Part shown: positions 1 to 64,000 of the stretch, piece after piece
How the letters are laid out: each line of letters begins with the position of its first letter
Numbering within the stretch: the stretch's first letter is position 1
NCBI RefSeq assembly: GCF_002007105.1
Contig: NZ_MVBC01000022.1
Location: forward strand, 1-64,000
Source: Hymenobacter sp. CRA2
GTDB taxonomy: Bacteria; Bacteroidota; Bacteroidia; Cytophagales; Hymenobacteraceae
Length of the DNA stretch: 64,000 nt
Direction of reading: 5' to 3'
The notes under the pieces: model-generated
What the model saw: the letters and a program-made list of their open reading frames with translations, nothing else
Told to the model about the DNA's origin: nothing
The model's database searches: none
Position numbers and translations under genes: made by a program

Positions 1-117
1 CAGGCCCGTACCCGTGAAGCACTGGAGGCGGCTATCCAAACCGCGGTTGAGTGGATTTCCAGCAAGGATGCCAAAGCCTGGTTCAACCATTGTGGTTATC
101 ATGTACATCGTTCATGA
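1..117 (+). CDS. IS630-family transposase, C-terminal fragment (cut by window edge)
   Basis: The frame is open from base 1 to a TGA at 115-117 and gives 38 residues. The end, AKAWFNHCGYHVHRS, resembles the WFxHCGY ending common in IS630-type DDE transposases, and the helix before it (ALEAAIQTAVEWISSKDA) fits as well. The catalytic domain lies outside the window, so whether the element is intact cannot be judged. The M1 peptidase gene ends only 16 bases downstream on the opposite strand. Its C-terminus looks normal, so the insertion seems to have landed just beyond that gene. Terminal inverted repeats could not be identified. The family call rests on the C-terminal motif only. Confidence 0.6.
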   Translation, partial: QARTREALEAAIQTAVEWISSKDAKAWFNHCGYHVHRS

Positions 118-132
118 ATCCGCTATAAGGTT

Positions 133-2016
133 CTACTGCCCCTCCCACACATTATCCCGCGTGTAGCTGTCAGGCACCAAAGTGCTGCCCAACTTCACCT
201 GCTTCACGGCTTTGTCGCCGGGCAGGTTCACGGTTACGGTGCGGGCGCCGGTTTCCCAGACGCCAATGTTGCGGTGCGCCTGCTGGGTGCTGCCGTCGGC
301 GTAGGTGATGGTCAGGTCGACGGGCACGGGCTTGGTGCCTTTGGCTTCTACTGTCACGTCGTAGCCGGCGCCTTGCTTGGTCACGCTCTGGATGGAGAGG
401 TCGGGGTAGCCGCCGTCGAAAAACCAGCGCTGCCAGAACCAGTTCAGGTTGCGGCCGGCGCCGGCGTTCATGGAGTTGAAGAAGTCGTAGGGCATCGGGT
501 GCTTGCCGTGCCAGTTCTGGATGTAGGTGTGCAGGGCCTTGGTAAACAGCTCGTCGCCCAAGAGGTCCTTCACGTAGAGGTAGCCGAAGGCGGGCTTGGG
601 GTAGGAGTTCAGAAAGAAAGCCGTGCCCGTTTGCTGGGTGCTGAGCGTGGTGATGGGCACGTCGACCTCGGTGGCGGCGCTCTGGGCGTAGGGCACCACG
701 CCGTAATCGTCGCTCATCTTGGGCTCGATGATGCTCGAAATCAGCCACTCGCCGATGGTGGCCCAGCCCTCGTCCATCCAGCCGTACTTCGTCTCGTTGA
801 TGCCCATGTAGAAGGGGAACATCGTGTGGAAGATTTCGTGGTCGGTGAGGGTAATGGCGTCCTCGCGGGTTTCCACCGGGTTGTCGTTCACCATCATGGG
901 GTACTCCATCTGGTCGAGGCCGTCGAACACCGTCTCATGGGAGTAGGGGAAGGGCCACTTCGGGAAAGTGTAGCTCATGGCCTGCACCGTCTTGCGCCCG
1001 AAGTCGATGACTTCCTGGTAGTCCTTGTGTTTGGGGCTGTACACGGCGTCCACGCGGGTGCGGCGCTTGGTAGCCGGGTCCACTACCAGGCTGGTGCTCT
1101 GCCACACGTAGTGGTCGGCGGTGGCGAAAACGAAGTCCGTCACGTCCTGGGCCTCGAAGTGCCAGGTGTTCTGTGCGTTCGGGGCGGTGATGCCGCGGCG
1201 CTGGGCCTCGTCGGGGCTGATGATGCTTACCACGGCGTCCTTCTTCTCGGCCTCGCGCAGGCGCTTGGCGTAGGTTTTGGTCAGCACCTGATCGGCGTTG
1301 GTCAGGTCGCCGGTGGCCCACACCACGAAGTCCTTGGGCACGGTGATGTCGGCCTTAAAGGAGCAGAAGTCGTTGTAAAACTCCTGCTGGCCGTTGTAGG
1401 CGAAGTCGTTCCAGCCGTCGATGTCGTCGAACACGGCCACGCGGGGGAAAAAGTAGGCCACGAAAGCGGCGCCGGGCTCCACCTCGCCGGTGCGCATGTG
1501 CGAGCCTTTGTTGAGCGTGTACGAGTACGTGATGGACACCTTCGCGCGCTGCTTGGTGGTGAGCAGCTGCGGCAGCGGCACCAGCATGTTGGTGTGCTGG
1601 ATCAGCAGCTTGTCGGTGTCCACCGCCTGCCCGTTCACGCTCAACTGCTCGATGTTCACGCCATCGGTTTCGTCGGCCGGGTCGATGCGGCTGGTGCGCG
1701 GGGCACCCTTCTGGTAGTAGTTGGGGTAGAGCTTGAAGAGCAGCCGCGGCAATGACTCGGGGCTATTGTTCAGGTAGTCGATATCCACCGTGCCGGCCAC
1801 GCGCCGGGTCGTCGGGTCGAAGCTGACCTTGATGGTGTAGTCGGCCGTGTTCTGCCAGTAGTTCGGGCCGGGCTTGCCGTCGGGGCTGCGGGTGCCTTTG
1901 GTGTAGGTAGCCTGCAGGTTGCGTGGAATAGGCAACTGCGGGGCAGTTTGCTGAGCGAGGCTGGGAAGCGTGCTGAGGGCGAAGAGAGAAGCGGCGAGCA
2001 GGCCGGGGAAGCGCAT
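133..2016 (-). CDS. Secreted M1-family zinc metallopeptidase
   Basis: A longer reading frame reaches 2088, but the start at 2016 gives a clean signal peptide (MRFPGLLAASLFALSTLPSLAQQ), so I take that one (627 aa). The protein carries the M1 (gluzincin) zinc signature HEIFH followed by exactly 18 residues and then E: H393, H397 and E416 from this start. The substrate-side GxMEN motif appears as QMEYP, a variant found in bacterial M1 homologs. The N-terminal part (about residues 30-250) looks like the beta-sandwich that precedes the catalytic domain in aminopeptidase N relatives. It is probably a periplasmic or secreted aminopeptidase releasing N-terminal residues; the specificity is unknown. 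The next genes upstream are AT-rich and unrelated, and an IS630-type end abuts its 3' side. Confidence 0.9.
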   Translation of the reverse strand: MRFPGLLAASLFALSTLPSLAQQTAPQLPIPRNLQATYTKGTRSPDGKPGPNYWQNTADYTIKVSFDPTTRRVAGTVDIDYLNNSPESLPRLLFKLYPNYYQKGAPRTSRIDPADETDGVNIEQLSVNGQAVDTDKLLIQHTNMLVPLPQLLTTKQRAKVSITYSYTLNKGSHMRTGEVEPGAAFVAYFFPRVAVFDDIDGWNDFAYNGQQEFYNDFCSFKADITVPKDFVVWATGDLTNADQVLTKTYAKRLREAEKKDAVVSIISPDEAQRRGITAPNAQNTWHFEAQDVTDFVFATADHYVWQSTSLVVDPATKRRTRVDAVYSPKHKDYQEVIDFGRKTVQAMSYTFPKWPFPYSHETVFDGLDQMEYPMMVNDNPVETREDAITLTDHEIFHTMFPFYMGINETKYGWMDEGWATIGEWLISSIIEPKMSDDYGVVPYAQSAATEVDVPITTLSTQQTGTAFFLNSYPKPAFGYLYVKDLLGDELFTKALHTYIQNWHGKHPMPYDFFNSMNAGAGRNLNWFWQRWFFDGGYPDLSIQSVTKQGAGYDVTVEAKGTKPVPVDLTITYADGSTQQAHRNIGVWETGARTVTVNLPGDKAVKQVKLGSTLVPDSYTRDNVWEGQ

Positions 2017-2090
2017 GTAAGACTGTTTGTTGGGCGTGAAATAAAAGCTGATAGATGTTTTGTGGTATAAAATTATATTTAAGCGCAATG

Positions 2091-2741
2091 TTATAATGGT
2101 TTGAAATATTCGGATGCGTCTTTGATTTCTTTGTACGCTTTAGTAAGTCTGCTTGCTATGTTGGTGAGGTGTTCAATTTTTGTTTCTGAGAATACTTCAA
2201 GTTTATAGTAATAGCTAGCCATTACAGAAACACTTGTGATTAATGTGTTGGGAGTGAAATTGTAGTTTGCATAATTTTCGATTGTTTTCACTAGTGGCAA
2301 AATAAATCTGATATGAATGTCGTTTAGTTTTTGGTTCTCTAGTTTGTTGCTCGCAATTTCTTGTCGAGCTTTTGCTGTAGAGGTTATATTTGTAATAAAT
2401 TTGATTTCTTCATTAGTTTTCACAATGCTATTGTCTTCATGTGAAGCCGAGATAAGCTCGTTGATATCTTCAATAACGCTGTCTTGCGCATTTTTGAAGT
2501 CTTTTAGGATGCCTTCTATCTGTCTATCTATCTCTTGGTTGGCTGCGTCGATGATTTTAGGTATTGAGCTGATGAATCCAACGGAAGATTGAATATTTTG
2601 AAAGAATTCAGTTTTGCCTTGTGTTGGGCCTTTTTTATTGGAGATTAATGCTTTGAACAAATCTGCATGGTTGATTTTGCTGATATTATCTATCGGGTAG
2701 TTTGCTTCATTGAATATATTTAAATTCTTAATGTTTTTCAT
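2091..2741 (-). CDS. Unrecognised AT-rich alpha-helical protein, 216 aa
   Basis: No family was recognised. The product is soluble, Lys/Glu/Asn/Ile-rich and predicted to be almost all helix, with long amphipathic stretches around residues 60-130 and 170-210. It has no signal peptide and no obvious membrane segment or catalytic motif. Its codons are strikingly AT-rich compared with the roughly 60-65% GC neighbours, which points to recent transfer. It ends 3 bases from the M1 peptidase reading frame. A 57-codon membrane-protein ORF lies 96 bases upstream on the same strand, and the two may form one unit. An accessory or defence role is possible but only inferred from composition and context. Confidence 0.7.
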   Translation of the reverse strand: MKNIKNLNIFNEANYPIDNISKINHADLFKALISNKKGPTQGKTEFFQNIQSSVGFISSIPKIIDAANQEIDRQIEGILKDFKNAQDSVIEDINELISASHEDNSIVKTNEEIKFITNITSTAKARQEIASNKLENQKLNDIHIRFILPLVKTIENYANYNFTPNTLITSVSVMASYYYKLEVFSETKIEHLTNIASRLTKAYKEIKDASEYFKPL

Positions 2742-2837
2742 ATTTAAATCCTTTAACTTGTCAATACATATATTGATATTTATAATTTGAATTTTTACTG
2801 TTTCTTCAGATAGTAATACAAGTGAATGAAAATAATC

Positions 2838-3011
2838 TTATATTTCTTTTAATCTTTTGCGTTCCTTATACGCATCGATTAAGCGGCTCACTAAAATCCC
2901 TGAAATGAAAATAGCAACTGGTGTTATCAGCTTGATGAGTTCAACGCCAGCCATGCCAGAGCTGGAATGCTGACTGGAATCAGTGGCGGCTGCTAAGAGT
3001 AAAAAAAACAT
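2838..3011 (-). CDS. Small single-span membrane protein, 57 aa
   Basis: This is an ATG-started ORF of 57 codons ending in TAA at 2838-2840. The protein opens with MFFLLLAAATDSS, then has one clear transmembrane helix (about residues 26-44, LIKLITPVAIFISGILVSRL), then a basic tail DAYKERKRLKEI. That is the profile of a small inner-membrane protein with a cytosolic positive tail. No family was recognised. It sits directly upstream of the 216-residue helical protein in the same AT-rich islet and on the same strand, so co-expression is likely. Because it is so short, coding status is not certain; the sensible topology argues for it. Confidence 0.5.
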   Translation of the reverse strand: MFFLLLAAATDSSQHSSSGMAGVELIKLITPVAIFISGILVSRLIDAYKERKRLKEI

Positions 3012-3042
3012 ATTCTTAATTTATGGTTTGTCAAGCCAAAAT

Positions 3043-3110
3043 AGTAATACAGGGAGCAGGTTTGGAAGTTGCTGGGCATAATCAACTCCAAACCTGCTCC
3101 CTGTATTACT
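3043..3110 (-). terminator. 24-bp perfect inverted repeat containing the DUF2027-Smr stop codon
   Basis: 3043-3066 and 3087-3110 are perfect reverse complements (24 bp) with a 20-nt loop. The right arm contains the TAA stop of the minus-strand DUF2027-Smr gene (3106-3108). On the minus strand the stem is followed by ATTTTGG, a weak T-run. The simplest reading is a strong terminator for that gene, separating it from the AT-rich islet. Confidence 0.7.
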
Positions 3111-4236
3111 TCAGCCGCACCAGCGTAGCGCCGTAGCCGAACTTTTCCTTGCGCGCTTCCTCGAAGAACTTAATATCCCGGTTGCGGCTCAGGCGCTTGT
3201 GCAGCTCCTTGCGCAGGGTGCCGTTGCCCACGCCGTGGATGAACACGATTTCGTGCATGTTGGTGGCCAGGGCCCGGCTCAGCGCGTCCTCAAAGGCGGC
3301 GGTTTGCAGCTCCAGCACGGCAGTATTGCTCAAGCCTTCGGTGCCGCCTTCGGGCTTGAGAGCTTCCAGGTGCAGGTCTACCTCGTGGGGCGGGGGCACA
3401 ATGGCCTTGGCCGGCTCCGCCTTGGGCGCGGGCACCACCGATTTGGCGTCGCCGCGCAGCTTGTCGGCAATCTGGTCGCGCAGCTTCACCGGGTCCACCG
3501 TGGGGGCGGGCTTGGGCGCCTCGTCGGTGGTGGGCACGGCGATGGGAGCGGCGGGCTTTTCGTCGAGCTGGAACAGGTAGGCTTCGCGCTTGATAACCGG
3601 CGCCTCGCGGCGGCTGGAGTAGAAGGAGCTGGCCTTGAAGGAGACGCGCTTGAGCAGCGTATCGTAGAGCGTAGGCGCGTTCAGCTGCGAGGGCAACAGC
3701 TGCACCACAGCCGTAGACCACTGGTCGAAGTCCTTCAGGTGGCGGTGGCCCAGCGGCTGGCTCACGGTCTTGGGCGCGAGCTTATCGGCGGCCAGAGCGC
3801 GGTACTGCCCGTTGCGCTCCTCCCCGAAGGTGAAGAGCACATCGGCGTCGGTATTGTTGATGAGGTGAGCCACCAATAGCTCCGAGGTCTGCTGCACCAG
3901 AGCCAAGTACAGGCCCTTGGGCGCAGGCAGCGCGGGGGCGGCTTTGGCCGGCGTTACGGTGCTGCCGGTGGGCGTAGTCGTAGTCGTAGGGGCCGCGGCC
4001 GATTTAGCAGCGGCTTTGTTCGGCTTGATGGGGCGCGGGGCGGCTACCTGCGAAGGCGCCAGCTCGCTGCCGCCGAAAGCCTTGAACTCTTCGGCGGCCA
4101 CCAGTACCAGCTCGGAGCGCAGTACCGGCACCGGGAAATCATCGATGGTGACTTCTACCAGGTTCTGATCGAGGATGCGGGTAACGATGCCTTCTTCGCG
4201 CCCGGACATGAGGCGCACTCGGTCTCCAATATTCAT
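3106..4236 (-). CDS. DUF2027 domain-containing protein with C-terminal Smr domain
   Basis: A 376-aa cytosolic protein. The N-terminal 55 residues form a small barrel-like domain (MNIGDRVRLMSGREEGIVTR) as in the Bacteroidetes DUF2027 family. An Ala/Pro/Thr-rich linker follows, then a beta domain (about 105-215) and a second linker. The C-terminus is an Smr domain (about 285-376) with VDLHLE, the signature HGVGNGTLR and the ending KFGYGATLVRLK. Smr domains, as in MutS2, are nuclease or nucleic-acid-binding modules acting on branched DNA or on mRNA of stalled ribosomes. The exact role of DUF2027-Smr proteins is not established. The stop codon lies inside a 24-bp hairpin arm. Confidence 0.88.
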   Translation of the reverse strand: MNIGDRVRLMSGREEGIVTRILDQNLVEVTIDDFPVPVLRSELVLVAAEEFKAFGGSELAPSQVAAPRPIKPNKAAAKSAAAPTTTTTPTGSTVTPAKAAPALPAPKGLYLALVQQTSELLVAHLINNTDADVLFTFGEERNGQYRALAADKLAPKTVSQPLGHRHLKDFDQWSTAVVQLLPSQLNAPTLYDTLLKRVSFKASSFYSSRREAPVIKREAYLFQLDEKPAAPIAVPTTDEAPKPAPTVDPVKLRDQIADKLRGDAKSVVPAPKAEPAKAIVPPPHEVDLHLEALKPEGGTEGLSNTAVLELQTAAFEDALSRALATNMHEIVFIHGVGNGTLRKELHKRLSRNRDIKFFEEARKEKFGYGATLVRLK

Positions 4237-4401
4237 AGTGGTTGCAGTTCGGGTTCGGGGATAGGCCTACATACGGCGCAAAAGCGGCTTGCGCAAGGTA
4301 GGGCAGGGGGTAAAGGTCGGCAGAGAAACGGGAAAAGTTGCCTGTAGGCCCGAAAGCGGCGCGGCGGCCATCGGGGGCGCTCCTCTACTACGCACGGGCC
4401 G

Positions 4402-4543
4402 CCGGGACAAGTCCTAGAACAGTTAGGCAGGGTAATAAAGTGCATCGGGACTTGTGCTGATGCCGTTCACCAAACCAAGAAATGCGCCGGGACTTGTCCT
4501 GGCAGCTTGTTCGGGCTCAATACACGTGCCGCGACAAGTCCCG
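4402..4543. repeat. Degenerate array of four GGGACWWGTCC palindromic units, about 42-nt spacing
   Basis: In the 419-base gap 4237-4655 a palindromic core appears at 4402-4414 (CCGGGACAAGTCC), 4446-4456 (CGGGACTTGTG), 4487-4499 (CCGGGACTTGTCC) and 4532-4543 (CGACAAGTCCCG). The start-to-start distances are roughly 41-45 nt. The unit ends also look alike (AAGTGCAT, AAATGCGC, ACGTGC, GAAGTGC just before each following core). The rest of the gap shows no believable gene; the 70-codon frame at 4233-4445 has no coding character. Confidence 0.55.
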
Positions 4544-4655
4544 ACGCGGTTTAAGGCCTTGACGAAGTGCCCCGAGACAACACGCGGGCAGCTACAAACC
4601 TTACAGCAGCAAGTCGGAACGCGTACCGGCCGCTTTTAGGGGCTGGCTGGCTTCG

Positions 4656-5663
4656 TTACAGATACAGCCCGTGCATGACCAGCCCGCGCTTGCGGTTCAG
4701 CTCCAGCGCCGGGGCCGGCAGGTGGAAGATGCTGGCCACGTAAAACACCGTGCGCAGGGCCTTGCTGCGCGTGGGGATGCGGCGCAGATCGATGTCGAAG
4801 GATAGATAGTACTGCCGGTAGGCGTCGAGGCCGGCGGCGCGGTTGGTGTTGGGGTCGTTGAAGACCATCTGCTGGCCGCCGTAGCCCAGGGCCGGCTGCA
4901 GCCAGCGCGGCCAGCGGTTGCCGGCGGGCAGAAACGCGCCCACGTCGGCGCAAAGCCAGTAGGTCTGGCCGTTGTAGTCCTTGAGCAGCCGCTCGCCGTC
5001 GCCTTTGCCGAGCACGTTGGGGCGCAGCGCGGCGTAGCGCGTGCGGTGAAACGACACCTTGGGCATCAGGCGCACTTCGCCCCAGGCCAGCTGCTGCCCG
5101 ATCAGGCCCGCCGAGCCGAGGAAGTTGGCCGCCAGATCGGTAGCCGAAGCGCCGTAGTCGGCGTCGCGGCCGTCGAAGTACTCGATAGGGCTCTGTAGCA
5201 GAAACCCCACGAAGCCGCCGTACCACAGGGCTTTTTTCGCTGATAGGCCCGACCAGCGCAGCAAATCCACCGCGCCGCGGCTTTCGTGGAAGGCGCCCCA
5301 GAAGTGGCCCGCTTTGTCGAGCTGCTTCCACTCGGGCAGGTCGTTGAACCAGTGAAAGCGCGTCCGCTCCCCCGTGTACCAACCCGACGCCAAAGCCGAA
5401 TAGGTACCCGCGTAGCCCACAGCGAAAGTACCGACGACGAGCGGCAGGCGGTAGCGGGGTATGACCAGAGGGACGGAACAGCGGCCAAGTAGCGGCACTT
5501 CTACTTTGTGTACTGTCGGGAGCTGCGTGTGCGTGGTATCAGGTAAAGTGACTATAGGGGGTAAACGCAACACTTGCTGCGCCCAGGCTGAGTGAGTCCT
5601 CAATCCATTAAAAAACATTAATAAACCACACAAATAAAAACGGGCGTAACTTAGTGTCGGCAT
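4656..5663 (-). CDS. DUF2279-family envelope protein
   Basis: A 335-aa protein with an N-terminal signal or anchor (MPTLSYARFYLCGLLMFFNG...AWAQQ). A hydrophobic segment near residue 75 (PLVVGTFAVGYAGTYSAL) is followed by the block WFNDLPEWKQLDKAGHFWGAF, then YGGFVGFLLQSPIEYFDG and GASATDLAANFLGSAG. The DKxGHF...Y...E..DG...D..AN pattern is that of DUF2279, the YfiM-like family of envelope proteins with conserved His, Asp and Glu. The family function is unknown. It is transcribed divergently from the amylase; the 117-base gap must hold both promoters. The family assignment is from motif memory. Confidence 0.72.
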   Translation of the reverse strand: MPTLSYARFYLCGLLMFFNGLRTHSAWAQQVLRLPPIVTLPDTTHTQLPTVHKVEVPLLGRCSVPLVIPRYRLPLVVGTFAVGYAGTYSALASGWYTGERTRFHWFNDLPEWKQLDKAGHFWGAFHESRGAVDLLRWSGLSAKKALWYGGFVGFLLQSPIEYFDGRDADYGASATDLAANFLGSAGLIGQQLAWGEVRLMPKVSFHRTRYAALRPNVLGKGDGERLLKDYNGQTYWLCADVGAFLPAGNRWPRWLQPALGYGGQQMVFNDPNTNRAAGLDAYRQYYLSFDIDLRRIPTRSKALRTVFYVASIFHLPAPALELNRKRGLVMHGLYL

Positions 5664-5780
5664 AGGCCGAAAAGTACGCAGAAAAGCCCGGTTTGGCCGT
5701 TATCGGTAACCAAAAGGCCTGCTTGTATACGCCATGCTTTCCTGTTGACACCATCTTTTTCTCAACCATTCCCACACTCA

Positions 5781-8609
5781 ATGAAAGCACTTCGACTCCT
5801 CGCCGTGCTGCTGCTGGCGCTGACCGGCGCGGCACGCGCGCAGGTGGTCACCACCAACCCGGCGTTTTTCACGGCGGGCGACCCGGTGACCATTACGTTT
5901 GATGCCACCCAAGGCAACGCGGGGCTGAACAACTTTACCGGCGACGTGTACGCCCACATCGGCGTCATCACCAACTTGAGCACCTCGCCCTCGGACTGGA
6001 AGCACGTGAAGTTCACCAACTTCAACGCCCCCGATCCGTCGGTGCTGCTCACGCGCGTGGCCCCCAACCGCTACACGCTCACCATCACGCCCGATGTGCG
6101 CACCTGGTTCAACGTGCCGGCCTCGGAGCAGATCCTGAAGCTGGCCATGCTGTTTCGCAACGGCGCTGGCACGCAGGTCGGCCGCGCCACCGGCGGCGGC
6201 GACATCTTCATCGACGTAGCCCAGAGCGCCAACCTCTCGGTGCGCATCACCACTCCGGTAGCCGGCCCGAACCCGACCTTCATCAACAGCGGCACGGCCG
6301 TAAGCGTATCGGGCACGGCCTCGCAGGCTGCCACGCTCACCCTGCGCCTCAACGGCACCCAGGTGGCCCAGCAGACCAACGCTACCACGCTCACCAGCAG
6401 CGTGACGCCTACCCAGGCCGGCCGCAACGTGATTCGCCTCACGGCTACCGTGGGCAATACGTCGGTGTCGGACTCCAGCATCGTGTACATCCGCCCGGCG
6501 GTGGCTACGCAAGTGCTGCCCAGCGGCGTGCGCGACGGCATCAACTACCTGCCCGGTGGCACCTCCGCCGTGCTCGTGCTGACGGCCCCGAACAAGCAGT
6601 TCGTGTACGCCATCGGCGAGTTCAACAACTGGCAGCCCGAGCAGGCCGCCTACATGAACAAGACGCCCGACGGCAAGCAGTGGTGGGTGCAAATCAACGG
6701 CCTGACGCCGGGCCGCGAGTACGCCTTCCAGTACCTCGTGGATGGCACGCTGCGCGTAGCCGATCCGTACGCGGAAAAGGTGCTCGACCCCGACAACGAC
6801 CGGTACATTCCGGCCGTGACTTACCCCAACCTGAAGCCTTACCCCACGGGCCTGACCACGGGCATCGTATCGGTGCTGCAGACCAACGCCCCGGCGTATA
6901 CCTGGACGGCTACTGGCTACCAGCGCCCGGCAAAAACCAAGTTGGTGATTTACGAGCTGCACCTGCGCGACTTCATCGCCCGCCACGACTACCAGACCCT
7001 GGTGGACACCCTGGGCTACCTGCAGCGCCTCGGCGTCAACGCCATCGAGCTGATGCCGGTGGGCGAGTTCGAGGGCAACGAATCGTGGGGCTACAACCCC
7101 TCGTTCCACATGGCCCCCGACAAGTACTACGGCCCCAAAAACGAGCTGAAGCGCTTCGTGGACGCGGCCCACGCCCGCGGCATGGCCGTGATTCTGGATA
7201 TGGTACTCAACCACGCCTTCAGCCAGAACCCCCTGGTGCAGCTGTACTACGCCAACAACAACGTGACCTCCGATTCGCCGTGGTTTAACGTCACGCCTAC
7301 GCACCCCTTCAACGTGGGCTTCGACTTCAACCACGAAAGCCCTCTCACCAAGGCGTATTCGAAGCGCGTGATGGAGTACTGGCTGACCGAGTACAAGATG
7401 GACGGCTACCGCTTCGACCTTTCGAAAGGCTTCACCCAGACCAACTCTGGGGCTGACGTCGGGGCCTGGGGCCGCTACGACCAGTCGCGCGTAGACATCT
7501 GGACGGACTACTACAACTACATCAAGTCCGTGGACCCAACCGCGTTTGCCATCCTGGAGCACTTCGCCGATAACACGGAGGAACTTGCCCTGTCGAACGT
7601 GGGGCTGATGCTGTGGGGCAACATGACCTACAACTACAACGAGGCCGCCATGGGCTACGTGAATACCTCCAACCTGAGCGGTACTTACTACGGCAACGCC
7701 GCCGTGGGCGGCCGCGGCTGGACGCAGCCCAACCTGGTGAGCTACATGGAAAGCCACGACGAGGAGCGCCTGATGTTCAAGAACCTCAGCTACGGCAACC
7801 AGACCAACCCCGCCCACGACGTGCGCACCCTGCCCGTGGCCCTGGCCCGCAACGAAGCCGCGGCGGCCTTCTTCTTCACCGTGCCCGGCCCGAAGATGAT
7901 CTGGCAGTTTGGCGAACTGGGCTACGACGTGAGCATCGACTTCAACGGCCGCGTGGGCAACAAGCCCATCCGCTGGAACTACTACCAGGAGCCGGCCCGC
8001 CGCAAGCTCTACGACGCCTACAGCGCGCTCATCAAGCTGAAGAAAAGCGAAGCGGTGTTTGACAACCCGACCAGCTACACCCAGCAGCTGGCCGGCGCCG
8101 CTAAGAGCATTCACCTGAGCGACGCCACGCAGAAGGTCACCGTCATTGGCAACTTCGACGTGAACAGCACCACCATCGACCCGGCTTTCCAGCAGACCGG
8201 CAAGTGGTACGACTACCTGAAAGGGGACAGCATCACCGTCTCGAACGTGAATGCCCAACTGACGCTGCAGCCCGGTGAGTACCACGTGTACACCACCAAG
8301 CGCGTAGCTCGCCCCGGCACGGTGCTCCCCACCAAAGCCGCCCAGCAGGTAGCCGCCCTGGGCCTCACGGTAGCCCCGAACCCAACCTCGGCCCGCGCCA
8401 CCGTACGCCTGATGCTGCCCTCGGCCGCTCCGGTTAAAGTGAGCGTGCGCAACATCATCGGCCGCGAGGTGAAAACCATCAGCCTCGCCAACCGCCCGGC
8501 CGGCACGGTGGAAGTGCCCGTGTCGCTCGACGGCCTGGCCGCCGGCGTGTACCTGATCAACGTGCAGGCTGGTGCTACCACCGCCACCACGCGCCTGGTC
8601 GTGCAGTAA
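5781..8609 (+). CDS. T9SS-secreted GH13 alpha-amylase-family glycoside hydrolase
   Basis: The start at 5781 (MKALRLLAVLLLALTGAARAQ) gives a good signal peptide; the frame itself opens 12 codons earlier. Order of the 942-aa product: signal peptide; two beta-sandwich regions (about 20-250); a CBM48/E-set-like domain (about 260-350, FVYAIGEFNNWQPE); a GH13 barrel (about 385-770); a beta C-domain; and a T9SS type A sorting domain at the end (VAPNPTSARATV ... GVYLINVQAG ... TRLVVQ). GH13 signatures are DMVLNH (473-478), DGYRFDLSKG with nucleophile D546, acid/base E593, and ESHDE with D660. It should hydrolyse alpha-1,4-glucans outside the cell or on its surface. It stands 4.5-10 kb from susCDE and is likely part of the same starch-use locus. 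Confidence 0.93.
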   Translation: MKALRLLAVLLLALTGAARAQVVTTNPAFFTAGDPVTITFDATQGNAGLNNFTGDVYAHIGVITNLSTSPSDWKHVKFTNFNAPDPSVLLTRVAPNRYTLTITPDVRTWFNVPASEQILKLAMLFRNGAGTQVGRATGGGDIFIDVAQSANLSVRITTPVAGPNPTFINSGTAVSVSGTASQAATLTLRLNGTQVAQQTNATTLTSSVTPTQAGRNVIRLTATVGNTSVSDSSIVYIRPAVATQVLPSGVRDGINYLPGGTSAVLVLTAPNKQFVYAIGEFNNWQPEQAAYMNKTPDGKQWWVQINGLTPGREYAFQYLVDGTLRVADPYAEKVLDPDNDRYIPAVTYPNLKPYPTGLTTGIVSVLQTNAPAYTWTATGYQRPAKTKLVIYELHLRDFIARHDYQTLVDTLGYLQRLGVNAIELMPVGEFEGNESWGYNPSFHMAPDKYYGPKNELKRFVDAAHARGMAVILDMVLNHAFSQNPLVQLYYANNNVTSDSPWFNVTPTHPFNVGFDFNHESPLTKAYSKRVMEYWLTEYKMDGYRFDLSKGFTQTNSGADVGAWGRYDQSRVDIWTDYYNYIKSVDPTAFAILEHFADNTEELALSNVGLMLWGNMTYNYNEAAMGYVNTSNLSGTYYGNAAVGGRGWTQPNLVSYMESHDEERLMFKNLSYGNQTNPAHDVRTLPVALARNEAAAAFFFTVPGPKMIWQFGELGYDVSIDFNGRVGNKPIRWNYYQEPARRKLYDAYSALIKLKKSEAVFDNPTSYTQQLAGAAKSIHLSDATQKVTVIGNFDVNSTTIDPAFQQTGKWYDYLKGDSITVSNVNAQLTLQPGEYHVYTTKRVARPGTVLPTKAAQQVAALGLTVAPNPTSARATVRLMLPSAAPVKVSVRNIIGREVKTISLANRPAGTVEVPVSLDGLAAGVYLINVQAGATTATTRLVVQ

Positions 8610-8630
8610 GCTTCGTGTAAGCGTCTAAGC

Positions 8631-8664
8631 AAAATCCCGCCCCGAGCAATCGGGGCGGGATTTT
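8631..8664 (+). terminator. Intrinsic terminator after the GH13 gene
   Basis: A 15-bp perfect stem (AAAATCCCGCCCCGA / TCGGGGCGGGATTTT) with a GCAA tetraloop. It has A-run and T-run flanks, so it can work in both directions. Confidence 0.9.
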
Positions 8665-8707
8665 TCGTGGCCTGGCAAGCGACTTCAAGAGGAGCCGTGC
8701 TAACGCA

Positions 8708-8739
8708 AAGGGACGACGCGTACATACGTGTCGTCCCTT
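8708..8739 (-). terminator. Hairpin terminator between convergent genes
   Basis: AAGGGACGACGCGTA and TACGTGTCGTCCCTT pair with one G:T step. The hairpin lies just beyond the 3' end of the minus-strand kinase gene, facing the GH13 terminator. Confidence 0.65.
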
Positions 8740-8763
8740 CGTTTATTAGACCTTCTGTGGTTT

Positions 8764-9624
8764 CTACTCTGCCGCGGCCATTTCCACGTGGTAGTCCACC
8801 AGCGAATCGATAGGGGAGCGGATGATCTTGCCGACTTCCATGCCGTGGGCGCGGGCCACCTGGGCCAGCGCGTCGCGGAAGTTGTAGCCCACCGAGCCCA
8901 CGCAGTTGAAGGAGTAATCCTGGTAGTTGGGGTAGCGCGTCACCAAGTTCTGGAAGAAGGCCTCGAAGCCGTCCACCACGATGTCGCGGCAGTAGCTCAC
9001 GTTGTTGTGGTCGTAGGCAAACTTGCTGAACGACGCCAGGAAGCGGTTGGGCAGCGGCTGGTTGTAGAGGCGGTCGAAGATCTGCTCGTTTTCCAGCTCG
9101 TACTGCTTGTGAAAGGCTTCCTGCAGGCCGTCGGGAAGCAGGCCGCGCATGTAGTCGCGCAGCAGGCGCTTGCCGATCCACGAGCCGGAGCCCTCGTCGC
9201 CGAGGAAGTAGCCCAGCGAGTCGATGTTGTGCGCAATGTCCTTGCCGTCGTAAATGGCGGAGTTGGTGCCCGTGCCGAGGATGGCGGCGAAGCCCGGCTT
9301 GTTGCCCAGCAGCGCGCGGGCCGAGGCCAGCAGGTCGTGGCCCACAAACACATTAGCCAAAGGAAACACCTGCCGCATGGCCCGCTCCACGGTGGCCACG
9401 TTCTGCTCGGTAGAGCAGCCAGCTCCGTAGTAGCTCACCTCACGCACGGCCTGGCGGTTCAGCGTATCGGGCAGGCTCTCGTCGAGCGAGGCCACGATGC
9501 CGGCCGTGTCGATGAAGTAGGGGTTGTAGCCCTCGGTGTTGAAGTGGACGCGCTGGTGCGGGTCCGCGAGGTCGAGCTGGCACCAGCTGGTTTTGGTCGA
9601 GCCGCCGTCGGCAATGAGAATCAT
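8764..9624 (-). CDS. BadF/BadG-type ATPase, probable N-acetylglucosamine/sugar kinase
   Basis: I choose the start at 9624 (MILIADGGSTKTSWCQL) because the ATPase fold begins at once with the phosphate-1 loop DGGSTKT; the longer frame from 9684 adds a non-coding-looking extension. The 286-aa product has the ASKHA features phosphate-2 (AAILGTGTNSAIYDG) and GYFLGDEGSGSWIGKR. This is the pattern of the BadF/BadG/BcrA/BcrD family, whose Bacteroidetes members of this length are annotated as N-acetylglucosamine or glucosamine kinases. It probably phosphorylates a sugar released by the surrounding glucan-use genes or by cell-wall recycling; the substrate is not decidable from sequence. Confidence 0.82.
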   Translation of the reverse strand: MILIADGGSTKTSWCQLDLADPHQRVHFNTEGYNPYFIDTAGIVASLDESLPDTLNRQAVREVSYYGAGCSTEQNVATVERAMRQVFPLANVFVGHDLLASARALLGNKPGFAAILGTGTNSAIYDGKDIAHNIDSLGYFLGDEGSGSWIGKRLLRDYMRGLLPDGLQEAFHKQYELENEQIFDRLYNQPLPNRFLASFSKFAYDHNNVSYCRDIVVDGFEAFFQNLVTRYPNYQDYSFNCVGSVGYNFRDALAQVARAHGMEVGKIIRSPIDSLVDYHVEMAAAE

Positions 9625-9918
9625 AAGTAAAGCGGGGAAGGGTTGCGGTAGCTCATGCCCGCGCCACCAAATCCGGCGCGTCACGAAGGGGCTAAGTTAG
9701 CAGGGGAGCGTAGAAATCGGCACGGCTCAGGACTTGGAAGCGGAGGTTTTTGCGCGGCCTGAGTGACGATTTACCTACTGCTGTGACAACCAGCTTGGAT
9801 GAGTGCAATCCATATGAAAAAATAACGCAACAATGATGTATAGGCTTTGCGTATTATTCAACATATTTCCCCAAGTGCTAAGGCTCTTTCAAAAACTTCC
9901 CACTTTTTCTTACACACC

Positions 9919-11013
9919 ATGAAGTACACCTCTACGCTGTTTAGTACCGCCGCTCTCGCTTTGTGCGCCTTCAGCGCCCAGGCCCAATTTACCATCGATG
10001 GCGTAGCCTCCGCCGCCGAAATGGGCACGGGCGTTGGCAAATACCAGCAAGTGGCCGCTTACTCGGGTACGCACTCCGATGCCGACCGGGGCCTCAAGGC
10101 CTTGTACGTGGGCTACACCGCTACCACGCTGAACCTGATGCTGGTGGCCTCCCCCGAAGCCGTTACCTCGGGGCAGTACAAGGCCCTGATCATGTACCTG
10201 AACACCCCCGGCCGTACGGGCACAGCCCGCGGCACGCGCCTGGCCGGTGGCAGCGAGCCGCTTTCGCCGCTGAAGCACCGGCCCACCATGGATATGGAAG
10301 TCGACTACGGCCTGCGCATGTCCATCGGTCCGAATGCTACCGATGTGTACTTCAGCCGCGTGAACTACACCGCCACTGGGGCCAACGACAGCTACATTGG
10401 CGCCGGCAACAAATCGGGAACCGTGGTGACCGTAACCACCCCCACCGATTTTGCGGGTAGCCGGATGGCCTACTCCAACACGGCCAGCCTCGCGGCCAAT
10501 ACCACCAATACCGGCTGGGAAGTGGAAATTCCGCTGTCGGTACTCGGCAATGGCACGACCCCGCTGGCAGTAGGCGGCCGCGTGGATCTGTTTGCCGCCT
10601 ACACCGATGGCGACGGTGTGTTCACCACCGACGTAATTCCGCAGATTACTGGGCAGACCACCGCGTTGGGGGCTGACCCGAACTTCACCACCATCAACGG
10701 CACGCAGTCGTTGGCTTACGTCATCGGCACCGGTGTGCTGGCCACCCGCCCCGAGGTAGCTGCCAAGCTGCAGTTCGGCGTGTATCCGAACCCGGCCAGC
10801 GGCGCAGCCCGCGTGCAGTACGTGGTGCCGGGTGGGCAGCAGGACGTAGCCCTGACGGTATACAACGCCCTGGGCCAGCAGGTACGTAGCCTGGCCGCCG
10901 GCTCGCAGCTGGGCACGCAGAGCTACGAGCTGGACAAGCTCAGCGCGGGCTCGTACCTGGTGAAGCTGCGCGTAGGCGACCAGACGACCAGCACGAAACT
11001 AGTAGTCCAATAA
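9919..11013 (+). CDS. T9SS-sorted secreted protein, beta-rich, unknown function
   Basis: The start at 9919 (MKYTSTLFSTAALALCAFSAQAQ) gives a signal peptide, whereas the frame opens 24 codons upstream. The 364-aa product begins with FTIDGVASAAEMGTG and contains GLKALYVGYTATTLNLMLVAS, reminiscent of CBM9/DOMON-like beta-sandwich domains that bind sugars (weak resemblance). The C-terminal 80 residues are a T9SS type A sorting domain (VYPNPASGAARV ... TVYNALGQQV ... GSYLVKLRVG ... TKLVVQ). It should be exported through T9SS and anchored or released at the surface. It lies between the sugar kinase and susE, suggesting a glucan-binding surface protein (inference). Confidence 0.8.
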   Translation: MKYTSTLFSTAALALCAFSAQAQFTIDGVASAAEMGTGVGKYQQVAAYSGTHSDADRGLKALYVGYTATTLNLMLVASPEAVTSGQYKALIMYLNTPGRTGTARGTRLAGGSEPLSPLKHRPTMDMEVDYGLRMSIGPNATDVYFSRVNYTATGANDSYIGAGNKSGTVVTVTTPTDFAGSRMAYSNTASLAANTTNTGWEVEIPLSVLGNGTTPLAVGGRVDLFAAYTDGDGVFTTDVIPQITGQTTALGADPNFTTINGTQSLAYVIGTGVLATRPEVAAKLQFGVYPNPASGAARVQYVVPGGQQDVALTVYNALGQQVRSLAAGSQLGTQSYELDKLSAGSYLVKLRVGDQTTSTKLVVQ

Positions 11014-11035
11014 TCCTAACCTTGTTGTATAATAG

Positions 11036-11065
11036 AAAAGGGGGCACGTCTCAGGTGCCCTTTTT
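11036..11065 (+). terminator. Intrinsic terminator
   Basis: GGGCAC and GTGCCC pair around a short loop and are flanked by AAAAGG and TTTTT, 23 bases after the stop of the T9SS-sorted protein. Confidence 0.75.
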
Positions 11066-11215
11066 CTATGGCCGGTAAAGTATGGTGAAGCGCATTGCCA
11101 AAACTAACCAGGCCAGGCTGTGCCCAGAAAGCCAGCGCGTACTTGAAGCAGATGGCACGAGAAACAGCACCATGTTCGGCTTTCCTGGCTCATAAGTCTG
11201 TAATGACTGGAAAAC

Positions 11216-11243
11216 AAAAAAGCCCCGCGAGCGGGGCTTTTTT
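11216..11243 (-). terminator. Intrinsic terminator of the susC-D-E genes
   Basis: AAAAAAGCCCCGC pairs perfectly with GCGGGGCTTTTTT around a tiny loop. On the minus strand it lies about 20 bases past the susE stop and ends in a T-run. Confidence 0.88.
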
Positions 11244-11262
11244 GTTGTGTGTCACGGCAATC

Positions 11263-12057
11263 CTAGCGGCGCGTGAGCGTAAAGGTAGGCTTGGGAGTAG
11301 CGTTCAGGTCCAGCTTGATGGTATAGTTGCCTGCGGCAGCTACCGTGATGTTGGCGCCGTTCAGTTCCAGGGCGCCATCAGCGCCGTCGTCGCCGTAGTT
11401 GGTGCCCCAGTCGCGGTTGCGGCGGAACTTGAATTCACCGGCGTTCAGCGCGCGCGTGGTGCCGTAAGTACGCGTATCGCAGTCGTAAGTCAGCACTACG
11501 TCGGTGTCCCAGTCAACGCCGGCCGGGCCGATAATGGACCACACGATTTCCGCACCGCTAGCGTCGCGCGGGGCAACGCACACCCGGTAGGCGGTAGCCG
11601 TCAGGGGCAGCACTTCCGAGTAGAGCGGGGCGTTGGCGGCGTAGCTGGCGCGCAGGCGGGCCTCCAGCGGAGTCGCCGTGCCGGGGGCCAGGCCGAGGGT
11701 ATTGAGGCTGGTGTTAAGGGCCTCAACCGTCAGCGCGGTAGTCGGGCCGTTGCCGGCGCTGATGTTGGCCGGCGACGCAAAGTTATTGCCCTGGCGGTCC
11801 AGCTGAATCGTGTAAGTGACAGCGGGCTGGTATTCGCTCGAGGCGTTCTGCCACGAGAACGACGAAATCGGCGTCCAGGTGTAGGTAATAGCCGTTTGAG
11901 CCGCGTTGGCCTGCGTGAGCACCACACTGTTGGTGGAAGCCCTCAGCGTAGGCGAATTGGAAGGCGTAAGGGTTGCTTGGGTTTCATCCTTTTCGCAGGC
12001 CGAAAAGGCGAACAGCACTGCTGCTACCCCCAGGAGCCTAGAGAACCAGTGTTTCAT
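11263..12057 (-). CDS. susE: SusE-like outer-membrane lipoprotein
   Basis: The start at 12057 gives MKHWFSRLLGVAAVLFAFSACEKDE, a lipoprotein signal with the lipobox Cys at position 20; the frame itself opens further upstream. The 264-aa product continues with LRASTNSVVLTQANAAQTAITYTW, the typical first beta-strands of the SusE/SusF N-terminal domain. A second beta-rich domain follows, ending FTLTRR. SusE proteins sit on the outer surface and bind starch beside the SusCD channel. It is the last gene of susC-susD-susE (all minus strand, gaps of 12 and 85 bases). Substrate specificity is inferred from the amylase nearby. Confidence 0.85.
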   Translation of the reverse strand: MKHWFSRLLGVAAVLFAFSACEKDETQATLTPSNSPTLRASTNSVVLTQANAAQTAITYTWTPISSFSWQNASSEYQPAVTYTIQLDRQGNNFASPANISAGNGPTTALTVEALNTSLNTLGLAPGTATPLEARLRASYAANAPLYSEVLPLTATAYRVCVAPRDASGAEIVWSIIGPAGVDWDTDVVLTYDCDTRTYGTTRALNAGEFKFRRNRDWGTNYGDDGADGALELNGANITVAAAGNYTIKLDLNATPKPTFTLTRR

Positions 12058-12142
12058 ATCGTGGGAAATATTGAATGTGGGAATTTGCTTTTTCAGGGGC
12101 TGGCTTTCTCCAGAAGGTAAAGCCAGCCCCACGAAAAGTTGG

Positions 12143-13816
12143 TTAGTAGCCCGGGTTCTGCGGCAGAGCCGGGTTTACTGCCCGGTCGGAAGCCGGAATG
12201 GGGTACAGGGCGCGGAACGTTTCTACGCCACGGCCGCCCGGCGTGCCACCCTTCCAAGGCCACAGGTAGGTGCCCTCCGTAAACTTGCCGTAGCGGATGA
12301 GGTCCGTGCGGCGGAAGCCTTCCCAGAACAGCTCGCGGCCGCGCTCATCGAGGATGAAGTCGGTGGTGAGCTGGCCGGCCGTGATGGCGCTGCCCGAGGC
12401 GTTGGCGTAAGCGCGGGCCCGCAGCTGGTTCACGTAGGTCAGGGCCAAGCCAGCGTCGCCCGTGCCGCCGCGCTTCACTGCTTCGGCGTAGTTCAGCATC
12501 ATTTCTGCCAAGCGGATCATCGGGAAGTCCACGCTCGACTGGCTCTGCGAACCGCCCAGCGACACCCCCGTGGAGGTAACGTTGCGGAACTTCACCACGC
12601 CGTAGCCGTCCGTAAACGCGCCGAGGTCGTTGATTTCCAAGTTTTGGCCCTGGGTCCAGAAACGGCCGCGGGTGTCGCGGGCCGTGTCGGCGCCGAACAG
12701 GTTCACCAGGTTCTTGGTGGCGCGCATGCCGCCCCAGCCGCCCTGGGGCATGCCTACTTTGGCTTTCCAGCTAGCGTTGCTGGAGCTGGCCGAGCCGTTC
12801 ACCAGGAAGGTGGTGCCGCCGAAGCTGCGGGTGTTGCCGGCATCGAAGGTCACCGGCCAGATGATTTCGTTGCGGGCCGGGGCCGTGTGGTTGTCGGCCA
12901 GGAACAAGCGGCCGTAAGCCGAAGCGACGTTGCCGGCGGCCGTGGTCGACAGGGCGTAGCCAGGCACGTCAATCACGCGCTTGGCGTAGGTGGCGGCTTC
13001 GGTGTAGCGGGGGGTACCGTTGGTGGCACCCGGCTGGCTGGCCGTGTACACGTTGGCGTTCAGGTACAGGCGGGAGAGCATGCCCCAGGCAGCAGCTTTG
13101 TCCACGCGGCCGTACTCGTTGGTGCGCGGGTCAGCAAAGTCCGGGTCGTTGCTCAGGGCCAGCAGCTCGCTTTCCACGAATTCGAAGATCTGCTGACGGT
13201 TGCGGTACGGCGGCGTAAACACGCCGGCCGGGTCGGTGTCCGTTACGAAGGGGCCACCGCCGTACAGGTCCAGCACGTGGAAGTAAGCCACGGCGCGCAG
13301 GAAGCGGGCCTCAGCGCGGTAGCGCTTGGCGGCAGCCACGTCAGCACCGCTCAGGCGCGAGTTCAGCTTGTCGTCGCTCGATTCGCGGATGAACTCGTTG
13401 GCAATGGCAATTTCGTAGTAGATGCGGTAGTACAGCCCACGGATCAGCGGGTTGGAGGCCGACCAGTTCATGTTGTGCCAGTCGCGCACGCCGGCGTCGC
13501 CCCAGCCCAGCACGGCCTCGTCGGTCGACAGCTCCTGCGCGCTCCACAGCTGGCGGATGTAGTCGGAAGTACCTTCGTCGATACCGCCCACGTCGCCGCC
13601 GCCCGTCGCCAGGTTGTCGTCCGAGCCCAGGCCCGTCACGGCGAAGCCGCCGTACACTTTGGCCAGCACCGAGCGGTAACCGTTCAGGTCCACGTATACC
13701 CGGTCCGGCGTCGTCTCGTACTTGGGTTTCACGTCCAGGTCACAGGACGCAAGGCTGGCCGTGAGGGCCAAGCCCGTGGTGGCTGCTACCAAGCCACGGA
13801 TTAAAACTTTATTCAT
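12143..13816 (-). CDS. susD: SusD/RagB-family nutrient-binding outer-membrane lipoprotein
   Basis: A 557-aa lipoprotein (lipobox ...LTASLASC, Cys about residue 25). It shows the TPR-type helical SusD architecture: an N-terminal SusD-like part (VYVDLNGYRSVLAKVYGGF; YRIYYEIAIANEFI), the AEARFLRAVAYFHVLDLYGGGPFV block, and a C-terminal domain with FPMIRLAEMMLNYAEA and ending ALYPIPASDRAVNPALPQNPGY, which is diagnostic. SusD binds the oligosaccharide and closes over the SusC barrel. It is preceded by susC at 12 bases, so it is cotranscribed. Its likely ligand is an alpha-glucan oligosaccharide, judged from the amylase next door. Confidence 0.96.
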   Translation of the reverse strand: MNKVLIRGLVAATTGLALTASLASCDLDVKPKYETTPDRVYVDLNGYRSVLAKVYGGFAVTGLGSDDNLATGGGDVGGIDEGTSDYIRQLWSAQELSTDEAVLGWGDAGVRDWHNMNWSASNPLIRGLYYRIYYEIAIANEFIRESSDDKLNSRLSGADVAAAKRYRAEARFLRAVAYFHVLDLYGGGPFVTDTDPAGVFTPPYRNRQQIFEFVESELLALSNDPDFADPRTNEYGRVDKAAAWGMLSRLYLNANVYTASQPGATNGTPRYTEAATYAKRVIDVPGYALSTTAAGNVASAYGRLFLADNHTAPARNEIIWPVTFDAGNTRSFGGTTFLVNGSASSSNASWKAKVGMPQGGWGGMRATKNLVNLFGADTARDTRGRFWTQGQNLEINDLGAFTDGYGVVKFRNVTSTGVSLGGSQSQSSVDFPMIRLAEMMLNYAEAVKRGGTGDAGLALTYVNQLRARAYANASGSAITAGQLTTDFILDERGRELFWEGFRRTDLIRYGKFTEGTYLWPWKGGTPGGRGVETFRALYPIPASDRAVNPALPQNPGY

Positions 13817-13828
13817 GGATCGGGTGGG

Positions 13829-16800
13829 TTAGAAGCTGGCGTTCAGGCCGAACGTAAAGGTGCGCGAACGGGGATAGAAGTTGTTGTCAACCCCGTTGAA
13901 AATTTCCGGGTCCAGGCCGCTGTACTTCGTGATGAGGAACACGTTCTGAACAGCAGCGGTCAGGCGAAGATTCGAGCCCTCGCGGAAAATCTTGCCCACG
14001 TTGTAGCCCAGGGTGATGTTTTCGCCACGGATAAACGAGCCGTTCTCCACGTAGTAGTCCGACAGCACCCCCTGGCTGCGGAAGCCGGTTTCGCGGATGT
14101 TCACCGGCAGGTTGCCCAGGAAGCCCGTCGAGGTGTTGGCGTTGGCATAGTTGGCCAGGTTGCCGGCCAGCGAGTTGTACACGTAGTTGCCGGCGTTGGC
14201 GCGCAACACAGCGTTCAGGGTGAAGCGCTTGTAGGCGAAGTTGGTGGTGAAGCCAAACGTAGCCAGTGGGGCGCGCTGCTTGTAGCGGTACAGGTCCTGC
14301 TCGTTCACCGAGCCGTCGCCGTTGCGGTCCACGTACACGCCTTCCAGCGGCTTGCCGTCCTGGTTGTATACCTGCTGGTACACGTAGTAGGCGTTGTTGG
14401 CGTAGCCTACCGAGTTGATCTGGATGTTGGTGCCCGTACCGCCGGGGATACCTTCCACCGGGTAGCCGATGAAGCCTTCCTGCTGGCGGCCAAGGTCCGT
14501 AATCTTGGTTTTGTTGTAGGCCACGTTGAAGTTCACGTCCCAGTTGAAGTTCTCCGTACGCACCGGCACGGCGTTGATGGCCAGTTCCACGCCGCGGTTG
14601 GTCAGCTTGCCCACGTTGCGGTTCAGCTGGTTGCTCAAGCCACCGGCCGGCACAAATACGTTGGCGAACAGGTCTTCGGTTTTCCGCTCGTATACGTCGA
14701 GGGTACCCGAGAGGCGGTTATCCAGCACACCCCAGTCCAGACCTACGTTGAGGGTGGCCGTGGTTTCCCAGCGCAGGTCCGGGTTGTAGCCCGAGGGACG
14801 CTGCGTGGTCACGAAGATGGGGTTGCCGTTGGCATCCACCCCGAACTGGTATTGCACGCCCGAGCGGCCGGTTACGTAGCGCGGCAGCGCGTCGAACGGC
14901 CCGCCGATTTCCTGCTGGCCCGTGAGACCGTAGCCGGCGCGCAGCTTCAGCTCCGTAATGGAGGCCGTGTTGGCGAGGAAGTCTTCGCCCTTGAGGCGCC
15001 AGCCCAGGCCCAAGGCTGGGAAGTAGCCGCTTTGCTCCTTCGGCAGGAAGCGCGAGGTACGGTCGTTACGCACCGTAGCCGTCAGCAGGTAGCGGTCCTT
15101 GATGGAAAGGTTGGCGCGGCCGAAGTAGGACTTCAGCTTGTACGGGTCGTAGTAGCCGGTTACCGTTTGCTCCTGGCCGGCGATGTACGGCGTGGTGCGG
15201 TCGAAGCGGTAAGCCAGGAACAGCGGGCCCTGGTTTTCAAACAGCTGGTAGGAGTAACCTGCCTGCACGTCAAACTTGCTGTTCTCGCCCAGCTGCTTGT
15301 TGTAGGCCAGGTAGAATTCCAGCAGGCGCATGTCTTTATCCTGCTGGAACCGCGAGTAACGGCCGTTCTGGTTGATGTTGGTCGCGTCGGAGTTGAAGTT
15401 GCCGAAGTCCGTCACCGAGTTGGTGGTCGAGCCGGAACCGCGCGAGAGGTCGGTGGCCAGGTTCAGGTTGGCGCGCAGCTCGGGCAGGAAGTGGAACTTG
15501 TAGTCCAGCTGCACGTTGCCGATGAAGCGCTTCACGTCGCTGACGTTGCGCGTGTTGCGCAGGGCCGCTACCGGGTTGCCGGGGGCCAGCGTCAGCGGCA
15601 CGCCGGTGGGCGTCAGGTACTGGTAGTAGCCGCCGAAGGGGGCAAACTGAGCTTCCGACGAGCGGACCGGCTGCGTCGGGTCGAAGAAGATAGCGTTGCC
15701 GATGGCGCCGTTATCGATGAAGCGGTTCTGCAGCTGCGTGCCCTTGGCGTTTACGTCGATGCGCAGGTGGCCGTCGAGGATAACCGGCGACAGGGTAATG
15801 GAGCCGGTGTTACGCTTCAGGTTGTTAGTCTGGACGATACCGTCCTGGTACAGGTTGCCGTAGGAAACGCGGAAGGGCAGTTTGCCCAGGTTGCCGGTCA
15901 GGCTAATGTTGTTGTCGTACGTGGCGGCCGAGCGGAAAATCTCGTCCTGCCAGTTCGTGTTGGCGGCGCCCAGCGTGGCCACCTGCGAAGCCATGCCATT
16001 GGCCTGGATCAGCGAGCGGAACTCATCGGCGCCCAGCACTTCGTAGGTCCGGAAGGGCTTCGAAATGGACGTCTGCGAGGACAAGTTCACCGTCAGCTTT
16101 TCGCCCTGCACGCCGCGCTTGGTGGTGATGAGGATTACGCCGTTGGAGGCGCGGTTACCGTAGATGGCCAGCGCCGAAGCGTCTTTCAGCACCGTCACCG
16201 ACTCGATGTCGTTCGGGTTGATCAGCGTCAGCGGGTTGCTGGCGCCGCTGATGCCGCCTTTGTCCACCGGCACACCGTCGATTACGAACAGCGGGTCGTT
16301 GTTGGCGTTCAGCGACGAGCCGCCGCGGATACGGATGCTGTTGGCCGAGCCCGGGGCGCCGCCGCCGGTGGTGATGTTCACGCCGGCGATTTTACCCTGC
16401 ACCAGTTGCTCGGGGTTGGTCACCTGGCCCGGCACGAAGTCCTTCGCCTGCACGGAGGCAATGGAGCCCGTCACGTCCTGGCGACGCTGCACGCCGTAGC
16501 CTACTACCACGGCTTCGCTCAGCAGGGTGGTGTTTTCGCCCAGCGTGATGTCCTTCACGTTGGTGGTTTGGCCGTTGGTCACGTTCACCGGAATGCGTTG
16601 CGTGGAATAGCCCACGAACGAGGTCAGTACCGTCTGCTGGCCGGCGGGCACGTTCTGAATCAGAAACTGCCCCTCCGCGTTGGTGGAGCTGCCCAGCTGC
16701 GTGCCTTCGATCATTACAGTTACGCCCGGTAGGGCCTGCTGCTTTTCATCGAGTACGCGGCCGCTCACGGTGCCCTGAGCGGCCGCACTCAATGTGCAAC

Positions 16801-16849
16801 AGATAAAAAAGAGCAGAAACCAAAGTTTCGGCAGGTAGGATTGCTTCAT
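13829..16849 (-). CDS. susC: SusC/RagA-family TonB-dependent outer-membrane transporter
   Basis: A 1006-aa protein, the usual SusC size. Signal peptide (MKQSYLPKLWFLLFFICCTLSAAAQG), then a CarboxypepD_reg-like domain (about 27-110, GTVSGRVLDEKQQALPGVTV). A plug follows (VVVGYGVQRRQDVTGSIASV; SIRIRGGSSLNANNDPLFVI), then a 22-strand barrel with the typical final strand FTFGLNASF. Residues VVVGYG and VIDGVPV are SusC hallmarks. It imports oligosaccharides using TonB energy, together with SusD and SusE encoded behind it. There is no STN domain, so it is not expected to signal to an anti-sigma factor. It is divergent from the esterase; the 399-base gap probably holds the control region. Confidence 0.96.
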   Translation of the reverse strand: MKQSYLPKLWFLLFFICCTLSAAAQGTVSGRVLDEKQQALPGVTVMIEGTQLGSSTNAEGQFLIQNVPAGQQTVLTSFVGYSTQRIPVNVTNGQTTNVKDITLGENTTLLSEAVVVGYGVQRRQDVTGSIASVQAKDFVPGQVTNPEQLVQGKIAGVNITTGGGAPGSANSIRIRGGSSLNANNDPLFVIDGVPVDKGGISGASNPLTLINPNDIESVTVLKDASALAIYGNRASNGVILITTKRGVQGEKLTVNLSSQTSISKPFRTYEVLGADEFRSLIQANGMASQVATLGAANTNWQDEIFRSAATYDNNISLTGNLGKLPFRVSYGNLYQDGIVQTNNLKRNTGSITLSPVILDGHLRIDVNAKGTQLQNRFIDNGAIGNAIFFDPTQPVRSSEAQFAPFGGYYQYLTPTGVPLTLAPGNPVAALRNTRNVSDVKRFIGNVQLDYKFHFLPELRANLNLATDLSRGSGSTTNSVTDFGNFNSDATNINQNGRYSRFQQDKDMRLLEFYLAYNKQLGENSKFDVQAGYSYQLFENQGPLFLAYRFDRTTPYIAGQEQTVTGYYDPYKLKSYFGRANLSIKDRYLLTATVRNDRTSRFLPKEQSGYFPALGLGWRLKGEDFLANTASITELKLRAGYGLTGQQEIGGPFDALPRYVTGRSGVQYQFGVDANGNPIFVTTQRPSGYNPDLRWETTATLNVGLDWGVLDNRLSGTLDVYERKTEDLFANVFVPAGGLSNQLNRNVGKLTNRGVELAINAVPVRTENFNWDVNFNVAYNKTKITDLGRQQEGFIGYPVEGIPGGTGTNIQINSVGYANNAYYVYQQVYNQDGKPLEGVYVDRNGDGSVNEQDLYRYKQRAPLATFGFTTNFAYKRFTLNAVLRANAGNYVYNSLAGNLANYANANTSTGFLGNLPVNIRETGFRSQGVLSDYYVENGSFIRGENITLGYNVGKIFREGSNLRLTAAVQNVFLITKYSGLDPEIFNGVDNNFYPRSRTFTFGLNASF

Positions 16850-17248
16850 GATGACATGAAATGGGTTGTGGGAAAATTGCAGGGACTGGTGAGACGCGGT
16901 CGAAAGAAGCTCTGTAAGCCTCTGTATTTGGTTTTTCTAATGCGTGAGTAGTTACTAAAACTGCCCGACTCATTAATAAACTGCGCAAGATAAAGTTTTG
17001 GTAAAGTCAAACCCAATGAATTGAATCAGTTCCTGGCAATGATTTTTTTACTAGTGGGTAGAGACCTGAAAGCCAGTCAGGCAGGAAAAGCTCGCAACTC
17101 GCGCAAAAAGCAGGGTGTTCAACGTGGTTTCGGGCGGCAAAATTGGCGAATTCAACGCAATCGTGAGTGACCGTTTAATCACTAAGCGAGTGGGCTGTTA
17201 CGGTTTCGCTTAATTATGGCACTTTTACCCGACAAAGTTTCCTGATAT
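16850..17248. promoter_or_regulatory. Divergent control region between susC and the esterase
   Basis: A 399-base AT-richer gap without a gene. It contains an inverted repeat AGTGA-N8-TCACT at 17166-17183, which could be an operator, and on the minus strand a TATCTTG-like box near 16987-16993 that could serve susC. No promoter here fits the Bacteroidetes consensus well, so the details are uncertain. Confidence 0.35.
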
Positions 17249-18676
17249 ATGCGCTTTTCTTTTATCGTCGCGGCGTTGGTGGCGGCCAGCGCTACGGCTC
17301 AGGCCCAGACGACCTTTCGGCTGACCAGCGTGCCGGCGGCTACGCCCGCCAACGCCACCCTGTACATGGCCGGCTCCTTCAACGGCTGGAACCCCGGCAG
17401 CGCGGCGCATTCGTTCACGCGCCAACCCGATGGCACGTACTCGCTCACGCTGCCGGCCAGCGTCACGGGCACCATCGAGTTCAAGTTTACCCGCGGGGCG
17501 TGGGCGTCCGTCGAAACCGACGCGCAAAACCAGGACATCAGCAACCGACGCTACACCATCGGCAGCGCGCCCGCCACGGTGGATGTGCAGGTGGCGAACT
17601 GGAAAGACCTCGGCGGCACGGCGCCCCCGCCGTGCCAGTCCACGGCGCTGCAACCGCAGGTGCAGGTCATCAGCACCGCTTTTCAGATGCCGCAGCTCGG
17701 CCGTACGCGCCGCGTGTGGGTGTATTTGCCGGCCGATTACGCCAGCAGCGGCCGGCGCTACCCCGTGCTCTACCTGCACGACGGCCAGAACGTGTTCGAT
17801 CAGTGCACCAGCTTTTCGGGCGAGTGGGGCGTGGATGAAGCCCTGAGCCAGCTCCAGCAGCAGGGGCAGGACCCCATCGGCTGCGTGGTAGTAGCCATCG
17901 ACAACGACGGCGCGCAGCGGCTTAACGAATATTCGCCCTGGAACAACCCCCAGTACGGCGGCGGGCAGGGCGACCAGTATGTGGAGTTTCTGGTGCAGAC
18001 GCTCAAGCCTTATATAGATGCGCACTACCGCACCCTGCCCGACCGGCTGAATACCGGCATCGGCGGCAGCAGCATGGGCGGGCTCATCTCGCTCTATACC
18101 GCGCTGAAGTACCCGGCCGTGTTCGGGCGGGCTGCCATTTTCTCGCCCGCTTTCTGGTTTGCGGAAGCTGACCTGAAGAACTATCTGCACCAGCACCGGG
18201 CTGCGGCGGCCCAGCCCACGCGCTTCTACTTTGTGGCCGGCGCGCAGGAAAGCCAGACCATGGTGCCGCTTATGGCCGCCGTGCGCGACTCACTGCAGCG
18301 CGCCGGTTACGCCGCCACCGACCTGAGCTACCAGACCCGCACCGACGGGCAGCACGCCGAGTGGTTTTGGCGCCGCGAGTTTCCGGCCGCTTACCAGTGG
18401 CTATTTCGCACCGGGGTCACGGCCACGACGCCTAGTGCCAAGGTAGGCTTTTCGCTCTTTCCCAATCCGGCGGCGCATACCCTGCGCGTGCTGCTGCCCA
18501 GCGGCTGGGTGCAGGCCAAGCTGGAAATCAGCGACTCCACGGGTCGGGTGTGGCTGCGGCGCACGCTCCGGCAGGCCGATAGTACCATCGGCGTCGCTGA
18601 CTTGCGGGCCGGCGCGTACACCGTGCGGCTAAAGCATGGTACGAGCAGCGCCGTGCAGCATTTTATTAAACAGTGA
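17249..18676 (+). CDS. Secreted esterase: glucan-binding-like N-domain, alpha/beta hydrolase, T9SS tail
   Basis: A 475-aa protein with a signal peptide (MRFSFIVAALVAASATAQAQ). A CBM20/48-like domain (about 20-115, LYMAGSFNGWNPGS ... IEFKFTRG) is followed by an esterase D/Fes-type alpha/beta hydrolase (about 135-395, VWVYLPADY ... YPVLYLHDGQNVFD). The nucleophile is S275 in GGSSMGG and the catalytic His is probably H369 (DGQHAEWF). A T9SS type A tail (LFPNPAAHTLRV ... GAYTVRLKHG) ends it. Family members cleave acyl esters from polysaccharides or from siderophores. Linked to susCDE and an amylase, it probably deacylates a glucan or works on ester-modified starch (inference). Confidence 0.88.
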   Translation: MRFSFIVAALVAASATAQAQTTFRLTSVPAATPANATLYMAGSFNGWNPGSAAHSFTRQPDGTYSLTLPASVTGTIEFKFTRGAWASVETDAQNQDISNRRYTIGSAPATVDVQVANWKDLGGTAPPPCQSTALQPQVQVISTAFQMPQLGRTRRVWVYLPADYASSGRRYPVLYLHDGQNVFDQCTSFSGEWGVDEALSQLQQQGQDPIGCVVVAIDNDGAQRLNEYSPWNNPQYGGGQGDQYVEFLVQTLKPYIDAHYRTLPDRLNTGIGGSSMGGLISLYTALKYPAVFGRAAIFSPAFWFAEADLKNYLHQHRAAAAQPTRFYFVAGAQESQTMVPLMAAVRDSLQRAGYAATDLSYQTRTDGQHAEWFWRREFPAAYQWLFRTGVTATTPSAKVGFSLFPNPAAHTLRVLLPSGWVQAKLEISDSTGRVWLRRTLRQADSTIGVADLRAGAYTVRLKHGTSSAVQHFIKQ

Positions 18677-18809
18677 CGAACAGCTGTTAGCATTTCCGCA
18701 AACCAAGCCGCGGATTGGCTGTTAAGTTTGAAGTATTGACGATATACGTACAGGTATTTTGAAAATTGTTAAAATTTAGCGTCAATCATTGAAATAATTT
18801 GATAAATGC

Positions 18810-18841
18810 TTGCGGCATCTTGACAGTCTGCTGTACTTTTG
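18810..18841 (+). promoter_or_regulatory. Putative trp operon promoter
   Basis: TTG at 18810-18812 and TACTTTTG at 18834-18841 match the Bacteroidetes -33 and -7 (TAnnTTTG) elements with 21 bases between them. Transcription would begin near 18848, about 16 bases before the leader peptide ATG. A TTGACA at 18820-18825 is too close to the -7 box to act as its partner. Confidence 0.6.
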
Positions 18842-18863
18842 TGCCGTCAACCATTCACTCACT

Positions 18864-18929
18864 ATGACTCTCGCTTCCACTTCTCAGCTGCTTTGGTGGT
18901 GGCCCAGCCGTTTTACCGGTCGGGACTAA
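18864..18929 (+). CDS. trpL: trp operon leader peptide, 21 aa with three consecutive Trp codons
   Basis: The ATG at 18864 opens 21 codons ending in TAA at 18927-18929. Codons 11-13 (18894-18902) are TGG TGG TGG, giving SQLLWWWPSR. The ORF lies between the putative promoter and a hairpin that precedes trpE, which is the classical arrangement for attenuation by ribosome stalling on Trp codons. In E. coli, trpL has two adjacent Trp codons; three in a row here makes chance very unlikely. Confidence 0.9.
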   Translation: MTLASTSQLLWWWPSRFTGRD

Positions 18930-18991
18930 TGCCCTGCGTCTGTTGAGTTGTTGAAGCAGTTGACCCTGCTACCCCTCAGAGTACTAGCAGT

Positions 18992-19019
18992 ACAAGCCCG
19001 GCCAACCAGCCGGGCTTGT
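18992..19019 (+). terminator. trp attenuator terminator hairpin
   Basis: ACAAGCCCGGC (18992-19002) pairs perfectly with GCCGGGCTTGT (19009-19019) around a 6-nt loop and is followed by TGCATTT. It lies 62 bases after the leader peptide stop and 49 before trpE. A smaller hairpin, CTGCTA/TAGCAG (18966-18971 with 18985-18990), precedes it. The competing antiterminator pairing was not resolved by eye. GTCGGG at 18919-18924 can pair with CCCGGC of the left arm (one G:U) and is a candidate. Confidence 0.82.
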
Positions 19020-19068
19020 TGCATTTAAGCCCGGTTGCTGCCACCTCATCCCGAGCCCCATTTCCGCC

Positions 19069-20550
19069 ATGTCTTCTCCCATTCAGCTCCGTACCCGCCA
19101 CCTGCGCCTGCCCGCCGATACCGTGACGCCCGTAGGCCTGTACCTGCGCCTGCGCGACCAGTACCCCGGCTGCCTGCTGCTGGAAAGCTCCGACTACCAC
19201 GCCCAGCAAAACGCGTTTTCCTACCTCGCCCTCGACGAACTGGCCCGTTTTGAGCTGCGCGGTGCCGAGCTGCTGGAGCGGCTGCCCAACGGGCAGGAGG
19301 AGCGCAGCACCCTGGCCGACCCGCGCCACGAGGCACTGGGCCGCTTGCGGACGTTTGCCAACCGGTTCACTGCCCCCGAAAGCGAACAGCCGTTTATTTC
19401 CGGCGGTCTGTTCGGCTTCATGGGCTACGGCGCGGCCCAGTACTGCGAGGACGTGACGTTTGACGGCGCCAAGCCCAGCCCGTACGAGCTGCCCGACGCC
19501 CGCTACGGCCTGTACCGCTACGTGCTGGCCCTGAACCACTACCGGCAGGAGCTGCACATCTTCGAGCACACGCCCGAAGGCGAGGAGCCCAACGAGGTGG
19601 CCCTGCAGCGTCTGCTGAGCGTGGTGCGCAGCCCCGTGCGGCCCACGTTCAGCTTCACGCTGGAAGGGGAGGAGACGACCAACCAGACCGACGACGAATT
19701 CCGCCGGGTGCTGGCCCAGGGGCAGAAGCATTGCCTGCGCGGCGACGTGTTCCAGATTGTGCTGGCCCGGCGCTTTCAGCAGCGTTTTCGCGGCGACGAG
19801 TTTCAGGTGTACCGCGCGCTGCGGGCTATCAACCCCTCGCCCTACCTGTTTTACTTCGACTACGGCCACTACCGCCTGCTGGGCTCCTCGCCCGAGCCGC
19901 AGTTGCGGGTAGCGCGCGGCGAGGCCAGCATTTTCCCTATTGCCGGCACCTTCCGCCGCACCGGCCACGACGCCGAGGACGCCGCCCTGGCCGAAAAGCT
20001 GGTGCAGGACCCCAAGGAAAACGCCGAGCACGTAATGCTGGTGGACCTGGCCCGCAACGATCTGGCCCGCCACGGCAAAAAGGTGGAAGTGCGCCGCTTC
20101 CGCGAAATCCAGTACTACTCGCACGTCATTCACCTGGTGAGCCACGTGGCTGCCACCCTGGCCGACGGCACCGACCCGCTGCAGGTAGCGGCCGATACTT
20201 TCCCGGCCGGTACGCTTTCGGGCGCGCCCAAAGTGCGGGCCATGCAACTTATCGACGAACTGGAGCCCACCGACCGTGGCCTCTACGGCGGCTGCATTGG
20301 CCACCTGGGCCTGAACGGCGACTTCAACCACGCCATTTTCATCCGCTCCTTCGTGAGCGTGGGCAACACTTTGTTTTACCAGGCCGGGGCCGGCGTAGTG
20401 GCCAAATCCGAAATAGAATCGGAGCTGAACGAAGTGCACCACAAGCTGGGCGCCCTGCGGCAGGCCATGAAGCAGGCCGCCAAAGCCGGCGAAGAAGTGT
20501 TAGCCACCGAAATCGGCGTCCGCGCCCCGCTGACCACGGCCGCGTTGTAG
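19069..20550 (+). CDS. trpE: Anthranilate synthase component I
   Basis: A 493-aa cytosolic enzyme making anthranilate from chorismate with ammonia supplied by TrpG. The N-terminal LLESSDYH matches the LLES feedback-binding site for tryptophan. Chorismate-binding motifs include LVDLARNDLARHGKKVEV, FPAGTLSGAPKVRAMQLIDE and YQAGAGVVAKSEIESELNE. Length and motifs are normal. It is the first structural gene of the operon, with trpG following after 36 bases. It is probably controlled by the Trp-codon leader upstream and by feedback through the LLES site. Confidence 0.97.
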   Translation: MSSPIQLRTRHLRLPADTVTPVGLYLRLRDQYPGCLLLESSDYHAQQNAFSYLALDELARFELRGAELLERLPNGQEERSTLADPRHEALGRLRTFANRFTAPESEQPFISGGLFGFMGYGAAQYCEDVTFDGAKPSPYELPDARYGLYRYVLALNHYRQELHIFEHTPEGEEPNEVALQRLLSVVRSPVRPTFSFTLEGEETTNQTDDEFRRVLAQGQKHCLRGDVFQIVLARRFQQRFRGDEFQVYRALRAINPSPYLFYFDYGHYRLLGSSPEPQLRVARGEASIFPIAGTFRRTGHDAEDAALAEKLVQDPKENAEHVMLVDLARNDLARHGKKVEVRRFREIQYYSHVIHLVSHVAATLADGTDPLQVAADTFPAGTLSGAPKVRAMQLIDELEPTDRGLYGGCIGHLGLNGDFNHAIFIRSFVSVGNTLFYQAGAGVVAKSEIESELNEVHHKLGALRQAMKQAAKAGEEVLATEIGVRAPLTTAAL

Positions 20551-20586
20551 TGCGCGCCGCATTTCTCACTGCCAGCCGTTTTTGCG

Positions 20587-21171
20587 ATGAACATCCTCGT
20601 TTTTGACAACTACGATTCCTTTACCTACAACCTCGTGCAGGTGCTGCGCGAGCTGGGCTACGGCGAGCAGCTGACCGTGCGCCGCAACGACCAGCTCGAC
20701 CTCGACGAAGTGGACGCCTACGACGCGGTGCTGCTCTCGCCCGGCCCCGGCATTCCGTCGGAAGCTGGCCTGATGCCCGAGCTGATCCGCCGTTACGCAC
20801 CCACCAAGCGCATTCTGGGCGTGTGCCTGGGCCACCAGGGCATTGCCGAAAGCTTCGGCGCCGAGCTGGTCAACCTCACCGATGTGCACCACGGCGTAGC
20901 CTCCGAAGCCACGGTGGCCGAGGCCGATGAGCGGCTGTTTCAGGGTCTGCCCGAGCGTTTTCGGGTGGGGCGCTACCACTCCTGGGCCGTGAAGCCCGGC
21001 TCCCTGCCCGAGTGCATCGAGGCCACGGCCTACGACGACGAGGGCGAAATCATGGCCCTGCGCCACAAAACCTACGACGTACGTGGGGTGCAGTTCCACC
21101 CCGAATCGGTGCTGACCGAACACGGCCACCAACTGCTCAAGAACTGGCTCGAAGGTGAAATTGTGAAGTAG
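20587..21171 (+). CDS. trpG: Anthranilate synthase component II (glutamine amidotransferase)
   Basis: A 194-aa class I glutamine amidotransferase. Catalytic Cys80 in GVCLGHQGI, His171 and Glu173 in QFHPES; the oxyanion segment LSPGPGIPSEAG is present. It hydrolyses glutamine and channels ammonia to TrpE. It could also serve 4-amino-4-deoxychorismate synthesis, as in organisms with one shared subunit. The last codons (GEIVK, stop TAG 21169-21171) form part of the left arm of an imperfect inverted repeat that ends just before trpD. Confidence 0.96.
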   Translation: MNILVFDNYDSFTYNLVQVLRELGYGEQLTVRRNDQLDLDEVDAYDAVLLSPGPGIPSEAGLMPELIRRYAPTKRILGVCLGHQGIAESFGAELVNLTDVHHGVASEATVAEADERLFQGLPERFRVGRYHSWAVKPGSLPECIEATAYDDEGEIMALRHKTYDVRGVQFHPESVLTEHGHQLLKNWLEGEIVK

Positions 21172-21258
21172 TGAAATGGTGAATTGACCGACCAGTCATT
21201 TCGCCTTTCTATTCGGGGCCACGGCGCTCCTCACAAATTCACCACTCACAACTTCACC
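21154..21258. repeat. Inverted-arm element between trpG and trpD (GGTGAA/TTCACC words)
   Basis: The left arm overlaps the trpG 3' end: GGTGAAATTGTGA at 21154-21166 and GGTGAATT at 21178-21185. The right arm carries AATTCACC at 21236-21243 and TCACAACTTCACC at 21246-21258, and ends 6 bases before the trpD ATG. The pairings are 8/8 and 12/13. The arms are built from repeats of a short word. Confidence 0.6.
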
Positions 21259-21264
21259 TCTATA

Positions 21265-22260
21265 ATGAAAGATTTGCTCACCGCCCTGTTCGACCACCAC
21301 ACCCTGAACCGTAGCGAGGCTCATGCCCTGATGCTGCGCCTGGGGCAGGGCGAAGTGAACGACGCGGAAGCCGCTGCCCTGCTGACGGTGTTCCGCATGC
21401 GCCCCATCACCGTGCCCGAGCTGGCTGGCTTCCGCGACGCGCTGCTGGAGCTGTGCCGCGACCCGGAGCTGGGCACCCACGAGGTGCTCGACATCGTGGG
21501 CACGGGCGGCGACGGCAAGGAAACGCTCAACATCAGCACCCTGGCCAGCTTCGTGGTGGCTGGGGCCGGCTACAAGGTGGTGAAGCACGGCAACTTCGGC
21601 GTCTCGTCGTCGGTAGGGGCGTCCAACATCCTGGCCTACTTCGGCTACGACTTCGACGCTACGCCGGACCACATGCGCCGGCTGCTCGATTCGGCCGGTA
21701 TCTGCTTTCTGCACGCGCCGGCCTTTCACCCGGCCATGCGCCGCGTAGCGCCTGTGCGCCGCGACCTGGGCGTGCGTACCTTCTTCAACATGCTCGGCCC
21801 GCTGATCAACCCGGCCCGGCCGGTGGCGCAGGTGCTGGGTGTGTACAGCCTGGAATTGCTACGCCTCTACCAGTATCTGCTGCAGGAAAGCGGCACCCGC
21901 TACGCCGTGGTGCACGCCCTCGACGGCTACGACGAGCTGAGCCTCACCGGCGAGGCAAAAATTGCCACCTCCGAGGGTGGTGAGCGGCTGCTGACGGCGG
22001 CCGCGCTCGGCCTACCGGTGTGCCGCGCCGAAGACCTCGTGGGCGGCCGCTCGGTAGAAGGCTCCGCCCGCATCTTCCGCGACGTGCTCGACGGCAAAGG
22101 CACCCGCCCGCAGTGCGATGTGGTGGCCGCCAACGCCGCCATGGGCATCTGCTGCATCAACCCCCGGATGTCCTTGCCCGACGCGCTGGAAGCCGCCTAC
22201 GAATCCCTGGACTCGGGCCGCGCCCGCCACGCCTTTCTGACGCTGCTCAATACCAAATAG
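21265..22260 (+). CDS. trpD: Anthranilate phosphoribosyltransferase
   Basis: A 331-aa enzyme joining anthranilate to PRPP. I use the ATG at 21265 (MKDLLTALFDHHTLNRSEAH); a TTG-started extension to 21184 would run through the intergenic repeat. Signature segments are DIVGTGGDGKETLNISTLAS (PRPP and Mg site) and KHGNFGVSSSVGASNIL, the Bacteroidetes-type version of KHGNRxxSS. It is followed by trpC after 81 bases. Confidence 0.96.
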   Translation: MKDLLTALFDHHTLNRSEAHALMLRLGQGEVNDAEAAALLTVFRMRPITVPELAGFRDALLELCRDPELGTHEVLDIVGTGGDGKETLNISTLASFVVAGAGYKVVKHGNFGVSSSVGASNILAYFGYDFDATPDHMRRLLDSAGICFLHAPAFHPAMRRVAPVRRDLGVRTFFNMLGPLINPARPVAQVLGVYSLELLRLYQYLLQESGTRYAVVHALDGYDELSLTGEAKIATSEGGERLLTAAALGLPVCRAEDLVGGRSVEGSARIFRDVLDGKGTRPQCDVVAANAAMGICCINPRMSLPDALEAAYESLDSGRARHAFLTLLNTK

Positions 22261-22341
22261 CCGCCGCTGCGCCGGCTTTTCTTTGAAACTCCATCACTCC
22301 AAATTCCCCAACGCTGCCCGCCCGGGCCAGGGGAGAGGCTT

Positions 22342-23175
22342 ATGAATAACACCGTTGCCCCCGCCGACGTGCTTGCCCGCATCGTGGCGCACAAGCGCCA
22401 GGAAGTAGCCGAACGCCGCGAACTGGTGCCCGAAAAGCTGCTTGAACGTAGCCAGTACATCGACTCGCCTACCTTGTCGCTGCGCGGCTACCTGCGCCGG
22501 CCCGAGCTGAGCGGCATCATCGCCGAGTTCAAGCGCCGCTCGCCCTCCAAGGGCTGGATCAACGAGTTTGCGCAGGTGGAGCGCACCACGCTGGGCTACA
22601 TGCAGGCCGGCGCTTCGGCCCTGTCGGTGCTCACCGATACCGAGTTCTTCGGCGGCCGCAACGAGGACCTGACTACCGCCCGCCGCTTCAACCTGTGCCC
22701 TATCCTGCGCAAGGACTTCGTGGTGGATGCCTACCAGCTGCTCGAAGCCCGCAGCATCGGGGCCGACGCCGTGCTGCTGATTGCCAGCGTGCTGAGCCCG
22801 CAGCAGGTGCGCCAGCTGGGCCGGCAGGCTCAGGACCTCGGCCTGGAAGTGCTGCTGGAAGTACATGACGCACAGGAGCTGCACCGCACCCTCGACGTAG
22901 CCTTGGATGCCGTGAACCTGGTGGGCGTGAACAACCGCGACCTGCGCGACTTCTCTGTCAGCATCGAGCGCAGCCTGGAGCTGGTGGAACAGCTGCCCGC
23001 TCACCTGGGCCGCGTGGCCGAAAGCGGCCTGCGCACCGCCCAGGACATTTTGCGCCTGCGTCAGGCCGGTTTCGACGGTTTCCTCATCGGGGAAACCTTC
23101 ATGCGCAACAGCCGCCCGGAGCGCGCCTGCGCCACCCTAGTGCAGCAGCTGCGCGAACTATCCGCCGGTCGCTAG
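22342..23175 (+). CDS. trpC: Indole-3-glycerol-phosphate synthase
   Basis: A 277-aa TIM-barrel enzyme that closes the indole ring. Hallmarks are EFKRRSPSKGWI (catalytic Lys region), LRKDFVVDAYQLLEARSIGA, GVNNRDLRDFSVSIERS and the phosphate site VAESGLRTAQD. It stands separate from trpF, unlike the E. coli TrpC-TrpF fusion; trpF begins 13 bases after its stop. Confidence 0.97.
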   Translation: MNNTVAPADVLARIVAHKRQEVAERRELVPEKLLERSQYIDSPTLSLRGYLRRPELSGIIAEFKRRSPSKGWINEFAQVERTTLGYMQAGASALSVLTDTEFFGGRNEDLTTARRFNLCPILRKDFVVDAYQLLEARSIGADAVLLIASVLSPQQVRQLGRQAQDLGLEVLLEVHDAQELHRTLDVALDAVNLVGVNNRDLRDFSVSIERSLELVEQLPAHLGRVAESGLRTAQDILRLRQAGFDGFLIGETFMRNSRPERACATLVQQLRELSAGR

Positions 23176-23188
23176 CCTTATCTGCGCT

Positions 23189-23863
23189 ATGACGCTGACT
23201 GCCTCTTCCTCGGCCCCAACGCTGCCCGCTCCGCGGCCTGACCGACCCTTATTAAAGGTGTGCGGGCTGAAGTACCCGGCCAATGTGGCCGCCGTGGCCG
23301 CGCTGCCGATGGACATGCTCGGCTTCATCTTCGCCCCGAAGTCGCCGCGCTTTGCGCTCAAGTCCTTGGATGCCGCGCAGATGCGGGCTTTGCCAGTGAC
23401 CAAAGTGGGCGTGTTCGTAAACGAGGCGCCCGCCGTTATCCGCCGCATTGCCCTGCACTTTGGCCTCACGGCCGTGCAGCTGCACGGGCAGGAAAGCCCA
23501 GCCGTATGCGCCGAATTGCGCGCCGCCGGGCTGCCGGTGCTCAAGGCCATTGGAGTAGGAGCGGAGTTGCACTTGCAGCAGCTCGAAGCCTACGCACCGC
23601 ACTGCGACTACTTCGTATTTGACACGAAAGGGCCCGCGGCGGGCGGCAACGGTACCGCCTTCGACTGGCAGCTGCTGCGCGGCTATAGCCTGTCCACGCC
23701 CTACCTGCTGGCCGGTGGCCTGGGGCCGGATAACGTCGCTGCGCTGCGTGAGCTGCACCTGCCCGGCTTGGCCGGTTTCGACATCAACAGCCGGGTGGAG
23801 CAGGAGCCAGGGCTGAAGAATACTGCTTTGATTCAGGAGTTTATCAGCGAATTGCGGGGCTAG
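23189..23863 (+). CDS. trpF: Phosphoribosylanthranilate isomerase
   Basis: A 224-aa TIM barrel. [11 protein letters not shown] holds the catalytic Cys in the usual KICG motif. [36 protein letters not shown] (catalytic Asp) and [10 protein letters not shown] are all present. The N-terminal 20 residues (Thr/Ala/Pro-rich) are longer than usual, so a later start is possible, but no internal ATG precedes the first strand. It converts N-(5-phosphoribosyl)anthranilate to the enol form used by TrpC. Confidence 0.96.
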
Positions 23864-23930
23864 GGTTTCGATCTGGGCCAGCCGGTGGTGCTGCTCCCAG
23901 CACCCCGATAACCGAACAACCACACCTTCC

Positions 23931-25118
23931 ATGAGCCAATACCAACCCTCCGCCCGCGGCTACTACGGCCAGTTCGGCGGCGCCTTTATCCCCGAAATGC
24001 TCTACCCCAACGTGGAAGAGCTGCGGGAGCAATACCTCGACATCCTGGCCGACCCGGCCTTTCAGCAGGAGTACCAGCAGCTGCTGCGCGACTACGTGGG
24101 CCGGCCCACGCCGCTGTTCCGCGCCGACCGCCTCTCGCAGAAGTACGGCGCCGCCATCTACCTCAAGCGCGAGGACCTTTGCCACACCGGTGCCCACAAG
24201 GTGAACAACACCGTGGGGCAGATCTTGCTGGCCGAGCGCCTGGGCAAAAAGCGCATCATCGCCGAAACCGGCGCCGGGCAGCACGGCGTGGCCACCGCCA
24301 CGGTGTGCGCCCTGCGCGGTCTGGAGTGCGTGGTGTACATGGGCGCCGTGGACATGGAGCGCCAGAAGCCCAACGTAGCCCGCATGCGCATGCTGGGCGC
24401 CGAGGTGCGGCCCGCCGTCAGCGGCTCGCAGACGCTCAAGGATGCCACCAACGAGGCCATCCGCGACTGGATCAGCAACCCCACCGACACGCACTACATT
24501 ATCGGCTCGGTGGTGGGCCCGCACCCGTATCCCGACCTGGTGGCCCGGCTGCAGTCGGTTATCAGCGAGGAAATGCGTCGGCAGCTACTCGATCAGGCCG
24601 GCCGTGAGTTGCCCGATTACGTGGTGGCCTGCGTGGGCGGCGGTTCCAACGCCGCCGGCGCCTTTTACCACTTCCTCGACGAGCCCGCCGTGCAGCTGGT
24701 AGCCGTAGAAGCTGCCGGCCACGGCGTGGATACCGATAAATCAGCCGCTACCTCGGTGCTGGGCCGCCCGGGCATCATCCACGGCAGCCGCACGCTGCTG
24801 ATGCAGGACGAGCACGGCCAGATTACCGAGCCACACTCGATTTCCGCCGGCCTCGATTATCCGGGCATCGGGCCGCTGCACGCCTTCCTGGCCGATTCGG
24901 GCCGCGCTCGGTTCATCAGCATCACCGACGCCGACGCCCTGCAGGCTGCCCAGCTGGTAAGCCGCCTCGAAGGCATCATCCCGGCCCTGGAAACGGCCCA
25001 CGCCTTCGCCGCCCTGGAGCAGATGGACCTGAAGCCCACGGACGTGGTAGTGGTGAACCTCTCCGGCCGCGGCGACAAAGACCTGGATACCTACCTGCGC
25101 GAGCTGCACCTGGCCTGA
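23931..25118 (+). CDS. trpB: Tryptophan synthase beta chain
   Basis: A 395-aa PLP enzyme of the standard TrpB1 type. The PLP lysine is K90 in [41 protein letters not shown] (phosphate cup) and [13 protein letters not shown] follow. It condenses indole with serine in a complex with TrpA, whose gene lies 236 bases downstream behind a repeat-containing gap. Confidence 0.97.
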
Positions 25119-25130
25119 TGCCCGGCGGCA

Positions 25131-25200
25131 AATCGACCTATCGATTTGTCCCGGATAATAGGTCGATTTTAAAAAACGACCTGTCGTTTTGCCCCGGACA
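25131..25200. repeat. Duplicated short hairpin unit in the trpB-trpA gap
   Basis: Two imperfect copies of one unit lie 43 bases apart. Copy 1, near 25129-25156, reads CAAATCG-ACCTAT-CGATTTG followed by TCCCGG. Copy 2, near 25173-25196, reads AAAACGA-CCTG-TCGTTTT followed by GCCCCGG. Each is a 7-bp hairpin with a compensating change of stem sequence. GGTCGATTTT between them can also pair with copy 1. Confidence 0.55.
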
Positions 25201-25319
25201 TACCGTTGTCCTGCCCGTGAGATACGCACGTCACCCCGATGACAACGGTGTGTCACGCCGGCCAGGCCGCCGCGCCGGCGCCGCCCGTCAATCGTCCACA
25301 ACCGAAGGAAAGCGGAGCT

Positions 25320-25360
25320 AAAATCCGTGACATCCGTCAAATCCGCCCCAATCCGTGATT
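25320..25360. repeat. Reiterated AATCCGTGA word directly before trpA
   Basis: AAATCCGTGA, CATCCGTCA, AATCCGCCC and AATCCGTGA follow one another at about 10-nt intervals, the last one providing the GTG start of trpA (25355). Confidence 0.5.
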
Positions 25361-26137
25361 AACCGCTTCGCCGACCTGCTGGCCCGCAAGCCCAGCGGCC
25401 TGCTCAACCTCTACATCACTGCCGGCTACCCCACGCTGCACGACACGATGCCGCTGCTGCGCACCCTGGCCGAGGCCGGCGCCGACATCCTTGAAATCGG
25501 CGTGCCCTTTTCCGACCCGCTGGCCGACGGCCCGGTCATTCAGCAAACCAGCACCGTGGCCCTGCGCAACGGTATGACGCTGAAGCTGCTGCTGCAGGAG
25601 CTGCAAGGCATCCGCGAGTACCTGCCTGATACGCCACTACTGCTCATGGGCTACCTCAACCCCGTGCTGCAGCTGGGCATGGAGGAGTTCTGCCGCCAGG
25701 CCGCCGCGGCCGGTATCGACGGCGTGATTCTGCCCGATCTACCGGCCGAAGAGTACGCGGAGTTCTACCAGGAGACGTTCCGCAAGTACAACCTGCGCAA
25801 GGTCTTCCTCATCACCCCGCAAACTTCCGAAGCGCGCATTCGCCGCCTCGATGAGCTCAGCGAAGCTTTCCTGTACCTGGTATCGGGTCCGGGCCTGACG
25901 GGCGGCAACCAGACCGCCGACCAATCGGTCCAGCAGGCCTATCTGCAGCGCGTGGAGGCCCTGAACCTGCGCAACCCGCGCCTCGTGGGCTTCGGCATTG
26001 CCGACAAAGCATCCTTCAACAACGCCTGCCAGCACGCCAACGGCGCCATCATCGGCTCGGCGCTGCTGCGCGCCCTCGACGGCGCCGCCGACCCGCACCA
26101 GGCTGCCCGCGCGTTTGTACAACGCATCCGCGGCTAG
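25355..26137 (+). CDS. trpA: Tryptophan synthase alpha chain
   Basis: A 260-aa TIM barrel. The start is GTG at 25355 (protein MINRFADLLARKPSGLLNLY); a stop in frame upstream and the lack of an ATG leave no better choice. Motifs are EIGVPFSDPLADGPVIQ (catalytic Glu and Asp), LMGYLNPVLQ, DGVILPDLPAEE and YLVSGPGLTGG. It cleaves indole-3-glycerol phosphate and passes indole to TrpB. The gap upstream holds two kinds of short repeats. Confidence 0.96.
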   Translation: MINRFADLLARKPSGLLNLYITAGYPTLHDTMPLLRTLAEAGADILEIGVPFSDPLADGPVIQQTSTVALRNGMTLKLLLQELQGIREYLPDTPLLLMGYLNPVLQLGMEEFCRQAAAAGIDGVILPDLPAEEYAEFYQETFRKYNLRKVFLITPQTSEARIRRLDELSEAFLYLVSGPGLTGGNQTADQSVQQAYLQRVEALNLRNPRLVGFGIADKASFNNACQHANGAIIGSALLRALDGAADPHQAARAFVQRIRG

Positions 26138-26182
26138 CGCTACTTGCCGCCCGGTGCTTCTTTTCTCTTCCGACCTCGTCTT

Positions 26183-27211
26183 ATGATCATTCATCTCGAA
26201 CCCAACCTCTCGCCCGCCGCGCAGGATGCCTTGGTGGCTCAGCTGCGCGAGTTGCGCTTCAAAGTCACGCCCGTGCGCACTCAGCGCGCCGCTTACCTGG
26301 TCGCCCTCGGCCCCAAAGACGTGGACATTCGCCGCATCGGGGCCCTGCCCAACGTGCGCGACGTGCACCGCGTGTCCGACGACTACAAGCTGGTGTCGCG
26401 CAAATGGCGCGTGCACCCCACCGTGCTTGACCTCGGCGACGGTATTCACCTCGGCGAAGGCTCGCTGAGCATCGTGGGCGGGCCGTGCAGCATCGAGAGC
26501 GAGGCGCAGATGGAGGCCGTGATGCAGCACCTGGTAGCCAATGGCGTGCGCATGATGCGCGGCGGCGTGTTCAAGCCCCGTTCGTCGCCGTACTCCTTCC
26601 GCGGGCTAGGCCTGGAGGGCCTGCGCGACTTCTACCGGCTGGCCCGGCAGTACGGTCTGCGCATCATCACCGAGGTGATGCAGGTGTCGCAGGTGGAAGA
26701 GATGCACGATTACGTGGACGTGTTCCAGGTCGGCGCCCGCAACACCCAGAACTTCAACCTGCTCGACGCCCTCGGGCAAGTGGATAAGCCGGTGCTGCTG
26801 AAGCGCGGCATCTCGGGCACCATCGAAGAGCTGTTGCACTCGGCCGAGTACATTTTCTCGGGTGGCAACGAGGACATCATCCTCTGCGAGCGGGGCATCC
26901 GTACCTTCGAAACGGCCTCGCGCAATACCCTGGATCTGAACGCCGTGCCCATCCTGAAGGAGAAGACCCACCTGCCCGTGTTCGTCGACCCCTCGCACGG
27001 CATCGGCATCCGCAGCCACGTGGCCCCGCTGGCCCTGGCTGGCGTCATGGCCGGCGCCGACGGCATCCTCTACGAAACCGCCCCCGTGCCCGAGCGTGCC
27101 GCATCCGACGGGCAGCAGACGCTGGATTTCGCCGAATCGGCCCGCTTGGTGGAGGCCCTGCGCCGCACTTACGCCCTGCGCCAAGAACTGACCGAGCTGG
27201 AGCTGGTGTAG
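26183..27211 (+). CDS. aroF: 3-deoxy-7-phosphoheptulonate (DAHP) synthase
   Basis: A 342-aa enzyme for the first step of the shikimate pathway (PEP plus erythrose 4-phosphate). I use the ATG at 26183 (MIIHLEPNLSPAAQDAL) rather than the TTG-opened frame. Residues 1-70 form a ferredoxin-like regulatory domain. The catalytic barrel of the AroA-I-beta type has GPCSIESEAQME, GVRMMRGGVFKPRSSPYSF, LLKRGISGTIEE and FVDPSHGIGIRSH. As the last gene of the trp cluster, 45 bases after trpA, it would raise precursor supply together with tryptophan synthesis. Confidence 0.94.
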   Translation: MIIHLEPNLSPAAQDALVAQLRELRFKVTPVRTQRAAYLVALGPKDVDIRRIGALPNVRDVHRVSDDYKLVSRKWRVHPTVLDLGDGIHLGEGSLSIVGGPCSIESEAQMEAVMQHLVANGVRMMRGGVFKPRSSPYSFRGLGLEGLRDFYRLARQYGLRIITEVMQVSQVEEMHDYVDVFQVGARNTQNFNLLDALGQVDKPVLLKRGISGTIEELLHSAEYIFSGGNEDIILCERGIRTFETASRNTLDLNAVPILKEKTHLPVFVDPSHGIGIRSHVAPLALAGVMAGADGILYETAPVPERAASDGQQTLDFAESARLVEALRRTYALRQELTELELV

Positions 27212-27234
27212 GGCTTGCTTTGCGCATTCTGACG

Positions 27235-27264
27235 GAACCCCGACCTGGCTGCAGGCCGGGGTTC
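27235..27264 (+). terminator. Hairpin after the trp operon
   Basis: GAACCCCGACCT pairs with AGGCCGGGGTTC (one A/C mismatch, 6-nt loop) 23 bases past the DAHP synthase stop. There is no T-run, so termination may be partial. Confidence 0.6.
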
Positions 27265-27320
27265 TGCGCTTTCGGCCCTCTGCATTTGGAGGCCGGCACG
27301 CCAGCCCCGTCCTTCGCGGC

Positions 27321-28667
27321 ATGCCGTTCACGTTCAGTGTGTATAGTAGTCTGCTGCTGCCCTTCTTCGTGCAGGGCGTGGTGGTCAGTGCGGTGTTGCT
27401 GCTGCGTCGTCGGCAGCACGGCACCCCGGCCGACGGCTGGCTAGCCCTGCTACTGCTGCTAAGCACGGCCCGGCTGGCGCAGTGGATGCTGGGCTTCGCC
27501 GGCTGGTACGACTCGCACGACGCCTACAGCACCTTCATGTTCTACTTCCCGTTCAGCAACTGGCTGGCGGTCGGGCCGGCGCTGTACTTTTACTTCCGTA
27601 GCCTCACCAACCAGGAGTTCCGCTTCCGGCGGCGCGACGGGTGGCATTTCGCCCCGGCGCTGCTGTACTTGGCGTGCCGGCTCGGCATCTGGCTTTACGA
27701 TATCGGCTGGCAATACGGGGTACTGGGCCAGCCGTTGCCGGGGCACTTCGGCACCAAAGGCGTGCTGGCAACCGGGCTCGACGGCTCCTTCCTCGGCTAC
27801 CTGTCCGAAGCCTTGGGCTACGCGCTGACGGTGGCCTACGCCTTGCTGACGCTGCGCGACTACCGGGCCTACCGCCGCTACCTCAACGATAATTTTTCCG
27901 ACACCGAGCGCCTGCGCTTCGGTTGGCTGCGCAACGTGCTGCTGGCCATTCCCGCCGGCCTGCTGGTGACGCTGGCTTTCGAACTGTTCAACTCGGCCGT
28001 GAGCGAGCTGGACTACTACCAAGTCTGGTACGACTACTTTTTCACCGGGCTGCTGATCTATTACTTAAGCATTGCCGGCTTGTTAGCCAACCACCACCTC
28101 ACCGCACCCTTGCACTTCCAGCCCGCGGTGCCCGAACCAGCTCCTGTGCCCCCGCTGCCCGTTGCCCCGCCGCCCGCGGCAGAAGCAGAACCGGTTCTGC
28201 CCGAGCCGCAGCCGCAGCCTTTCGCCGAGCTACAAGCCACCGTCGTTACCGTGCCGACAGCAGTGGCCGCGCCCGTTTCCGCTGTCGACGACCCTGAATT
28301 GCCCCGCTGGACCGAGCGGCTGCGGCGGCACATGCAGGACCAGCAGCCCTACCTCGCGCCCGAGCTGACTCTGGGCGAGCTGGCCGCGCAGCTGCGCACG
28401 AACACCTCATGGTTGTCGCGCGTCATCAACGCCGGCTGCGGGCAGAACTTCAACGATTTTGTGAACGAGTACCGGGTGCGCGAGGCCGAGCAGAAGCTGC
28501 GTGACCCGAGGTTCGTGCACTACACCCTGCTGGCCGTGGCCCTGGAGTCGGGCTTCAACTCCAAGTCTACTTTCAACCGGGTGTTCAAAAAGCTGATGGG
28601 TGAAACCCCCAGTGAAGCGGCCCAACGGCTCAAATCACAACCTGGGGCGTCCCGAATCATAAGCTGA
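27321..28667 (+). CDS. Membrane-anchored AraC-family transcriptional regulator
   Basis: A 448-aa protein. Residues 1-250 hold about six or seven hydrophobic helices (VYSSLLLPFFVQGVVVSAVLL, WLALLLLLSTARLAQWMLGF, FPFSNWLAVGPALYFYF and others). A Pro/Ala/Glu-rich linker (about 260-330) follows, then a C-terminal AraC helix-turn-helix pair (about 345-440, LTLGELAAQLRTNTSWLSRV ... LLAVALESGFNSKSTFNRVF). This 7TM-like plus AraC layout is common in Bacteroidetes regulators thought to sense membrane or periplasmic signals. The target could be the DoxX-type gene 61 bases downstream on the same strand (inference). Confidence 0.87.
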   Translation: MPFTFSVYSSLLLPFFVQGVVVSAVLLLRRRQHGTPADGWLALLLLLSTARLAQWMLGFAGWYDSHDAYSTFMFYFPFSNWLAVGPALYFYFRSLTNQEFRFRRRDGWHFAPALLYLACRLGIWLYDIGWQYGVLGQPLPGHFGTKGVLATGLDGSFLGYLSEALGYALTVAYALLTLRDYRAYRRYLNDNFSDTERLRFGWLRNVLLAIPAGLLVTLAFELFNSAVSELDYYQVWYDYFFTGLLIYYLSIAGLLANHHLTAPLHFQPAVPEPAPVPPLPVAPPPAAEAEPVLPEPQPQPFAELQATVVTVPTAVAAPVSAVDDPELPRWTERLRRHMQDQQPYLAPELTLGELAAQLRTNTSWLSRVINAGCGQNFNDFVNEYRVREAEQKLRDPRFVHYTLLAVALESGFNSKSTFNRVFKKLMGETPSEAAQRLKSQPGASRIIS

Positions 28668-28728
28668 AACGCTTCGGCGCGGGCATTAGGACAGTTTTGG
28701 GCTGTTCAATCAACCCCCATACCGCGCC

Positions 28729-30078
28729 ATGAAAAAGCTGCTGTTTTCCGCCACCCCGTTGCCCAGTCGCGCCACCGATGTGGGCTGGCTGCTGTTTCGC
28801 CTGCACCTGGGCCTTTCCATTGCCATCGGGGCGGGCTGGTCCAAGCTCATCCACCTGAGCACCACCCGCGACCTGGTCAAGCTCATGGCGCAGCCCGGCC
28901 ACCTGACTACGCCCGATTGGTTTGTGCAGCAAGTGGCGCAGCTGGGCTTCACGTTTCCCTCGCCCTACTTCTGGGCCGCACTGACTGTATGGGGCGAGTT
29001 TGTGGGCGGGTTGCTGGTGGCCTTGGGCTTGAGCACCCGCCTGGCGGCCGCGCAGTTAGCCGTGCAGTTCATGGTCATTGCCTTCTTTTGGTACGATTCG
29101 CCCGAACCGGTGCTCGGCATGTACTACCAGCAGCTGTTGTTTTGGGCCTTCATAGCCGTGGCTGCGGTTGGGCCGGGGCGCTACTCGCTGGATTATTGGC
29201 TGATGCGCCCGCACGTGGTGTCATCAGCTGCGAGTTCCTTCGTAGGCTGGTCCAAGCCAGCTGCGGCTACGCTGGTGCTGGTATTGCTGCTGTCAACCGG
29301 TGCCTGCTGGGCCGGCGGCGTGCATTCCGATTTGTCGCTGGAGCCAGGCAAGGTATTTGTGCTCGGCGGCGGACAACCCGGCCCGTTCCGCGTCGTGGCC
29401 CGCAACGTGGGGCGCGTGAGCGTGGAAGTGCAGGAGCGGCTGGCCGATGGGGCGGTGGCCGCCAAAGCTATTTTGGTACCCGGGCAGCGGGCCACCCTGA
29501 CTTTTGGCGTCGGCTCGGCCGCGCTGCTGCGCAATGCGTCGGCGCAGCTGGCCCGGCTCGATCTGCGCATCAGCGGCACCCCCGGGCTCAGTATGGGCTA
29601 CGCCAGCCAAGCACCGCAGCTTTCTGCCCCGCCCAGCACCAGCGTAGCGGACTTTCGCCCGTTGCTGCGTTACGACTGGCGCGGCACGCTCACCTACCTG
29701 GACTACCGTACCCAACGCCCGGTCACGCTGGTGACTCAGCTCAACGGCATGCTGGCCCAGGCGCAGGAGCTGGTGCTCGACTACCAATATCAGGAGCCGG
29801 AAGGCGGAGTAGTCAAAGGCTTCGACCGCCTTCGCCTGCTGCCCGATGGCACCGGGCTGGAGTGGGACGGGCTGCTAATGCGCCTGCAGCAGCGCGAGCA
29901 ACTGCCCAACGGCACCTTGCGGCTGGTGCTGGAAGGAGAGGGGCAAGATGACAACCGCGCAGCTGTCATCCGCCGCACGGTGCTCATTGCGGAGCGGCAG
30001 TGCAGCATCCGCAAGGAAGTACGCTTCGCCGAGGCGGCCGACTTCCTACAGCGCAACGAATATCGGTTTACCCGCTGA
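28729..30078 (+). CDS. DoxX-like membrane protein fused to a beta-rich extracytoplasmic domain
   Basis: A 449-aa product. Residues 15-165 resemble a four-helix DoxX domain (LLFRLHLGLSIAIGAGWSKL, FWAALTVWGEFVGGLLVALG, LAVQFMVIAFFWYDS, LLFWAFIAVAAVGPGRYSLD). A further membrane segment (about 182-200, AAATLVLVLLLSTGACWAGG) leads into about 250 residues of beta-rich sequence that I do not recognise. The second half looks exported, so the protein seems to tie a DoxX membrane unit to a periplasmic domain. DoxX proteins are small quinone- or redox-linked membrane subunits in other bacteria; a function here is not established. Confidence 0.68.
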   Translation: MKKLLFSATPLPSRATDVGWLLFRLHLGLSIAIGAGWSKLIHLSTTRDLVKLMAQPGHLTTPDWFVQQVAQLGFTFPSPYFWAALTVWGEFVGGLLVALGLSTRLAAAQLAVQFMVIAFFWYDSPEPVLGMYYQQLLFWAFIAVAAVGPGRYSLDYWLMRPHVVSSAASSFVGWSKPAAATLVLVLLLSTGACWAGGVHSDLSLEPGKVFVLGGGQPGPFRVVARNVGRVSVEVQERLADGAVAAKAILVPGQRATLTFGVGSAALLRNASAQLARLDLRISGTPGLSMGYASQAPQLSAPPSTSVADFRPLLRYDWRGTLTYLDYRTQRPVTLVTQLNGMLAQAQELVLDYQYQEPEGGVVKGFDRLRLLPDGTGLEWDGLLMRLQQREQLPNGTLRLVLEGEGQDDNRAAVIRRTVLIAERQCSIRKEVRFAEAADFLQRNEYRFTR

Positions 30079-30121
30079 GTGGTACCCAAAAGCCTTTTTA
30101 TTGGCTTGAACCCGGAAAGAC

Positions 30122-30151
30122 TTGCACCGACGGGAATTCCTGCTACCTTTG
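30122..30151 (+). promoter_or_regulatory. Putative promoter of the phenylalanine hydroxylase leader
   Basis: TTG at 30122-30124 and TACCTTTG at 30144-30151, 19 bases apart, match the Bacteroidetes -33/-7 consensus well. Transcription would begin near 30158 and give a leader of about 180 nt before the hydroxylase start. Confidence 0.7.
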
Positions 30152-30157
30152 TAGCAA

Positions 30158-30338
30158 TCATGCTGCACCAGTCCATTAAATGCAATTTTATGCTGCAGGT
30201 CCGCCCCGCCACTGGGGACGGAGCCGTGCCGTTGCATTAATGTCCGGATGATGAGGCCACCGCAGCTAACATACCCGACCTGAAATCAACCAAGCCCGGC
30301 TCCGTCCCACGGAGGCCGGGCTTTTTTTCTACCTACCG
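30158..30338 (+). promoter_or_regulatory. Structured leader RNA with terminator upstream of phhA
   Basis: Between the promoter and the gene lie a long-range stem ATGCAA/TTGCAT (about 30180-30185 with 30232-30237), an internal hairpin TCCGCCCC/GGGGACGGA, and a strong terminator ending 10 bases before the ATG. Two short ORFs fit: 30160-30240 (26 codons) and 30180-30251 (23 codons, beginning MQFYAAG). Neither is rich in Phe or Tyr, so either ribosome-mediated or RNA-sensing attenuation is possible. Confidence 0.5.
30292..30328 (+). terminator. Intrinsic terminator immediately upstream of phhA
   Basis: AAGCCCGGC plus TCCGT pair with ACGGA plus GCCGGGCTT (14 bp, one bulged G, CCC loop), followed by seven T (30322-30328). 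Only 10 bases remain before the phhA ATG, so no promoter fits between them. Either it attenuates phhA or phhA is expressed by read-through. Confidence 0.9.
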
Positions 30339-31070
30339 ATGAACGCCCATCACCGCTACACTGCCGAAGACCAACTCGTGTGGAAAGTTCTCTTCGACCG
30401 TCAGACTGCCCTGCTACACCGCCGGGCGGCCGCGCCCTTCGTGGCCGGGCTGAACCGGCTTGGGCTCACGCGCGACGCCGCGCCCGAGCTCGACGAGCTC
30501 AGCCAGCGCCTGCGCCGCCTTACCGGCTGGGAAGTAGTAGCTGCGCCCGGCCGCGTCGACGACCGGACCTTTCTGGGCCTGCTGGCCCAGCGGCAGTTTC
30601 CCGTTACGCGGTGGGTGCGTTCGATGCAGTTCTTCGATTACCATTCCGGCCCCGACCTGTTCCACGACGCGTTCGGTCACCTGCCGCTGCTTTCCGATGC
30701 GGAGTGGGCCGCGTGGCTGGAGCACTTCGGGCAGGTAGCGCGCCGTCACCTCCACGACGACCACGCCGTGGAGCAGCTGGTACGGCTGTTCTGGCGCACC
30801 GCCGAGTTTGGGCTGACGCAGGAAGCCGATGGGCTGCGCGTGTACGGTGCCGGGCTGCTCTCGTCGGCGGCGGAGCTGCACTACTGCCTCAGCGCCGAGG
30901 CCTCGCGCCAACCGCTGGACGTCACGGCTGCCCTGGCTGCTCCCATCATCCGCGACGGGTTCCAGCAGCTTTATTTTGTGTTGCCGAACTGGACGGAGCT
31001 GGCCGACGCCACGGCTGAACTGGCCGTGCAGCTGACAGCGCCCGTGGCGCAGGAACAGTCACTGCGCTAG
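30339..31070 (+). CDS. phhA: Phenylalanine 4-monooxygenase (aromatic amino acid hydroxylase)
   Basis: A 243-aa cytosolic enzyme, about the size of bacterial pterin-dependent hydroxylases. The iron ligands are visible: H109 and H114 in LFHDAFGHLPLL and E156 in WRTAEFGL. VRSMQFFDYHSGPDLFHD and VYGAGLLSSAAEL are also family segments. It hydroxylates phenylalanine to tyrosine with a tetrahydropterin and oxygen. The gene lies right behind a terminator-containing leader, which suggests control by transcription attenuation. A tyrosine or tryptophan substrate cannot be excluded from sequence alone. Confidence 0.93.
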   Translation: MNAHHRYTAEDQLVWKVLFDRQTALLHRRAAAPFVAGLNRLGLTRDAAPELDELSQRLRRLTGWEVVAAPGRVDDRTFLGLLAQRQFPVTRWVRSMQFFDYHSGPDLFHDAFGHLPLLSDAEWAAWLEHFGQVARRHLHDDHAVEQLVRLFWRTAEFGLTQEADGLRVYGAGLLSSAAELHYCLSAEASRQPLDVTAALAAPIIRDGFQQLYFVLPNWTELADATAELAVQLTAPVAQEQSLR

Positions 31071-31087
31071 TAAAAGTGTTAGTGTGC

Positions 31088-31133
31088 ATCAACGACAAGG
31101 CCCGCACCAGATGGCGCGGGCCTTGTCGTTGAT
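31088..31133. terminator. 18-bp perfect hairpin between convergent phhA and the PIDGG protein gene
   Basis: 31088-31105 and 31116-31133 are perfect reverse complements with a 10-nt loop. It lies 18 bases after the phhA stop and 16 before the end of the opposing gene. A bidirectional terminator is likely, although T-runs are absent. Confidence 0.75.
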
Positions 31134-31149
31134 GGAAGAGCCGGAGAGG

Positions 31150-31368
31150 CTAACGGCGGCGCAGTTGACGGTAGCCCAACAGCCCGGCCGCAGCCAGCAG
31201 GGCCGAGGCCCCGCCGTCGATGGGAACGGCCGTGGGGTCGGGCGCGGGGCCCGGTACGGGGCCGCCCGAGCCTGGGCCTTGCGCGGCAGCGGGTTGACTG
31301 AGCCAACCGCTAATGAGCAGGACCAGCATACAGCCGCCGGTACGAAAAGCAGTGGTAGAAAGACGCAT
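31150..31368 (-). CDS. Small secreted protein with PIDGG-type C-terminal sorting signal
   Basis: A 72-aa product: signal peptide (about 1-29, ending QPAAAQG), a short Pro/Gly-rich stretch, then PIDGGASALLAAAGLLGYRQLRRR. A PID(G)G motif followed by a hydrophobic helix and basic tail is the architecture of the PID-CTERM-type tails common in Bacteroidetes. Such tails are presumed to be recognised by a sorting enzyme; which one is not known here. The mature part is only about 20 residues, so the gene encodes little more than the two signals. It is followed upstream, on the same strand, by a large T9SS surface protein. Confidence 0.75.
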   Translation of the reverse strand: MRLSTTAFRTGGCMLVLLISGWLSQPAAAQGPGSGGPVPGPAPDPTAVPIDGGASALLAAAGLLGYRQLRRR

Positions 31369-31442
31369 AAATCTGAAAGCTAGGCGACGATGAAAAAGAA
31401 GGGGGCAGGTCGGATTTGGCCTGCACCCCTTCCCGGTAAGAG

Positions 31443-34400
31443 TTATTCGATGACGACGCGCTTGGTAACAGCGCCTTCCGGCAGGGCTACTCGCAGGCTG
31501 TACACACCCCGGGCCAGGCGGCCAAGGTCAAGGGCCTGGGCCTGGGCACCGCGGGTGGCGGGCAGTACCTGGCGCAGCACCTGCTGGCCCAGGGCGTTGA
31601 TCAGCACCGCCTCAACCGGGCGCTGGCTTACCGGTACGCTGAGCCACAGCTGCTGGTGAGCCGGGTTCGGGAATACCGAAACCTGCGCGCCGACCTGGCT
31701 CGGGGACGTAGCCAAGGGACGAGCCGCGTTGAAGAGCAGGGAGAAGCGCGGGCCGGAAAGGGAAGCATCCGCCGTAAACGTATAAGCCGTTTGCGGAGCC
31801 AGCGTCGTGAGGGAGCCGGTGAGAGCGTCGCGAAGCTGCACCGTCACGCCGGCGGGCAGGTTTAGCAGCTCATCGGCGCGCAGCGTGTAGGTGCCGGCGC
31901 GGGCCACGCGCACCACCAGCGGCAGCGTTACCGGCGCGTTGCCCAGCAGCGGCAGGCCATTGATGGCCAGCGGGCCCGTCGGCTCGTCCAATGCCAGCAG
32001 CACGTTGTTGCCTGCCACAAGCTTGGGCGCGTCAAAGGCCGGGTCGAAGCCGGGGGTAGCGCCGTTCTCGAAGTACACGGCCAGTTGATCGTCTGCCCCG
32101 GCGCCGCTCAGGCCGAGCTGCAGCAGCGTGCGGCTTTCGGTGCTGGCGGTGCGCTGCAGCGCTACGTTGGAGTAGGTGGTGCTGCGGACGGCGTTGTTCA
32201 GGTTGATGGTGGCGCTGCCGCCAGCCGTAGCGGTACGCACGAAGAAGCCCTGGCCCAGCGGAATGATGTTGGTGCCCCCGTTGGTGCTTACCCCGTTGAC
32301 GAAGCTCGCGTACGAACCCGTATACTGGCCCGTCGATTTGTAGACGTGCACGGCGTTTTCAAGGCCAGTAGAGTTGGCAAACACTTGGTTCCAGTCGATG
32401 GGCGCGGGGTAGGGGTTGCCCACCATGTGCCAGCCGGCCTGCGCGGCGGTGCTGCGGCCGAGGCCTGTGAGGCTCACGCCGCCGTTGCCGAGCACGCCGA
32501 CGAAATCGATGGTTTGCCCGGCGGAAAGGTTGACGGTGTAGCCGCGGCCCGCTACCATGGCGTCGCCAGGGCTGCTGGGCGATACCCAACCATTGTCAAA
32601 ATCAGCCGTAGCGCCGTTGAGCGTGAGGGGGACGCGGCCTTGGTCGTAGTAAAAAATATTTGGGAAGGGGGTTACCGTGCCAGGGTTAGTAGCACCGTTG
32701 TAAGCCGGGTTCACCACCGGCGAGAAGCCCGCCGCTGCCAAATCGGCGAGGGTGGTGCTGCTGACCGGCGCGGAGAGGTGGCGGTAGCCGAGGCCGGCGT
32801 TCAGGCTCAGGCTGATGTAGCGCTGCACCGTGGCCGCGCCGCTGACGGCCGCCGCGCCGTTGTTGACCACCATGGCCGTATTGCTGGCGGTGGAGAGCAG
32901 CGTGAGGTTGCCGTTGGAGGTCAGGTTGCCGTTCAGGGTCAGCAGGCGCGCTACATTCAGCCGCGTGCTGAGCTGCACGCCGGCGGTACCCACCGTCACG
33001 TCGCTCATGTTCACGGCGCTGCTGCCGCCGAAGGTCTGGGCGCTGCTGCCCGTGGTAGTCAGCGCGCCGGCCCCACTGATGGTGCCGTTGTTGGTAAGGT
33101 TGCCGCCCAGGCTAAGCGTGCCGCCGCTGGCCACCGTGAGCGAAGCCCCGCTGGCTACGGTAAAGGCGCGCGCCGCAGCGCTGCTGCTGAGTACCGGCAT
33201 ATTGGGCACGCCGGCCGGGATGACCACGTTGTCGCTGGCGGTGGGTACCACGTTGCTGCTCCAGTTGGCCGGGTTGGTGTACACCGTGCTCACGGCGCCC
33301 GTCCATTGCCCGTTGGCTACCGGCGGATTGACCACTACGTTGAGCGTGAATACGGATTGTGCCGGCGCGGGCAGCCCGTTGTCGGTGGCGGTGAAGGTCA
33401 CGGCCGTGGTGCCGACGTTGCAGGCGCTGCCCGTGACGGTGAACGTCAGGTTCGGGTTCGTTCCCCCGTTGCCCGATACCGGGGCCGAGGCGTTGCACAA
33501 TCCGTTCAGGTTGGTGGTAACGCTGACGGTCTGGTTGGTTTCGGGACCGGAAAACTGCATCGGCAGGGTTACCGTTTGGCCCTGATTGACCGTGATGGTG
33601 CTGCCGGCGGGCAGGCCCGCTACTGCGGGCGGCGTGTTGCCCACGCCCCGTACCTGGTAGCCCAGGCACTGGCCGTCCAGCCAGCTGATGCCGCCCGGGT
33701 CGCCCACGTTCGGGATGTTGGGCGCCTGGGTGGTGTTGAGGTTGAAGCGGCCCGTCTGAATGAAGTCTACGTTGTTGCCACGGTTGGCGCCCACTGTGGC
33801 GGGAATACCATCAAAGCCATTCACACCGTTCGAGGCGCTGCCCGTGGTCCACTGCATGTCGTCGTACGCAATGATGACGTCGTTGCCGGTGAAGCCGGGG
33901 GCCGTGTTGGCTTTGATGATGAGTTGGAAGGTGTTCTTCTTGTCGGCTGCCACATTGTAGTAGCCCACACGGTTCCAGGTCACCACCAGGCGGTCGGGGT
34001 ACACCTTGTACCACACGCTGCCGCTGCCGGGCGCCCGCGTGTCAACGTCGGCCCAGAAGGCGGCCACCATGGGCGTGCCGATGGGAAAGCCCTGCGCGTT
34101 GAATGAGTTCAGCGGCGCGTCGAAGGTGATGTTGCCGTTGGTGTTGATGTACACCGTGTTGTAATTGGTACCAAAGAGCGAAAAATTCCAGCCCAGCGGT
34201 ACGGCCTGGGAGGAGTTGTCGTCTTCGCGCGGCACCATGCTCCAGCCGCCGGCGGCCGTGGTGTCGAACGGTTCAAAGCAAGCCGGCCGGGCCGTCGTAC
34301 GGAAGGCCGGCGTGGCGGCGGCCTTGGAGCGGGTGGGCTGGTTGTTAATCAGGCGCAGCTTGCGGGCCGCGTACAGCGGGTCGGTAGCAGCCATGCTACG

Positions 34401-34556
34401 CAGCTGCGTTTCCAGCAAGCGTTGCTGTTGTGGCGACTCAGACCGAGTGGACGATGGGGCCACAGGACGGTGCTGTGCCTGCATCGTGCCTGTAGCCAAG
34501 CCCGAAAGCAGCGCGGAGCCGAGTACCCGGGCTAATAATCGAGTAAATGTGGACAT
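31443..34556 (-). CDS. Large T9SS-sorted surface protein with nidogen-like domain
   Basis: A 1037-aa protein. Signal peptide (MSTFTRLLARVLGSALLSGLATGTMQAQ); about 100-300 a nidogen-like (NIDO) region (YNTVYINTNGNITF, GTPMVAAFWADVDTR, GNDVIIAYDDMQWTTG, SWLDGQCLGYQVRG). Then Ig-like/HYR-type strands (about 305-410) and a repetitive beta-solenoid segment (about 430-560, GASLTVASGGTLSLGG, TNNGTISGAGAL). A further beta domain follows, and a T9SS type A tail (VFPNPAHQQLWL ... GVYSLRVALPEG ... KRVVIE) ends it. It is probably an adhesin or surface-layer component. The gene has its own promoter upstream (34645-34673). Confidence 0.85.
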   Translation of the reverse strand: MSTFTRLLARVLGSALLSGLATGTMQAQHRPVAPSSTRSESPQQQRLLETQLRSMAATDPLYAARKLRLINNQPTRSKAAATPAFRTTARPACFEPFDTTAAGGWSMVPREDDNSSQAVPLGWNFSLFGTNYNTVYINTNGNITFDAPLNSFNAQGFPIGTPMVAAFWADVDTRAPGSGSVWYKVYPDRLVVTWNRVGYYNVAADKKNTFQLIIKANTAPGFTGNDVIIAYDDMQWTTGSASNGVNGFDGIPATVGANRGNNVDFIQTGRFNLNTTQAPNIPNVGDPGGISWLDGQCLGYQVRGVGNTPPAVAGLPAGSTITVNQGQTVTLPMQFSGPETNQTVSVTTNLNGLCNASAPVSGNGGTNPNLTFTVTGSACNVGTTAVTFTATDNGLPAPAQSVFTLNVVVNPPVANGQWTGAVSTVYTNPANWSSNVVPTASDNVVIPAGVPNMPVLSSSAAARAFTVASGASLTVASGGTLSLGGNLTNNGTISGAGALTTTGSSAQTFGGSSAVNMSDVTVGTAGVQLSTRLNVARLLTLNGNLTSNGNLTLLSTASNTAMVVNNGAAAVSGAATVQRYISLSLNAGLGYRHLSAPVSSTTLADLAAAGFSPVVNPAYNGATNPGTVTPFPNIFYYDQGRVPLTLNGATADFDNGWVSPSSPGDAMVAGRGYTVNLSAGQTIDFVGVLGNGGVSLTGLGRSTAAQAGWHMVGNPYPAPIDWNQVFANSTGLENAVHVYKSTGQYTGSYASFVNGVSTNGGTNIIPLGQGFFVRTATAGGSATINLNNAVRSTTYSNVALQRTASTESRTLLQLGLSGAGADDQLAVYFENGATPGFDPAFDAPKLVAGNNVLLALDEPTGPLAINGLPLLGNAPVTLPLVVRVARAGTYTLRADELLNLPAGVTVQLRDALTGSLTTLAPQTAYTFTADASLSGPRFSLLFNAARPLATSPSQVGAQVSVFPNPAHQQLWLSVPVSQRPVEAVLINALGQQVLRQVLPATRGAQAQALDLGRLARGVYSLRVALPEGAVTKRVVIE

Positions 34557-34644
34557 ACCAGAACGTAATGGTGGGGGGAGATGAACGTGGAGGGCTGCAA
34601 AAAGCGCAGTAAACCAACAAAATGGATCTGATATTGGCAGCGGA

Positions 34645-34673
34645 CGAATGTAAGGACTGCCAGACTATCACAA
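34645..34673 (-). promoter_or_regulatory. Putative promoter of the nidogen-like T9SS gene
   Basis: On the minus strand TTG (34673-34671), 18 bases, then TACATTCG (34652-34645) matches TTG-N19-TAnnTTTG with one mismatch. It would give a 5' leader of about 80 nt. Confidence 0.5.
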
Positions 34674-34846
34674 TAGCATCTTGCTATATTAATCTAGTTG
34701 AGGGCTGAGGATCAGCCAGAATCGGAGCGCTGAACAAGCTTACCCAGTTTGTTTCTCAGCAGGTGCTCAAGCGCTCCGCTGCGGCGGTGGCAACGCGGTG
34801 TAGGCCCGCCACAGCAAACCGGCAGGACAAACGGCCGCTATAAGCC

Positions 34847-34884
34847 ACAAAGCCGGTGCAACCCGTAGGCAGCACCGGCTTTGT
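34847..34884 (-). terminator. Intrinsic terminator
   Basis: ACAAAGCCGGTGC pairs perfectly with GCACCGGCTTTGT (13 bp, 12-nt loop), just downstream of the dienelactone hydrolase stop on the minus strand. Confidence 0.75.
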
Positions 34885-34907
34885 GCGGTAGTAGTGAGGC
34901 TGGTAAG

Positions 34908-35777
34908 CTAAGCTTTCAGCTTGAACTTCTTCAGTAGGTAATTCAGCGCAATGGTATTGGCCTGGGTGGCGGCTTTGGCGTCGTATTTGGGGTTGCTCGG
35001 GTTGGCGAAGGCGTGCACGGCGTCGAAGCTGTGCACGGTCAGCTGCTTGCCGGCCTGCTTCATGTCGGCCTGAAACTGCTTCACCACGGCCGGGCTGATG
35101 CCCTGGTCCTGGGTCGCAAACAGGCCCAGCACGTCAGTGTTGAGCGTTTTGAGCTTGGCCACGTCCTTTTCGGGCATGCCGTAATATACCACGCAGCCCA
35201 CGGCCTGCTTGCCGGCCAGCATGGCCGCCTGCAAGGACCAGCCGCCGCCGAAGCACCAGCCCAGCGTGGCAATCTGAGCCTTGGGCCCGGCGTGCTGAAT
35301 GGCCCCGCGCAGGATGTTTTTGGCGCGGCCGTTATCCACGGCCTGCACCAGCCGGCTGGCTTCCTGCGCGTCGTTGGCCAGCTTGCCGTCGTAGAGGTCC
35401 ACGGCCAATACCGTCACGCCGGGCAGGTTGGCGGCCAGGCGGTCCGTTTCGCGCTTGATGTAATCGTTCAGGCCCCACCACTCGTGAATCACCAGCAGGT
35501 ATTTGCCGTTGGGCTTGACCGGGTGCACCTCGTAGCCGTCGCCGGTGCTGCTGTCGGGCGTAGCGAAGGTGATGTTTTGGCCCGCGGCCTGCGGAGCGTA
35601 GTCCAGCGGCAGCGGCGAATCGTGCCCGCTCATAAAGGCCGGGTCGGCGGCCAGGCTGGCAAAGGCTACCAGGGCGTCGGCGGCCGGCTTGGCGCAGCAG
35701 GAAGGCGCCGCCGCTTTCTGAGCGAAGGATGCCGTAGTCAGCAGCAAAGCCAGCAGGGAAAGGCAGAGGTGTTTCAT
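34908..35777 (-). CDS. Secreted dienelactone hydrolase family protein
   Basis: A 289-aa alpha/beta hydrolase with a signal peptide (MKHLCLSLLALLLTTASFAQ). The nucleophile is C175 in TLGWCFGGGWSL, the hallmark of the dienelactone hydrolase family; a catalytic Asp is likely in FATQDQGISP and His in DAVHAFANPSNP. The family opens lactones, but many members have unknown substrates, and export to the periplasm makes a classical aromatic-degradation role unlikely. It is the last of three minus-strand genes (TetR, UbiB kinase, this), 68 bases after the kinase gene, so possibly cotranscribed. Confidence 0.88.
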   Translation of the reverse strand: MKHLCLSLLALLLTTASFAQKAAAPSCCAKPAADALVAFASLAADPAFMSGHDSPLPLDYAPQAAGQNITFATPDSSTGDGYEVHPVKPNGKYLLVIHEWWGLNDYIKRETDRLAANLPGVTVLAVDLYDGKLANDAQEASRLVQAVDNGRAKNILRGAIQHAGPKAQIATLGWCFGGGWSLQAAMLAGKQAVGCVVYYGMPEKDVAKLKTLNTDVLGLFATQDQGISPAVVKQFQADMKQAGKQLTVHSFDAVHAFANPSNPKYDAKAATQANTIALNYLLKKFKLKA

Positions 35778-35845
35778 GGAATAAGAAATGGTCGTGGAGT
35801 GGGGCCTACAGCGAAACCGCCCGCGATATGTTGCGGCCTGGTGAG

Positions 35846-37198
35846 CTACGATGGCACGGCGGCCCCGGTGCGCACGGTGGCGCCCAGCTCCGTCAGTAGC
35901 GCGTACAGTCCTACGTAGGTGCGGTTCAGGTAGATGAAGTGCTCCGAGCCGCGCGGCTCCCGTTGCTGGCGCAGCTCGGGCTGCTGCATCAGATTGTCGC
36001 CGAGGGCGTAGAGCGCCTGCATAAAGGCTGGGTCGCCGAAGTCGAATGCGGGCTGGCGAAACGGCCGGCCCACCAGCGTAAGCGAATCGTGCAGGGTGCG
36101 CAGGTACAGCTCGCGCAGGCTGGGCGGGTCCTGCGGACGCAGCACGCCGGCTTCTTCGAGCAGGGCCGCCAAGCGGGCTTCGTCGGCCAGGGTTTCGGGC
36201 GCCAGCAGGGCCGTGAACAGGCGGTGCACATCGGCCGGGATTTCCTTCACGCAGCCAAAGTCGAGCACGCCCACCGTGCCGCCGTGCTCGGCGCGCAGCA
36301 GGAAGTTGCCGGGGTGCGGATCGGCGTGCACCTGCCGCAAGGTGTGCAGCTGGTGCATGTAGAAGTCCCAGAGGGCCTGCCCAAGCTGGTTGCGCACAGC
36401 CTGCGGCGGCGCGGTGGCCAGAAATTCCTTCAGGTGCTGACCCGGCAACCAGTCCATCGTCAGGATGCGCGCCGCCGACAATTCCGGGTAGTAGCGCGCA
36501 AACTCCAAGTGCGGCAGGTGCCGGCTCTGGGCCGCAATGGCCTCGCCGCGCCGCAGCTCCAGGGCGTAGTCGGTTTCTTCCAGCAGGCGCGTTTCCACTT
36601 CTTGCAGGTACGGGCGCACGGTGGCTTCGTCGAGGCCGAGCACGCGCAGGGCCACGGGCTTCACCAGCCGGATGTCGGAGCGGATGCTGTCGGCCACGCC
36701 GGGGTACTGCACCTTCACGGCCAAGGCACGTCCTGCTTGGCGGGCAAAGTGCACCTGCCCAATGCTGGCCGCTTGCCGGGCCTGCGGCTCGAACTCATCG
36801 AACAGTTCGTACGGCGACTTGCCGAAGGCGTCGCGGAAAGCCTTGCTGACCAGCGGGCCCGACAGCGGCGGCGTCTGGTACTGAGCCTGGGCAAACTGCT
36901 CGGCGTAGGCGGCCGGCAGGATGTTCTTTTCCATGGCCAGCATCTGCGCCACTTTCAGCACCGAACCCTTCATCTGGCTCAGGGCGCCGTAGAGTTCGGC
37001 CGCGTTGGCCGCGTGCAGGTCTTCGGTGCTCACGTCGGCGCCGGCGGCGCGCTTGGCGTAGTGCTTTACGTAGTTGGCGCCCACTTTCAGCCCGGTTTTG
37101 GCGAAGCGGGCAGCCCGGGCCACTTTGGTGGTCGGCAGCGAGGAAAGCGGCTGCCCGGCCGATTGATCGGCGGGCACTTGGTCCAGCGGCTCCTGCAT
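35846..37198 (-). CDS. ABC1/UbiB-family atypical kinase
   Basis: A 450-aa member of the ABC1/ADCK/UbiB family. Visible parts: the segment QMKGSVLKVAQMLAMEKNILP, equivalent to the KxGQ region but reading KVAQ; the Ala-rich loop QAASIGQVHFA; the ATP-binding lysine in LAVKVQYPGV; TMDWLPGQHLKEFL; catalytic HADPHPGNFLL; and metal-binding LDFGCVKEIP. The family acts on quinone or lipid metabolism through an ATPase activity. The start overlaps the stop of the TetR gene by one base (TGATG), so the two are translationally coupled. Confidence 0.9.
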   Translation of the reverse strand: MQEPLDQVPADQSAGQPLSSLPTTKVARAARFAKTGLKVGANYVKHYAKRAAGADVSTEDLHAANAAELYGALSQMKGSVLKVAQMLAMEKNILPAAYAEQFAQAQYQTPPLSGPLVSKAFRDAFGKSPYELFDEFEPQARQAASIGQVHFARQAGRALAVKVQYPGVADSIRSDIRLVKPVALRVLGLDEATVRPYLQEVETRLLEETDYALELRRGEAIAAQSRHLPHLEFARYYPELSAARILTMDWLPGQHLKEFLATAPPQAVRNQLGQALWDFYMHQLHTLRQVHADPHPGNFLLRAEHGGTVGVLDFGCVKEIPADVHRLFTALLAPETLADEARLAALLEEAGVLRPQDPPSLRELYLRTLHDSLTLVGRPFRQPAFDFGDPAFMQALYALGDNLMQQPELRQQREPRGSEHFIYLNRTYVGLYALLTELGATVRTGAAVPS

Positions 37199-37836
37199 CA
37201 GCGGCGGCTCGATTGGAAGAGAAACCGGGCCAGGTCCAAAGCCGAGTCGAAGGTGTTGCGCCCGACAAGGTCGAAGCTGAGCGTAACGGCCTTTTCCACG
37301 GCCGCATCGGTGCGCTCGAAGTTCAGGGACTCGTCCTTGGCGAAAAAGCCGAGCACAAACAGCGCCTGCTGCCAGAAGGCACGCGGGTACTGCTCCTGCA
37401 CCACTGGGCGGCTGGCCACTTCGTCGGTCTGGCGGCCGGTGCGCAGCAAGTCCGCTACGAACGTTTCAAAGTCCTGCCGGAAGTCATCGAGCACGCGCGG
37501 GGTAAGGCCCGGCATGCGCGACATGGACCGCCGCAAGGATTGCAGGGCGTAGCTGCGGTTCTGCTTCAGGATTTCGAGCAGGGTGAAGTAAAAGGCCAGC
37601 AGCTTTTCGCGGGCGCCGTAGTCGGCCCACACCGGTTCCCGGGCCGCCTGTTCCCGGGCTTGCCGGCCGAAATCAGCCCAGATTTCGCGGTCGATGGCCT
37701 CGAAATTGGGGTAGTAGCGGTAAAACTCGGCTTCGGGCAGCTCCAGCTTCTCGGTGAGCTTAAACACCGACGTCGGCGGAGTGCCCTTACGCAGCACGTA
37801 CGCGAGGTATGCTTGTTTAATGCGGTCCTTCTCCAT
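37198..37836 (-). CDS. TetR-like transcriptional regulator
   Basis: A 212-aa helical protein. The N-terminal 50 residues (KDRIKQAYLAYVLRKGTPPT SVFKLTEKLELPEAEFYRYY in two stretches) fit a TetR helix-turn-helix with the typical FYRYYPNF end. The remaining part is a helical ligand or dimer domain resembling the one found in TetR regulators paired with UbiB kinases in Bacteroidetes. It overlaps the kinase gene by one base. It probably represses its own operon; the ligand is unknown. Confidence 0.75.
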   Translation of the reverse strand: MEKDRIKQAYLAYVLRKGTPPTSVFKLTEKLELPEAEFYRYYPNFEAIDREIWADFGRQAREQAAREPVWADYGAREKLLAFYFTLLEILKQNRSYALQSLRRSMSRMPGLTPRVLDDFRQDFETFVADLLRTGRQTDEVASRPVVQEQYPRAFWQQALFVLGFFAKDESLNFERTDAAVEKAVTLSFDLVGRNTFDSALDLARFLFQSSRR

Positions 37837-38003
37837 AGCGTTATCCTAACCACTTTACCCACCAATAGGTTGCCGCCTTATGGTTGAGTTAAATAAGGAA
37901 GACTATATCTTTAAAGCTGGATGTCTGACGCATAAATATATTGTAACATATTCAATAAATGGTTGTGTTATTTTTATTAACGTTGTTGAAAATCCACGCC
38001 GCT

Positions 38004-39173
38004 ATGTTTCGATATATTCCTTCCGCTGCTACTGCTCTGCTCTGGTGTTGCCCCTTGGCCGCGCAGGTCGTTGTCGCTCAGACGACAACCGTCGGGCTGA
38101 ATGGCAGTGTCCGGGCCGGCGATAAAACGCCGATAACCCAGGCTGCCGTTACGGTGGTGCACCAGCCATCCGGCCTGCGCCGGGCCGTGCTGACGGATGC
38201 CCGGGGCGAGTTTGCCTTCGCCGAGCTGATGGCAGGCGGACCATATATTATTCAGGTCAGCCAGCCGGGGTACAAGCCTCAGTTGGCAGAAAACGTGTTT
38301 TTGTCGCCCGAAAAGCCGAGCAACTTGGCTTTCACGCTGCTGAAACCCGGGGCGCCTGCACCCGGCCGTGCCAGCGGGCAGGGAGCTACAAAAGCGGCAA
38401 CAGCTGCAAAACCGGGCACTACGGCCTACATTGAGCAGGTGCCCCGCACCAGCACCCGGCCCGTACCGGCGGGTGCCACGGCCAGCATCGCGCCGGCAAG
38501 TGCTCCGGCCGCTGCGCGGCCCGCTATGCCCGCGCCAGCCAGCACCACGGCAGCCGATGAGCCGCCCCGCACGTACCGCTACACCGCGCCGCGCCCCAAC
38601 TACCGGGCTGCTGCCGTAGCCAAAGCCGCGCCGAAGGGCGTAGCGCCGGCCGTCAGCGGCCACTACGACGCCAAATCCGGCAACTACATCTACGAAACCG
38701 GCGCGCCCGCCACACTGAAGCTGGCCGGCGGCGGTAAGCTCGAGGGCGTGGGCATCAGCTCCACCGAGAGCCTGCTCCACCGCTTCATCACCGACGCGCA
38801 GGCCCAGGTGGACACAGTGGACCTGACCAAAGGCTGGATCAACTTCGACCGGGTGTTTTTCGAGCCGGGCAAGGCTTCCCTGACCAAAGAATCTATGCAG
38901 CAGCTGCGCAACATCGCGGCCCTGCTGCACGCTTACCCGAACACGCGCATCAAAATCGGGGGCTATACCGACAGCACCGGCACTTACAAAGTAAACCGGC
39001 AGCTCAGCGAGGCCCGCGCCCGCAGCGCCTGGGCCGCCCTGGTCGACCTAGGCATCGGGGCCAGCCGCATGGATGCCCGCGGCTACGGCCCACGCTACGC
39101 CATTGCGCCCAATACCACCGAGGAAGGCCGGGCCATGAACCGCCGCCTCAGCATCAAGGTGCTGCAGAAATAG
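38004..39173 (+). CDS. OmpA-family protein with N-terminal carboxypeptidase-regulatory-like domain
   Basis: The ATG at 38004 gives MFRYIPSAATALLWCCPLAAQVVVAQ, a signal peptide; the frame opens 15 codons earlier. Order of the 389-aa product: a CarboxypepD_reg-like domain (about 30-110, GLNGSVRAGDKTPITQAAVT); a long Ala/Pro/Thr-rich linker (about 115-215); a short beta segment (KSGNYIYETGAPATLKLAGG); and a C-terminal OmpA peptidoglycan-binding domain (about 275-388, INFDRVFFEPGKASLT, IKIGGYTDSTGTYKVNRQLS, NRRLSIKVLQK). It should link the outer membrane or periplasm to peptidoglycan. The AT-rich 167 bases upstream hold its promoter, not identified with confidence. Confidence 0.87.
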   Translation: MFRYIPSAATALLWCCPLAAQVVVAQTTTVGLNGSVRAGDKTPITQAAVTVVHQPSGLRRAVLTDARGEFAFAELMAGGPYIIQVSQPGYKPQLAENVFLSPEKPSNLAFTLLKPGAPAPGRASGQGATKAATAAKPGTTAYIEQVPRTSTRPVPAGATASIAPASAPAAARPAMPAPASTTAADEPPRTYRYTAPRPNYRAAAVAKAAPKGVAPAVSGHYDAKSGNYIYETGAPATLKLAGGGKLEGVGISSTESLLHRFITDAQAQVDTVDLTKGWINFDRVFFEPGKASLTKESMQQLRNIAALLHAYPNTRIKIGGYTDSTGTYKVNRQLSEARARSAWAALVDLGIGASRMDARGYGPRYAIAPNTTEEGRAMNRRLSIKVLQK

Positions 39174-39238
39174 GGCCGCTGATTAAGTGCGCGTTAGGCG
39201 TTTTAGGACCTCATGCTGGCATGAACGGGTAGGGCTAC

Positions 39239-40564
39239 CTAGGCCGGTAGTGCGTGGTAAGCCGCTTTGAAGGCGGCCAGCGCCCGCTCGCGGGCAAACT
39301 TGTGCTCTACCATTGGGGGCGGATAAGCGGCCGTGCCCAGCTCGGGCAGCCAGCGGCGTACGTACTCGCCCGTGGGGTCGAACTGCTTCAGCTGAGAGTC
39401 GGGACTGAACACCCGAAACCACGGCGCGGCCACCACACCGGTGCCGGCTACCCATTGCCAGTTACCCACGTTCAGGGCCAGGTCGTAGTCGAGCAGCCGC
39501 TCGGCGAAGTACCGCTCGCCCCAACGCCAATCGATGAGTAGGTGCTTGACCAGGAAGCTGGCCGCGGCAATACGGGCGCGGTTGGGCAGGTAGCCCGTCT
39601 GGTTCAGTTCCCGCATGCCCGCGTCGATGAGCGGATAACCGGTGCGCCCCTCGCACCAGCACCGAAACTCGGTTTCGTCGTTGCGGAAAGCCACGCCGCG
39701 CAGCCGGGGCTCGAAGCTTTCCTCGGGCAGCTGCGGGTAGCGCCAGAACAGCATCATGAAATAGTCGCGCCAGATCAGCTCGGCCAGCAGCTTGGGGTTG
39801 AGCGTCTGGGCCTGCTGCATCAGCTCGCGCACGCTCAGGGTGCCGAAGCGCAGGTGCACCGAGCGCCGCGTACTGCTATCTACGGCCAGCCCCAACTGGT
39901 CGCGGGTGGTGTGGTAGCCGCGTACCAGCTGCTCGGCGGGCAGCTCACTGGCCGGCACGTACTGCTCGCACCGCTTGAAGCCCATCTGCGCCAGCGTCGG
40001 GCGTGCCGGGGCCGCCGGCCACTGCCCCAGGTGCGGCGCCCGAAACAGCTCAGCGGAAGGGTAGGGGCGCAGGTGCTCCGGCCGCAGGGCGGCCAGCCAC
40101 GCGTCGCGGTAAGGGCCGAATGCCCGGTGCGCCGTGCCGGATTTGGTCAGCACTTCGGTCTTGGCGAAAATGACTTGGTCCTTCAGCGCATGAAACGCCA
40201 CGCCGCGGGCCTGGCAGAGCTGGGCCACGGCCTCGTCGCGGCGGGTGGCGCAGGGTTCGTAGTCCTCGTTGGTGAAGACGGCCGCCACGTCGAGCTGCGC
40301 CAGCAACTGCGCGAATACCTCCGCCGGGCGGCCATAATACGCCAAGAAAGTACCGCCAGCCGCGGCCGTCTCGCGGGCCAGCCCTTCCACTTGGTCATGG
40401 ATAAAGGTTAGACGCGCGTCGTGCGGACGCGGCAGGTGGTCGAGGATATCGGTGTCGTAGATAAACAGCGGCAGCACGGGCAGGCCACTTTGCAGCGCGG
40501 CGGCAAGGCCGGCGTTGTCGTGCCGGCGCAGGTCGCGCCGGTGCCAGAACAGGGCTACGGGCAT
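39239..40564 (-). CDS. phrB: Deoxyribodipyrimidine photolyase (cryptochrome/photolyase family)
   Basis: I choose the ATG at 40564 (MPVALFWHRRDLRRHDN, the standard photolyase start); the frame opens 15 codons earlier inside an intergenic repeat. The 441-aa product has the N-terminal antenna domain (LPVLPLFIYDTDIL) and the FAD domain (RSVHLRFGTLSVRELM, ELIWRDYFMMLFWRYPQ, WCEGRTGYPLIDAGMRELNQTGYLPNR, AASFLVKHLLIDWRWGERYFAERLLDYDLALNVGNWQWVAG in pieces). It repairs UV-induced pyrimidine dimers with blue light. The gene follows an SDR gene with an 85-base gap that carries a paired-arm repeat. Confidence 0.94.
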   Translation of the reverse strand: MPVALFWHRRDLRRHDNAGLAAALQSGLPVLPLFIYDTDILDHLPRPHDARLTFIHDQVEGLARETAAAGGTFLAYYGRPAEVFAQLLAQLDVAAVFTNEDYEPCATRRDEAVAQLCQARGVAFHALKDQVIFAKTEVLTKSGTAHRAFGPYRDAWLAALRPEHLRPYPSAELFRAPHLGQWPAAPARPTLAQMGFKRCEQYVPASELPAEQLVRGYHTTRDQLGLAVDSSTRRSVHLRFGTLSVRELMQQAQTLNPKLLAELIWRDYFMMLFWRYPQLPEESFEPRLRGVAFRNDETEFRCWCEGRTGYPLIDAGMRELNQTGYLPNRARIAAASFLVKHLLIDWRWGERYFAERLLDYDLALNVGNWQWVAGTGVVAAPWFRVFSPDSQLKQFDPTGEYVRRWLPELGTAAYPPPMVEHKFARERALAAFKAAYHALPA

Positions 40565-40652
40565 AGGATATGAGGGTAGGAGTAGGTGAGGATAGGGATT
40601 ATCGTTCATTGGACAACTCCTAAACTCTTACCCTCTCCAACTCTTAAACTTA
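40565..40652. repeat. Paired-arm intergenic element between SDR stop and photolyase start
   Basis: Read on the minus strand, the SDR stop is TAA and is followed at once by GTTTAAGAGTTGGAGAGGGT. An arm of opposite polarity (CCTCACCTACTCCTACCCTC) runs up to the photolyase ATG. GAGGGTA in the first arm is matched by TACCCTC in the second. The arms are reiterations of short GAGT/ACTC words. Confidence 0.6.
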
Positions 40653-41363
40653 TTTAAGGGTAGAGTACCCGCCATCGACGCGGATTATCTGGCCGGTGAT
40701 GAAACCAGCAGCGTCGGACAGCAAAAACGCGGCGGTTTCGGCCAGGTCCTGCGGCTGGCCCACGCGCTGCAGCGGGTGACGCTTGGCCCCAGCTTCCTGC
40801 TTTTCGGGCGTGTTCAGCAAGGCAGTGGCCAGCGGGGTATCGGTGAGGGAGGGCGCCAGGGCATTGACGCGGATGCCGCTGCCCGCGTACTCGGCGGCCA
40901 ACGAGCGGGTGAGGCCTTCCAGGGCGGCTTTGGCTGCCGCAATGCTAGCGTGAAAGGGCATACCGTTGTAGGCGGCTACGGTGCTGAACAGCACCACCGA
41001 AGCGCCGCCGGCTTTTTTGAGGCGCTTCATCACGGCCTGCAGCACCTGCACGGCGCCCACCACGTTCAGCTCAAAGTCCTGCCGAAACTGCTCGGCACCC
41101 AGCCGCTCAAACGGCCGCAGCAGAATGGAGCCCGGGCAGTACACCACGCCGTGCAGCACCTCCGGCAGGGCCTCCAGCGTAGCGGCGCTGAACTGCGTCA
41201 CGTCCAGTTCAAGGTGCTGAGCTCCAAGGGCGGCCAGCTCCGGGGAACGGCGGCGCGAAGCCGTAATCAGGGTGGCGCCGGCCGCGTGCAGCCGCTGCGC
41301 CGTGGCCAGGCCGATGCCGGACGAGGCGCCGACGACAAGAATGGTTTTGCCGGAAAAGTCCAT
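40650..41363 (-). CDS. SDR-family oxidoreductase lacking the canonical Tyr
   Basis: A 237-aa Rossmann protein with GASSGIG (residues 11-17), the cofactor-binding signature, and ITGQIIRVDGGYS at the end. The catalytic Ser region is LFSTVAAYNG. At the position of the YxxxK pair the sequence is HASIAAAK, so the Lys is present but the Tyr is Ile. This subgroup (FHAS-AAAK) is one I recall from other bacteria near photolyases, so it is probably a real family rather than a damaged gene. Activity as a classical dehydrogenase is doubtful. It precedes the photolyase on the same strand. Confidence 0.87.
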   Translation of the reverse strand: MDFSGKTILVVGASSGIGLATAQRLHAAGATLITASRRRSPELAALGAQHLELDVTQFSAATLEALPEVLHGVVYCPGSILLRPFERLGAEQFRQDFELNVVGAVQVLQAVMKRLKKAGGASVVLFSTVAAYNGMPFHASIAAAKAALEGLTRSLAAEYAGSGIRVNALAPSLTDTPLATALLNTPEKQEAGAKRHPLQRVGQPQDLAETAAFLLSDAAGFITGQIIRVDGGYSTLK

Positions 41364-41714
41364 GGGGTATGGTTGGTTGCGGAACCACCTGACAACCTCA
41401 CCCGTGGCAGAAGGTTTGGAGGCTGCTGGCTGGCAATGGTCAAGTATTCAGCAGTAAGCTTAGTCATGCGCTGCAAGGAGGCTGTGAGCCAGAAGGCAGC
41501 GGTAAAAAGCGGCTGGTTTGTCGGCATGCCTACTAAATTATGTATGGAAAATAGACCGTAAGTAATCGGCTTTTAGTCAATGTTATCTTACCAGAGTGTC
41601 ATAAATAAACTCCGCAAACGAAGCCGCTAGCCCGGTCTCAGACCCCAGCAAAAGCACTGGCTTTTACGTAGCTTCGGCGCAACCCCTCCCCTCAATTCCC
41701 CAATCCCACAACCC
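41364..41714. other. Intergenic region between divergent SDR and pyruvate carboxylase genes
   Basis: 351 bases with no believable gene. A TATCTTAC box near 41583-41590 could be the -7 element of the pyruvate carboxylase promoter, but the -33 partner is poor. The last 30 bases before the start are C-rich (CCCCTCCCCTCAATTCCCC). Confidence 0.4.
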
Positions 41715-44700
41715 ATGAACATCCGCAAGCTACTCGTCGCTAACCGCGGTGAAATTGCGATTCGCGTGCTGCGTGCCGCCACTGAGCTCGGCATTCAGAC
41801 GGTCGCCATTTACACCTACGAGGACCGTTACTCGCTGCACCGCTACAAGGCCGACGAGGCCTACCAGGTCGGGCGCGACGAGGACCCGCTCAAGCCCTAC
41901 CTCGACATTGAGGAAATTCTGCGCGTGGCCAAGGCAAACGGCGTGGATGCCATTCACCCCGGCTACGGTTTCCTCTCCGAAAACGCCACCTTCGCCCGGC
42001 GCTGCCAGGAGGAAGGCATCACCTTCGTGGGGCCCCGCCCGCAGGTGATGGAGGCCCTCGGCGACAAGGTGCGTGCCAAGGAAGTGGCGGTGAGCTGCCA
42101 GGTGCCCATCATCGAGAGCAGCCAGCAGGATTTGACCTCGTTTGAGGTGGCGCGTGAGGAAGCCCACCGCATCGGCTACCCGGTGATGCTGAAGGCGGCG
42201 GCCGGCGGCGGCGGGCGTGGTATGCGCGTCATCCGCGACGACGAGCAGCTGGAAAAAGGCTTTTTCGAGGCTCGCAACGAGGCCAAGAAGGCCTTCGGCG
42301 ACGACACGGTGTTCCTGGAAAGATTTGTGGAGCGCCCCAAGCACATCGAGGTGCAGCTGGTGGCCGACAACCACGGCAACATCATGCACCTCTACGAGCG
42401 GGACTGCTCGGTGCAGCGGCGCTACCAGAAGGTGGTGGAAGTGGCGCCCTCGCTGAACCTGCCCGACCACATGCGCCACTTGCTCTATGAGTACTCGCTG
42501 CGCCTGGGCCGGGCGGTGGGCTACAACAACGTGGGCACCGTGGAATTCTTGGTGAACCCCGAACTAGACCGCATCTACTTCATCGAGGTGAATCCGCGCA
42601 TTCAGGTAGAGCACACGGTGACCGAGATGATTACCGGCATCGACCTCATCAAAACCCAGCTGCACATTGCCGACGGCCGCCACCTTTCGGACCCGGAAAT
42701 CGGGCTGGGCGGCGACGTGAAGCCGCTGAAAATCGGTTACGCCATTCAGTGCCGCATCACTACCGAAGACCCCGAAAACGACTTCAAGCCTGACTACGGC
42801 ACCATCGTGGCCTACCGCTCAGCCGGCGGCTTCGGCATCCGGCTGGATCAGGGCTCGGTGTACCAGGGCGTGAAGATTTCGCCCTTCTTCGACTCGCTGC
42901 TGGTAAAAGTGTCGGCCCACGCGCCCACGCTGGAAGGCGCGGCCCAGAAGATGCAGCGGACGCTCGACGAGTTCCGGGTGCGCGGCGTGCGCACCAACAT
43001 TCAGTTCCTGCAGAACATCATCGCGCACCCTGTATTCGTGGGCGGGCAGGCCAACGTGGATTTCATCAAGGACCACCAGGAGCTGTTTAAGTTCAAGCTG
43101 CGCCTGGACCGCGGCACCCGCCTGCTGGAGTTCCTGGGCGACCTGATTGTGAACGGCAACACCGACGTGAAGGGCCACGTCGACCCGAAGCGGGAGCTGC
43201 CCAAGCCCACGCTGCCGCACTTCGACCCGAGCGGCCCAGTGCCCGCCGGCACCAAGCAGAAGCTCACCGAGCTGGGCCCCGAGGGTTTTGCCGAGTGGCT
43301 GCGCCAGGACCCGCTTATCCACTACACCGACACGACTTTCCGCGACGCGCACCAGAGCCTGCTGGCCACCCGCATGCGCTCCTTCGACATGCTGAAGGTG
43401 GCCGACCGCTACGCCCGCTGCCACCCGCAAACCTTCTCGATGGAGGTGTGGGGCGGGGCTACCTTCGACGTGGCCCTGCGCTTTCTGCACGAAGACCCCT
43501 GGGACCGGCTGGCCAAGCTGCGCGAGGCCGTGCCCAACGTGCTGCTGCAGATGCTCATCCGCGGGGCCAACGGCGTGGGCTACAAGGCCTACCCCGACAA
43601 CCTCACGGAGCGCTTCGTGCAGCAAGCCTGGGAAACCGGCGTCGACGTGTTCCGCATCTTCGACTCGCTGAACTGGATGAAGGGCATGGAGTCCTGCATC
43701 GGCTTCGTGCGCAACAAGACGCAGGGCCTGGCCGAAGCCGCCATCTGCTACACCGGCGACATTCTGGACCCCAAGCGCAACCAGAAGTACTCGCTCGACT
43801 ACTACCTGCGCCTGGCCAAGCAGATCGAGGACGCCGGGGCCCACATCCTGTGCATCAAGGACATGGCCGGCCTGCTCAAGCCCTACGCGGCCACCGAGCT
43901 GATAACGGCTCTGCGCGAGACGGTGAAGCTGCCCATTCACCTGCACACCCACGATACGTCGTCCTTGCAAGCCGCCACGTACCTGAAGGCTGTGGAAGCC
44001 GGCGTCGACGTGATTGACGTGGCACTAGGCTCCTTGTCGGGCCTGACTTCGCAACCCAACTTCAACTCGGTGGTGGAGATGCTGCGCGGCACCGAGCGCC
44101 ACCGCGAGTTCGACCAGCACAGCCTGAACGAATTCTCGAACTACTTCGAGACGGTGCGCGACTATTACTACCCCTTCGAGTCGGGCCTGAAGGCGGGCAC
44201 TTCCGAAGTGTTTCAGCACGAAATTCCCGGTGGGCAGTACTCCAATCTGCGCCCGCAGGCCGCCGCGCTGGGCTTGCTCGACAAGTTTGAGCTGATCAAG
44301 CAGACCTTCGCCGACGTAAACGAGCTGTTCGGCGACATCGTGAAGGTCACGCCCTCGTCGAAGGTGGTGGGCGACATGGCCCTGTTCCTGGTGTCGAACA
44401 ACCTGACCACCGAGGACGTGCTCACGAAAGGGGAGGGCATCAGCTTTCCCGAGTCGGTGCGCGAGCTGTTCCGCGGCGACATCGGGCAGCCGGAGGGCGG
44501 CTGGCCGCAGCAGTTGCAGCGCATCATCCTCAAGGACGAGCAGCCCTTCACCGACCGCCCCAACGAGCACCTCAAGCCCATTGACTTCGAGCGGGAGTGG
44601 CCGAAGTTCCAGGAGAAATTCGGGCCCGGTGCGCGCTTCACCGATCTGCTGTCCTGGCTGCTCTACCCCAAGGTGTTCGAGCAGTACTGGAGCCACTTGC

Positions 44701-45164
44701 AGCAGTACGGCGACGTGTCGGTGGTGCCCACGCGCGTGTTCTTCTACGGGCTGCGGCCCGGCGAAGAAACCATCATCGACATTGCCCGCGGCAAGAGCAT
44801 CATCGTGCGCCTGCAATCGGTGGGGCAGGTCAACGACGACGGCATGCGTACCATCTTCTTCACCCTGAACGGGCAGACGCGCAACCTGGAAATCCGCGAC
44901 CGGTCGGTGGAGGTGAAGACGGTATCCAACCCCAAAGCCGACAAAAACAACGCCCAGCAGATCGGGGCGCCGCTGCAAGGGCTGCTGTCCAAGGTGCTGG
45001 TGAAAGATGGGCAGCAGGTGAAGCGCAACACCCCGCTGTTCATCATCGAGGCCATGAAGATGGAAACCACCATCACCGCTCCGGCCGACGCCCTGGTCAA
45101 GGCCGTGAACCTGACCGAGGGCACGCTGGTCAATGCCGACGACCTCGTTCTGACGCTGAACTAA
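41715..45164 (+). CDS. pyc: Pyruvate carboxylase
   Basis: A full-length single-chain enzyme of 1149 aa. Biotin carboxylase (about 1-460): AAAGGGGRGMR, ERDCSVQRRYQKVVEVAPS, FIEVNPRIQVEHTVTEM. Carboxyltransferase (about 530-810): DTTFRDAHQSLLATRMRS, LCIKDMAGLLKP with the catalytic Lys region, HTHDTSS. A PC tetramerisation part follows, then a biotin carrier domain with K1115 in IIEAMKMETTI. It makes oxaloacetate from pyruvate, bicarbonate and ATP, feeding the TCA cycle and gluconeogenesis. It is monocistronic, with a terminator at 45184-45215. Confidence 0.98.
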   Translation: MNIRKLLVANRGEIAIRVLRAATELGIQTVAIYTYEDRYSLHRYKADEAYQVGRDEDPLKPYLDIEEILRVAKANGVDAIHPGYGFLSENATFARRCQEEGITFVGPRPQVMEALGDKVRAKEVAVSCQVPIIESSQQDLTSFEVAREEAHRIGYPVMLKAAAGGGGRGMRVIRDDEQLEKGFFEARNEAKKAFGDDTVFLERFVERPKHIEVQLVADNHGNIMHLYERDCSVQRRYQKVVEVAPSLNLPDHMRHLLYEYSLRLGRAVGYNNVGTVEFLVNPELDRIYFIEVNPRIQVEHTVTEMITGIDLIKTQLHIADGRHLSDPEIGLGGDVKPLKIGYAIQCRITTEDPENDFKPDYGTIVAYRSAGGFGIRLDQGSVYQGVKISPFFDSLLVKVSAHAPTLEGAAQKMQRTLDEFRVRGVRTNIQFLQNIIAHPVFVGGQANVDFIKDHQELFKFKLRLDRGTRLLEFLGDLIVNGNTDVKGHVDPKRELPKPTLPHFDPSGPVPAGTKQKLTELGPEGFAEWLRQDPLIHYTDTTFRDAHQSLLATRMRSFDMLKVADRYARCHPQTFSMEVWGGATFDVALRFLHEDPWDRLAKLREAVPNVLLQMLIRGANGVGYKAYPDNLTERFVQQAWETGVDVFRIFDSLNWMKGMESCIGFVRNKTQGLAEAAICYTGDILDPKRNQKYSLDYYLRLAKQIEDAGAHILCIKDMAGLLKPYAATELITALRETVKLPIHLHTHDTSSLQAATYLKAVEAGVDVIDVALGSLSGLTSQPNFNSVVEMLRGTERHREFDQHSLNEFSNYFETVRDYYYPFESGLKAGTSEVFQHEIPGGQYSNLRPQAAALGLLDKFELIKQTFADVNELFGDIVKVTPSSKVVGDMALFLVSNNLTTEDVLTKGEGISFPESVRELFRGDIGQPEGGWPQQLQRIILKDEQPFTDRPNEHLKPIDFEREWPKFQEKFGPGARFTDLLSWLLYPKVFEQYWSHLQQYGDVSVVPTRVFFYGLRPGEETIIDIARGKSIIVRLQSVGQVNDDGMRTIFFTLNGQTRNLEIRDRSVEVKTVSNPKADKNNAQQIGAPLQGLLSKVLVKDGQQVKRNTPLFIIEAMKMETTITAPADALVKAVNLTEGTLVNADDLVLTLN

Positions 45165-45183
45165 GCCCATCCCACTGGTTACC

Positions 45184-45215
45184 GGCCCCGCGTTGCCCCG
45201 GTGCAGCGCGGGGCC
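45184..45215 (+). terminator. Hairpin terminator after pyc
   Basis: GGCCCCGCG pairs perfectly with CGCGGGGCC (14-nt loop), 19 bases past the stop; a GTTGC tail follows rather than a T-run. Confidence 0.65.
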
Positions 45216-45310
45216 GTTGCGTTAAGTGGCAGTGAGGTAGGAAGCTAGTCACACTGAGCCCGATTATTGCTGTACTTTAGGCCGGTTAGCACGCTGTTAC
45301 GTCCCTGCTT

Positions 45311-46057
45311 ATGCCTTACTCCAGCCGTTTTACCCAACTACTGGCCGCTGCCCTGTTGGCGTTGCCTTTAGCAGGCCGGGCCCAGCAAATGAGGCCCACG
45401 CCGGCCCCTGATGCCGCCGCCAACGCGAATAAGACCAACATCGTCCCGGGCGAATTTCAGGCGTATAACTCCTTTGACCATCGGTACGAGGGCATCGTAG
45501 GGACGCCCTACCTGATAAAGGGCTGGACGCCGACAACACTGCAACTAGTCGACAAGCGGCAGGTGGACAACGTGCCTGCGCGCTACGACGTGTACCGGCA
45601 GGTTCTGGTCATCCGGCCCGATAATAAGTCCGATTCCGTCTGGCTCGATGCCACCCGCCTAACCGGGTTTGTGCTGCCACCGCTGCTGTCCGGGCAGCCG
45701 GCACGGGTGTTCCAGCCGTTTGCCGATGCGCCGCAGCCTGATCAGCGCCGGGCCTTTGCGGAAGTGCTATACCAAGGAGCTGCCGGCTACACATTGCTGA
45801 AGCTGCCGCGCAAAATCCTGGTGAAGGCCAATTACCAGGGTGGCTACGCCGCCGACCGCCGCTACGACGAGCTGGTAGACCGTAATACCTACTTCCTGCG
45901 CCGGCCCGATGGAACGGTGGCAGAGGTTAAGCTGAACCGGAAATCATTGGCAGCTGCGGCTGGAAGTCTGCAGCCAGGCTTGAGCAGCAGCAAGGCCGAC
46001 ATCAAGACCGAGCAGGACGCCGTGCAGGCCCTGCAGGCAGCGGAAGTAACACGCTAA
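45311..46057 (+). CDS. Secreted protein of unknown function, tandem paralog 1
   Basis: A 248-aa product with a signal peptide (MPYSSRFTQLLAAALLALPLAGRAQQ). Not recognised. The mature part is a mixed, beta-rich domain with FDHRYEGIVGTPYLIKGWTP, RYDVYRQVLVIRPDNKSD, YRELV-like YDELVDRNTYFLRRPDG and a helical C-terminus ending in KADIKTEQDAVQALQAAE. It shares this whole plan with the next gene, so the pair arose by duplication. Residues YDEL-(I/V)D, FLRRPDG and DIKTEQDAV are conserved between them. It is probably periplasmic or surface-exposed. Confidence 0.75.
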   Translation: MPYSSRFTQLLAAALLALPLAGRAQQMRPTPAPDAAANANKTNIVPGEFQAYNSFDHRYEGIVGTPYLIKGWTPTTLQLVDKRQVDNVPARYDVYRQVLVIRPDNKSDSVWLDATRLTGFVLPPLLSGQPARVFQPFADAPQPDQRRAFAEVLYQGAAGYTLLKLPRKILVKANYQGGYAADRRYDELVDRNTYFLRRPDGTVAEVKLNRKSLAAAAGSLQPGLSSSKADIKTEQDAVQALQAAEVTR

Positions 46058-46143
46058 GTCAGAATAGCACGCAGAAGATCAGTGATTATCTGCGTCAGGA
46101 TACCTACTTTACCTGCCTCTCCCAGTCTCAACTACCTACTCTC

Positions 46144-46872
46144 GTGCACTACCGACGCTTCGGCTTGCTGGCCCTCGCAATTACTGCTTCAAGCATATCA
46201 ACCTTGTGCGCCCAGGGCTCGGCGGCTTTGGGGGGCAACAGCAGCAATACCAATATTGATGCGCTGACGCGTGGCGCACCGGCCATGGTGTATGACAACC
46301 GATTGGAAAAGATGCACGGCTCGCCGTACGCCTTTACCCGCTGGATTCCAGGCGAAATCACGCCTGCCAACCCTAACCTGCGGCCGCTCAAAGCACCGCT
46401 GAAGTACGACGTATTTCACCAGCAATTGCTTACGCAGGTAAACGGCCGCGATTCGGCGCTCATTGTGCCCTCCCTGGTGATGGGGTTCACCCTGAACGAT
46501 GTGGTGCTGGGCACTGACCACCCGCGCCGCTTCGTGCGGTTTACGGACAGCCCAAACCCGGCCTACAAGCAACAATTTGTAGAAGTGCTCTACGAGCGCC
46601 CCAACGGGTACTCATTGTTCAAGCGCTACGACAAAGGGCTGCTAAAAGCCAATTATCAAGGCGCTTACAGCTCTGATAAGCCTTACGATGAGCTGGTTGA
46701 TCAGCCCATGTATTTTCTGCGCCGCCCCGATGGCAGACTGGTGGAAGTGAAGCTCACACGCAAGGCCTTGGCAGCGGCCGCCCCGGCTTTGCAGGCTGGC
46801 TTGGCCAAGCGCGACATCAAAACCGAGCAGGACGCTGTGCTGGCCCTGCAAGCAGCGGATACCAGCAAATAA
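46144..46872 (+). CDS. Secreted protein of unknown function, tandem paralog 2
   Basis: A 242-aa product from a GTG start at 46144 (MHYRRFGLLALAITASSISTLCAQG, signal peptide). It is clearly paralogous to the previous gene: YDNRLEKMHGSPYAFTRWIP, LKYDVFHQQLLTQVNGRDSA, KANYQGAYSSDKPYDELVD, YFLRRPDGRLVEVKLTRKAL, KRDIKTEQDAVLALQAADT. The 86-base gap lets both sit in one transcript. No family was recognised and no catalytic motif stands out. Confidence 0.75.
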   Translation: MHYRRFGLLALAITASSISTLCAQGSAALGGNSSNTNIDALTRGAPAMVYDNRLEKMHGSPYAFTRWIPGEITPANPNLRPLKAPLKYDVFHQQLLTQVNGRDSALIVPSLVMGFTLNDVVLGTDHPRRFVRFTDSPNPAYKQQFVEVLYERPNGYSLFKRYDKGLLKANYQGAYSSDKPYDELVDQPMYFLRRPDGRLVEVKLTRKALAAAAPALQAGLAKRDIKTEQDAVLALQAADTSK

Positions 46873-46893
46873 CCCACTACTCGCCACAACAGC

Positions 46894-46934
46894 AACGCCG
46901 GCCATTCCTGCACTAGTCAGGAGTGGCCGGCGTT
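46894..46934. terminator. Bidirectional terminator
   Basis: AACGCCGGCCATTCCT pairs with AGGAGTGGCCGGCGTT (16 bp, one G:T), between the second paralog (+) and a minus-strand gene. Confidence 0.78.
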
Positions 46935-46958
46935 GGCTTTGGGGGCTGCCGTTGCCGA

Positions 46959-47306
46959 TCAATAACTGCCCGGCATGGCGTCGGAGCGGAGCACCCGGTG
47001 ACGGTCGGCTGCGGCGGGCACGGCTCCCCGGTTGCGCTCCAGCTCTAGTAAGCGGCTGCTTTGCGTATTGTAGCGCGTCACCAGCTGGTCGTAGGCTTGC
47101 AGCAGGCTGTTCAGTTGGGCCTTCAATTCGGACACTTCCGCTGCGGAGGCGTAGCGCGAATCCAGGTCCGGCTGCAGAGCCGGGCCGGGAGCGGGCATCG
47201 TCAGGGCTGGAGCTGTCGGTGACGGAGCAGATTGGGCATGAACAGCCGTACGGCCGAGCAGCAGCAACGCAAGCAGGAGCAGGAAACGAAGTAAGGTAAA
47301 TGGCAT
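46959..47306 (-). CDS. Small secreted coiled-coil protein
   Basis: A 115-aa product with a signal peptide (MPFTLLRFLLLLALLLLGRTAVHAQ), a Pro/Ala-rich stretch (about 26-50) and a helical, probably coiled-coil segment (about 52-92, AAEVSELKAQLNSLLQAYDQ, LVTRYNTQSSRLLELERN). Not recognised. It is likely periplasmic. The gene stands alone between a bidirectional terminator and a divergent neighbour. Confidence 0.6.
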   Translation of the reverse strand: MPFTLLRFLLLLALLLLGRTAVHAQSAPSPTAPALTMPAPGPALQPDLDSRYASAAEVSELKAQLNSLLQAYDQLVTRYNTQSSRLLELERNRGAVPAAADRHRVLRSDAMPGSY

Positions 47307-47413
47307 ATGGCTTGGATGGAGCGGGGTTGGAATGGGACAAAACTAGGTTGTCTGCATTCCGCCGTCAATCACACGAACATGTGACGGCTGCTCATCACCG
47401 GCCTCAGCTGCCT

Positions 47414-48232
47414 TTAATGCGGTAGCCGCACGCTCAGACCCGCCCCGAGTGTGGTGCCGCGCTGGCCCGTAAATGCGCGTCCGGCCGTGATATCCAGCCG
47501 CAAGCCCGGCAGCGGCCGCCAGTTCAGGCCCAGCGTGGTGCCGTGCGTATAGGATTGCCGGCCTGTGCCATAGGCTTCGGCGAAGAAGCCAAACTTATTA
47601 ACCAGGGGACCATTCAGGGCCAGGGTGTACAGAAACTGCCCCTGCTTGGTGTCGGCGGCGCGGAAGCCGCTCTGGCTAAAGCCCAGGTTGCCCTCCAGCC
47701 CGTAGCGCTGGCCGATTTGCTGCGACACCAGGGCGCGGACGCCTGCCACGGGCTTGGCCAGCTGCATGGCCCGGTCGCCGGTTTTGGGCAGCGTCAGCTC
47801 GGTGAGAAATACCACCTGCGAGCGGGCATCCTGGTTGGTGGACGCCAGCCACTTCGCCCCCACGGTCAGCGGAGCCAAGCCGAAGGAGGCCGCCGGCCCG
47901 GCTTCGGGGTTCAGCGCCCGGGGGCCGCTGTGCAGGTAGCCCTGCGTAAGGCGCAGCTCCATGTGATTGAAGAAGCCGACGCGCAGCAGGCCGCTCGATA
48001 GCGTGTGGGCACTGCCAGCAGCAGGCAGCTGGCGCAGGGTTCCTAGTTCTACCTGGAACTGACCCGGCCGCAACATGCTGGTCGTCACGGTTTGCCCCGG
48101 GCGGTCCGGGCGGATATTGCGCACGAAGGGCGCTTCTTCGTTGTAAGTCGGATCGGTGGCGGGGGCCTGGGCCAAGGTGCGGCCGGCGACGCCCAAAGCC
48201 AGGGCGCCGGTCAGCAGAATGGTCGTACGCAT
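47414..48232 (-). CDS. Outer-membrane beta-barrel protein (Phenol_MetA_deg-like transporter family)
   Basis: A 272-aa product with a signal peptide (MRTTILLTGALALGVAGRTLAQ). Alternating strands run to a terminal GAGLSVRLPH. The opening RNIRPDRPGQTVTTSMLRPGQFQVELG and GFFNHMELRLTQGYL fit the Bacteroidetes family annotated as a putative MetA-pathway outer-membrane transporter. A specific substrate cannot be inferred. Single gene, divergent from the DUF3078 gene. Confidence 0.72.
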   Translation of the reverse strand: MRTTILLTGALALGVAGRTLAQAPATDPTYNEEAPFVRNIRPDRPGQTVTTSMLRPGQFQVELGTLRQLPAAGSAHTLSSGLLRVGFFNHMELRLTQGYLHSGPRALNPEAGPAASFGLAPLTVGAKWLASTNQDARSQVVFLTELTLPKTGDRAMQLAKPVAGVRALVSQQIGQRYGLEGNLGFSQSGFRAADTKQGQFLYTLALNGPLVNKFGFFAEAYGTGRQSYTHGTTLGLNWRPLPGLRLDITAGRAFTGQRGTTLGAGLSVRLPH

Positions 48233-48414
48233 ATCCCAGCGACAAGCCCCGCCACATAGCCGTTCAATTATGGTGGATGGAAGAGGATAAAGTTGGGAAT
48301 CAAGAGAACTAGCCGGATTTAAATTGTTCTTTTCAAAGAATATTGCACAAACTGTAACCTTCGCGAATAGCTTATTTTTCGAACCGCAAAACCCAGAAGC
48401 TCGACCTTTACGGC

Positions 48415-49332
48415 ATGAAGCACTTATACATTGTCCTGTTGCTGCTAGCCGGTTTGAATTCGGCGCAGGCCCAGACCGCGTTGGACTCCGCCGCTACCGT
48501 TTCGCCCTGGAAAACCAAGTTCAAGGGGGCGCTCAACATCAGTCAGGCCCTGCTCTCCGACAACTGGAAGGGCGGGGGCGTGAGCTTTATCGGGCTGAAT
48601 TCGCTGCTCAATGCCAAGGCCAGCTACCGGCTGGCGCGCACGAGCTGGGACAACGAAGCGGATCTGCTGTTTGCTTTTGCCAATAACCGGGGCCAGGGCT
48701 ACCGCAAGAACCTCGACCGACTTTTCCTCGACACCAAGTACGGCTATAGCATCAGCTCCGACTGGAACATGTTTGCCTCGCTGAACCTGCTGAGCCAGTT
48801 TGCGCCCGGCTACGAGTACGACAAGGACGCCGCCGGCAACGACCGCACGCGCCTGGTATCGTCGTGGTTTGCGCCGGCCTTTCTGACGGCGGCCTACGGC
48901 TTCGAATACCACCCAAACACCTATTTCAAGGTGCGCCTGGCCCCTTTTGCGCCCCGTTTCACCTTCGTCGACCGGCCCGAGCGGTTCCTCAGTTCGGTGG
49001 GCGCGGAGCCCTACGGCGCGAAGCCACCGCGCGAGCTGCGCCGCGAGTGGCTGGCCGCGCAGGTACTCAGCGAGTTCGATAAGGATGTCATGCAGAACGT
49101 CAATCTGCAGGCGCGCTACCTGCTGTTTGCCAACTACAAAGAGCTGGCGTTTCGCAAGCTCGACCACCGGCTGGAAATGATTATTACCGCCAAAGTCAAC
49201 CGCTACATCAACGTGGCCGTGACCGGCATTGGCCTCTATGACTACGACCAGGACCGGAAAATTCAGGCCAGCCAGGCGTTGTCACTGGGCTTTCTCTATA
49301 CGTTCCAGAACTACCAGGACGGGAAGAACTAG
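48415..49332 (+). CDS. DUF3078 domain-containing outer-membrane protein
   Basis: A 305-aa product with a signal peptide (MKHLYIVLLLLAGLNSAQAQ). The segment FKGALNISQALLSDNWKGGGVSFIGLNSLLNAKA, read in parts, with SNWxGGG-like wording, and LDTKYGYSISSDWNMFASLN are typical of DUF3078. The many short amphipathic strands suggest a barrel in the outer membrane. Function unknown. The stop codon lies in the arm of a 14-bp hairpin (49329-49366). Confidence 0.82.
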   Translation: MKHLYIVLLLLAGLNSAQAQTALDSAATVSPWKTKFKGALNISQALLSDNWKGGGVSFIGLNSLLNAKASYRLARTSWDNEADLLFAFANNRGQGYRKNLDRLFLDTKYGYSISSDWNMFASLNLLSQFAPGYEYDKDAAGNDRTRLVSSWFAPAFLTAAYGFEYHPNTYFKVRLAPFAPRFTFVDRPERFLSSVGAEPYGAKPPRELRREWLAAQVLSEFDKDVMQNVNLQARYLLFANYKELAFRKLDHRLEMIITAKVNRYINVAVTGIGLYDYDQDRKIQASQALSLGFLYTFQNYQDGKN

Positions 49333-49366
49333 CCGCCCGCGCACCGACCGGCGCGCGGGCGGCTAG
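49329..49366. terminator. Hairpin terminator containing the DUF3078 stop codon
   Basis: CTAGCCGCCCGCGC (49329-49342) pairs perfectly with GCGCGGGCGGCTAG (49353-49366) around a 10-nt loop; TAG of the gene is inside the left arm. It faces a convergent small gene. Confidence 0.75.
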
Positions 49367-49373
49367 CGGCTGC

Positions 49374-49586
49374 TTACTGCATCGAGTGCGTTTCGACCTG
49401 CGTGGCCAACCGGCGCAGGATAAACTCCGCGTCGGCCGGAATGCCCTGCCGCAGCTGCATGATGGCTGCGTCCTGCCAGTTGCGCAGCAGGATAGGGTCC
49501 TCGCGCCGGCCGTGCAGGCGGTCGGGGTGGGTGGTTAGCCACTGCTGCACAATGGCGCGGGCCTGTTGATCGGTCATGGTTTCCAT
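49374..49586 (-). CDS. Small hypothetical protein, 70 aa
   Basis: METMTDQQARAIVQQWLTTH followed by a helical, charged sequence with LLRNWQDAAIMQLRQGIPAD and AEFILRRLATQVETH. Composition and codon use are those of a normal gene, and the frame ends next to a shared terminator. Not recognised. The start may be the internal Met4 (MTDQQ). Moderate confidence that it is real. Confidence 0.5.
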   Translation of the reverse strand: METMTDQQARAIVQQWLTTHPDRLHGRREDPILLRNWQDAAIMQLRQGIPADAEFILRRLATQVETHSMQ

Positions 49587-49695
49587 GGGCGTAAGGCGTT
49601 GGGTTGCCGATGGACTTAATATACACCCGCGCCGCCCCGATGTGGTTACTTAGTGGCTTGATTTTTAGCGCGGAATCTGATTTGGGCAGGCAATA

Positions 49696-49724
49696 AAAAA
49701 GCCCGGCAGCTCGCCGGGCTTTTT
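49696..49724 (-). terminator. Intrinsic terminator
   Basis: AAAAAGCCCGGC pairs perfectly with GCCGGGCTTTTT around a 5-nt loop; it ends the disordered-protein gene on the minus strand and can work both ways. Confidence 0.88.
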
Positions 49725-49744
49725 GCTTGGAGACACCGCCGCGA

Positions 49745-50587
49745 TTAGCGTTGGCGCCGGTTGTTGCGGTCATCGAAGTCGCTCCGGTTTCGGTCGTTGT
49801 TGCGGCGGTCATCGTCCTCGTCGCGGCGCATGGCGTTGTTGCGGTTGCCGGAGTCGTAGAGCGAGTTGCTGTAGTCGTCGCCGTAGCCGTAATCGGAGCG
49901 GTGGCCGTCGCGGTTGCTACCGTCGTAGCGGCCGCGCTGCTCGTTGCGGTCATTGCCCCGGTCATCGTCCTGGCGGTTGATGCGGTCGGTGTAGTTGTCG
50001 CGGTAGTCCTCGAAGTAGCGGTCGGTGCCGCGGTCGGCAAAGCCGCGCGAGTACTGGTCGCGGCCCCGCGAGGCTTCGTGGCCGCGCACGCGCGCGTCGT
50101 TCTGGTCGTAGTCGCGCGGGGTGATACCGCCGGGGCGCTGGTGGCTGTAGTGGATGTAGGAAGGCGCGTCGTCCTCCCGGGCCGGGTACTGGCGCCGGTC
50201 GCTTTCGTCGTAGTAGCTGCGGAACTGCGAATTATCGCGCCGGTAGTATTCGTAGCCGCCGCCCTGCGGGCCGGAGTTGAAGCCGCGCGACTGGTTGCCC
50301 TGATCCTGGTTGCGGCGGTTGTCGTCGTATTGCCCGCGCTGCTGGCCCTGGCCGCCGTTGCGGCTGCGCGGGTCGGCGGTGCCGGGGCCGTCGTGCTGGC
50401 CGTAGCCCGTGTGGCGGCCCGAGGATGCGTAGGTGGGGCGGCTGCCTTCGCTGCTGCGGCTGTTGCCGTAGTTGCGCTGCTCGTAGGTGTCGCCCTGGCG
50501 GCCGTCGCGGGCGTTATCGTGGTGGTCGTACTGGTTGCGGCCGCGGTCGTCGAAGTCGTCGGTCCGGAGCTTTTGGTGATGTGCCAT
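49745..50587 (-). CDS. Extremely hydrophilic, disordered R/D/N/G/Y/Q-rich protein
   Basis: A 280-aa product with no hydrophobic core, signal or membrane segment. It is made almost wholly of Arg, Asp, Asn, Gly, Tyr, Gln, Ser and His, with recurring elements such as RRDN, YDDNRRN, DRNNRR and DYRDNYTDR. Charge is mixed (strings such as RRDEDDDRRNNDRNRSD). It resembles intrinsically disordered stress or RNA-binding proteins in composition, not in any family I know. The antisense frame is open too, but the minus strand has the normal start, the terminator and a sensible gene position. No partner gene. Confidence 0.7.
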   Translation of the reverse strand: MAHHQKLRTDDFDDRGRNQYDHHDNARDGRQGDTYEQRNYGNSRSSEGSRPTYASSGRHTGYGQHDGPGTADPRSRNGGQGQQRGQYDDNRRNQDQGNQSRGFNSGPQGGGYEYYRRDNSQFRSYYDESDRRQYPAREDDAPSYIHYSHQRPGGITPRDYDQNDARVRGHEASRGRDQYSRGFADRGTDRYFEDYRDNYTDRINRQDDDRGNDRNEQRGRYDGSNRDGHRSDYGYGDDYSNSLYDSGNRNNAMRRDEDDDRRNNDRNRSDFDDRNNRRQR

Positions 50588-50807
50588 GAGTGCGGAGTGG
50601 GTTTTGGTTGAGGCTTTCTTTTACCCCCGGCAGCAAGGTGGGGTTTCGTGTTAGTGGTTGATTGTCAGGTGTTATGGCTGAGCTTGGAATGTGGGCCAGT
50701 CAGCATTTAACCTCTGATAACCAGCCGGATTTCAGCTGGTAAAATGCCAGAAGGAAGCGTAGCTGCTCCTGATGCGGCACCAGCTATGCAGAAGGGGCTA
50801 AACGCAG

Positions 50808-50836
50808 AAATCCCCCGGTGAAGCACCGGAGGATTT
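50808..50836 (-). terminator. Second of two tandem hairpins downstream of the RND pump gene
   Basis: AAATCCCCCGGTG pairs with CACCGGAGGATTT around AAG. On the minus strand it is preceded by GGTTTGGTGAGAG, a box nearly the same as that before the first hairpin. Confidence 0.6.
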
Positions 50837-50913
50837 ACTCTCACCAAACCTTTAAAATGGTCGCTGATGACCCGGGCCAGCCGGGCAAAGCCCGCCCGCA
50901 CCGGGCAGCCGTG

Positions 50914-50945
50914 AAAAAGCCTTAGGCCAGCAGCCCAAGGTTTTT
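50914..50945 (-). terminator. First terminator downstream of the RND pump gene
   Basis: AAAAAGCCTTAGG pairs imperfectly with CCCAAGGTTTTT. On the minus strand it is preceded by GGTTAGTGAGAG, just after the pump stop, and ends in a T-run. Confidence 0.7.
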
Positions 50946-50962
50946 CTCTCACTAACCGTGAC

Positions 50963-53900
50963 TTAGGCCGTTGCCAGCGTGTGGTGGTCGGGCTCGGGCA
51001 CTTCAGCAGCCGGGCCGTATTTGGAGTGCTCGGCGCGGTAGGCGCGCTCGAAAATCAGGGGGAAGATGAACAGCGTCAGGATGGTACCGGTGATGAGGCC
51101 GCCGATAACCACGATGGCCAGGGGCTTGGAGGTTTCGGAACCGATGCCGGTGCTGATGGCGGCGGGCATCAGGCCGATGGTGGCCATCAGGGCGGTCATC
51201 ACCACCGGGCGCACCCGGCTGGTCACCCCGTCGAAAATGCTCCGGTCGAGGCTCATCTTCCGGACCATGTTCTGCTTGAACACCGAGATGAGAATCACCC
51301 CGTTCTGGATGCAGATGCCGAAGAGGGCAATGAACCCGATGCCGGCCGAGATGCTGAAGTTGGTGTGGGTGAGCAGCAGCGCCGCAATGCCGCCGATGAT
51401 GGCGAAGGGCACGTTCAGCAGCACCAGCCCGGCGTCCTTGAGGTTGCCGAAGAGAATGAAGAGGATGAAGAAAATCAGTCCGAGCGAAACGGGTACTACC
51501 TGCGTGAGGCGCTGGGTAGCGCGGCGCTGGTTTTCAAAGTCACCGGTCCACTTCATGGTGTAGCCCTTGGGCAGCTTCACCACCTCGTTTACCTTCTTCT
51601 GGGCCTCTTCGATGGTGGAGCCCATGTCGCGGCCGCGGATGCTAAACTTCACGGCGGCAAAGCGTTTGTTGTCGTCGCGGTAGATGAGCGAGGGGCCGTT
51701 GACGGGGCCGATGGTGGCTATTTCCGAAATCGGAATGGTCTTGCCCAATTGCGTAGGCACCCGCAGCTGGCCGATTTCGGCCGGGGTTTCGCGGTACGCC
51801 TCGTCGTAGCGCACCCGGATGGGGAATTTCCGCTCGCCCTCGTAGAGCTGGGTGGCCTGCTTGCCGCCCACGGCCATTTCCAGCACGGCGTTGGCGTCGG
51901 CTTTGCTCACCCCGTACTGGGCCATGCGCTGCTCGTCCAGCTCCACGTGCAGCTCCGGCTGCCCGATGTTGCGCAGCGCGCCCAGGTCGTCGATGCCCTT
52001 GATGTTTTTGAGCACGGCGTACACCTCGCGGCCTTTTTCCTCCATCAGCTTCAGATCGGTGCCGTAGATTTTGACGGCAATGGAGCCCTTTACGCCCGAG
52101 GCAGCTTCCTCCACGTTGTCCATGATGGGCTGGGAGAAGTTGAAGTCGACGCCGGGGAAGCGGGCCAGCTGCTGCTTCATGTGCTCGATGAGTTGCTCGC
52201 GGTAGGCGGCCGATTTCATCTTGTTCTGTACCTCCTTGGTGTGCTTGATCTGCACCAGGAACTCGTTGTTGTAGAAGCCCGTCGGGTCGGTGCCGTCGTT
52301 GGGGCGGCCGGTCTGGCTCACCACGTCCGACACCTCGGGGAAGGCCAAAAACACCCGGCGCATCTCGTTGCAGAGCTTGTTGGATTCCTGCAGGCTGATG
52401 CTCAGCGGCAGCTGGGCCCGCACGTAAATGGAGCCCTCGTTCAGCTCGGGCAGGAATTCGGAGCCCAGGAACTTAAAGGCGCCCAGGCCGCCAGCTACCA
52501 CGATGGTGGCCATGAGCAAGCTGATGCCCTTACGAGCGTAGGTGAAGCGGAAGAAGCCTTGGGCGCCGCGGTTGATGGCCCGCACGAAGAAGTTCTCCTT
52601 TTCTCGCACGTTCTTTTTCAGCAGGATGCTGGCCAGCACCGGTACCAGCGTCAGGGTGAAGATGAGGGCGCCGAGCAGGGCGAAACCGAGCGTCCAGGCC
52701 AGCGGCGAGAACATTTTGCCCTCTACTTTCTCGAATGAGAAGATGGGCAGCAGGGCGGTGATGATGATGGCCTTGGAGAAGAAAATGGCCTTGCCCATGT
52801 CGCGGCCCGTCTTCTTGATCAGGCCCAGTTTGGCCAGATTGTTAAACCGCTCCATGCCCTTCTCGTGCGCCTTGTGGTCGAGGGCTACGAAGAGCCCTTC
52901 CACCATAACTACTGCACCGTCGATGATGATGCCGAAGTCGATGGCGCCCATGCTCAGCAGGTTCGCGCTCATGCCCTTCAGGCGCAGGCAGATAAAGGCA
53001 AAGAGCAGGGCCAGCGGAATGATGACCGACACGATGACGGTGGTGCGCCAGTCGGCCATGAACAGGAACACGATGACCGTCACCAGCACGATGCCTTCCA
53101 GCAGGTTGTGAATCACCGTTTCGGTGGAGAAGTCGATGAGCTGCTGCCGGTCGTAGAAGGTCTTGAGCTGCACGCCCTTGGGCAGGATTTTCTCGTTCAG
53201 CTCCTGCACCTTGCTTTTCAGGGCGGCAATGACTTCCGACGGGTTTTCGCCCTTGCGCATCACCACGATGCCCTCCACCTTGTCGTCCTGCTGGCCGCGG
53301 CCCACCTGCCCCAGGCGGGGCAGGGCCGACTCGTGCACCTGCGCCACGTTCCGAATCAGAATCGGGGCGCCGTTCACATTCTTGATGACGGTGTTGTTGA
53401 GGTCGTTCAGGTTGTTGAGCAGCCCGATGCCGCGCACCACGAAGTTCTGCTGGCCCGCGTTGATGACGTCGCCGCCCACGTTGATGTTGGAGCGCTGCAC
53501 GGCGTTGTACACGTCGAGCGGGGTGATGCCGAAGGTTTGCAGCTTGCTCGGGTCCACGCTGATTTCGTAGCTCTTCACCTCGCCGCCGAAGCTGTTCACG
53601 TCGGCCACGCCGGGTACAGCCTTGAGGTTGCGCTCAATCACCCAGTCCTGGATGGTTTTTAGCTCGCGCACCGTCTTGTCCTTGGCCTCGATGGTGTAGC
53701 GGAAAATCTCGCCGGTGGGGCCGTAGGGCGGCTGCACGTCGGGCTCGGCGCCTTCGGGCAGGTCGGCCGAGGGCAGCAGGTTGTTTACCTGCTGGCGGGC
53801 GAAGATGTCGTCCACGCCGTCGTCAAAAATCACCTTTACCACCGACAGCCCGAAGAGCGAGGTGGAGCGCACCGAGGTCTTCTTCTGCACCGGGTTCAGC

Positions 53901-54124
53901 GCAATTTCGATGGGCGCCGTCACGAACTTCTCCAGTTCCTCGGCCGAGCGGCCCGGCCACTGGGTGATGATGGTAATTTCCGTGTTCGTGACGTCCGGAA
54001 AGGCCTCGATGGGCGTGTTGCGGTAGCTGACCACGCCCGCCACGATGGCCACGATGGTCATCAGGAAAACGAACCCGCGGTTCTTGAGCGAAAAGGCGAT
54101 GATGCCCTGGATGAACTTATTCAT
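50963..54124 (-). CDS. czcA: CzcA-type heavy-metal efflux RND transporter
   Basis: I use the ATG at 54124 (MNKFIQGIIAFSLKNRG, the usual start for this family), giving 1053 aa; the longer frame adds 13 residues. Twelve membrane helices with two large periplasmic loops are expected. The TM4 motif DFGIIIDGAVVMVEG carries D396, D402 and E409, the charged triad of the divalent-metal group (CzcA-like, HME1/2), not the Cu/Ag motif of CusA. It pumps cations such as Co, Zn, Cd or Ni with proton exchange; the ion is a guess from this motif. It is the last gene of the efflux operon, with two tandem terminators behind it. Confidence 0.93.
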   Translation of the reverse strand: MNKFIQGIIAFSLKNRGFVFLMTIVAIVAGVVSYRNTPIEAFPDVTNTEITIITQWPGRSAEELEKFVTAPIEIALNPVQKKTSVRSTSLFGLSVVKVIFDDGVDDIFARQQVNNLLPSADLPEGAEPDVQPPYGPTGEIFRYTIEAKDKTVRELKTIQDWVIERNLKAVPGVADVNSFGGEVKSYEISVDPSKLQTFGITPLDVYNAVQRSNINVGGDVINAGQQNFVVRGIGLLNNLNDLNNTVIKNVNGAPILIRNVAQVHESALPRLGQVGRGQQDDKVEGIVVMRKGENPSEVIAALKSKVQELNEKILPKGVQLKTFYDRQQLIDFSTETVIHNLLEGIVLVTVIVFLFMADWRTTVIVSVIIPLALLFAFICLRLKGMSANLLSMGAIDFGIIIDGAVVMVEGLFVALDHKAHEKGMERFNNLAKLGLIKKTGRDMGKAIFFSKAIIITALLPIFSFEKVEGKMFSPLAWTLGFALLGALIFTLTLVPVLASILLKKNVREKENFFVRAINRGAQGFFRFTYARKGISLLMATIVVAGGLGAFKFLGSEFLPELNEGSIYVRAQLPLSISLQESNKLCNEMRRVFLAFPEVSDVVSQTGRPNDGTDPTGFYNNEFLVQIKHTKEVQNKMKSAAYREQLIEHMKQQLARFPGVDFNFSQPIMDNVEEAASGVKGSIAVKIYGTDLKLMEEKGREVYAVLKNIKGIDDLGALRNIGQPELHVELDEQRMAQYGVSKADANAVLEMAVGGKQATQLYEGERKFPIRVRYDEAYRETPAEIGQLRVPTQLGKTIPISEIATIGPVNGPSLIYRDDNKRFAAVKFSIRGRDMGSTIEEAQKKVNEVVKLPKGYTMKWTGDFENQRRATQRLTQVVPVSLGLIFFILFILFGNLKDAGLVLLNVPFAIIGGIAALLLTHTNFSISAGIGFIALFGICIQNGVILISVFKQNMVRKMSLDRSIFDGVTSRVRPVVMTALMATIGLMPAAISTGIGSETSKPLAIVVIGGLITGTILTLFIFPLIFERAYRAEHSKYGPAAEVPEPDHHTLATA

Positions 54125-54300
54125 GGTTTTCCTGCCGAAGGGATAGAGGGGAGGAAGCTTCACAAGCTGGCGCCTCGGGCGCGGCGCCGGGCCCGGCCGG
54201 CAAGGGCGGGGCCGCGCACACGCGCAGGCCCCAGCCAGCCAGCGACCCGGTAGTCGCGGCTTCGCCGGAGCCGTGCAGGCCCCAGGCGTTCAGTTCCGGG

Positions 54301-55404
54301 CTAGTCATTCAGTTCGTCGTAGATGAGGAGCTGGTTTTTGGCGATAATCACGTCGCCGGGCTGCAGGCCGGTGACCACGTAGCTCACGTCGCCCACGGTT
54401 TTGGCCAGCTGCACTTCCTTGGTTTCCACGTGCGTGCGGTCGTGGTAAACCATCACGTAGTGGCGGTCCTTGTCGAAGATGACGGCCTTGGCGGGCACGG
54501 CCGGCATTTGCTGCGCCTCGGTGTTCAGCACGTTGATCTGGGCGTACATCTCGGGCTTGAGCAGGTAGCCCGGGTTGGGCAGCTTCACGCGCACCTTCAT
54601 CACCTTGGAGTCGGGGTCGAGCACGTTGAACACCTTGTCGATGCGGCCCGTGAAGCGCTTGTCGGGGTAAGCCAGGGTGGTCACATCGGCCTGGTAGCCT
54701 TGCTTCACCTTGGCAATGTCCGATTCAAACACGTTAGCCATGATCCACACGTTGTCCAGGTCGGCAATGGTAAACAGGTTGCCCACGTTGTCGGCGTTGA
54801 ACTGCATGTGGTCGGTGGCGTTTTTCTCGGTGATGAAGCCCGAGATGGGCGCCCGCAGCGTGTAGGTGCCGTCTTCCGATACGCCATACACGCTCAGCTG
54901 CTTGCGCGATTTGCCGGCCGTGCTCTGGGCTTTCTGCAGCTCCTTGCGGGCCAGCACCACGTCGCGCTCCGAGGCCAGCCCGGACTTAAACTGGTCTTCG
55001 GCCACCGCGAGGTTTTTGCGGGCAATGTCGAGGTCGGAGCCGGCGTTGGCGGCCTGGTTTTGCAGGTCGGCAATTTCGCCGCTCTTAATCACGGCCAGCA
55101 CCTGCCCCTTGGTCACGTGGTCACCCAGCTCCACGTTCAGCTCTTCCACCACGCCGCCCACCAGCGGGTACACCTTCACGGTTTGGTCTTCGTTGGTGGC
55201 AATCTGGCCCGAAAGCGTCAGCTCGTTGCGCACCGGCTCGGCCCGCACCGTGTCGAGCTGGATTTCGCGCATCATGGTATCGGAGAGAGCAAAGCCTTTG
55301 GGCTGTTCGGCCTCGGTAGCTTCCGATTGGGTGCAACTGGCCAGCAGGGTAGTGGCGGCCGCCGGAATCAGCAGAGCGGTGAGGAAACGAGGAAAGCGTA
55401 GCAT
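54301..55404 (-). CDS. czcB: RND efflux periplasmic adaptor lipoprotein (CzcB/CusB type)
   Basis: A 367-aa lipoprotein (lipobox ...TTLLASC, Cys about residue 24). Membrane-fusion domains are visible: a lipoyl/barrel half (VYPLVGGVVEELNVELGDHVTKG), a helical hairpin (about 115-180), and the second half (LRAPISGFITEKNATDHMQF, FTIADLDNVWIMANVFESDI). It connects the inner-membrane RND pump to the TolC channel. It precedes the pump gene by 176 bases; no other ORF of note lies in that gap. Confidence 0.9.
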   Translation of the reverse strand: MLRFPRFLTALLIPAAATTLLASCTQSEATEAEQPKGFALSDTMMREIQLDTVRAEPVRNELTLSGQIATNEDQTVKVYPLVGGVVEELNVELGDHVTKGQVLAVIKSGEIADLQNQAANAGSDLDIARKNLAVAEDQFKSGLASERDVVLARKELQKAQSTAGKSRKQLSVYGVSEDGTYTLRAPISGFITEKNATDHMQFNADNVGNLFTIADLDNVWIMANVFESDIAKVKQGYQADVTTLAYPDKRFTGRIDKVFNVLDPDSKVMKVRVKLPNPGYLLKPEMYAQINVLNTEAQQMPAVPAKAVIFDKDRHYVMVYHDRTHVETKEVQLAKTVGDVSYVVTGLQPGDVIIAKNQLLIYDELND

Positions 55405-55471
55405 GGCAGTGTGGTGAGTGGAGCGGGCCGCGGGTTAGAGGCAGCGGGCTGCTTATGAGGTGGTTGGCGAA

Positions 55472-56776
55472 TTAGTTGGCGGGCGTGAGCACCGCTTGGC
55501 CCACAGCGTAATTGAGCTGCTCGTAGGCGCGGATGCGGTTGTTGCTCCGCTCGTTGCGCTGCAGCAGGTTCTCCTTATAGCTCTCGTAGAAGTCGAGGAA
55601 CTCCACGATGGTGATGTTGCGCTGGGCGTAGCTGCGCTCGATGCCGGCAATGAGCTTGTCGAAGTCGGCGGTGTTGCGGTCGGTGACGGCGGACAGCTGC
55701 TCGGCCTGCTGAGCCAGCACGTAGGCCTGGTGCACGTCTTGCCGCACTTGCAGCTGCTGCTGTTGCAACTGCAGCCGGCTGCCTTCCATCTGGGCCTGCG
55801 CCGCGCGGATGTTGCCCTGGTTGCGGTTGAAGAGGGGCACGGCCACGCCTACCGTCACGGCGTTGTAGTTCTGGATATAGTTGCCGGCGCGGTCGTACAC
55901 GTAGCCCAGGGCCAGGTCCGGGGCGGCCAGCGCGTGCTGCAGGCGCAGGTTGGCCTGCTGCTGGCCGAGCTGGGCCTGGCGGGCGCGCACATCGGCGCGG
56001 TAGGCCTGGGCCGAATCGGCCAGCACATTTTCGGCGGGGGCCTGGGCCAGCGAAAGGCTCCGGATGGCCGCCACCGACACCTGCGGCACGTAGGCGCTGC
56101 CCTGCTCATCGCGCAGCAGCACGTGCAGGTCGGTCTGGTCCTGGGCCATGTCGCGCAGCAGGGTTTGCCGCTCGGTTTCCAGGTCGAAGAGGAAGGCTTT
56201 CAGCCGCACCACGTCTTTCAGGGCGATGTTGCCCTTCTGGTACTGGCCCTCGTAGAGGCCGATGGTGCGGCGGAATTCGGCAATCTGCCGGTCGTATACC
56301 CGCAGGCTCTGCTGCTTGAAGTACAGGTCGTAGTAGGTGGTGCGCAGCTGGTAGCGCAGCGTGCGCAGCAGGTCCTGCAGGGTGAACTGCTCGGCCAAAG
56401 CGGCTTGCTGAGCAGCATTGGCTGCGGCCTTGCGCCGGCCCGCAATGGCAAACAGCTGCTGCACCTGCACGATGGAGTTGCCGGTCTTCGTGACGTCGAA
56501 GTACTTGCGCGTGCCCGGGTTGTAGACGTTCTGCTCCAGGCTGATGGTGGGGTTGTCCCACAAGCGGGCCTGCAGAATCTGCGCCTCGGCGGCCGACACG
56601 CTGTAACGCTGGGCTAGCAGGGCAAAGTTGTGGTCGACAAACTGCTTCTCGGCCTGCGCTAGGTCGAGCTGTACGGTATCGGCGGGGGCCGGAGCTACTT
56701 CCGCGGCGCGGGCAGTGGCCGCCGTCAGCAGCAGGCCCGCGGCCAGGGAAAGAAGGCGAAGAGGAGCGCGTTGCAT
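55472..56776 (-). CDS. czcC: TolC-family outer-membrane efflux channel (CzcC type)
   Basis: A 434-aa product with a signal peptide (MQRAPLRLLSLAAGLLLTAATARAAE). Two repeated OEP units of long alpha-helices are present (AEAQILQARLWDNPTISLEQ; AQAQMEGSRLQLQQQQLQVR; TVGVAVPLFNRNQGNIRAAQ, the second-unit signature). It forms the trimeric channel of the efflux pump. The gene is first in the CBA order on the minus strand and is preceded by 11-bp-phased repeats. Confidence 0.9.
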   Translation of the reverse strand: MQRAPLRLLSLAAGLLLTAATARAAEVAPAPADTVQLDLAQAEKQFVDHNFALLAQRYSVSAAEAQILQARLWDNPTISLEQNVYNPGTRKYFDVTKTGNSIVQVQQLFAIAGRRKAAANAAQQAALAEQFTLQDLLRTLRYQLRTTYYDLYFKQQSLRVYDRQIAEFRRTIGLYEGQYQKGNIALKDVVRLKAFLFDLETERQTLLRDMAQDQTDLHVLLRDEQGSAYVPQVSVAAIRSLSLAQAPAENVLADSAQAYRADVRARQAQLGQQQANLRLQHALAAPDLALGYVYDRAGNYIQNYNAVTVGVAVPLFNRNQGNIRAAQAQMEGSRLQLQQQQLQVRQDVHQAYVLAQQAEQLSAVTDRNTADFDKLIAGIERSYAQRNITIVEFLDFYESYKENLLQRNERSNNRIRAYEQLNYAVGQAVLTPAN

Positions 56777-56798
56777 GTGTCCGTTGTGGTTGGCAATG

Positions 56799-56855
56799 CA
56801 AGTGTACTCCGGGGGTATTAGGAGGGAATTAGAGGTGCATTAGAAACAGATTAGA
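56799..56855 (-). promoter_or_regulatory. Putative response-regulator operator and promoter upstream of czcC
   Basis: Four direct repeats of ATTAG(A/G) begin at 56817, 56828, 56839 and 56850, exactly 11 bp apart (on the minus strand TCTAAT x3 and CCTAAT). They lie 41-79 bases upstream of the czcC ATG. TACACTTG on the minus strand (56806-56799), one mismatch from TAnnTTTG, can be the -7 box. Its -33 region would fall inside the repeats, the usual place for an OmpR/PhoB-family activator. Confidence 0.65.
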
Positions 56856-57016
56856 ACCGATATTATTTTCAAAAATGTCGTTTTAAAAGCCAGTAAGCAG
56901 GTTTTTAATGAGGGTAAGCACACGAAAAGTATACGCGCAGTGAGAGCGGAACCGCATAGAAACGGCAACGCACACGACGCAGCGCGGGCTCAAGCCCGCA
57001 GTATCTGGCAGCAGGA

Positions 57017-58387
57017 CTAGGCCAGCGCAAAAACGACCTCCGCCACGGTGCCGCCGCCGGCGCGCGGGCGCAGCGTGAGCTGGCCGCCGTGCCGCTCGAT
57101 GATGTTACGCGCCAGCGGCAGCCCCACGCCGTGGCCCACCACGTGCCGCGAATTGTCGCCCCGGTAGAAGGGCTGAAACAGCAGGCCAAAGTCTTTTTCG
57201 GTAATGCCAATGCCACGGTCGAGCACCTGCAGGCGCAAGGTGTGGGGCGCTTCAAAGCTGAAGCGTACTTCCACCGCTTGTTCCTCAGCGGAGTACTTCA
57301 GCGCATTTTCGACCAGGTTGCACACAGCGCGCAGCAGCAGTGCCCGGCTGCCGCGCACCACCAACAAGTCGGCGTCGTCGGGCAATTCGGCCAGCTGCAC
57401 CTGCACCCGGCGGCGCTGCTCGTCGGGCAGGCCCTTGCGCACCTCCCAGGCCAGCTCGTCGAGGCGGATTTCTTCGGCCCGGGGCAGGTCGGTGCCATCG
57501 GTTTGGGCCATTTCCAGCAGGTTGTTGATGAGCACGCGAAACTGCTGCAACTCCGCCAGCACCGAGCCCAGCGCTTCGCGGTACTCGGGCGTGCTCCGCT
57601 CGCGCGCCATCAGCACCTGCAGCTCGCCGATGGTGGCCGTGAGCGGGGTGCGCAGCTCGTGCGAGGCGTTGCGCACGAAGGTGCCCTGGCTCTCGAAGCT
57701 TTCCTCCAGGCGCTCCAGCATGCGGTTGAAGGTGCGGGCCAGGCGCGAAATTTCGTCGGTTTGCTCGCTCTGGCCTTCGTCGAGGCGCAGGTGCAGGTCG
57801 CGGGCCGTAATGCCTTCCACCTGGTCGTTGAGGGCCGAAATAGGGGCCAGGGCGCGGCCCGCAAACAGCCGCCCGGCCGCGTAGGTCAGCAGCAGGCTGA
57901 TGACGAACACGGCCACCAGCGAGAAGCTCATGTACTCGGTGCGCGCCCGGCCGGAGGCGTTTTCGGCCGCCGCCACGATGACAAACTCGCCCTGGTTGTC
58001 GCGGTAGAAAATGCCCACCGCCTGCCGCCGGCCCATCGTGAAAAACACCTCTTTCTCGGCCACGATGCGCGCCAGCAGCTTGTCCGATACTTTCACCCGC
58101 TCGTCTTCCTCGATGAACGCGGGCTGCATGCGCGAGTCGTACACCTGCAGCACCTCGTTGGGCAAGGTTTGCATGAAGCGGCGCTGGAAGTCCCGAAACG
58201 CATTGGCCCGCAGCTCGTCGCGCTCCAGGAAAATGTAGCCCGTCACGTCGGCCCGGTCGCGCAGGCGGTCATTGAACTGCTCGTTGGTGTAGTCGGCGTG
58301 AATCAGCAGCGTGGCCGACAACGCCCCCAGCAGGATGACGCCCACCAAACCCACAAACAAGAGCGTCAGGCGGTTGCGGATGGTCAT
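57017..58387 (-). CDS. Heavy-metal-type sensor histidine kinase
   Basis: A 456-aa inner-membrane kinase. TM1 (about 7-30), a periplasmic domain (about 31-160), TM2 (about 165-185), HAMP (about 190-240). The H-box is FVRNASHELRTPL with H243. The ATPase domain has N-box LVENALKYS, G1 DRGIGI and a closing GHGVGLPLARNI. Together with the adjacent regulator it should sense a periplasmic metal and control the efflux genes that follow at 240 bases. The arrangement resembles cusRS/czcRS. Confidence 0.9.
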   Translation of the reverse strand: MTIRNRLTLLFVGLVGVILLGALSATLLIHADYTNEQFNDRLRDRADVTGYIFLERDELRANAFRDFQRRFMQTLPNEVLQVYDSRMQPAFIEEDERVKVSDKLLARIVAEKEVFFTMGRRQAVGIFYRDNQGEFVIVAAAENASGRARTEYMSFSLVAVFVISLLLTYAAGRLFAGRALAPISALNDQVEGITARDLHLRLDEGQSEQTDEISRLARTFNRMLERLEESFESQGTFVRNASHELRTPLTATIGELQVLMARERSTPEYREALGSVLAELQQFRVLINNLLEMAQTDGTDLPRAEEIRLDELAWEVRKGLPDEQRRRVQVQLAELPDDADLLVVRGSRALLLRAVCNLVENALKYSAEEQAVEVRFSFEAPHTLRLQVLDRGIGITEKDFGLLFQPFYRGDNSRHVVGHGVGLPLARNIIERHGGQLTLRPRAGGGTVAEVVFALA

Positions 58388-58537
58388 GGGCAGGGTAGGA
58401 GTTTGCGAGGGTAGAAGTTTAAGAGTTATAGTAGGTAAGCAAGGGTGAATGGACAGGTATTAAAGCATGACGAAAGGTACAGTCAAAGCCCAATTCCTTA
58501 ACTCATTAACTCCAAAACTGATTAATTCTTAAACTCA
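58388..58537. repeat. Paired-arm intergenic element between response-regulator stop and kinase start
   Basis: On the minus strand the regulator stop reads TGA followed by GTTTAAGAATTAATC, then GGAGTTAATGAGTTAAGG. The opposite arm carries AACTCTTAAACTT (58427-58415) and CTCCTACCCTG and stops at the kinase ATG. AGTTTAAGAATT (58535-58524) is matched at 11 of 12 bases by AACTCTTAAACT. Confidence 0.6.
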
Positions 58538-59215
58538 TTTATCCTCTTCCCGCATCACGTAGCCCATGCCTACCACCGTGTGAATGAGCCGGGTAGGGAA
58601 GGGCTTGTCGACTTTGTTGCGCAGGTAGTTCACGTACACGTCGATGACATTGGAGCCCGCGTCGAAGGACTCTTCCCAGCTGTGCTCGGCTATTTCGGCG
58701 CGGCTGAGCACGCGGCCTTTGTTGCGCAGCAGCAGCTCCAGCAGGGCAAATTCGCGGGCCGTGAGCTTGAGCGTCTGCCCGGCGCGCGTGACGGTTTTGG
58801 CCGCCGTGTCCAGCGTCAGGTCGGCCAGGGTGAGCGTGGCGCCTTTGCTTCCGTGGCCGCGGCGGCGCGTAAGGGCCCGCACGCGCGCCAGCAGCTCCGG
58901 AAAGTCGAAGGGCTTGAGCAGGTAGTCGTCGGCGCCGGCCCCGAAGCCCTCCAGCTTGTCGGCCGTAGCGCCCAGGGCCGTGAGCAGGAGCACGGGCACG
59001 TCCTGGTCGTGCTGTCGGATGGTTTTGAGCACGTCGAAGCCGCTCATGCCCGGCAGAATCACGTCCAGAATGATCAAATCGAAGGTGTGTGACAGGGCCA
59101 GGCGGGTGCCAAACGTGCCATCGTAGGCCACTTCCACGTCGAAATGCTCCTCCTCCAGGCCTTTGCGGATAAAAGCCGACACCTTGGGTTCGTCTTCAAC
59201 GAGCAACACTTTCAT
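58535..59215 (-). CDS. OmpR-family response regulator of the metal-efflux locus
   Basis: The start at 59215 (MKVLLVEDEPKVSAFIRKGL) begins exactly at the receiver fold; the longer frame is untranslated leader. The 226-aa product has phosphoacceptor D51 (DLIILDVILPG), K101 (LLKPFDFPELL) and a C-terminal winged helix (LTAREFALLELLLRNKGRVLSRAEI, in parts, and ending in VIDVYVNYLRNKVDK). OmpR/PhoB regulators bind direct repeats 11 bp apart, which are present upstream of czcC. It is transcribed before the kinase. Confidence 0.95.
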   Translation of the reverse strand: MKVLLVEDEPKVSAFIRKGLEEEHFDVEVAYDGTFGTRLALSHTFDLIILDVILPGMSGFDVLKTIRQHDQDVPVLLLTALGATADKLEGFGAGADDYLLKPFDFPELLARVRALTRRRGHGSKGATLTLADLTLDTAAKTVTRAGQTLKLTAREFALLELLLRNKGRVLSRAEIAEHSWEESFDAGSNVIDVYVNYLRNKVDKPFPTRLIHTVVGMGYVMREEDK

Positions 59216-59377
59216 GCCTGCAACATTACGCAAACGGGCATGGGGGAACCATGAAATTTTTGAATCGCTTGTACATTGGTAACGTCGCCCCACACCTAAC
59301 CCGGCGCTACCCGGCCCGCGCTTGCCCTGTATCCCAAGCCCGCAGCGGCCCTGGGTAGCGCTGCCCCGCACCAATCT

Positions 59378-60445
59378 ATGCCGCAAACGACCCTAAGCCA
59401 ACGGGAACGAGTCGCGCAGCTGCTGCACGCCGAGGCCGCGCAGCTGACCGTCGCCGCCAGCCAGCACTACCAGCAGCAGGGCGGCCCCGTTGCCGACGAA
59501 CCGCATCTGCGCCGGCAGTTTTACGAGCACCTGCTGCCCCTGGCCAACGCCGTGCTCATGGACAGCCCGGCGCTGTTTGCCGCCCATCTGGAGCAGGAGC
59601 GCACCGCGGTGGCCGATCAGGCCCAACTGCTGCGGCAGCTCACCGCGCTCCGCCAAACCTTGTTGCTGCGCCTGCCCATCGGCCAGTACGCCTTGCTGGC
59701 TTCTCTGCTCAGCGCGGGCTGCGCGCTGCTGGAAGAGCCCGAGCCGCTTGCCCTGCCCTCGGTACCCGAAGTTGCCCCGACTGGCCTGCAAGCCCTGGCC
59801 GATGAATACCTGCGCCTGCTGCTGCTCCCTGACCGGCCCGCTGCCTGCCAGCTGATACTGGAAGCCGCCCGCGCCGGCACCGACGTGCGCCACCTGTACC
59901 TGCAGGTGCTGCAGCCGGTGCAGCAGGAAGTGGGGCAGCAGTGGCACCGCGGCGAAATATCCGTGGCGCAGGAGCACTTCTGCACCGCCACCACCCAGCT
60001 GCTGATGGGCCAGCTGCAGCCTTACCTGACCGGTACGCCGCGCAACGGCCGCCGCTTACTGGCCGCCTGCGTAGCCGGCGACCTGCACGCGCTGGGCCTG
60101 CAGATGGTGGCCGATTTTCTGGAGCACGACGGCTGGGACGTGTACTTCCTCGGCGCCAGCACCCCCGCCGACACGGTGCTGCAAACCGTGGCCGATCTGC
60201 AAATCGATTTGGTGCTGACTGCGGCCTCCATGCCGCACCACGTGCCGCTCGTCACGGAGCTGGTCAGCAACCTGCGGCATAACCCCGAAACCCAATTGAC
60301 CCGCGTGCTGGTAGGCGGCCGGCCCTTTAGCCACGACGCCACGCTGTGGCAGCGCGTCGGCGCCGATGCCTGCGCCTCCAGCGCCGAGCAGGCCGTGCAG
60401 GTGGTGCGCCAGTTGTTCGGCCCTTCCGATGCCCTGCCTGCGTAG
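59378..60445 (+). CDS. Stand-alone B12-binding protein with CarH-type light-sensor motif
   Basis: A 355-aa cytosolic protein without a DNA-binding domain. Residues 1-120 are helical and unrecognised. Residues about 140-220 form the helical cap, with W189 followed by nine residues and E199-H200, the Wx9EH motif of CarH/LitR photoreceptors that shields adenosylcobalamin. Residues about 225-345 are the B12-binding Rossmann domain, with D235-x-H237-x-x-G240 (lower-ligand motif), FLGASTPADTVLQT and LVGGRPF. It is probably a light- or B12-sensing regulator acting on a partner protein. It is divergent from the metal response regulator. Confidence 0.83.
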   Translation: MPQTTLSQRERVAQLLHAEAAQLTVAASQHYQQQGGPVADEPHLRRQFYEHLLPLANAVLMDSPALFAAHLEQERTAVADQAQLLRQLTALRQTLLLRLPIGQYALLASLLSAGCALLEEPEPLALPSVPEVAPTGLQALADEYLRLLLLPDRPAACQLILEAARAGTDVRHLYLQVLQPVQQEVGQQWHRGEISVAQEHFCTATTQLLMGQLQPYLTGTPRNGRRLLAACVAGDLHALGLQMVADFLEHDGWDVYFLGASTPADTVLQTVADLQIDLVLTAASMPHHVPLVTELVSNLRHNPETQLTRVLVGGRPFSHDATLWQRVGADACASSAEQAVQVVRQLFGPSDALPA

Positions 60446-60462
60446 CCGCGCCAGGCACTGAC

Positions 60463-60500
60463 AAAACGGCCGGGCTGCGTTCAGACAGTCCGGCCGTTTT
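60463..60500. terminator. Bidirectional terminator
   Basis: AAAACGGCCGGG pairs with TCCGGCCGTTTT (one G:T), followed on each side by A/T runs; it lies between the B12-binding protein gene (+) and the TPR gene (-). Confidence 0.8.
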
Positions 60501-60541
60501 ATTCCAGCATCCCGACAAATTGTTAGGCGTGCCGAATATTT

Positions 60542-60883
60542 TTAGTCGTCTTCGTAGTCGAGCCCGAGCACATTATTGAGGGCACCCTGCAACTCGGCGG
60601 CGGCGTGCATTTGCCCGGCTTTGCGGGCTACCGTGAGGCCCGTACGCAGGATTTTTTCGGCCTCCTCCATGTGGCCTTGCTCTTGCCGAAGCTTGCCGGC
60701 GTGGTAATAAGTGCCCACATAATCAGGGTGTTCCGTGAGGAGCTTCTGGTAGTATTGCCAGGCCGTATCCTGGTCCCCGGCCGAGCGGTACTCGGTGGCC
60801 AGGGCGTACACGGTAAAGGCATCGGTGGGGTCTTCTTTATAGAAGGTGAGCAGTTGCTCCAAGCGGCTAGGCGGGGTTTCCAT
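60542..60883 (-). CDS. Small tetratricopeptide-repeat protein
   Basis: A 113-aa cytosolic protein with about two and a half TPR units: AFTVYALATEYRSAGDQDTA, AWQYYQKLLTEHPDYVGTYY, AGKLRQEQGHMEEAEKILRTG, in sequence. TPRs scaffold protein interactions. It is divergent from etfB with a 73-base gap; no other partner is evident. Confidence 0.82.
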   Translation of the reverse strand: METPPSRLEQLLTFYKEDPTDAFTVYALATEYRSAGDQDTAWQYYQKLLTEHPDYVGTYYHAGKLRQEQGHMEEAEKILRTGLTVARKAGQMHAAAELQGALNNVLGLDYEDD

Positions 60884-60956
60884 CGGCAGGATTTTCCAGT
60901 ATCTTCGGCCCGAAATTAGGGCATTGCCCGCATCTTCTGACCCTTAAGTCGACCTG

Positions 60957-61697
60957 ATGAAGTTTCTCGTTTGCATTAGCAACGTCCCGGACACGACGAC
61001 CAAAATTACGTTTACCCCGGATAATAAGGAGTTTAACAAGGCGGGCGTGCAGTTCGTCATCAACCCTTGGGATGAGTATGCACTCACTCGCGCCATTGAG
61101 CTGAAAGAAGCTCAGGGCAGCGGTTCGGTGACCGTGCTCAACGTCGGCGAAGCCGATACCGAGCCCAACATCCGCAAGGCCCTGGCCATCGGGGCCGACG
61201 ACGCCATCCGCGTCAACGCAGCCCCGAAGGACGCTTGGTTTGTAGCCCAGCAGATTGCTCACTACGCCAAGGAAGGTGGCTACGACGTCATCCTGATGGG
61301 CAAAGAAAGCATCGACTACAACGGCTTCCAGGTGCACGGCATGGTGGGCGAGCTGCTCGGCATCCCGACGGTGGCCCCGGCCATGAAGCTGGACATGAGC
61401 GGCAACACCGCCACGCTGGAGCGCGAAATCGAAGGCGGCAAGGAAATCGTGGAGGTGAACACCCCCTTCGTGGCCTCCTGCCAGCAGCCGATGTGCGAGC
61501 CCCGCATCCCGAACATGCGCGGCATCATGACGGCCCGCACCAAGCCGCTGAAAGTGGTAGAAGCCGTAGGCGAAGGCGCTGCCACTTCGGTAGCCGAGTA
61601 CGCGTTGCCGCCCAAAAAGCAGGGCGTGAAGCTCATCCCGGCCGAAAACGCCGGCGAGTTGATCAAGCTGCTGCGCAACGAAGCCAAAGTTATCTAG
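60957..61697 (+). CDS. etfB: Electron transfer flavoprotein beta subunit
   Basis: A 246-aa subunit starting MKFLVCISNVPDTTTKI. It shows the ETF beta pattern: INPWDEYALTRAIELKE, ILMGKESIDYNGFQVHGMVGELLG (signature loop) and EPRIPNMRGIMTARTKPLKV. It binds AMP and forms ETF with EtfA, passing electrons from acyl-CoA dehydrogenases to the quinone pool. The stop TAG runs straight into a paired-arm repeat that separates it from etfA. Confidence 0.96.
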   Translation: MKFLVCISNVPDTTTKITFTPDNKEFNKAGVQFVINPWDEYALTRAIELKEAQGSGSVTVLNVGEADTEPNIRKALAIGADDAIRVNAAPKDAWFVAQQIAHYAKEGGYDVILMGKESIDYNGFQVHGMVGELLGIPTVAPAMKLDMSGNTATLEREIEGGKEIVEVNTPFVASCQQPMCEPRIPNMRGIMTARTKPLKVVEAVGEGAATSVAEYALPPKKQGVKLIPAENAGELIKLLRNEAKVI

Positions 61698-61810
61698 TTT
61701 AAGAGTTTATGGGTTTGTGAGTTAATGAGTTATGCAGATCATACTCATTGCTCTTCCGCCCATATCCCTCCTTAACTCTTAAACTCCCTCAACTCTCAAA
61801 CTCAAACAGC
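61695..61810. repeat. Paired-arm intergenic element between etfB stop and etfA start
   Basis: The left arm begins in the etfB stop (TAG) and reads GTTTAAGAGTT (61697-61707), then GGGTTTGTGAGTTAATGAGT. The right arm reads AACTCTTAAAC (61774-61784), CCTCAACTCTCAAACTCAAA, and stops 2-3 bases before the etfA ATG. The 11-base cores are perfect reverse complements. Confidence 0.75.
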
Positions 61811-62788
61811 ATGTCTGTTCTCGTAGTAGTAGAATGCGATAAGGGCGAAGTGAAAAAATCTTCGCTGGAAGTAGCGTCGTACGGCGCGCAGGTGGCCCAG
61901 GCCCTGGGCACCACGGCTACGGCCGTGGCCGTGGGCGAGGCGACCGAAGCCAACTTGGCCCAGCTCGGCGAGCAGGGCATCACGAAGGTGCTGTTCGACA
62001 ACGAGCCGCGCCTGAAGGATTTCGTGAACGGTGCCTATACCAAGCTGATTGCCGCCGCCGCCCAGCAGGAGCAGAGCCAGGTAATCGTGCTGGCCAACTC
62101 CAACATCGGGGCCTCGGTAGGTTCGCGCCTCGCGGTGCGCCTGAAGGCTTCGCTGGCTACCAACGTGGTGGAGCTGCCCAAGATTGAGGGCGGTCAGTTC
62201 ACGGTGAAGCGCGGCGCCTTCTCGGGCAAGGCCTTTGCCGATATGGTGCTGAGCGGCGAGCGGAAAATCATTGCCGTGAAGAAGAACAGCATCGAGGCGC
62301 AGCACAACGCCGGCCAAACGGCCCAGGTGGAGGCTTTCTCGGCCCAGCTGAGCGACGCTGACTTCGCCGACGCGCCCAAGCAAGTGGTGATGCAGGACCA
62401 GGCCGGCGGCATCCTGCTGCCCGAAGCCGACAAGGTGGTATCGGGTGGCCGCGGCATGAAAGGCCCCGAAAACTGGCACCTGATCGAGGAGCTGGCAACG
62501 GCCCTGGGTGCGGCTACGGCCTGCTCCAAGCCGGTATCGGACGTAGACTGGCGCCCCCACCACGAGCACGTGGGCCAAACGGGCATCACCGTTTCGCCGA
62601 ACTTGTATATTGCCTGCGGTATCTCGGGCGCTATCCAGCACCTGGCCGGCGTCAACTCGTCGAAGGTTATCGTGGTCATCAACAAGGACCCCGAAGCTCC
62701 CTTCTTCAAAGCCGCCGACTACGGCATCGTGGGCGACGTGTTTGAGGTGCTGCCCAAGCTCACCCAAGCCGTTAAGGAACTGGGCTAG
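61811..62788 (+). CDS. etfA: Electron transfer flavoprotein alpha subunit
   Basis: A 325-aa subunit. I use the ATG at 61811 (MSVLVVVECDKGEVKKSSLE), since an upstream TTG would translate the repeat. The FAD-binding C-terminal half has VVSGGRGMKGPENWHLIEEL, ATACSKPVSDVDWRPH, VGQTGITVSPNLYIACGISG and INKDPEAPFFKAADYGIVGD, all hallmarks of EtfA. It works with EtfB. Confidence 0.97.
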   Translation: MSVLVVVECDKGEVKKSSLEVASYGAQVAQALGTTATAVAVGEATEANLAQLGEQGITKVLFDNEPRLKDFVNGAYTKLIAAAAQQEQSQVIVLANSNIGASVGSRLAVRLKASLATNVVELPKIEGGQFTVKRGAFSGKAFADMVLSGERKIIAVKKNSIEAQHNAGQTAQVEAFSAQLSDADFADAPKQVVMQDQAGGILLPEADKVVSGGRGMKGPENWHLIEELATALGAATACSKPVSDVDWRPHHEHVGQTGITVSPNLYIACGISGAIQHLAGVNSSKVIVVINKDPEAPFFKAADYGIVGDVFEVLPKLTQAVKELG

Positions 62789-62799
62789 GCAAGTGACTG

Positions 62800-62857
62800 C
62801 GCAGGGTGCGGGCGGGAAAAAAATGGGCTAACCTTTTCCTCTCGCCCGCATTCTGCG
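62800..62857. terminator. Long imperfect hairpin after etfA
   Basis: CGCAG, TGCGGGCG and GGAAAA on the left pair with TTTTCC, CGCCCGCA and CTGCG on the right, with small interruptions. It lies 12 bases past the etfA stop, so it probably ends or dampens the etf transcript. Confidence 0.6.
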
Positions 62858-62906
62858 TTAGAAGCAATTCAGTCACCCATCACATCCGCTCATTCACTTC
62901 TCCCTC

Positions 62907-63530
62907 GTGAAGAAAATTCAGCTCGAAATTCTGGGCTTGTCCTCCAGCCAGTCGCAGTCGGGGTCGTTTGCCCTGATCCTGGGCGAAAAGCACGGCAACC
63001 GTCGCCTGCCCATCATCATTGGCATGTTTGAGGCGCAAAGCATTGCCATCCAGATCGAGAAAATCAACCCAAACCGTCCGCTTACGCACGACCTGTTCAA
63101 GTCATTCGCCGAGCAGGTACACGTGAGCATTCTGGAAGTGCTCATCTCCGACCTCAAGGAAGGGGTGTTCTACTCCAAGATTGTGTGCTCCGACGGGGCT
63201 ACCACCTTCGAGCTTGATTCTCGTCCTTCCGACGCCATTGCCATCGGCCTGCGCTTCGGTGTGCCCATCTACACCGTGGAAAGCGTAATGAGCGAAGCCG
63301 GCATCATCCTCTCGGACCTCGACGAAGGCGCCGAAAGCGACGAGGATGATGACGACGAGGACGACGACACCCCGAGCACCCGCACCGAGGTAGCGGAAAC
63401 CAAGGAGCCCAGCGGGCAGGTGTCGCTCGACGAACTGACCAAGATGCTGGCCCAGGCGCTGGAACGTGAGGACTACGAGAAAGCCGCCAAAATCCGCGAC
63501 GAGCTGAACAAGCGCAAGGACAAAGAATAG
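62907..63530 (+). CDS. DUF151 bifunctional-nuclease-family protein with C-terminal UVR motif
   Basis: A 207-aa protein from a GTG start (MKKIQLEILGLSSSQSQSGS). The DUF151 domain (about 1-130) shows RRLPIIIGMFEAQSIAIQIE, FYSKIVCSDGATTFELDSRP and SDAIAIGLRFGVPIYT. An acidic linker (about 138-152, DEDDDDEDDD) leads to a UVR motif (LDELTKMLAQALEREDYEKA, AKIRDELNKRK), which mediates protein contacts in UvrB/UvrC-type systems. Family members are reported as nucleases with DNase and RNase activity. It follows etfA at 118 bases. Confidence 0.92.
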   Translation: MKKIQLEILGLSSSQSQSGSFALILGEKHGNRRLPIIIGMFEAQSIAIQIEKINPNRPLTHDLFKSFAEQVHVSILEVLISDLKEGVFYSKIVCSDGATTFELDSRPSDAIAIGLRFGVPIYTVESVMSEAGIILSDLDEGAESDEDDDDEDDDTPSTRTEVAETKEPSGQVSLDELTKMLAQALEREDYEKAAKIRDELNKRKDKE

Positions 63531-63536
63531 CCGGAG

Positions 63537-64000
63537 TCAACTCCCTGGCTTTGCCTGCCACTGCATGACGGCCTGCTTCCCCTGAGGAGCGGGCCGTTCT
63601 GTTTGGGGGTGGCCCGGGTGTTGCGCCGTGTTATCAGCCGGCGGTGCTACGTGGCGGTGGTCGAAAAACGCGCCGAGGCCGAGGGTGAAGAGCAGCATGC
63701 CATACAGCGCGTGCTCCAGCCATACCAGCCGCAGCGAGCGGGTACGGGCGTAGGTCTGGGCAAAAAACCACCCGCCGACGAAAGTCAGCAGCACGGCCAG
63801 CCAGTTGAGGTAAATGACGTGCAGCAGGGCAAACACGGCCGCGCTGACCCACACGCGCAGTTGCTTGGCGGGAAACAACCGGCGGTAACGGCGGAAGAAG
63901 AATGCGCGGTAAATCAGCTCCTGCGGGTACACCGAGAGCAACGGGTAGAGCACCAGCAGCACCAGCCAAGCCACGGGTTGCTGGCGGGGCATGTCGAGCC
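63537..64000 (-). CDS. CPBP-family intramembrane protease, C-terminal part (runs off the window)
   Basis: 151 residues are visible from an internal Met at 63992, but the frame stays open to the window edge, and the family usually has more N-terminal helices, so the true start lies outside. Membrane helices and CPBP (CAAX/Abi) motifs are seen: PQELIYRAFF (motif 1 EExxxR, here QE), VFALLHVIYLNW (FxxxH) and WLEHALYG (HxxxB). These proteases cleave or process membrane proteins. The Gln in motif 1 makes full activity uncertain. The tail is Pro/Gln-rich. Confidence 0.75.
   Translation of the reverse strand, partial: LDMPRQQPVAWLVLLVLYPLLSVYPQELIYRAFFFRRYRRLFPAKQLRVWVSAAVFALLHVIYLNWLAVLLTFVGGWFFAQTYARTRSLRLVWLEHALYGMLLFTLGLGAFFDHRHVAPPADNTAQHPGHPQTERPAPQGKQAVMQWQAKPGS

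Follow-up and report, generated by a model that had tools for sequence, protein, structure and literature searches.

To our knowledge, bacterial heptamer repeats have long been noticed without gaining an accepted origin or role. Two of the described systems are close precedents for the element considered here. The first is the set of intergenic heptameric repeats treated by Rehm et al. 2015 (PMC4692102), who, in the passages on these words, give GGGAATC for Xanthomonas and GGGGAYT for Nostoc. The second is the P6b stem of the Nostoc tRNA-Leu intron, for which the pertinent sections of Kaasalainen et al. 2015 (PMC4476775) distinguish Class I (TDNGATT) and Class II (NNTGAGT) repeats. Also related are the TAACTGA direct repeats that the corresponding part of MacGregor 2015 (PMC4679880) places in Beggiatoaceae, cyanobacteria and five Bacteroidetes, and the REP and REPIN palindromes with RAYT transposases covered in Bertels and Rainey 2011 (PMC3116915), a GTAG or CGTC tag being named as a core feature of REP sequences in a portion of PMC3733652. 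That slippage makes heptamers abundant has been proposed in sections of two of these papers (PMC4679880, PMC4692102).

No paper on facing word-arrays in Hymenobacter was found in the open-licence literature. In Hymenobacter sp. CRA2, two facing arrays of a degenerate octamer occupy the gap between an SDR-family gene and a photolyase gene, within a 64,000-nucleotide stretch of DNA (contig NZ_MVBC01000022.1, positions 1 to 64,000) that was analyzed as a whole and is called the window below. Palindromic heptamer/octamer word-arrays form a class in which the word changes quickly at fixed junctions, and this element is one of them. It is a short intergenic DNA palindrome, of a type about 85-150 bp long, with two facing arms in each of which an 8-nt word recurs 3-6 times in degenerate form; the class is genus-wide, with a word that is mostly 7 nt, sometimes 8, and varies from element to element. 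The usual location is the gap between gene ends, mostly of co-directional genes, so that the arms adjoin stop and start codons.

Anatomy of the SDR-photolyase element

The whole intergenic element runs from the SDR stop to the photolyase ATG (40565..40649, minus strand; direct reading and RNA fold). It is flanked by the SDR-family gene (40650..41363, minus; Pfam adh_short_C2, 6.1e-51) and the photolyase gene (39239..40564, minus; Pfam FAD_binding_7, 8.1e-67, and DNA_photolyase, 1.4e-39, on a 456-aa ORF; start by a homemade gene caller). By direct reading, the stop-side arm (40614..40649, minus) consists of the degenerate octamers GTTTAAGA GTTGGAGA GGGTAAGA GTTTAGGA and a terminal GTTG, with the unit consensus GAGTTNNN / GAGGGTNN. 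The start-side arm (40572..40595, plus) faces it and reads GAGGGTAG GAGTAGGT GAGGATAG on the plus strand, and a spacer or loop (40596..40613) separates the two. As an earlier note on this DNA had reported, the SDR stop TAA (40650-40652, minus) is followed directly by GTTTAAGAGTTGGAGAGGG (40649 down to 40631), which begins with GTTTAAGA (40642-40649, minus); this 19-mer occurs once in the genome. The same note had the second arm reaching the photolyase ATG (40562-40564), a detail that needs correcting, as the start-side arm, CCTCACCTACTCCTACCCTC, stops 7 nt short of it. The RNA fold of 40565-40652 has an energy of -25.8 kcal/mol (z -3.07), and none of 200 shuffles was equally low.

The longest photolyase ORF starts at 40609, inside the element, and would translate the start-side arm; the likely start is 40564, where the homemade gene caller places it. 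Automatic annotation may render the right arm (40565-40609, minus) as an N-terminal extension of the photolyase. As 40609 illustrates, arms of this kind can lead start-codon prediction astray. An intrinsic terminator, with a GC-rich stem and a T run, was considered and rejected by reading: the element has no T run, the arm at 40572-40595 being followed by ATATCCT and the ATG.

Two further elements of this type lie in the window. One fills the gap from a response-regulator stop to a histidine-kinase start (58388..58534; genes by Pfam) and has a six-unit octamer run at 58492-58536, although its fold (58388-58537) has a z of only -1.68. The other extends from the ETF beta stop (61695-61697) to the ETF alpha start (61811), at 61698..61810, with a six-unit octamer run at 61687-61731 and a fold z of -6.00. 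The window holds five copies of GTTTAAGA against a shuffle mean of 0.65, a count of five being reached by none of 100 shuffles, and three of the five begin 0, 0 and -1 nt from the stops of the SDR, response-regulator and ETF beta genes. The proposal that one element type stands at three unrelated gene pairs, far above chance, is borne out by these counts. At gathering score, an Rfam 15 scan of the window gave 0 matches, and a tRNA scan of it found no tRNA. These elements are also absent from the list of an inverted-repeat finder run on the window, since their arms are too degenerate. Elsewhere in the window, a long intergenic region contains a perfect inverted repeat of 24 bp whose halves lie 20 nt apart (3043-3110), and a 23-bp inverted repeat, 96% complementary with a 2-nt spacer, is found directly downstream of a called gene (31087-31134).

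Word-arrays in the genome and in relatives

Genome-wide totals are given only for patterns that were searched; other counts for this genome come from a sample made up of the window and 800 kb of one contig (C11:1-800000). The pattern GTTTAAGAGTT has 19 copies in the genome (backward control 0); reading them out reveals GAGTTNNN runs on one side of the gap, reverse-complement runs on the other and a spacer between, some copies, such as L004, having just one clear arm. The three-unit GAGTTNNN pattern GAGTTNNNGAGTTNNNGAGTT gives 40 overlapping genome matches and a second octamer word, GGTGANNT in three copies, gives 20, with backward controls of 0 for both. A core scan allowing one mismatch found nine arrays in C11:1-800000 and two in the window; four of five control cores gave 0, and the fifth, TGAGT, gave 3 and 1 but coincides in part with the true core, shifted by one base. 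Lag autocorrelation over 564 intergenic regions of the sample, with one shuffle per region, is in excess mainly at lag 7 (10 vs 0 shuffled) and lag 8 (12 vs 2), the remaining lags from 5 to 15 giving 0-3, and the top regions contain, by eye, more words (among them AGAAGTG, GAGTATT, GAAGGAT and GGTAGTC). Facing C-poor arms occur in 36 of 413 gaps of 60-300 nt, some of them non-periodic by eye. A looser periodic test on the same gaps returned 16 with period 7 and 28 with period 8 (shuffled 2 and 1), and 8, 6, 4 and 8 with periods 6, 9, 10 and 11.

Across 753 gaps (60-300 nt) at 16 conserved junctions, facing periodic arms have period 7 in 62 and period 8 in 17 (shuffled 0), periods 5 and 9 once each, and periods 6, 10 and 11 never. 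They occur in 78/497 co-directional, 1/77 convergent and 0/179 divergent gaps. Strict co-directionality is nevertheless rejected: the bias is strong over the 16 orthologous junctions and weak in the window's genome, where period 8 is found in 21/279 co-directional vs 7/134 other gaps and period 7 in 14/279 vs 2/134.

At the SDR-photolyase junction, 10 loci were read, one of them the window, and 7 of these contain the SDR motif; L208, L209 and L214 are the three in which it was not found. Octamer-type arms are present in the window, G001, G002 and G004, and have drifted together (e.g., left GAGGGCAGGCGTGTAAGCGTTA and, on the opposite strand, right GAGGGCAGGCGTGTAAGAGTTA in G002). Heptamer arms occupy the junction in G005 and G006, and in G007 it reads TAG CT ATG, a 2-nt gap.

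A scan with the ETF beta protein supplied 80 named loci, which with the window make 81; the title is Solirubrum for one of the 80 and Hymenobacter or Hymenobacteraceae for the other 79. As one junction thus offers 81 natural states in which architecture and position stay, the question of origin and role becomes testable. The gap from the ETF beta stop to the ETF alpha start measures 93-189 nt in 80 of the 81 loci and 25 nt in L144, which has lost the element; a gap length so nearly constant suggests that something is selected there. Judged against 50 mononucleotide shuffles per gap, the inverted-arm score reaches a z of at least 3 in 74 of 80 gaps. Period 7 fits best in 62 of the 80, period 8 in 12 and another period in 6, and the mean lag-7 match is 0.487 vs 0.266 shuffled. 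The window's gap is octameric (lag 8 0.58 vs lag 7 0.40); clear octamers are seen here (0.58) and in L182 (0.51), several other period-8 gaps being REP-like palindromes of weak periodicity (0.32-0.38). In six loci of other genera (L103, L106, L107, L110, L113 and L114), 2-4 nt separate the ETF genes; this reading covered plus-strand matches, about half of 30 rows having an unrelated frame and being left out.

Word labels for the 81 gaps, assigned from consensus words chosen by eye, are the R1 palindrome TGTCATGCTGACGAAGG.. (14), AATTAAK (13), GARCTTA (12), GAATTAW (12), GAGTTAW (6), GAGAHRT (6), GARGAAT (5), TTGGTTK (4), GTTGARK (3), GAGTTNNN (2), the R2 palindrome (2), unclear (1) and none (1). 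With R1, R2 and none left out, the left and right arms are best for one word in 56 of 64 gaps. A dispersed REP-like palindrome, TGTCATGCTGACGAAGGAAGCATC..., lies at the junction in 14 loci (L141, L142, L143, L147, L149, L161, L164, L171, L180, L187, L190, L192, L193 and L194), and all 14 queries have off-site copies. The 189-nt gap of L189 contains two tandem copies of the entire palindrome, pointing to duplication of the whole element.

Placed on a tree built from the flanking ETF coding DNA of all 81 rows, the labels require 50 changes, against a least possible 12 and a shuffled mean of 57.5, and 0 of 200 shuffles were equally low. When 11 uncertain rows are dropped (L124, L134, L135, L139, L153, L160, L162, L172, L174, L186 and L188), the 70 confident rows need 43 changes (least 11, shuffled mean 48.8, 1 of 200 shuffles equally low). 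The labels are slightly clustered by descent on this tree and not random. Among sister pairs with confident labels, 12 of 19 differ, including L158 and L159, whose summed branch is 0.045. The word turns over between sister species, and the arms change together. The window's closest row is H. gummosus, at 93% identity over ETF coding DNA. In this species (L122), junctions (1,2) and (4,6) both carry a GGGTCTTGGGGGCTTA-type word, an instance of word sharing inside one genome.

Likeness between gaps may extend to the whole element, even in distant species that carry the same word. L130 and L158 share 84% of the gap, loop included, vs 80% of the compared coding DNA, and the L197 gap resembles an off-site stretch, L188:5328-5420, across arms and loop (77% over 97 nt). 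As far as such alignments reveal it, this whole-gap likeness looks like a pool of palindromes common to the species. Identity beside the gap does not clearly rise in species sharing an allele (the similarity threshold, 0.62, is loose, since the 99th percentile for gaps with different labels is higher, at 0.669; the L184 row is apparently out of register), and exchange via long recombination tracts is unsupported without such a rise. The GAGTT pattern was found in 15 of 58 relatives, with counts that differ widely between them, and the GAATTAT array (at most two mismatches) in 25 of 58 and not in the window's genome; backward controls matched in five genomes in each case. Near-perfect tandem GAATTAT reaches high counts in other families, in G049 (93) and G054 (106), and G051 has homogeneous GAGTTNAT arrays. 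The arrays are perfect in G049, G054 and G051 and degenerate in the window's group.

Origin and upkeep of the palindromes

We favor the reading, at a probability of about one half, that the element is a palindrome of facing arrays shaped by slippage, arm copying and occasional replacement, with any mRNA effect as a by-product. Polymerase slippage in 7-8 nt steps would grow the arrays and change the word, copying between the arms within the palindrome during replication would hold both to one word, and now and then another palindrome, drawn from a common pool, may take the place of the whole element. An effect on the mRNA, if any, would be a by-product or a secondary use. A single base separates word D (GAGTTAT) from word F (GAATTAT), almost all units of the two arms carry the change, and L163, L196 and L200 are mixed intermediates; read in this way, the change from D to F shows units and arms changing together. 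The 11 D/F alleles share a 34-pair stem that is 92.0% paired. In this stem, both partners have changed in 10 pairs, where shuffling gives 5.6 on average and 2 of 500 shuffles reach 10, and covariation is 0.233 vs 0.141 shuffled (0 of 500), falling to 0.095 or less when slid. Covariation of the arms is clear in these alleles, the sole group tested. Taken alone, arm covariation would falsely point to a structured regulatory RNA.

The simplest form of arm copying, in register, was not supported by either of two tests. It should mirror the order of units between the arms, so a mean z of only 0.19 (s.e. 0.08) in a permutation test on 163 elements counts against it. Arm identity is 0.737 inside an element and 0.786 when same-word elements from other genomes are compared, the former being the higher in 26 of 72. 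For same-word elements of a single genome the figures are 0.736 and 0.756, and the within-element value is the higher in 14 of 37. Out-of-register copying between the arms would fit both the weak mirroring and the arm-identity result. Slippage gives no account of the common word found at many loci of a genome, and the near-constant length of the ETF gap, with the selection it suggests, also counts against the favored reading. Neither an insertion mechanism nor, by eye, a target duplication was found.

A possible alternative, which we consider somewhat unlikely, is a functional intercistronic hairpin in the mRNA, in which a stable stem would be selected for mRNA stability or translation insulation, the word would be indifferent and palindromes would be interchangeable. 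Such a hairpin would account for the ETF gap kept in 80 of 81 loci, for the inverted arms in 74 of 80, for stable folds (e.g., -57.3 kcal/mol, z -12.7, for L158), for arm covariation in the D/F alleles and for the co-directional bias, although the basis of that bias is the 16 junctions, the window's own genome showing it weakly, and L144 does without the element. Against the hairpin stands a comparison of mismatched pairs, on the premise that strand-symmetric mutation yields G.U and A.C equally and that selection on RNA pairing favors G.U. It covered 914 co-directional gaps, 456 of them with an inverted repeat score of at least 12, related copies being counted together. In mRNA sense, 174 periodic elements have 275 G.U and 263 A.C pairs (p 0.64), vs 306 and 216 in 282 non-periodic inverted repeats (p 9e-5). 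The G.U to A.C ratio remains near parity in subsets of the periodic elements (177:162 for period 7, 98:101 for period 8, 49:45 at the ETF site and 45:38 in the window's own genome), and the non-periodic repeats divide into REP-like palindromes (92:82) and remaining hairpins (214:134). Bootstrap ranges for the G.U fraction are 0.469-0.558 for periodic elements vs 0.550-0.624 for non-periodic inverted repeats; the D/F set alone, with 16 G.U and 10 A.C, is too small to decide. The lack of a G.U excess over A.C speaks for origin and upkeep at the level of DNA rather than for selection acting on a hairpin in the mRNA. Such a comparison is a sequence-only route to separate palindromes kept as DNA from hairpins kept as RNA.

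Less plausible still are non-autonomous mobile palindromes of REPIN- or MITE-like type, spread by an enzyme, with the words as subfamilies. Sharing of one word by many loci of a genome would be expected of them, as would the off-site match of the L197 gap, the off-site matches of all 14 R1 palindromes, the tandem doubling in L189 and the occurrence of the SDR-photolyase junction both filled and as a 2-nt site. Against them, the Y1 transposase family (PF01797) has no match in the window's genome (the control search was positive in 5 of 14), copies differ in unit order, unlike recent copies of one master, and no target duplication was seen by eye. It is also conceivable, if quite improbable, that an active palindrome-writing system installs facing arrays of an arbitrary 7-8-nt word at operon junctions and keeps both arms on the same word, perhaps through a dedicated polymerase or short-tract exchange; a palindrome would then persist at the junction even as a cross-species pool supplied it with new sequence.

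The earlier note had suggested that GTTTAAGA exceeds its background at stop codons. The excess is real in 864 kb of this genome (the window and C11:1-800000, with 668 called genes), where 17 copies occur, 13 of them intergenic, and five begin in the range -8..+12 around a stop on their own strand, where uniform placement predicts 0.14, an expectation that overstates the surprise because it ignores the mostly intergenic location of the word; the other 12 lie outside that range of any same-strand stop. A sequence-specific stop-codon signal for termination, readthrough or re-initiation, which that excess would fit, is largely refuted and scarcely credible, given those 12 copies, a mirror arm that adjoins start codons and the unrelated words that relatives carry after the stop at the same junctions. 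The word is not tied to stop codons; because paired, facing octamer arrays occupy the gap, the upstream stop has one arm directly beside it and the downstream start has the second within a few bases.

Comparison with known systems

The palindrome of facing arrays that we favor resembles REPINs, as portrayed in part of Bertels and Rainey 2011 (PMC3116915), in being a dispersed extragenic palindrome of about the same size. In REPINs the REP sequence is fixed and the genome carries a RAYT, whereas here the words change; membership in the REPIN/RAYT family is not supported, since the window's genome yielded no cognate Y1 transposase. The TAACTGA repeats (PMC4679880) are likewise intergenic heptamer arrays near gene starts, with an irregular phylogenetic spread that includes Bacteroidetes. 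According to the relevant sections of that report, they differ in being direct, of single orientation and of one word, the main genome having 169 direct sets vs one inverted repeat.

The Xanthomonas and Nostoc heptamers, so far as the account in PMC4692102 describes them, are a close precedent. They too are degenerate intergenic heptamer arrays, mostly between same-direction genes, they recur at shared gene pairs of two Xanthomonas while varying greatly in sequence, and an inverted arrangement is mentioned and slippage proposed. That account concerns one G-rich word per organism, studied as a quadruplex, whereas here there are many words per genome, facing arms are the rule and the word changes wholesale at one orthologous junction. 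A tandem 7-nt unit in intergenic DNA, as in heptameric STRR-type repeats, is found at class level in 62 of 80 ETF gaps, the STRR-type label resting on the heptamer members; the window copy itself was rejected as a heptamer repeat, being octameric, and works like one.

The Nostoc trnL P6b stem offers a parallel in behavior. In the treatment of it in PMC4476775, a stem of complementary 7-nt repeats has had one word class swapped for another repeatedly at a given site, in a pattern that does not follow phylogeny, and the ETF junction likewise combines facing complementary short repeats with class replacement at one site. Identity with P6b was rejected, as the window has no tRNA-Leu intron, tRNA or Rfam match. 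P6b belongs to a group I intron and has two classes, whereas the arrays described here occupy gaps between protein genes, with about ten classes at one junction and with many junctions.
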